Under the pieces are notes generated by a model. That model saw only the letters and a program-made list of their open reading frames with translations. It ran no database searches and was not told the DNA's origin. Both the position numbers and the translations under genes were made by a program. Source: Bacteroidota bacterium (lineage in GTDB: Bacteria > Bacteroidota > Bacteroidia > Bacteroidales > Marinifilaceae). Taken from it: a DNA stretch of 22,461 nt. The DNA lies in assembly GCA_023400335.1 (NCBI GenBank), contig JAEXFF010000354.1, positions 1 to 22,461 of the forward strand, written 5' to 3'. Of this stretch, positions 1-22,461 are shown one piece after another. Each line of letters opens with the position of its first letter. Within the stretch, counting starts at the first letter, position 1.

Positions 1-1145
1 GCATAACTGTTCACAACGATATCGTCTACTCCCACATTAAAATACTCCCGGGCCCGTATCCCCATTTTTACTCCCAAAGTGGCGTAAATACCCAAATGTC
101 CGTGCAGTTCATTGGTCAGGACTGCCGCTCTCCACTCACTCGCCCCATAACGGTTGATTGTCGGTCCGATTACCGGCATTAAATCCCGGATATAATATTC
201 TTCCGCTACAGGGAAATGATAAAATATTTTTCCCTCCACGTTTTCTTTTCCTCTGAATACAGCCAGTAATTGCTCTTCGATGGGACGGATCTGCTGTTTC
301 GTATCAACAGAATACCATTCGATAGTAGGCGAAAGGGAATCCACCGTAAAAAGCTGGGGGGCAAAATGAGATAATACAGTCAATTCGTCCCATACCTTCA
401 GATGTTCCTCTTTAACAGCAGAAACCAGAGGAGGAGTGACGTGGGCCGTCACAACCTTCTGAGCATAAGGAGAGGACTGAAGTTGCCCCAATTCCATCAG
501 ATAGAACATACTGACCGGTACAGAATCTTCCTCTTTCGAAGAGACCAACCGCATCTGCACTCCACTCGCCATCACCTTTTGAGCGGAAAGCGTATCGATA
601 TTGTAATTTACATCCCTCATCGGCTGCGCCCCGCTATTGTACCAGATTACTTTATCAATTTTTCCAGCCAAACGGGGTTTTGCCTGCAGTAAATCCCCGA
701 CATTCGTCACCGGTCCCAAACAAATAAACGTTATTTTTTGGGGTTCCCGCTCCATCGTTTCTGCCATTAAATCCGTAGCAGACCGTTTAGAACTGTCCTC
801 CTGCAGCGTATCACCCCAATTTATCCGTACCGACATTTCCCGCCAGACCGGAACCGGGGAACTCACTTCACGTCCGGCGGCCACCGGTATACCCTGATGA
901 TATAAACTGTTCAGTAAAGCTTTCACTTTTTGTTTCCCCTGCTGAGGTGTAAGAGCCCCTTCCGAGGTCGTAATCCCCAGAATCTCCACATCCCGGTTAC
1001 CCAATAACATACAGATTGTCCGGAAATCATCCGCAGCACAATCGGTATCGATAATGACATAAACACGCGGCTTTCCGGAATGCGCCCAAGCTCCCCAAGC
1101 GATAAATAAGGCGATTCCCAGTAATAGAACTTTAAGTTTTGACAT
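1..1145 (-). CDS. Secreted nucleoside hydrolase-like / FmdE-like fusion protein (partial, runs off the left edge)
   Basis: An open frame of 381 codons runs from an ATG at 1145 to the window edge with no stop. A signal peptide is visible (MSKLKVLLLGIALFIAWGAWA, cleavage near residue 21). Residues 33-40 read DTDCAADD, the aspartate cluster typical of the inosine-uridine nucleoside hydrolase fold (usually DTDPGxDD), followed by a family-like FICLGPVTN segment. After about residue 330 the sequence changes to NELHGHLGIYATLGVKMG with H348 and H350, which resembles the start of an FmdE domain (formylmethanofuran dehydrogenase subunit E-like, a metal-binding family). The gene starts 44 bp after the TonB receptor stop on the same strand, so co-transcription is likely. 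The substrate is unknown: the Pro-Gly of the hydrolase motif is Cys-Ala here, so ribonucleoside cleavage is not assured. The fold calls are fairly secure; the joint function is inference. Confidence 0.72.
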   Translation of the reverse strand, partial: MSKLKVLLLGIALFIAWGAWAHSGKPRVYVIIDTDCAADDFRTICMLLGNRDVEILGITTSEGALTPQQGKQKVKALLNSLYHQGIPVAAGREVSSPVPVWREMSVRINWGDTLQEDSSKRSATDLMAETMEREPQKITFICLGPVTNVGDLLQAKPRLAGKIDKVIWYNSGAQPMRDVNYNIDTLSAQKVMASGVQMRLVSSKEEDSVPVSMFYLMELGQLQSSPYAQKVVTAHVTPPLVSAVKEEHLKVWDELTVLSHFAPQLFTVDSLSPTIEWYSVDTKQQIRPIEEQLLAVFRGKENVEGKIFYHFPVAEEYYIRDLMPVIGPTINRYGASEWRAAVLTNELHGHLGIYATLGVKMGIRAREYFNVGVDDIVVNSY

Positions 1146-1189
1146 AAAAATGGGTTTATAATACGATATTATTATTTTCCGGCAACCTG

Positions 1190-3091
1190 TTAACGGTTAA
1201 TGGACAAATGCAAGCCTCCGAAAAAGACCGCTCCCGGCATCGGATAACCGTTTATAATCTGATATTTTTCCCGGGTCAGATTCTCTCCTTTTGCAAAAAT
1301 AGTAAGAACTTTCCAGGGTTTGAATGAAATTTTAGCATTTAACAATCCGTAATCCTCCTGTTTTACTTCTTTCCCCGTAGTCAGATAAAGGCCGTTGATA
1401 TACTGATACCCTACATTTAATTGCCACCTTTTCGTGTGGAAATTTACATTTGCATACAATTGCCGCTCCGGAGCATTCAAAACAGGGACTTTCATATATA
1501 ACCAGGAATAATTGCCTCCTATATCCAATTTAGAACACAAGGCGGCCCGGAATGCAACCTCCACTCCTTTATTCTTAAAACTTCCCGTATTGACATTTTT
1601 CGGATTTCCGTCAATTATCTGTGTCTGTATCAGGTTATCCCCATCCGCAATAAATCCGGAAACTTCTATATTCATTTTCTGCTTGAAAAAAGTATGTTCC
1701 AGCACCAGTTCGTAATTCGTTACTTCTTCAGGTTTTAAATCCGGATTGGCAGGTGCCCACATAAACATTTCCCGGATTGTCGGATTCCGGAATCCTTTGG
1801 AAAAGCTCGACTTGATCACAAAATTTTTCGTCGGCCGCAGGGCAAGTCCTGCCTGAGGAACCCATTTGTTTCCAAACGACTCATTGTGTTCCAGCCTTAC
1901 GCCTGCGTTTAACGTAAGCACGTCTTTAAACAAATTCTGCTGCATAATCGCATATCCTCCTAAATCGTAAGCCGAGGTATCCACCATCACCTTGTCGGGA
2001 GTTTCTGTCAGAAAATGATTCCAGGCCTTTCCCCCGTACGACTTATAATCAAAACCCAAGGTAAGCATATTTCCTTTCCACATCCTCACTATCTGATAAA
2101 AAAGAAGACCATAATTATAATCCCTGGAGTGATAACGGTAATTCAGGGGTTTCTCCCCTGTTTTGTATCCATCGTTAATCTCATGATAGCCCCAGTTATA
2201 AAAAAAGGATAAAGCCCCGTCGCTATGCTTAAAATTATTCGCCAAAGTAAAAGAAGTCACTCCCCGGAGAACATCCACCGTATTGTCGAACATAGGGTCG
2301 GTAATTTGACCGGGATTCTCCGCCAGATAATCTGCTACACTCACGTCGGCACGTAAACTGAAATGATCCGACAATTCAAATCCGATATTGGCAAAACCGT
2401 TGGTGATGTGAAAAGCTGAATTCTCCCGGTCGCCATCTGTCCGGTCGTGATTTACAGACGCATAAGCATTTACTTTCCCCTTGCGTCCCCCGATATTGGC
2501 CATATATTTCTGCGTATTGTAACTCCCTCCCATAGCCCGGGCATTCAATGAAAACCCGTCCCGGATTTGCTTACGGGTAATAATATTGATTACTCCTCCC
2601 ATGGCATTTGTCCCATACAGAATGGAAGCCGGACCGCGCACAACTTCTACCCTTTCTACATCTGATGCTACATAAGCGTCCGGCAGAGGATGCCCCATTA
2701 AACCCATAAATTGCGGATGTCCGTCAATTAAAACCAACATCTGCGTATTGGGAGAACCTCCTATTCCCCGTATGGAAATACCTCCTGCAGCTCCGCTGGC
2801 CACCCCGAAACCGGTAATTCCCCGCTCCGACACAAACAATCCGGGAACCCGCTCGGAAAGCACCGGTAATAAAGCGGATTCACTACTGTTTTCAATCTCA
2901 CTTCTCCCCACTACGGTAATATTCATCGGAACATTGTTCCGGTTTACCAAAGTACGGTTACCTGTTACCACAACTTCATCCAGAATACTATGACGTGCAA
3001 TAGTATCTTTCTCTTGTCCGTATACCCTATACAAATTCGTAGAACAAATCAAAAAAAGGACGATCAAAAACTTAGTCATCGATTGTTTCAT
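1190..3091 (-). CDS. TonB-dependent outer-membrane receptor (siderophore/vitamin type, no SusD partner)
   Basis: The protein has 633 residues and begins with a signal peptide (cleavage near residue 25). LDEVVVTGNR near residues 37-46 is a TonB-box/plug entry. The plug follows, with ISIRGIGG, LVLIDGHPQ, VERVEVVRGPASILYGTNAMGGVINIITRK at about residues 105-175. The rest is a 22-strand-barrel-like region with the family hallmarks SFSKGFRNPTIREMF and NPDLKPEEVTNYEL. It lacks the N-terminal carboxypeptidase-like domain and the adjacent SusD gene found in glycan systems, so a small-molecule or metal-complex ligand is more likely. It is the first gene of a probable two-gene operon with the hydrolase/FmdE fusion 44 bp downstream. 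The start at 3091 is chosen because the signal peptide begins there. Ligand unknown. Confidence 0.93.
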   Translation of the reverse strand: MKQSMTKFLIVLFLICSTNLYRVYGQEKDTIARHSILDEVVVTGNRTLVNRNNVPMNITVVGRSEIENSSESALLPVLSERVPGLFVSERGITGFGVASGAAGGISIRGIGGSPNTQMLVLIDGHPQFMGLMGHPLPDAYVASDVERVEVVRGPASILYGTNAMGGVINIITRKQIRDGFSLNARAMGGSYNTQKYMANIGGRKGKVNAYASVNHDRTDGDRENSAFHITNGFANIGFELSDHFSLRADVSVADYLAENPGQITDPMFDNTVDVLRGVTSFTLANNFKHSDGALSFFYNWGYHEINDGYKTGEKPLNYRYHSRDYNYGLLFYQIVRMWKGNMLTLGFDYKSYGGKAWNHFLTETPDKVMVDTSAYDLGGYAIMQQNLFKDVLTLNAGVRLEHNESFGNKWVPQAGLALRPTKNFVIKSSFSKGFRNPTIREMFMWAPANPDLKPEEVTNYELVLEHTFFKQKMNIEVSGFIADGDNLIQTQIIDGNPKNVNTGSFKNKGVEVAFRAALCSKLDIGGNYSWLYMKVPVLNAPERQLYANVNFHTKRWQLNVGYQYINGLYLTTGKEVKQEDYGLLNAKISFKPWKVLTIFAKGENLTREKYQIINGYPMPGAVFFGGLHLSINR

Positions 3092-3475
3092 ATTTTCAAC
3101 TTATTTCAATTATTATTTCATTTCCTCACTGATACGGGGAAAATAACATAATGTTTTTGATTTGTATAACTATTTTTCTATAATTTTTATAATAGCACCC
3201 GGGGACGGGGGTAGGTGCTAAATTATAAAAAAACAAAAAAATATGCCCAAAGCTTATTTAACCGGAAAAAAGAATAACACTTCTGGCCGGAAGGGGAATA
3301 ACATCCTGCTGGAAAACGGGCCAAAATTCCGATTAATACGGTTAATCATATCGGATAATTTATCCGTAAACAATTCTGATAAATACCGCTCCCTGCCCTA
3401 ATGGCATCCATTCGGAAATAAGTTTTGGGATATTCCTTTCATAATTCGTATAAAAGAAATGAAAAATTCAGGTTT
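3092..3475. other. 384-bp AT-rich intergenic region upstream of the TonB receptor
   Basis: No convincing gene. It must hold the TonB receptor promoter, but I see no clear TAnnTTTG -7 box. The notable content is a hairpin with a G-rich loop at 3193-3220, listed separately. A minus-strand frame of about 31 codons (around 3248-3343) has no recognisable features. I looked for and did not see the conserved core of a cobalamin riboswitch. Confidence 0.6.
3193..3220. repeat. Hairpin with G-rich loop; carries one copy of a 16-nt motif repeated at 21817
   Basis: TAGCACC at 3193-3199 and GGTGCTA at 3214-3220 form a perfect 7-bp inverted repeat around a 14-nt loop containing GGGGACGGGGG. The flanks (TTTTTATAA on the left, AATTATAAAAA on the right) continue the pairing with a small bulge. 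The 16-mer CACCCGGGGACGGGGG at 3196-3211 recurs exactly, inverted, at 21817-21832. It lies about 100 bp upstream of the TonB receptor start, so it may be an operator, a 5'-leader structure or an interspersed repeat. Confidence 0.6.
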
Positions 3476-3480
3476 TCATT
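3451..3480 (-). terminator. Probable intrinsic terminator of the PNPOx-family gene
   Basis: AATGAAAA (3458-3465) pairs with TTTTCATT (3473-3480) across a short loop, and the minus-strand transcript continues into TCTTTT. The hairpin overlaps the stop codon at 3476-3478, which is tight but possible. Confidence 0.4.
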
Positions 3481-3889
3481 CTTTTATCTTTCTGTGAACA
3501 AATGTTCCATCCACCCAAAAAGTTCCTTCATTTGCCTTAAACTTTAAAACTACATAATTCGGATCGGCAGGTCCCAAAGGAAAATGTTCCGCAAACCAAT
3601 CTTGCCAGCATTCCTTTTTTACAACTTCATCTGTAACGACCTCCACCTCTCCCGTCAAAGCCACGCTATTTCCCGAAGCGTAAAAACATAAACCACTTTT
3701 CGGATTCTGATTAAAATCCCTGGTTTTCAACGAGTCCTTCCCGGTAGCCATCCAAACTACCGAAATCCCATCCGCTTTTATTTTACTCATAGGTACGGGC
3801 CGGGGGTATCCTTCCCGATTGATTGAAGTAAGAATGACCACCTCACTTTTCTGTAACAACAGCATTGCTTTTTCTTTCATTGTTTCCAT
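3476..3889 (-). CDS. Pyridoxamine 5'-phosphate oxidase-family (split beta-barrel flavin-binding) protein
   Basis: 137 residues, the usual size of small general-stress-protein-26-like members of the PNPOx fold. The N-terminal part, with VVILTSINREGYPRPVPMSK at about residues 17-36 followed by VVWMATGKDSLKTRDFNQNP and GLCFYASGNSVALTGEVEVV, is the classical flavin-binding split barrel. The C-terminus (GTFWVDGTFVHRKIKE) is typical. A true pyridoxine biosynthetic oxidase would be longer, so a redox or detoxification role with FMN or F420-like cofactor is more likely; the substrate is unknown. It lies 88 bp downstream of the AraC-type gene on the same strand and may share its transcript, although TATTTTTG (minus strand, 3922-3929) could be its own -7 box. 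Confidence 0.85.
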   Translation of the reverse strand: METMKEKAMLLLQKSEVVILTSINREGYPRPVPMSKIKADGISVVWMATGKDSLKTRDFNQNPKSGLCFYASGNSVALTGEVEVVTDEVVKKECWQDWFAEHFPLGPADPNYVVLKFKANEGTFWVDGTFVHRKIKE

Positions 3890-3921
3890 TTTAATACGCT
3901 TTATTTATTAATAGAATAAGA

Positions 3922-3929
3922 CAAAAATA
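3922..3929 (-). promoter_or_regulatory. Candidate Bacteroidetes -7 box for the PNPOx-family gene
   Basis: The minus strand reads TATTTTTG, an exact TAnnTTTG match, 32 bp upstream of the start at 3889. No matching TTTG was seen at the -33 position, so the call is modest. Confidence 0.35.
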
Positions 3930-3977
3930 AAGAAAGAGAAAAGAGAACTGTTGTATAAAAACGACTTTTAAGATTTT

Positions 3978-4778
3978 CTACAAATGAGAGCTTTTTTCAG
4001 GAAAAAAGGATAAGAAAGAATAAGGAGTATTACCGGACAATCTTTTTATTTCTCTCGAAAGATGAGGAACATCATAATACCCTGCTTCCATTGCTACAGA
4101 AAGTAAATCTCCCGAATCAACTGTTCTCAGTAAACGGACAGCATTTCTGAATTTAATAATGCGGCTATATTCTTTCGGACTAAATCCGGTATACCATTTA
4201 AACTGCCGTTCCAACTGCCGCTGGCACAAATAAAGTTCACCGCTTAATTCCCGGATTGTCAGCTTTCCCCCATATAAATTAATTTTCCTGACTGCATGCG
4301 TAATCCGTCCTTCCGTACTCCGGTTTGTCGTTCGCAAAATATTCAACAAAAAGCGTTCGGTAAAATCTATCCGTCTTTTTACATCCGGCTCCTCACCTAA
4401 TCTTTCTGCAAAAAAAACATCAAAAACCATCCCTGCTTCATTCATTTCCAAGCGTTGATCCCGCAATTCACTTACAGGAAGTTCCATAAACCGAAATATC
4501 CCACAGGGCCGGAAACGAATTCCGAACATATGGACCCGTCTGGCATAAGCCACTAATTCCGAATAAGTTGACATCGGTCCAATAAAATAAGAACGATAAG
4601 GCTGCATAAGTAATCCTTCCTTTTCCGGATTCACTGCTTCGTCTAAAGTAAAGATAACATCTGTACATCCATCAGGCAAAATATTCATGCGCATCCCGTA
4701 TTCCGGGTACCCTTCCAACTCCCAATATTTATCTACATAAGGAGAAAGACAATTACCCGGCAAATATTCTCTATACAT
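3978..4778 (-). CDS. AraC-family transcriptional regulator
   Basis: 266 residues. The N-terminal ~150 residues (YREYLPGNCLSPYVDKYWEL, later ILPDGCTDVIF, FGIRFRPCGIFRFM) match the DUF6597-like sensor domain of Bacteroidetes AraC regulators. The C-terminal ~100 residues carry the double helix-turn-helix: LTIRELSGELYLCQRQLERQFKWYTGFSPKEYSRIIKFRNAVRLL and then the second unit AMEAGYYDVPHLSREIKRLSGNTPYSFL. It is probably a cytoplasmic DNA-binding activator with an unknown effector. The PNPOx-family gene 88 bp downstream is the obvious candidate target or operon partner. It forms the left chromosomal flank of the decayed mobile element. Confidence 0.9.
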   Translation of the reverse strand: MYREYLPGNCLSPYVDKYWELEGYPEYGMRMNILPDGCTDVIFTLDEAVNPEKEGLLMQPYRSYFIGPMSTYSELVAYARRVHMFGIRFRPCGIFRFMELPVSELRDQRLEMNEAGMVFDVFFAERLGEEPDVKRRIDFTERFLLNILRTTNRSTEGRITHAVRKINLYGGKLTIRELSGELYLCQRQLERQFKWYTGFSPKEYSRIIKFRNAVRLLRTVDSGDLLSVAMEAGYYDVPHLSREIKRLSGNTPYSFLSFFPEKSSHL

Positions 4779-4793
4779 ACTTCTATTTTACGT

Positions 4794-4801
4794 CAAAGAT
4801 A
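4794..4801 (-). promoter_or_regulatory. Candidate -7 promoter element for the AraC-family gene
   Basis: The minus strand reads TATCTTTG, an exact TAnnTTTG match, 15 bp upstream of the start at 4778, implying a very short leader. No well-spaced -33 TTTG was seen. Confidence 0.4.
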
Positions 4802-5147
4802 AGGATAAAAACAAAAATAAGAGCAGATGGAAGTGAGAAGATTGTAAATAAGGGATTTAGAAGAAAATGAACAGCGTGAACGAAGTCAGGTCAAACCGTC
4901 GCAAAGCCAACTGGAACCGGAGTTACTGCTCTGCTCTGAGTGACAAGAGAAATTTAAGAGGTTTTCAAAAGCTGAATTACAAGCCCGATTCGTTCTGTCC
5001 CGGCTGCAAATAGACCCGATTTTCCGGTATTCGGGCAGAAGATGGCAAAAAAGTAACATTTCAGATGCGATTGCGCTGATATGATGCATTTTGCATATCA
5101 AAAAAACTCTATAACAAATAATTTTGTTCACTAAAAATTGTAGAGTT
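4802..5147. other. Intergenic region at the left end of the integrated element
   Basis: About 345 bp with no supported gene. A minus-strand open frame here has no recognisable domain and is not counted. The last 45 bp before the integrase remnant contain AACTCTA (5106-5112) and TAGAGTT (5141-5147), a 7-bp inverted repeat that may be an operator or part of the integrase leader. The element boundary (attL) should lie here, but no convincing flanking direct repeat could be identified by eye. Confidence 0.4.
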
Positions 5148-5831
5148 ATGAGATCGATATTCAAGGTTTCATTCTATCTGAAACGCAATATCCCCAAGAA
5201 AACGGGCTCATTCCGGTTATGTGTCGTATCACCGGCAACGGCAAAATTTCGCAGTTCAGTTGTAAACTGGACGTGGAGGAAAAATCGGGAAACGTGAAGT
5301 CGGGGCGCGTATCCGTTCGGAGTATTGTAGTGTAAAAGGCCAACCGTATGCTGGATAAAATCCGTGTGGAATCAACCAAGCCTACCAGCAGATTGGCGAC
5401 CATGATAACTATGTAACCACCGAGAAAGTGCGTAATGCCTTTTCTGGACTGGACATGAAATACTACTTACCGTATCCCGACAGCACAACGAGGACTATAA
5501 AAAGCAGGTCGGCAACCTCAAAAGTCTGGGCAGCTATTGGAAACACTGTGTCATTTACAAGCACCTCGCGGAGTTCATCGAAAAACGGTATCAAGGTGAT
5601 TGCGAAAAATGCGGTATCGACAGAAACGTCACGAGACATCTTGCCCGTCATTCATTCGGAACGGAAATTTATCTCTCACAAGGTGTTCCAATAGAAACGC
5701 TTAGTAAAATGATGGGGCATAAGTCCATTAAAACAACCCAAATCTATGCCGAAGTTACCCGAACCAAAATCAATGAGGATATGACGAGTTTGGCGGAACG
5801 AATTGAGGGTAAATATGAACTGGCAGAGTAA
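5148..5831 (+). pseudogene. Tyrosine recombinase (integrase) pseudogene, frameshifted and internally deleted
   Basis: The region encodes, in shifting frames, pieces of a Bacteroides-type tyrosine integrase: MRSIFKVSFYLKRNIPKKTG, then MCRITGNGKISQFSCKLDVE, then INQAYQQIGDHDNYV, then RQHNEDYKKQVGNLKSLGSY and KHLAEFIEKRYQ. Immediately after KRYQ the sequence jumps to DCEKCGIDRNVTRHLARHSFGTEI and MMGHKSIKTTQIYAEV, then the usual C-terminal end (LAERIEGKYELAE) and TAA at 5829-5831. Box II HxxR and the nucleophile Tyr survive, but the segment with the first catalytic Arg and Lys is gone, so roughly 150-180 residues are missing. At least three frameshifts plus this deletion make it non-functional. 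It fixes the element's origin as a tyrosine-recombinase integrative element. Confidence 0.9.
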
Positions 5832-5860
5832 ACAGCATCCCAACCCATATTTTTTCCTTT

Positions 5861-6020
5861 TTTTCTCTGATAAGCATTACCCATATGGAGAGAATAAATA
5901 AGGCAACACTTTTGATAAATTTACTCTTTTTCGGTACGAAAAAGGAAGAAATTTATCAAAACCCGTAGGGCTCGGTATTGCCGTTTTATTCTCGGAATAT
6001 ACCTTTGTGTTCAGAGAAAA
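5861..6020. repeat. ~160-nt imperfect palindrome between convergent genes
   Basis: Nested inverted repeats share one centre: CTTTTTCG (5926-5933) with CGAAAAAG (5937-5944); TTTTGATAAATTT (5910-5922) with AAATTTATCAAAA (5949-5961), a perfect 13-mer; the GAGAATAAATAAGGCAA segment (5890-5906) with 5978-5993, imperfect; and TTTTCTCTGA (5861-5870) with TCAGAGAAAA (6011-6020), perfect. It lies between the integrase remnant (plus) and a minus-strand gene ending at 6031. It is larger than an ordinary bidirectional terminator. A MITE-like insertion, a structured RNA or an element-end structure are alternatives. Confidence 0.75.
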
Positions 6021-6030
6021 GAATAATAAT

Positions 6031-6453
6031 TTACAATCTTAGTAATTGTATAATAAACACAATTACGACTATTAGAGTAATTAATATTGTTTGTAAAGAA
6101 CTATTTGTGGTTTTTCTGATTTTATTTCCCCACTGATTAATTTGTTCAGGTGTTTTATTTGTAATATCAGCTTCAAATCTACTTTTTTCCATCATTCTAT
6201 ATTCTATATATATCAAATACAGCATATTAAAAACAGGAAAAAGTATCCACCAAGCACTTACATTAGATTGAGGTAACGCAATAATGACGAAGTAACCAGC
6301 AATTAACATATTGTTAAATGAAAAAAGTTTATCATGTATCCTGTCAAAATATTTTAAGATATCACGTACACCATCTCTTTGGGTTTCTTCAAAATGTTTA
6401 TCAATGCGTTCTAAATCCTTATCCATTTCATCAAAATCAATATCATTTTCCAT
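6031..6453 (-). CDS. Small membrane protein of unknown function
   Basis: 140 residues, not recognised. The N-terminal ~40 residues are acidic and charged (MENDIDFDEMDKDLERIDKH) and probably cytoplasmic or coiled. Two close hydrophobic segments follow at about residues 47-83 (NMLIAGYFVIIALP and WWILFPVFNMLYLIYIEY), then a polar stretch and a C-terminal hydrophobic segment (residues ~120-138) that ends with QLLRL. Three membrane passes are likely. It lies just 3' of the relaxase gene on the same strand, with its own TATATTTG -7-like box (6476-6483). Its place in the mobilisation module suggests accessory cargo, such as an immunity, exclusion or abortive-infection type protein, but that is a guess. 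Confidence 0.6.
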   Translation of the reverse strand: MENDIDFDEMDKDLERIDKHFEETQRDGVRDILKYFDRIHDKLFSFNNMLIAGYFVIIALPQSNVSAWWILFPVFNMLYLIYIEYRMMEKSRFEADITNKTPEQINQWGNKIRKTTNSSLQTILITLIVVIVFIIQLLRL

Positions 6454-6475
6454 TCTTTTAAATAGTTAGTGAATA

Positions 6476-6483
6476 CAAATATA
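6476..6483 (-). promoter_or_regulatory. Candidate -7 promoter element for the small membrane protein gene
   Basis: The minus strand reads TATATTTG, an exact TAnnTTTG match, 22 bp upstream of the ATG at 6453. It suggests the gene is transcribed independently of the broken relaxase gene. A correctly spaced -33 TTTG is not visible. Confidence 0.4.
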
Positions 6484-6492
6484 GCAAATTAG

Positions 6493-7425
6493 TTACAACC
6501 TATATCTTTTCTTCTTGCGTTTCTGTGCTTGTAATTCCTCTGCCGATGTTGCATCGTAATTATTGCTATCTCCCACTGAGAAGATAGACAGTAGAGAATC
6601 TCCGATTTTGCTATTTGCTTGATTAAAAGATTGTTCATTGTTTTTCTTGTTATCAAGATTACAAGAAATCATGTTTTCTTTTTCACTGGATTGGAATATC
6701 TCTTTTTTATTTTCGCTAGTAGAATTTTGTTTTGCCTCTTTCAACTCCTGTTCCTACATTTTTAGTTTATCGTCAATGCTTCCGTTCTTCATGGTATCGG
6801 CATACTCAAAGGATTCTGATAACTGACGGTTATAGCCGAACAGTTTATCAAATCCTTGTTCTGCCTGTTGGAATAGGTTCGCACGGTCAAAGCCTCCTGT
6901 TACCGTCGCTTTCTTGGTGTTCTTATGATTGGTAAGCGGTGATAACTTCTTTTTGTTAGTTTGGTCTTTCCGGCTCACAATCAAATGACAGTGCATATTC
7001 AACTCGTTATCGGAACGGCTACGGTTAAAATGAATCTTTCCGTAAAACTTTATATCTGTTTCGGATAGCCCTTTGTTGAAATTCTTGGCATATTCAGGAA
7101 TAAATACTTCTCGAATATACCGCTTCATGGCTTCGGCTTTCTCCTGTTCGGTGTTCCCCATTAGCCGAAGTTCGCTTTCTGATGGGCTGACATGGATGGC
7201 AAAAAACTTAGCATCCGTTTTCAGTAACTGCCGGATATTGCTGTCTATATCCTTAATAACCTTTGATTTGTAGATATTATCATCCGTCAGGTTGAAAAAG
7301 CCATCGGTATAGATTCCTTTCTCCATCCGCTCCAAATCCTCATATTCCATGTATGAGGCTAATTGTCGGCTACTTCCTGCATTGTTATATGTTCCGCCCG
7401 ATGGTGGGGCAAAATCTATGTGCAT
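6493..7425 (-). pseudogene. Relaxase/mobilisation protein (DUF5712-like, MobB type), interrupted by one in-frame TAG
   Basis: The first 223 codons (7425 to 6754) begin MHIDFAPPSGGTYNNAGSSR and contain FFAIHVSPSESEL, a conserved H132, and M144-H145-C-H147-LIVSRKD, the HxH metal-binding hallmark of this Bacteroides relaxase group. A TAG at 6754-6756 stops the frame after KLKM. The same frame stays open for a further 86 codons to TAA at 6493, ending in LLSIFSVGD and a basic tail (KRKKKRYRL), as full-length members do. One nonsense change therefore splits an otherwise intact ~310-residue protein. The catalytic part precedes the stop, so a truncated nicking activity cannot be excluded. Its start lies 4 bp after the natural stop of the BfmA-like gene, so the two were probably translationally coupled. 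Confidence 0.85.
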
Positions 7426-7429
7426 GGCT

Positions 7430-8014
7430 CTATGTATTTATTAGGTTGGTAATTTCAGCCTTTAGGCTCTCTTTCCGTTTACTATCCATCACACCACAAG
7501 CGGAGAGTTCCGAATAAAGTTGAATCAGTTGAAGTAACTTTTTGTAATCCCGTTGGTGTATCTGATATAGGGCGGTAAGTTGCTTTTCCTGCTAGTTGAT
7601 TACATCGGCATGCTTGCCGAATTGTTCACTGACCTTTTGCAGTACGGCTGTTTGTCTCCCCTGACTGGATTCCAATTGGGAAAGAATAAGTGTTTCCAAT
7701 GTCTTACCAATACCATCAAACCGAACTGCAATAGAATTAGCAGTTCGTATCATGGGATTTAGTTGCTCTTCCTCGTAGTGCCGGATGAAGCGGATAATAT
7801 CATCCTGCCGTTTGTTTATCTTCGCCAGTTCCGATTTTACGGATTCCGGTGCTTCCAATGGGTTGATACACGCTTTATCAATATAGACAAATGCAAGCCT
7901 GACTATTTCCCCTTTTTTCAGCGAATAGCGTTTGCAGAGCTTATCTATTAGCTTTCCCGTCTGTCGGTCTATGCCGATGGTGGCAAGCGTGGATATATGA
8001 CTGGTCTTATCCAT
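7430..8014 (-). pseudogene. BfmA/BtgA-like mobilisation accessory protein, interrupted by one in-frame TAG
   Basis: The start at 8014 (MDKTSHISTLATIGIDRQTG) is preferred over the upstream ATG at 8074 because family similarity begins there. The N-terminal half looks like a ribbon-helix-helix-type DNA-binding region (RQTGKLIDKLCKRYSLKKGEIVRLAFVYI). Next comes the family-typical SELAKINKRQDDIIRFIRHYEEEQLNP. A TAG at 7592-7594 ends the frame after 140 residues (HADVIN). The frame then continues for 53 codons (QEKQLTALYQIHQRDYKKLL ... AEITNLINT) to a TAG at 7430-7432, 4 bp before the relaxase start. That downstream half looks like genuine former protein, so a single change (CAG to TAG is the simplest guess) probably broke the gene. 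Its role in the family is to help the relaxase act at oriT. Confidence 0.85.
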
Positions 8015-8119
8015 GATTATAACTTTTTTATAAAGAAAACGACATTTATTCAGTTGATTATAAGCGGAATACATTTTCGGCTTATAATCACTGTTATAAA
8101 CGGTTACGAATGTAACCCA

Positions 8120-8240
8120 TTAAAGCCGAAGGCTTTGCCCCGCAGGGCAAGAGGGAAGAACAGGACTTGTCCAGTTCCCTCTTGCTTCATTTAGCGAAAC
8201 GAGCCGAGCCACAGGGCGAGGCGGTTTCTGCTAAATGGGG
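8120..8240. other. Candidate origin of transfer (oriT) region with clustered stem-loops
   Basis: Upstream of the BfmA-like and relaxase genes lie several inverted repeats: AAAGCC/GGCTTT (8122-8127/8131-8136), GCCC/GGGC (8137-8148), a perfect 11-bp pair GCAAGAGGGAA/TTCCCTCTTGC (8147-8157/8175-8185), and ATTTAGCGAAAC paired with GTTTCTGCTAAAT (8189-8200/8224-8236). The DNA is GC-rich compared with its flanks. Clusters like this directly upstream of mob genes are the usual oriT setting. The nick site itself cannot be read from the sequence. Confidence 0.55.
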
Positions 8241-8268
8241 AGTGGTGGCACTTCATCAGGCGGTAACA

Positions 8269-8619
8269 TTACCCATCCTGTTTTGCATCGGTTTGCGTAT
8301 CGAGTTGATTTTCCTTTTTGAACCGTTCATAGGTCTTGCAATCAGCATTTTCTTGAACAAATGCACGAATATCAGCGGCACGGTAATAGGTCTTATGACT
8401 AATCATAAAGAAAGGGAGTTTTCCACTTGCCCGATAGCGTTGCAAAGTGCGGAAAGATACTTTCAGCAGAAAAGCTAAATCCTGATTGTCGAGTATCTTA
8501 TCATTTTCATCAAATATGGTATCGGTATTGATGAGCGATTTCAGGTCTTGCCCGATTTCAGAGAGTTTTTTCGACAGTCGTTCCATCCACCTGTCGAAGT
8601 TTTCATTGTCTATATACAT
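8269..8619 (-). CDS. Helix-turn-helix (excisionase-like, MerR/HTH_17 fold) protein
   Basis: 116 residues. Residues ~45-90 (LDNQDLAFLLKVSFRTLQRYRASGKLPFFMISHKTYYRAADIRAFV) are the classic winged HTH_17 unit: LxxxDLAxLLxVSxRTLQRYRxxGxLP, then a beta wing, then the RxxDIRxFV helix. The N-terminus is a charged helical extension. Proteins of this type act as recombination directionality factors or small regulators in Bacteroides integrative elements, which fits a place between the RteC-like gene and the oriT/mob region. It appears intact, unlike its neighbours. Confidence 0.85.
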   Translation of the reverse strand: MYIDNENFDRWMERLSKKLSEIGQDLKSLINTDTIFDENDKILDNQDLAFLLKVSFRTLQRYRASGKLPFFMISHKTYYRAADIRAFVQENADCKTYERFKKENQLDTQTDAKQDG

Positions 8620-8700
8620 TTTGCTTCAATTTTAAGTTCAACATTATTATTTTCAACCGATTGATGAAGCAAAGTTCGGCAAATGGACGCAAATAAATTA

Positions 8701-8723
8701 GGGGAATACCACTGGTATTCCCC
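8701..8723 (-). terminator. Perfect 11-bp dyad, probable terminator of the RteC-like gene
   Basis: GGGGAATACCA (8701-8711), one central base, then TGGTATTCCCC (8713-8723) form a perfect palindrome. It lies 75 bp downstream of the RteC-like stop on the minus strand and is followed there by TAATTTATTT. It also lies ~80 bp upstream of the HTH gene start, so an operator role is the alternative. Confidence 0.55.
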
Positions 8724-8797
8724 CATAAATTGATTGCATATGTCTGATTTACAATTAGTGTTTATTTGATATTTAACTAAGGTATATATCCTTCATC

Positions 8798-9331
8798 TTA
8801 GCTCTTTTTAATTATTTCGGCTTTTAGCCTATCCAAAAAGTCTACTATTTTGGCTGGCTTTCGTTTAATTACAGCTATTTCCTTTTTGTATATGTCGCCA
8901 AAAGTCACATTAAACATCTTTTCAAAGATACGAGCTACATCACTAAGAAAGATTTCTTTATGGTCTATACGAACAATTCCCCTTGATATATAGAACATGC
9001 CACAAACCAGTTCCATCATATCTACCAGTTTTATAACTTCATTATTTAGGTAGAATGATGATTTCCATTCTGATTCAATATTTATAAAGAACTTTGGATA
9101 TTCCATTTGACGGTAAATTAGTTCTTGTTCCATAGTGATTAATGACAGTAACTTATCTATAAAAACCAATTTTAGTTTATTGTTTTCTGTAGGACATGAT
9201 TCTTCCAATGCTTTAATAATAGCAAAATCAATATAGTTCATATTGAGTTGCCTGATTCGTACTTTATTATCGCTTTCTTTATTTAGGTAGTCAAATAAGT
9301 CTTCTACAAATTCCAAATAAGCAGAAGTCAT
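8798..9331 (-). CDS. RteC-like regulatory protein, probably shortened at its N-terminus
   Basis: 177 residues from the ATG at 9331. The C-terminal half resembles the RteC domain: VKLVDMMELVCGMFYISRGIV-type helices, then IFLSDVARIFEKMFNVTFGDIYKKEIAVIKRKP and FLDRLKAEI (longest readable motif VARIFEKMFNVTFGDIYKK). RteC proteins regulate excision and transfer of Bacteroides conjugative elements. Upstream in the same frame lie 24 open codons with family-like composition (ILTDKRIYQLLKHPYQVDKS), then a TGA at 9404-9406, preceded by ATG-TCA-AAC (9415-9407). The original start was probably 9415, with Trp (TGG) changed to TGA. The 9331 start may still give a shortened product. It lies convergent to nothing and divergent from the MocR gene at 9507. 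Confidence 0.7.
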   Translation of the reverse strand: MTSAYLEFVEDLFDYLNKESDNKVRIRQLNMNYIDFAIIKALEESCPTENNKLKLVFIDKLLSLITMEQELIYRQMEYPKFFINIESEWKSSFYLNNEVIKLVDMMELVCGMFYISRGIVRIDHKEIFLSDVARIFEKMFNVTFGDIYKKEIAVIKRKPAKIVDFLDRLKAEIIKKS

Positions 9332-9466
9332 TTCTTCAACAACTGATTTATCAACTTGGTAAGGATGTTTTAGAAGTTGATATATGCGTTTATCTGTTAG
9401 TATTCAGTTTGACATTATTTTCCAGTCTAAAAGTATTCTACTGCAAAAATAACTCAAAAAACAAAA

Positions 9467-9506
9467 AGGATACAGATATAAGTTTCATATATTTGCAGGA
9501 TACAGA
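9467..9506 (+). promoter_or_regulatory. MocR promoter with a 10-bp direct repeat (candidate auto-regulatory operator)
   Basis: AGGATACAGA occurs at 9467-9476 and again at 9497-9506, exactly 30 bp apart (about three helical turns), directly abutting the ATG at 9507. Between them lies TATATTTG (9488-9495), an exact Bacteroidetes -7 box. MocR/PdxR-family regulators commonly bind paired direct repeats at their own promoters. The implied leader is only a few bases. A near-copy, GGTTACAGATTTA, occurs at 12207-12219 upstream of the aminotransferase. Confidence 0.65.
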
Positions 9507-10931
9507 ATGATTATGGAAAAAGAAATACAATATCAGAAAATAGCTAAAGCGATTGCTCTACAGATAAAAAAAGGTGTATGGAAAACTGGTGAAAAGTTAC
9601 CTTCCCTACGTGCTGTCAGTCATGAAAACGGAGTTAGTTTAAATACTGTTATTCAGGCATATTACGAACTGGAAAAAGATGGTTATATTATTTCACGTCC
9701 AAAATCAGGATATATTGTTAGTTATAGACCTATATGCTTATCAATTCCTGCTACAACACAACCATCTGTTAAGTTTGAAGGTAAAGAAGTCGTGGATTTG
9801 ATTGCAGAAGTTTATAGCTCTTTAGAGATAGGTGACAAATCAATAACCCGTTTTTCATTGGGAATGCCTGAAGATGTTTTATTGCCGATTGCCAAACTCA
9901 ATAAAGAGTTTATTAGGGCAATACGTTCACTTCCAGGCAATGGAACCAGATATGACGAAACACAAGGAAACATCCGGTTGCGAAAATATGTAGCTCGTTT
10001 TACATATAGTTGGAATGGAAATTTAACAGAAGATGATATAGTAACCACTGCTGGGCTAACCAATGCGGTTGCTTTTGCTTTATCTGTGACTACTAAAAGA
10101 GGCGATACAATTGCTGTTGAAAGCCCTGTCTATTTCGGATTATTACAATTAGCTAATAGTTTAGGGTTACGTGTATTAGAGTTGCCAACAAATCCTGTAA
10201 CGGGTGTTGAACCTGATGCTTTAAGAAGAGTTCTACCTCAAATAAATGCTTGTCTGCTTATTAGTAATTTCAACAATCCCACTGGAAGCTGTATGCCTGA
10301 TGAACACAAAAAAGCAGTTGTTGATATGTTGGCTGAATATGAAATACCATTGATAGAGGATGATTTATATGGTGATTTATTTTTTGGTAATTCACGTCCT
10401 AAACCTTGTAAGGCTTTTGATAAAAAGGGGCTTGTATTATGGTGTGGCGCTGTATCTAAGACCTTAGCACCCGGTTATCGGGTAGGTTGGATTGCCCCCG
10501 GAAAATATAAAGATGCTATTATTCGTCAGAAAAATATTCATCTTGTTTCTACACCTGCTCTTAATCAAGAAGCTATTGCCAATTTTATGGAAAATGATAG
10601 ATATGAGAACCATTTGCGTAAACTCCGGTATGAATTACACACTAACAGCATCCACTTTGCTCATTCCATTATGAATTATTTTCCTGAAAACACAAAGATG
10701 GTAACTCCGCAAGGTGGATTTATGCTTTGGATGGAATTAGATAATCGAATAGATACAACAAAGCTCTATTATAGGGCTATGCAGAAAAAAATAAGCATAG
10801 CCCCCGGACGTATGTTCACTTTACAAGAGCAGTACAATAATTGTATGCGCCTAAGTTATGGGCAACGTTGGACTTCATTTATTGAAGAACGCTTAAAGTT
10901 GTTGGGGGATATAGTAAAGAAATCACTTTGA
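9507..10931 (+). CDS. MocR-family regulator (GntR winged helix fused to class I aminotransferase fold)
   Basis: 474 residues, the normal MocR length. Residues 5-75 are a GntR winged helix (YQKIAKAIALQIKKGVWKTG ... KLPSLRAVSHENGVSLNTVI ... KDGYIISRPKSGYIV). Residues ~110-470 form a fold-type I PLP domain with NFNNPTG at 254-260, EDDLYGD at 284-290 and the Schiff-base lysine K318 in AVSKTLAPGYRVGW. Such proteins sense a PLP-bound amino compound and usually control a nearby PLP or amino-acid gene. Here the candidate target is the aminotransferase gene on the opposite strand; their 3' ends overlap by 9 bp. The start could also be the second Met (9513). No frame damage is seen, in contrast with the surrounding mobilisation genes. 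Confidence 0.92.
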   Translation: MIMEKEIQYQKIAKAIALQIKKGVWKTGEKLPSLRAVSHENGVSLNTVIQAYYELEKDGYIISRPKSGYIVSYRPICLSIPATTQPSVKFEGKEVVDLIAEVYSSLEIGDKSITRFSLGMPEDVLLPIAKLNKEFIRAIRSLPGNGTRYDETQGNIRLRKYVARFTYSWNGNLTEDDIVTTAGLTNAVAFALSVTTKRGDTIAVESPVYFGLLQLANSLGLRVLELPTNPVTGVEPDALRRVLPQINACLLISNFNNPTGSCMPDEHKKAVVDMLAEYEIPLIEDDLYGDLFFGNSRPKPCKAFDKKGLVLWCGAVSKTLAPGYRVGWIAPGKYKDAIIRQKNIHLVSTPALNQEAIANFMENDRYENHLRKLRYELHTNSIHFAHSIMNYFPENTKMVTPQGGFMLWMELDNRIDTTKLYYRAMQKKISIAPGRMFTLQEQYNNCMRLSYGQRWTSFIEERLKLLGDIVKKSL

Positions 10932-12119
10932 TTCATGGGCATATTTTCGTATTATTTCACCGATGATTCTAAGTCCTTTTTCTATCTTTTCTTCGGACAT
11001 ATTAGAATAGTTTATTCTAAATGTATTTTCCTTATTCTCATTTGGGAAGAAAGAACCTCCCGGAACAAAAGCTATCTTTTTCTCAAGGCATTTCTCCAAA
11101 ATATCACGTGCAAAAATCCCTTCAGGAAGTTCTATCCAAGTAAATAGACCACCTTCCGGATGAGTGTACTTTACACAATCAGGAAAATAGCTTTCTATAC
11201 ATTTAACGGCTATATTTCTTCGTTTTCTGTAAACTTCAATTATCTTTCCTATATGTTTATCAATATCATATCGCTTTAGATACTCGGCAATAGTCATTTG
11301 AGCTATCGTGTTACACTGCAAATCTGTACCCTGTTTAACCAAAACATACTTGCGGATAATATCTTTATCGCCAGCAATCCAACCAATCCGGAAGCCGGGA
11401 CAGAATATCTTAGAAAAACTACCAGCACACAAGATATTACCAACCTTATCAAATGATTTTATAGAGGGTAAAGATTCTCCCTCAAATCTTAATTCTCCGT
11501 AGGGATTATCCTCAATAACAGGAATATCATATCGGGCAGATAGTTCCGCAAGTTTTTTGCGCCTTTCCAAACTCCATGTTTTTCCGGTGGGGTTTTGAAA
11601 AGTGGGTATTACATATATTAATTTCACTTTTTGGGTATTACTTAGTACATCTTCCAATACAGTCATATTCATACCCTCTTCATCCGTAGGTATCTCCACA
11701 AAGTTACATCCATATGTCTTAAATGCACTGATAGCAGCCAAATATGTAGGGCTTTCGCATAAAACTGTATCTCCTTCATCTAAAAAGACCTTTCCAGACA
11801 AATCTAATCCTTGTTGAGAACCGTGAGTTATCAGAATATTATCTTTATCGAAGGATGTCGCTAAACGTTCATTCATTCGTTTGGCAATCCATTCTCTTAA
11901 AGGCGCATAGCCTTCGGTCGTGGTATATTGAAGAGCTTTAGTACCTGCTTCTTTCAAAACAATTTGATTAATCTCATTAATTTCATCTATTGGGAATAAT
12001 TCAGGGGCAGGTAAACCACCCGCAAATGATATAACGTCTTCTTGTTCTGTAACTTTAAGTATCTCCCTTATTTCGGATGCTTTTATGTACGACATCCTTT
12101 TTGCAAACTTCAACTTCAT
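10923..12119 (-). CDS. PLP-dependent class I aminotransferase (2-aminoadipate/LysN-like group)
   Basis: 398 residues from the ATG at 12119 (MKLKFAKRMSYIKASEIREI). The open frame reaches 12245, but the extra 42 residues are not family-like, so the shorter start is chosen; 12125 is the alternative. Motifs: ISFAGGLPAPELFP (30-43), ITHGSQQGLDL, FQNPTGKTW (174-182), VIEDNPYGELRFEG (201-214), Schiff-base K237 in GSFSKIFCPGFRIGW, and FRINYSNMSEEKI near the end. This is the fold-I subgroup with broad aminotransferase activity on aromatic, branched or aminoadipate-type substrates; the true substrate is unknown. It converges on the MocR gene with a 9-bp 3' overlap, an arrangement expected of a regulator and its target. 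Confidence 0.9.
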   Translation of the reverse strand: MKLKFAKRMSYIKASEIREILKVTEQEDVISFAGGLPAPELFPIDEINEINQIVLKEAGTKALQYTTTEGYAPLREWIAKRMNERLATSFDKDNILITHGSQQGLDLSGKVFLDEGDTVLCESPTYLAAISAFKTYGCNFVEIPTDEEGMNMTVLEDVLSNTQKVKLIYVIPTFQNPTGKTWSLERRKKLAELSARYDIPVIEDNPYGELRFEGESLPSIKSFDKVGNILCAGSFSKIFCPGFRIGWIAGDKDIIRKYVLVKQGTDLQCNTIAQMTIAEYLKRYDIDKHIGKIIEVYRKRRNIAVKCIESYFPDCVKYTHPEGGLFTWIELPEGIFARDILEKCLEKKIAFVPGGSFFPNENKENTFRINYSNMSEEKIEKGLRIIGEIIRKYAHESK

Positions 12120-12708
12120 AATCATTAAATCTATTTGAAAATTAAAACGTTGCAAAGTAAAGCAAAAAAGGAATATAGAAACAGACATAATTTTATTTAT
12201 ATCAATGGTTACAGATTTATAAAAATATTCCCTATCTTTGTGCATGAGTTATTTGAAAACAATGGAAAACTAGAGCAGACTGAAGAAGTTCGCTCATTTC
12301 TACATCGTTACCCATTACAGTCTTTTCGCTATTTAATATCCTGTTATACAGCTACTTCTGCCGAGGGTTAAATGTACTGCGCATAATCGTTTTGTTTTTA
12401 ATGTCATAGAACTAATTTGAAATCACTTGTAGCTTCGATAAACCTGTCCATTTCTTCAAATACCGAAAATCGCGAACTGCAAACCCGTATCATGAGTTAC
12501 GGGGTACACGATCAACCGAACGAGATCGTCTGCAGATTGGAAGGATGAGGGATGAACTTTTCGGAACTGATCGAGAACCTTCCCTGACACTATCTGCAAA
12601 TCTACAACGGCAACATCGAACAATGTCGGAAATTATAGACCTGCTTTCCGTCCCCCCTATATGGAGTACAGTCTGCACACTCGGTATAGTAAAAAATAAC
12701 TTTGATTA

Positions 12709-12734
12709 TCGGAGAGTTTCGGCTCTCCGATTTT
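12709..12734 (+). terminator. Intrinsic terminator hairpin
   Basis: TCGGAGAG (12709-12716) pairs perfectly with CTCTCCGA (12723-12730) across a 6-nt loop and is followed by TTTT (12731-12734). This is a good rho-independent terminator on the plus strand, though no intact plus-strand gene precedes it, which fits the idea that this stretch once held a gene. Confidence 0.6.
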
Positions 12735-12781
12735 GCCAGCGTCGGCTAAAGCATTCTAAGTTAATATACAAGGTGTGTATC

Positions 12782-12809
12782 GAGCAACTCGATACCTTTT
12801 GAGTTGCTC
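12782..12809. repeat. Perfect 9-bp inverted repeat
   Basis: GAGCAACTC (12782-12790) and GAGTTGCTC (12801-12809) form a perfect hairpin with a 10-nt loop. Together with nearby CCCTGAAGGGG-type GC-rich DNA it resembles the stem-loops near oriT at 8120-8240, and may be a second mob-related structure or the element's right-end region. Confidence 0.45.
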
Positions 12810-13090
12810 TCCAAAGCTTTGCCCTGAAGGGGTAATCGCCCCTCCGAAACTGAACGATTAAAAAGTGAAAGAGAAATAGAGGTCAGGGAATACTGATACA
12901 GCGGCATGAAAAAGGAATGGATTTGTAATATCAGCCAATGAAAACAGCCTACATTGCTTCCATTATTTTTTAGTGTAATAAAAAAATATATGAAAAAAAT
13001 ACCGGCTTGATTTTACTTTTGTTCTTTTATAGGGTCTTTTATATAGAAGGTCCATTCGAATAGACTCACGAAGAAGAATGTGTAACATGA

Positions 13091-13483
13091 ATGTATAACG
13101 AAATAATACAAAAGACTATGTGTACAACAGGAAAATGGAAAACAGGGATACTGGTAATTGCGATGGCATTGGCTTGCGGAACTGCAAACGCACAACATTG
13201 GCATCGGCATTATCATTACCATCCGCATCGGGTAATTACCGTTGTGACTCAACCTAAGGTTATGTCTTGTGTCAGCAACTGTTTTAACCAAAAGGAACGA
13301 TTGGCAATGGCTATGGCTTACTTGGAAACAAACAAATACCTCACCGTCAAGCAGTATGCAAAAATGACACAACTTAGCAAGGCCTCAGCAGAAGCCGAAC
13401 TTGACGCATTTGTAATGGATAAAAATAAGCCTGTAAAAATGGTAATAAGAGGAAAAAAGAAAGTGTACATAAAAAATAATTAA
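13091..13483 (+). CDS. Small secreted protein with an N-terminal histidine cluster
   Basis: 130 residues from the ATG at 13091; a start at residue 10 (13118) is equally possible. Residues ~16-34 form a signal peptide ending ANA-Q. The predicted mature protein begins QHWHRHYHYHPHR, with six histidines (36, 38, 40, 42, 44, 46) alternating with other residues, which suggests metal binding. The C-terminal ~70 residues (RLAMAMAYLETNKYLTVKQYAKMTQLSK ... VIRGKKKVYI) look like a small winged-helix-type fold (helix-turn-helix then a two-stranded wing), unusual for an exported protein. It lies 63 bp upstream of the ECF sigma gene on the same strand, so it belongs to this locus as partner or regulon member. 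No named family recognised. Confidence 0.75.
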   Translation: MYNEIIQKTMCTTGKWKTGILVIAMALACGTANAQHWHRHYHYHPHRVITVVTQPKVMSCVSNCFNQKERLAMAMAYLETNKYLTVKQYAKMTQLSKASAEAELDAFVMDKNKPVKMVIRGKKKVYIKNN

Positions 13484-13546
13484 AGAAACATAATCTATGA
13501 AGTTTACAAATAAATGGAAAATAGCAACAATAGCAATCCATGATAT

Positions 13547-14089
13547 ATGGCGGCAAAGAATGACAAGGATATAATTTCAATAATGGCCAAAGACCCCGAG
13601 AAAGGTTTTCGGCTATTAATGGCAAGATACAAAGAAACGGTATATTGGCACATCCGCCGACTTGTTGTGTCACATGCTGACGCACAAGATGCAACACAAG
13701 AGACGTTTGTGCGCATATTCCGTTCCTTCAGCCAATTCAAAGGCGAATGCTCCCTGACCTCCTGGGTTTATCGTATAGCAACGAATGAAGCCTTACGCCT
13801 TTTGAGTTGTTACCGTGATGGACAGGTTTCATTGAATAACACCAATGAAGAACTAAATAAGATGATGGCTGACGATTATGTGGACTACAGCGAGTTGGAA
13901 ACGGTCAGGCTGCAACAGGCTATTCTGACATTGCCAACCAAACAGCAGCTGGCTTTCAACTTGCGATACTATAACGAATTGGGATATGATGAAATAGCCG
14001 AGATTACAGGCTCTACTCCAGAGAGTGTTAAGTCGAACTATCATATCGCCAAAGAAAAGATAATCAAATATATGAACTTAAACAATTAG
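13547..14089 (+). CDS. ECF-type RNA polymerase sigma factor
   Basis: 180 residues, a typical ECF length. Region 2 is at about residues 20-90: FRLLMARYKETVYWHIRRLV, then DAQDATQETFVRIFRSFSQFKG and SLTSWVYRIATNEALRLL. Region 4 is at about residues 120-175: LQQAILTLPTKQQLAFNLRY, then ELGYDEIAEITGSTPESVKSNYHIAKEKI. It would direct RNA polymerase to a small set of promoters when its anti-sigma lets go. It is the first gene of a tight operon (4 bp to the next gene, then 12 bp, then 7 bp), whose second product has the form of an anti-sigma protein. Confidence 0.95.
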   Translation: MAAKNDKDIISIMAKDPEKGFRLLMARYKETVYWHIRRLVVSHADAQDATQETFVRIFRSFSQFKGECSLTSWVYRIATNEALRLLSCYRDGQVSLNNTNEELNKMMADDYVDYSELETVRLQQAILTLPTKQQLAFNLRYYNELGYDEIAEITGSTPESVKSNYHIAKEKIIKYMNLNN

Positions 14090-14093
14090 ACAT

Positions 14094-14426
14094 ATGAAAA
14101 AAGAATTTGATTTTAACCGCATAGGTAAACGAATGCCCTATACCGCACCCGAAGATTTTTTAGACGATATAGAAAAGAACGTATGGGAGACTATAAAAAA
14201 ACAAGTGATGTCCTCCAAGCCTAAACGGAACTATCGCCTTTGGTATTCTATATCCGGTGCACTTGTGGCAGCAAGCATTGCGTTGTTGTTTGTCTTCAAC
14301 ATCCTGCCCGCCCATCAAAAAACGGACGATTTTGAGATGTTTGAACAAGCGTTCTCAAATTTAAGCAGCGCCGACCGGGATTATCTACTTGCCGTCTATC
14401 AGGACGACTTATTTTTAAACGAATAA
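14094..14426 (+). CDS. Single-pass membrane protein, probable anti-sigma factor
   Basis: 110 residues. The N-terminal ~45 residues are polar and cytoplasmic (FDFNRIGKRMPYTAPEDFLDDIEKNVWETI). A transmembrane helix follows at about residues 51-70 (WYSISGALVAASIALLFVFNIL). The C-terminal ~40 residues (EMFEQAFSNLSSADRDYLLAVYQDDLF) would lie in the periplasm. This small N-in single-pass layout, 4 bp after an ECF gene, is what an anti-sigma factor of the Bacteroidetes type looks like; no zinc-binding HxxxCxxC motif is present. The call rests on position and topology, with no family motif. Confidence 0.7.
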   Translation: MKKEFDFNRIGKRMPYTAPEDFLDDIEKNVWETIKKQVMSSKPKRNYRLWYSISGALVAASIALLFVFNILPAHQKTDDFEMFEQAFSNLSSADRDYLLAVYQDDLFLNE

Positions 14427-14438
14427 AAGAAATCAATT

Positions 14439-14885
14439 ATGAAAAGTATTTTTAGAATTCTTCTGCTTGCTATGGCAATGACCACTTTTTGTGTAAGCAC
14501 TTACGCCCAAAAGAATAACAGACAACGTATGACACGGGAACAATTAGCTGAAACACAGGCCAAATATATTGTGAAGGAAATGGCGATGGACGATGCAACC
14601 GCAAAAAAGTTTATCGCAACTTTTTGCCAGTTCCAAAGAGAAATCTGGGCACTCGGTCCTCGTCCCAAGAAAGATATTGCAACTCGTACGGACGAAGAAA
14701 CAGAACAAGCCCTCAAAGCTCGATTCGCACATACCCAGAAGATACTTGACCTGAGGCAGAAATATTATGAGGAATACAGCAAGTTCTTGTCGCAAAAGCA
14801 GATTAATCGTGTATATGAATTGGAAAGGAAGATGATGGACCGTCTGTACCATCGCTCTCAAAAGGAAAAACTCCATAAACAATGA
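14439..14885 (+). CDS. Periplasmic Spy/CpxP-like protein (sensor of ECF-type sigma factor)
   Basis: 148 residues with a clear signal peptide (MKSIFRILLLAMAMTTFCVSTYA-Q). The mature part is almost all helical and charged: RQRMTREQLAETQAKYIVKE, then a middle segment around FCQFQREIWAL, then LRQKYYEEYSKFLSQKQINR and VYELERKMMDRLYHR. The pattern of a long helical hairpin with a LTxxQ-like turn (here FLSQKQINRVYELE) is that of Spy, CpxP, ZraP and CnrX. In Bacteroidetes, proteins like this next to ECF genes are thought to sense envelope or metal stress and control the anti-sigma. It starts 12 bp after the probable anti-sigma gene. Confidence 0.78.
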   Translation: MKSIFRILLLAMAMTTFCVSTYAQKNNRQRMTREQLAETQAKYIVKEMAMDDATAKKFIATFCQFQREIWALGPRPKKDIATRTDEETEQALKARFAHTQKILDLRQKYYEEYSKFLSQKQINRVYELERKMMDRLYHRSQKEKLHKQ

Positions 14886-14892
14886 TTTGATT

Positions 14893-16623
14893 ATGAAAAA
14901 GATGCTGAAAACTTTCAGTTCGTATTGTTTTTCGTTTCTCCTTCTGTCCACAATAACTGCGTGTCAGGATAAGGATGAAGAAAATATCGTATCTCCCGGG
15001 GAACAAGAGCAGATTTTAACCCGGAAAAGCCTTACCGCTGTCATCTCCGATGGGCTTCATGACAATTGGAGTGCAGGCGATCTTATAATGCTGCTTCACG
15101 ATGGACAAACGGTTCTTGTAGAAGCACAGGAATCCGGACGTATGTCGAGTCTTTCAGGCACTGTCGAAGGCACTTTCACCGGTAATAACCCTTTGTATGG
15201 TGTCTATCCCGCAGATAACGTAATGTCTTATGACCATGAAAGCGTAACCATAACCGTTCCCGCCGTTCAAACGGTCAGGGAGGGCGAATATGATGAAAAG
15301 TCTGTCGTGGCAGTGGCTCGTACGGTCTCTGAATCTCTGGATTTCCATACCATTGGCGGTGGCATAAAACTTAACTTTCAGATGTCGGGCGTGACAAAGG
15401 TTGAACTGGAAAGTGTCGATGGCTATGCCCTGACCGGTACGGTCAGGAAAAAATGGGATGATCAGGGAAAGCCTTTGATTGATGAAGTAAAAAACGCGAA
15501 TTCCATCATTACATTCAGCACTTCCGGTCAGTCCGGCTTCACTCCCGGAAAAGACTATTATATCTCTGCCCTGCCTTGTGATGTCTATGGAGGATATAGG
15601 CTTTCCATATACAAGGACGGCTTGGTGGCTCATTATTTCGGCGTGCATCAGACGGTGGAACGAGCCAATTATATAACCCCTAGCGATTTGGTGGAAAGCG
15701 AGTTGGAGTTTGTCAACCCGGATGCGCCACTTGTGGAAGAAGAGCGCCCGGAGCTGGATGCTACGACAAACACCCTTCTCCACCAATATCAGAAGAACCC
15801 GACAGAAGAGAACAAGCAGGCGCTGCTGGACCAAATGGGGCTTCGCTATGATAAAGTTGTCGCACGAAAGAAAGCTAAGCTTCGCGAATTGGAGAGGGAA
15901 GCAAAAACTCCCGACCTTGTGGATGAGATGCAGGCCATTGTGGACGAGATGGTTGAAAATCGTGAAATCCGGCTGGAACAACAGTTCCTGCGGCTCATCG
16001 ATCCCCGAACCGACGACAACCCGAATGATGCCTGGATGGTGTTGCGCGGCGCATCAGCTCCGAATGCCTACATAGGTTATGCGCCTGTGACAAATGCTGA
16101 ATACGCTGCATATAAAGAAGGCTTTGTCTATGAGGCAGGAAAGGGGAACTATCCGGTAGTAAATATTACGATTGCTGAAGCCACAGCTTATTGCGATTGG
16201 CTTACGGCCCAAGACAACGCGCACGCCTATCGCCTTCCAACCGATGAAGAGTGGATTCTCGGTGCCGGTCACATGCCTAAGGATGTATCTATGAACGCTG
16301 GTCACGTGGAACACGGACTGACGGCGGTAGATGCTTACAACCAGACGACAGGGGCTTGTGGAGGCATCGATTTCTGGGGCAATTGCTGGGAGTGGACCTC
16401 ATCAACCGACGCGAGCGGTTCGTATATCGTCAAAGGAGGCAGCTGGGACTCAGAGCGTGATGATTGCCGCAGTGAGAAATCGGATGTCGTGAGAACGGGC
16501 ACACAGGGCTATGCCAATGTCGGTTTCAGAATGGTAAGGGTGGATTCGAAGATGCTGACGCTGCACGGCGAGCATCTGCAACAAGTATCCGCCAAGCTGA
16601 TACCTTCGTCGAAAAAATTGTGA
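14893..16623 (+). CDS. Surface lipoprotein: fimbrillin-like domain + helical linker + FGE-sulfatase (SUMF1-like) domain
   Basis: 576 residues from the ATG at 14893; a TTG six bases upstream is possible but less likely. The lipobox ITAC puts the lipidated cysteine at 24, followed by QDKDEEN, an acidic stretch of the kind seen in surface-exported Bacteroidetes lipoproteins. Residues ~35-275 resemble fimbrillin/Mfa-like proteins (LTRKSLTAVISDGLHDNWSA, GDLIMLL). Residues ~288-375 are charged helices (LLHQYQKNPTEENKQALLDQ ...). Residues ~380-550 form the FGE fold: YIGYAPVTNAEY, YRLPTDEEWILGAG, DFWGNCWEWTSS, VKGGSWDSERDDCRSE, VGFRMVRV. Cysteines at 489 and 498 lie near but not in the canonical catalytic arrangement, so binding or structural use is more likely than formylglycine formation. 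It is the last gene of the sigma operon. Confidence 0.82.
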   Translation: MKKMLKTFSSYCFSFLLLSTITACQDKDEENIVSPGEQEQILTRKSLTAVISDGLHDNWSAGDLIMLLHDGQTVLVEAQESGRMSSLSGTVEGTFTGNNPLYGVYPADNVMSYDHESVTITVPAVQTVREGEYDEKSVVAVARTVSESLDFHTIGGGIKLNFQMSGVTKVELESVDGYALTGTVRKKWDDQGKPLIDEVKNANSIITFSTSGQSGFTPGKDYYISALPCDVYGGYRLSIYKDGLVAHYFGVHQTVERANYITPSDLVESELEFVNPDAPLVEEERPELDATTNTLLHQYQKNPTEENKQALLDQMGLRYDKVVARKKAKLRELEREAKTPDLVDEMQAIVDEMVENREIRLEQQFLRLIDPRTDDNPNDAWMVLRGASAPNAYIGYAPVTNAEYAAYKEGFVYEAGKGNYPVVNITIAEATAYCDWLTAQDNAHAYRLPTDEEWILGAGHMPKDVSMNAGHVEHGLTAVDAYNQTTGACGGIDFWGNCWEWTSSTDASGSYIVKGGSWDSERDDCRSEKSDVVRTGTQGYANVGFRMVRVDSKMLTLHGEHLQQVSAKLIPSSKKL

Positions 16624-16672
16624 GCGAATTGACAAACTGATTCCCCTAAGAATTAATGTATTATGTATTTAT

Positions 16673-16734
16673 GCAGAATGACAGTAGCTCAGAACTGATG
16701 ATAAGGAAAGTAACCGGAGGTGCTGTCATTCCGC
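16673..16734. repeat. 12-bp near-perfect inverted repeat downstream of the sigma operon
   Basis: GCAGAATGACAG (16673-16684) pairs with CTGTCATTCCGC (16723-16734) with one mismatch, around a 38-nt spacer. It sits between the lipoprotein gene and its probable terminator. It could be an RNA structure or the remnant of a small mobile element end. A short plus-strand frame crossing it has no protein-like features and is not called. Confidence 0.45.
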
Positions 16735-16772
16735 TATTGATGGAGGTAACAACATTAATTACCAAATACAAG

Positions 16773-16806
16773 GGAAGGGGGCGCTCAACCTTCCCCCTTC
16801 CTTTCC
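16773..16806. terminator. Terminator between convergent genes
   Basis: GGAAGGGGG (16773-16781) pairs perfectly with CCCCCTTCC (16793-16801) across an 11-nt loop, followed by TTTCC on the plus strand. It stands between the lipoprotein gene (plus) and the membrane protein gene (minus), so it may serve both. Confidence 0.6.
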
Positions 16807-16879
16807 TTACCAAATCCTGTTCAAGGGTATTTTTAAGAAGGATCTTCTCCTTCCATATTCCTTTTCAGAAATTACTTAT

Positions 16880-17914
16880 TTATACATTATAGCCTTCCTG
16901 GCTCTTCCTGGTTCCGTAATATCCGGCCCAACAACAAAGTATGGCAGCGACCAGCATACCGAAAAAAGAAATCAAGGCAGAACGGGCAGCAGCATTGGCA
17001 GCTTTTTCTGCATCTTCCAAAGCTTTGTGTTTTACCTTTTCCCATTCCTGTTTAGCCTTCTGTAAATCTTGCTCCAGATGATTGACGATCTCTTTCGCCC
17101 GGCTGGATGCTTTGTTGATCAGATTCATATACTGGTCCACAGTCCTGTCAGCTTCAGCTTTCGACAAATTCGTATTATTGGCAATAGCCCGGCTTACGTC
17201 ATTGCGGTCGATGCCTTTAGTAAATTGTTTTGCTCTCGACTGCAAGCGGTCTGTAAACCCATCCAGCAATTTTTCTGTATTCTCCGGATTCCTGGCAATT
17301 TTTTTAACGGTCTTCTTCAGGTCTCCTTTTACGGCATCTAACTGATTATTTATATAATCCGGATTCAGTTCTTTTACACCGCTTTTTCGAAGAGCTTCCC
17401 GGATATCGCTCCGGACACTGTCTCCATTGACATTGGTGTTAAAGTCGAGGTCCCCGAATAAATCCGTCGCCTGATCGGAAAGATTCGAAATTCCCTTACC
17501 AGCCATGGATCCTACATCAGACAATACGCTTCCCGCTACAGACGACACAGAACCCAACACATTCGCAGTAACTTTGACAGCTCCTACCGCTAAAAATATC
17601 GCCATCAAAACAGCGACAATCGACGTTACCGCCCAAACGACCAAACCATGAATCACTCCATCAGCACCAGCCAACTTACCGGCGACAAAACCTCCGATAA
17701 TAAAACTGATGATCATGGAAATAGCCGTCCCGATCCCAACGGTCGCTCCAATACCAGAGGCAGGATGGTCAGACAAGGGGTTAAATTGAAATAAACCGAT
17801 ACTTGTCACCAAAATAGAAATCAGAATAGATATTGCCAGAACGGTCACAACCCCAGCAAAAATACTTCCCCAGGAAACCCTTTTCCTCGTCCGGGTAAAA
17901 TTTACTTGTTCCAT
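16880..17914 (-). CDS. Multi-pass membrane protein with a large helical loop, unknown function
   Basis: 344 residues from the ATG at 17914 (MEQVNFTRTRKRVSWG); the ATG at 17926 adds four residues. Hydrophobic segments: ~13-40 (WGSIFAGVVTVLAISILISI), ~58-80 (GATVGIGTAISMIISFIIGG), ~90-125 (VIHGLVVWAVTSIVAVLMAI), then a ~190-residue soluble region rich in charged helices (repeated small residues at 125-150, then SDIREALRKSG ... EKLLDGFTDRLQSRAKQ ... YMNLINKASSRAKEI ... DLQKAKQEWEKVKHKALEDAEK), and a last transmembrane helix near 315-335. The first 120 residues look like a YrzE/TIGR04086-type glycine-rich membrane bundle. Such proteins are usually stress-associated membrane factors, but I do not recognise this one. 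It stands alone. Confidence 0.75.
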   Translation of the reverse strand: MEQVNFTRTRKRVSWGSIFAGVVTVLAISILISILVTSIGLFQFNPLSDHPASGIGATVGIGTAISMIISFIIGGFVAGKLAGADGVIHGLVVWAVTSIVAVLMAIFLAVGAVKVTANVLGSVSSVAGSVLSDVGSMAGKGISNLSDQATDLFGDLDFNTNVNGDSVRSDIREALRKSGVKELNPDYINNQLDAVKGDLKKTVKKIARNPENTEKLLDGFTDRLQSRAKQFTKGIDRNDVSRAIANNTNLSKAEADRTVDQYMNLINKASSRAKEIVNHLEQDLQKAKQEWEKVKHKALEDAEKAANAAARSALISFFGMLVAAILCCWAGYYGTRKSQEGYNV

Positions 17915-17926
17915 CTTTGTATGCAT

Positions 17927-18195
17927 TAAATTAATAAACAGATTTTACTAGTAGTAAAAACGCTTCTGCACAAAAAATGTTTAGCTTCTATCCCATTAAT
18001 TTCAAATTCTGCATACAAAGGGAATCCCCTTTTGTATTATTTTATCTAAAGCAACACAAAATTACTATTCGGTTGTTAAAGCCTTAACTCCCCATTTTTC
18101 AGATAAAATGATTCCGAAGAAAATAATCAGATTTTTATTTCCCGTCGGCCGGGTACAGCCTTTTATTTCCGAAACGACGAGATTCCGTTAGATTA
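17927..18195. other. Intergenic region between the membrane protein and kinase genes
   Basis: Holds TTTACTAGTAGTAAA-type dyad DNA near 17944-17957 and a hairpin ACAAAGGG/CCTTTTGT near 18014-18036, both upstream of the membrane protein gene, plus the 3' end region of the kinase gene. No clear promoter match was found. Confidence 0.35.
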
Positions 18196-21100
18196 TTACA
18201 TAAATACAATATGCCGCTGAAGTATCGACATCACCTTATTCCGGAGCTGATGGGCATTAATCGGTTTGGGCATATAATCGTCAAATCCGTTTTCCATTGC
18301 TTTCTGTTCGTCGGAAGCATAAGCAAAAGCCGTCACGGCAATGATAGGGATACGGGAAGACAATTTCCGGATTTCACGTGTCGCCTCATATCCGTTCATT
18401 TCAGGCATATTAATATCCATCAAAATTAACTGAGGTGCATGTTTCCGGAACATTTCCACCGCTTCCCGCCCGTTCCAGGCATGTATAAGATTATAATCTT
18501 TTTTTAGAATCGATTCTATTAATTTATAATTACTGGCATTATCTTCAGCCACTAAAATTGTCAACGTCTTTTTTTCCATTTTAAGCGGCTCGACCTTATC
18601 CTCCTCCTGCAATTTATTTTTAGAAGCTATATGCGGAATAGTAAACCAAAAATGCGATCCCTCTCCAGGCTTCGATTCGACCCCAATCTTTCCACCCATA
18701 TGCTGTACCAGCATCTGACAAATCGATAGTCCAAGCCCCGTACCCTGAGCAAAACTATTTAATTTCACAAAACGGCCGAAAATACTCTTTTGTTTTTCTT
18801 CCGGGATTCCACATCCCGTATCCGTAACATAAAAGTAGAGTTCACTGCCCTCCCTCAGCTTATAACCGAACCGAACGCTTCCGCTATCGGTAAATTTTAT
18901 TGCATTTGTCACTAAATTAATAATCAATTGTGACAGGCGGTTCCGGTCCGAATGAATATAACATTCCGCAAGACCGGGTTCAAAAAGAAGCACCACATCT
19001 TTCTCCGGATTCAATTTCAACCGTAGCGAATTTTCCAGCTCTGTCATAATCCGATTGAGCTCAAAATCCGTGTAAATGAATTCCATTGTCCCGGCTTCAA
19101 TTTTCGACAAATCCAAAATATCACTGACCAACTGTAGCAATAAAGCATTATTATTCTCGATAATACTTACATACTCCTGCTTCTCCTTTTCTTCCTCGGT
19201 AGAAGCCAGAATGCCAGAAAAACCGACAATGGCGTTTAAGGGAGTACGAATCTCATGACTCATATTGGCCAAAAAAGCCGATTTCAAACGGTTCGATTCT
19301 TCAGCCTGATCCTTAGCCGATAAGAGTTCTTCTTCTATCTTTTTACGCTCTGTAATAATCAGAGAAGAACCCACCAAAGTCAAAGGCCGCCCTTGTTCAT
19401 CCCAGGTCTCGACAGCCGCCTGAGCCTCTACCCAGTCAATCTGATGATGACCGTTTACCCTATTTATAACCCGATATTCTTCCTTTACCTTGGTCGTACG
19501 CCCCTCTATAAGATCTGCATAAGCCCGTTTTACTTTTTCCAGGTCTTCCCGGTAAATTTTGGAAAAATACTGACTGTCCGGCACAGAAAGTTGTTCTTCC
19601 TTTACTTTATTATTATCGCTACTCAATTCAATCGATTTATTTACATCACACAGGATTTGATGCGATTGTAAATCCCATTTCCAGGGTACAATACTGGCAA
19701 CATCCAAAGCCATCGACAATTTCCGATTTGTAGAGCTCAGTTGCATCTGCGCATGATGTAATTCTGTACTGTCGATACAAAAAATATCCATAAAACGTCC
19801 CTCATCACTCGTATTCAAAACGATATCAAAAAATGTATCGACACTTTTATAATAATAAGAAAAAGTAATCGAACGTTTTTCCCTTAAAGCAATATTCATA
19901 AAATGCAGGAATTCAGACATAGACTCCGGAAAAATCTCACTTCCCAGCTTACCGATAATCGACTCCCGTTTCACAAACTTACTCTCAAAATAACGGTTTA
20001 CATCCACAAATTTTATTTCTACTACTTGCCCTTTCTCATCCTTAATCAACTCTTCAAACATATATAAAATAGGCATGTTATTGATCAAATCCTGATACCG
20101 TGCATTTATCTGTAATTCTTTCTGTTGAATTCTTTTTATCTTTCCCAGTACGCGAAGACGATGATATTGAAAAGCAATGAATAAGAAAACTAAAAAGAAA
20201 AGAAATCCGATCGCCGCAAATTTATACTCCTCCCAAAAAGTGGGCGGCATACTGTAAAATATTGTATTCGGAGGACATAATTTCGGATCCAGATTCCATT
20301 GTAAAAGGGATTGGTAGTTAAATACCGGTGCCCCATCTGAAATATAGAAAAAAGGAATATCACGAGCTGGACGGCCTGCCCGGATTTCTTCTATGGTTTT
20401 CAATAACTGGCCGATATAGTCTTTATAATTGATAATATATCCCCCCACTATTCCACCTTCTTCCTCAATACCAACATTTTTAAAAGCAAATAAAGGTACG
20501 GAAGAGGTTGCGATAATCCGGTGACTATTGGCAAGTAAGACAGTATTGTCAGCATATACATTTTTCCTGAACCAGGACGAAAATAAAACCCCCGTTTCGC
20601 GCACATCTACTCTGTTCAGGATAGAGAAAAGACTGTCAATACTGATATTTCCCGCTGATAGAAAATGATAGTCTAATTCCGGATGTTTTTCTGCGATCAG
20701 CTGCGACAAATCATAATCATTCTGCTGGCAAATATAAGTCTCATCACCGATATACAACACTTTTTTCATCTCGGGAATCAATTGCTTCATCAGATGCAGA
20801 TTCTCCTCCATGTATATATGTATCGGCATCAGGGTCAGATTGTATTTTTCTTGCCAGGTACGCAAAGAGAGATGTTCGTCCGAAGCAAGAGCCTCCCCCG
20901 TCAATATCTTATTTTTAGGACCCGTATAATCCCGTTCCCCGCACAGTATCATTGGAATATCCGGCCATTTCCGATTCAGATCCTCACATAAAATATATGT
21001 TTCTGTTCCTATTAATACTACCAACAGAGGCCGTTCCCCCACAAAATTCCGGAACATATCTTCTTCAAAAGCCTTTAACTCCGATTCGTTATCTAACATC

Positions 21101-21318
21101 AACATATTCAAATGTTCCGTATAAACACCTATTTCTTTATTTTGAGAAGCCATTTTGACGATGGGATAAATCAGATTATTACTCCAGGGCGTCGACTCTG
21201 TATAAGCATTGATAACCAGAATATAATCAATATTACCCTTATCATTCTCCCCGGCAAAAGTATGTGCACATATCAACAGGCAGACAATTGCTATTACCGC
21301 CTTTCTTATATTTTTCAT
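18196..21318 (-). CDS. Hybrid sensor histidine kinase/response regulator with periplasmic solute-binding-like domain
   Basis: 1040 residues. A signal anchor (1-22) leads into a ~330-residue periplasmic domain like the ABC substrate-binding proteins of unknown ligand (VLIGTETYILCEDLNRKWPD, later VGIEEEGGIVGGYIINYKDY). A transmembrane helix at ~368-387 follows. Then come two PAS-like regions (~405-520, ~530-660), a HisKA domain with H688 in ANMSHEIRTPLNAIVGFSG, a HATPase with N805, DTGCGIP (833-839) and GTGLGLS (859-865), and a C-terminal receiver with E925, D926, phospho-acceptor D968 and K1018. No DNA-binding domain is present, so it is not a one-component HTCS regulator; an unlinked response regulator or Hpt protein would carry the output. 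It has a strong promoter of its own and no operon partner. Confidence 0.93.
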   Translation of the reverse strand: MKNIRKAVIAIVCLLICAHTFAGENDKGNIDYILVINAYTESTPWSNNLIYPIVKMASQNKEIGVYTEHLNMLMLDNESELKAFEEDMFRNFVGERPLLVVLIGTETYILCEDLNRKWPDIPMILCGERDYTGPKNKILTGEALASDEHLSLRTWQEKYNLTLMPIHIYMEENLHLMKQLIPEMKKVLYIGDETYICQQNDYDLSQLIAEKHPELDYHFLSAGNISIDSLFSILNRVDVRETGVLFSSWFRKNVYADNTVLLANSHRIIATSSVPLFAFKNVGIEEEGGIVGGYIINYKDYIGQLLKTIEEIRAGRPARDIPFFYISDGAPVFNYQSLLQWNLDPKLCPPNTIFYSMPPTFWEEYKFAAIGFLFFLVFLFIAFQYHRLRVLGKIKRIQQKELQINARYQDLINNMPILYMFEELIKDEKGQVVEIKFVDVNRYFESKFVKRESIIGKLGSEIFPESMSEFLHFMNIALREKRSITFSYYYKSVDTFFDIVLNTSDEGRFMDIFCIDSTELHHAQMQLSSTNRKLSMALDVASIVPWKWDLQSHQILCDVNKSIELSSDNNKVKEEQLSVPDSQYFSKIYREDLEKVKRAYADLIEGRTTKVKEEYRVINRVNGHHQIDWVEAQAAVETWDEQGRPLTLVGSSLIITERKKIEEELLSAKDQAEESNRLKSAFLANMSHEIRTPLNAIVGFSGILASTEEEKEKQEYVSIIENNNALLLQLVSDILDLSKIEAGTMEFIYTDFELNRIMTELENSLRLKLNPEKDVVLLFEPGLAECYIHSDRNRLSQLIINLVTNAIKFTDSGSVRFGYKLREGSELYFYVTDTGCGIPEEKQKSIFGRFVKLNSFAQGTGLGLSICQMLVQHMGGKIGVESKPGEGSHFWFTIPHIASKNKLQEEDKVEPLKMEKKTLTILVAEDNASNYKLIESILKKDYNLIHAWNGREAVEMFRKHAPQLILMDINMPEMNGYEATREIRKLSSRIPIIAVTAFAYASDEQKAMENGFDDYMPKPINAHQLRNKVMSILQRHIVFM

Positions 21319-21358
21319 ATAAAACTTAAATTTTCAACTTATTGAATATAGAGCGTCT

Positions 21359-21390
21359 CAAAGGTATAGTGAATTAGTAAGACGGGCAAA
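21359..21390 (-). promoter_or_regulatory. Bacteroidetes promoter of the hybrid kinase gene
   Basis: On the minus strand TTTG (-33, 21387-21390), a 20-bp spacer, then TACCTTTG (-7, 21359-21366), an exact match to the Bacteroidetes housekeeping consensus. It predicts a leader of about 30-35 nt before the start at 21318. Confidence 0.8.
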
Positions 21391-21816
21391 TAAAAACCTA
21401 AATATAATTACGCCTCTATCCAGTATTCCTGTAGTGTTTTCCCCGCTAAACGACAGAAAAATTTACAGGAAAAAGAGCGTAAAGGTTACCCGTTTATTTC
21501 GTAAAACTCCGGTCTGATCTTCATTTAAGATAAAAGGTCTTTATCGGTAATCGTCCTTCGGAGAATGGTATGGTTCCTGTCCCCTGAATTCCTCCTAATT
21601 TTAAATGTAGTCAGTAAAAATAAAACGGTATTACCGAACAAAACATTGTTGCCACTGTCAGCCGTTTTCGTTTTATTCCGGCTGAATTCATTGACAGACA
21701 ATACGATCGATTTAATTATCCTGAATCGGTGTACCGGTTCTGAATAGCAGGTAAAAAGCTTATGTCATTTTAATTCCTGTCTGCACTTTTCCAGAGCGAT
21801 AAAAATTACACAAAAA

Positions 21817-21832
21817 CCCCCGTCCCCGGGTG
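21817..21832 (-). repeat. Second exact copy of the 16-nt motif CACCCGGGGACGGGGG
   Basis: The minus strand reads CACCCGGGGACGGGGG followed by TTTTT, three bases after the ABC gene stop at 21835-21837. Outer bases ACAC/GTGT and inner CCC/GGG can pair, so it may serve as the terminator of the ABC gene. The identical 16-mer lies at 3196-3211 upstream of the TonB receptor, and in both places the sequence AATAG occurs just before it. Confidence 0.6.
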
Positions 21833-21834
21833 TT

Positions 21835-22461
21835 CTATTGGAATTGTTCCTGATTCAGCGTATAATAATTGCCTTTCAGCCGGAGTAATTCGCGGTGTGT
21901 TCCCCGTTCCACAATTTGCCCCTGTTCCATTACCAGAATCATATCGGCATTCCGTATGGTAGAAAGACGATGGGCTATGATCAGACTGGTACGTCCCTGC
22001 ATCAGTTGATCCAAGCCTTTTTGGATTAAAATCTCACTGCGGGTATCGATGTTACTGGTAGCTTCGTCCAATAGCAATATCGCCGGGTCTGCAACGGCTG
22101 CACGGGCGATATTCAACAATTGCCGTTGTCCCTGACTCAGGTTGGCACCGTCATTTTCAAGCAAGGTGTCGTATCCATGCGGCAAACGCTTGATAAACGA
22201 ATGAGCGGCTGTCAGTTTAGCAGCAGCTATGACCTCTTCATCGGTGGCTTCCAGTCTGCCAAAACGTATATTTTCACGTACAGTATCCGTAAACAGATGG
22301 GTATCCTGTAGCACAATTGCCATAGACTTACGCAAACTGTCCCGCCGGATCGTACGGATTTCTTTTCCGTCAATCCGGATTTCACCCGACCGGATATCGA
22401 AAAAACGGGGCAACATACTGAGAATAGTCGTCTTTCCTGCACCTGTAGCCCCGACTAATGC
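21835..22461 (-). CDS. ABC exporter, ATP-binding C-terminal part (partial, runs off the right edge)
   Basis: 209 codons are visible, open from the right edge (ALVGATGAGKTT at the edge) to TAG at 21835-21837. The complete nucleotide-binding core is present: Walker A GATGAGKTT, Q-loop VLQDTHLF, signature LSQGQRQLL, Walker B ILLLDEATSNID, and H-loop IIAHRLSTIRNAD. These belong to the MsbA/multidrug exporter (permease fused to ATPase) class; the membrane part should lie beyond the window. The first in-window ATG at 22416 is internal, since the Walker A loop precedes it. Substrate unknown. Confidence 0.95.
   Translation of the reverse strand, partial: ALVGATGAGKTTILSMLPRFFDIRSGEIRIDGKEIRTIRRDSLRKSMAIVLQDTHLFTDTVRENIRFGRLEATDEEVIAAAKLTAAHSFIKRLPHGYDTLLENDGANLSQGQRQLLNIARAAVADPAILLLDEATSNIDTRSEILIQKGLDQLMQGRTSLIIAHRLSTIRNADMILVMEQGQIVERGTHRELLRLKGNYYTLNQEQFQ

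What the first reader, a model, noticed from the sequence alone, without database searches (positions are those of the whole stretch)
13547..16623. CnrH/CnrY/CnrX-like envelope-stress operon that ends in an FGE-domain lipoprotein
The order sigma factor, small single-pass protein, Spy/CpxP-like periplasmic protein copies the logic of metal-sensing Cnr systems, and gaps of 4, 12 and 7 bp imply one transcript. The fourth gene, a surface lipoprotein with fimbrillin-like and FGE-like parts, has no counterpart in Cnr and would be the output or a second sensor. With the His-rich protein this could be an undescribed Bacteroidales stress system.
Basis: partly seen in the sequence, partly recalled or inferred. 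Interest (0 to 1): 0.75.

Follow-up and report, generated by a model that had tools for sequence, protein, structure and literature searches.

The report
Self-regulating envelope-stress operon of Bacteroidales
A sigma factor, its likely membrane-bound inhibitor, a chaperone-like periplasmic protein and an unusual surface lipoprotein sit in one operon behind a single dedicated promoter, so the cell appears to switch on just this one set of envelope genes under stress; it is a new variant of a stress switch very recently described in a gut bacterium.

Summary
In detail: four same-strand genes (ECF sigma, single-pass 110-aa protein, Spy-like 148-aa protein, fimbrillin+FGE lipoprotein; gaps 4, 12, 7 bp) behind an exported gene, HIS. 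Linkage is real: in 29 related loci, fetched by the Spy-like gene, the 110-aa gene is found in 29, sigma in 28 (some truncated), FGE pieces in 17, HIS in 16. Exact copies occur in 8 of 99 Bacteroides-group genomes, all holding the Spy-like or FGE gene, and in 0 of the other 91; one lies before an FGE gene on another contig. So the sigma probably serves little beyond this operon, and the FGE lipoprotein is output rather than sensor. Cnr membership is not supported. The nearest described system is CirYZ-Spy of Phocaeicola vulgatus (PMC13114119, 2026); this is a separate clade with different cargo. Signal and protein contacts remain inferred. New variant of a known kind.

The parts
13011..13038 (+). 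ECF-type promoter TTTTACTTT-N13-GGTCTT, inferred site of autoregulation
   Evidence: Footprint; 0-mismatch hit in window; genome specificity
13091..13483 (+). HIS: small exported protein, first gene of the unit (start more likely the ATG at 13118, inference); variable His/Arg/aromatic N-terminus, conserved basic C-terminal part that looks winged-helix-like (inference from sequence)
   Evidence: present in 16 of 29 related loci
13497..13574 (+). 25-codon remnant of a second small gene (His-rich lipoprotein in relatives) that overlaps the sigma start
   Evidence: remnant; gene present in 15 of 28 loci
13547..14089 (+). SIG: ECF sigma factor, 180 aa
   Evidence: Sigma70_r2, r4_2; TIGR02937
14094..14426 (+). 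ASF: single-pass anti-sigma candidate, 110 aa; hydrophobic segment 49-75; conserved C-terminal (periplasmic) tail
   Evidence: no Pfam or PDB sequence match
14439..14885 (+). SPY: exported helical Spy/CpxP-like protein, 148 aa; invariant Cys63 and His98 in 21 aligned members
14893..16623 (+). FGE lipoprotein, 576 aa, lipobox ITAC (Cys24) followed by acidic residues
15010..15711 (+). fimbrillin-fold part of the FGE lipoprotein (residues 40-273)
15760..15999 (+). highly conserved helical linker (residues 290-369)
16021..16548 (+). FGE-fold part (residues 377-552)
16777..16853 (+). two terminator-like hairpins after the operon
   Evidence: 2 found, mean 0.3 in shuffles; pattern match only

Best explanation
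A self-contained, autoregulated envelope-stress unit. At rest the 110-aa single-pass protein holds the ECF sigma at the inner membrane; its short conserved periplasmic tail is gauged by the Spy/CpxP-like protein made by the next gene. When the envelope is stressed (misfolded protein, or a ligand of the Spy-like protein) the Spy-like protein changes partner, the anti-sigma lets go or is destroyed, and the sigma transcribes essentially one promoter, TTTTACTTT-N13-GGTCTT, in front of HIS. That transcript makes more sigma, anti-sigma and Spy-like protein (amplification and shut-off) and the cargo: HIS, often a His-rich lipoprotein, and one or two exported FGE-domain proteins. In the window the FGE protein is a lipoprotein with a fimbrillin-fold front, probably on the surface, and most likely binds rather than modifies its target. 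SHOWN by computation: gene set, order, linkage, domains, promoter footprint, scarcity of the site elsewhere, an FGE gene on another contig with its own site. INFERRED: anti-sigma activity, tail-Spy contact, signal, surface location, role of the FGE domain.
For: Linkage: SIG 28, ASF 29, SPY 29 of 29 loci (the loci were fetched by SPY). From the ASF side: 39 hits in 36 of 99 genomes, 36 with SPY adjacent, including all 36 at E below 1e-9 (coordinates compared by eye). FGE and SPY orthologs are each in 7 of 99 genomes and shared by 6 (hypergeometric P 4e-8, relatedness not corrected). The ASF tail is as conserved as its cytoplasmic part: mean majority-residue frequency 0.725 against 0.716, 8 of 39 against 8 of 48 positions invariant. 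Promoter: exact at both boxes in 15 of 17 upstream regions of HIS; a relaxed form found in 25 of 28 loci. Exact site in 8 of 99 genomes, all with SPY and/or FGE, none in the other 91; reversed-pattern control 4 hits. In G010 it lies about 90 bp before an FGE gene on another contig. One-mismatch sites are not above control: 5 against 15 control hits with up to one mismatch in 6 genomes. A sibling sigma, CirY of P. vulgatus, most strongly raises its own gene, spy and two neighbouring genes when its anti-sigma is deleted (PMC13114119, section 28 read whole).
Against: No interaction or expression data. The Spy fold match does not stand clear of unrelated helical chains and the window protein reaches no Pfam cut-off. 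FGE leaves no trace in 12 of 29 loci (some contigs or fetched flanks end early) and only pieces in several more, so it is not essential to the switch. The footprint was defined on operon-bearing genomes, so sites at the operons are partly by construction; the 16-row alignment left out L012 and L019, whose boxes differ (TTTGACTTT with GGTATT or GGTTTT). The 99-genome set may favour genomes already fetched through SPY: all 7 SPY carriers in it had been. The G010 and G196 genomes are drafts, and mis-binned contigs cannot be excluded. The motif is strict, so weaker regulon promoters would be missed; the operon copy in G010 itself reads GGTCTA.
Confidence: 0.6

Rival explanations
1. RpoE-RseA style: the anti-sigma is cut by envelope proteases on stress; the Spy-like protein is only a chaperone output, not part of the switch.
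For: The sigma is closest in the PDB to SigH/RpoE/SigW; sibling operons have AACTTC-type upstream boxes, which resemble sigma-E promoters (recalled); Spy-like genes behind sigma/anti-sigma pairs are read as chaperones in P. vulgatus (PMC13114119).
Against: ASF-SPY linkage in several clades while the following genes differ and strong conservation of a short tail suggest direct partnership; but both hold also for a conserved output.
Confidence: 0.22
2. Cnr-like metal sensor: the helical periplasmic protein binds a metal and tells the inhibitor; the His-rich products buffer the metal.
Against: No His-x3-His in the mature Spy-like protein, 21 of 21; one invariant His and one invariant Cys after the signal peptide; His start of HIS not conserved; no efflux genes in the operon; CnrH only E 6e-4.
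Confidence: 0.12
3. The FGE lipoprotein is a second, surface-facing sensor that feeds the anti-sigma, as Dma/Reo proteins reach the surface themselves.
For: Bacteroidales have anti-sigmas that span both membranes (PMC13114119 passages; PMC13088901 passages); a fimbrillin fold suits surface contact.
Against: No trace or only pieces in many loci that keep sigma, anti-sigma and Spy; an FGE gene on another contig carries the sigma's own promoter, the mark of a target.
Confidence: 0.08

Closest known systems
CirY/CirZ-Spy of Phocaeicola vulgatus (PMC13114119, 2026)
   Same: ECF sigma, anti-sigma and Spy-like gene in that order; narrow regulon centred on its own operon.
   Different: Loci that I match to it by neighbours (L155: GH20, CBM9_2, M48, Glucosaminidase+LysM) have sigma 54% and Spy 34% identical to the window's and fall in another clade; no FGE lipoprotein or HIS was detected there. 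No sequence under the name P. vulgatus was among my loci, so the match rests on neighbours.
CnrH/CnrY/CnrX (Cupriavidus)
   Same: Logic: sigma, single-pass inhibitor, helical periplasmic protein.
   Different: Sequence of sigma and inhibitor, no CnrX-type His pair (ligands recalled), cargo is a surface protein instead of efflux.
Dma/Das and EcfO/Reo of Bacteroides and Phocaeicola
   Same: Bacteroidales ECF/anti-sigma pairs; EcfO has surface lipoprotein (NigD) outputs.
   Different: Their anti-sigmas span both membranes (PMC13114119 and PMC13088901, passages); here it is 110 aa with one segment.
FGE/SUMF1, EgtB and SUMF2; type V fimbrillins
   Same: Domain family of the C-terminal and fold of the N-terminal part of the lipoprotein.
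   Different: The two in one chain joined by a conserved helical linker; only one Cys near the position of the FGE copper pair (pair positions recalled).

Membership tests
CnrYXH | sigma closest to CnrH | tested here: not met
   CnrH 4cxf E 6e-4; SigH and RpoE E 2e-14; 18 of the 23 listed sequences score better than CnrH
CnrYXH | inhibitor related to CnrY | tested here: inconclusive
   profile finds no PDB chain at E 10; sequence only, very short protein
CnrYXH | periplasmic sensor with CnrX-type His-x3-His metal ligands (recalled) | tested here: not met
   none in the mature part of 21 of 21 members
CnrYXH | CnrX fold | tested here: inconclusive
CnrYXH | linked cation-efflux genes | tested here: not met
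   19 window proteins scanned (main ORFs, not every ORF); no RND or cation-efflux family; one ABC ATPase of unknown substrate at 21835-22416
CirYZ-Spy | sigma / anti-sigma / Spy in order | tested here: met
CirYZ-Spy | same clade as loci with the cirYZ neighbours | tested here: not met
   L155-L157 lie in the other main clade, support 1.0; only L155 had its neighbours scanned
CirYZ-Spy | carbohydrate hydrolase and Glucosaminidase+LysM genes downstream | tested here: not met
   FGE lipoprotein, then main ORFs on the other strand with other domains
Spy/CpxP (LTXXQ) | Pfam LTXXQ above cut-off | tested here: not met
   no match in the window protein; 1 of 21 members matches LTXXQ at E 4e-4 (its cut-off not shown)
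Spy/CpxP (LTXXQ) | helical-hairpin fold | tested here: inconclusive
Formylglycine-generating enzyme | FGE-sulfatase domain | tested here: met
   24 of 24 aligned members at E 0.1 or better; the window protein above cut-off
Formylglycine-generating enzyme | copper Cys pair of the active site (positions recalled) | tested here: not met
   Cys525 in 24 of 24, partner position 520 Ser in 23 and Ala in 1; best PDB profile match is SUMF2
Type V fimbrillin | FimA/Mfa-like fold | tested here: met

The most novel reading that the evidence does not exclude
A 'private' sigma factor: an ECF sigma kept for one promoter, building a surface module in which a pilin-like lipoprotein presents a rewired FGE fold beside small His-rich lipoproteins, i.e. 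a stress-induced surface machine that captures or modifies metal- or thiol-linked ligands.
Probability: 0.2. Interest if true: 0.75.

Novelty: new variant of a known kind. Interest (0 to 1): 0.5.

Why it matters
B. thetaiotaomicron alone has 50 ECF sigma factors, many of unknown role (PMC12596196, passages), and in 2020 no promoter motif was known for any of them (PMC7366714, passages). Here a two-box promoter can be read by comparison alone, predicts a near one-operon regulon and names the outputs; the sigma, the signal and the odd fimbrillin-FGE lipoprotein become testable with a single reporter. It also suggests that sigma/anti-sigma/Spy is a recurring Bacteroidales module with exchangeable neighbours: FGE lipoprotein here, an outer-membrane barrel gene in 10 of 16 sibling loci fetched (only one of the ten scanned with Pfam), peptidoglycan and glycan enzymes beside a cirYZ-type locus.

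Tried and rejected
Rejected: (1) a housekeeping promoter. The window reads TACTTTTG at 13014-13021, which fits the Bacteroides TAnnTTTG box quoted in PMC7366714 (passages), but the final G is kept in only 2 of 16 aligned sequences, while TTTTACTTT and GGTCTT are in all 16 (L012 and L019, which differ, were not in that alignment). (2) A wider regulon: one-mismatch sites do not exceed the reversed-pattern control; weaker sites cannot be excluded. (3) A conserved His cluster in HIS: present in the window, lost in others such as L006 and L010. (4) Mirror-tree correlations (0.825 to 0.885 among 23 sequences sets, window included) are high for all three pairs, as expected for one operon, so they do not show contact. 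(5) Fold search could not separate Spy, CnrX, ZraP and DUF3826-like folds. (6) The FGE model is poor in the FGE part (mean pLDDT of the whole 62.5), so active-site geometry was not judged. (7) Paper searches: an FGE lipoprotein in an ECF operon gave no paper, nor did LTXXQ; of the listings the one paper that I recognised as reporting a sigma/anti-sigma/Spy locus in this phylum is PMC13114119. I opened five papers; the other listed papers I did not. The library lacks most subscription papers; the ECF re-classification paper is not held.
Full report
OBSERVATION. Pfam recognises the sigma (r2 and r4_2) and the FGE domain (PF03781, E 6e-15); the 110-aa, 148-aa and upstream HIS proteins have no match above a Pfam cut-off.

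LINKAGE. A genome-collection scan with the Spy-like family gave 24 loci in Bacteroides, Parabacteroides, Phocaeicola and neighbours. These loci were fetched by SPY, so the SPY count is by construction. Seen from the other side, a search with the ASF profile in 99 Bacteroides-group genomes gave 39 hits in 36 genomes; 36 of 39 have the Spy-like gene adjacent, including all 36 with E below 1e-9; the three weak hits do not (compared by eye). FGE and SPY orthologs are each in 7 of 99 genomes and shared by 6. The hypergeometric P of 4e-8 ignores relatedness, and the set may favour genomes that I had already fetched through SPY: all 7 carriers had been.

DECAY AND PATCHINESS. The unit is patchy (SPY ortholog at E below 1e-30 in 7 of 99 Bacteroides-group and 6 of 38 Parabacteroides-group genomes) and often eroded: L006 keeps 47 FGE codons; L011 keeps scraps of a first FGE copy before a long second one; L022 and L108 keep fragments; L017 runs off its contig; sigma is shortened in L006, L018 and L022. 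The Parabacteroides chinchillae copy (L007) falls in a clade with four Bacteroides copies and the window, support 1.0, which hints at transfer between genera.

PROMOTER. Upstream regions showed a shared two-box element: both boxes TTTTACTTT and GGTCTT are exact in 15 of 17 regions before HIS; L012 and L019 differ (TTTGACTTT, with GGTATT or GGTTTT). In an alignment of 16 sequences, the 15 plus L008, which has no HIS and was chosen through the motif scan, the invariant columns are the two boxes and two A just downstream. A relaxed form is found in 25 of 28 loci (not in L018, L019, L083): before HIS where HIS is detected, 76-120 bp before sigma in L013, L020, L021 and L023. Sibling operons have elements such as ATTTAACTTC with TTCTAAC, or TTGAACTTC with GGTCTA, before their sigma. 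In the window the site is 13011-13038, the only hit with fewer than 3 mismatches.

REGULON. In 6 operon-bearing genomes the exact site occurs once each, always at the operon; 5 further one-mismatch hits compare with 15 hits of the reversed control at up to one mismatch. In 99 genomes the exact site occurs 8 times, in 8 genomes that all hold SPY and/or FGE orthologs, and in none of the other 91; the reversed control has 4 hits. Six of the 8 sites are at operons. One, in G010, lies about 90 bp before an FGE gene on another contig than the operon, with an unrelated gene just upstream (L150); the operon's own site there reads GGTCTA. One, in G196, is 82 bp from a contig end and its context is unknown; that genome's FGE copy starts another contig. 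Both are draft genomes. The motif came from operon-bearing genomes, so the empty 91 and the separate FGE gene are the independent evidence. I infer a sigma with few targets beyond its own operon, and FGE proteins as targets.

MECHANISM. Best reading (0.6): anti-sigma gauged by the Spy-like protein; stress frees the sigma; one promoter; amplification plus cargo. Steps shown: genes, linkage, domains, promoter, site scarcity. Steps inferred: sigma binding, tail-Spy contact, signal, surface display, binding role of the FGE part.

COMPARISON. Cnr is a likeness of logic, not kinship. The nearest published system that I found is CirYZ-Spy of P. vulgatus (PMC13114119: section 28 read whole; other passages), induced more than 130-fold in colitis; the authors also mention a second sigma/anti-sigma/Spy locus next to a SusC/D pair. 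A locus that I match to cirYZ by its neighbours (L155: GH20, CBM9_2, M48, Glucosaminidase+LysM), with L156 and L157, falls in a clade apart from the window type. Other sibling loci in the Bacteroides group carry a large same-strand gene after Spy in 10 of 16 fetched; the one scanned is an OMP_b-brl_3 barrel. Whether the second P. vulgatus locus is window-type cannot be told here: no sequence under that name was among my loci.

Noticed in passing
window 6754-9331: DUF5712, an excisionase-like HTH_17 and an RteC-like gene suggest a piece of a conjugative or mobilisable element upstream of the operon (roles recalled).
   Followed up: no
L003 8896-10248, L004 8898-10262, L007 8896-10251: Second FGE copy in tandem with a signal-peptidase-I type leader instead of a lipobox: paired lipoprotein and soluble forms.
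   Followed up: partly
L004 5904-6116, L010 5900-6130, L022 6358-6570: Small (70-76 aa) His-rich lipoprotein gene whose end overlaps the sigma start by 17 nt; no Pfam match for the one scanned (L004).
   Followed up: partly
L089 3645-7888 and similar loci: Sibling operon sigma/anti-sigma/Spy followed by a large same-strand gene in 10 of 16 sibling loci fetched, OMP_b-brl_3 in L089, with its own AACTTC-type upstream box.
   Followed up: partly
window 13039-13090: The leader between the -10 box and HIS is also fairly well conserved (consensus AGAACGTCCATTC...GAGCTCACGAA); role unknown.
   Followed up: no
window 16880-17926: 348-aa protein on the opposite strand with hydrophobic ends and a helical-looking middle, no Pfam family above cut-off.
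   Followed up: no
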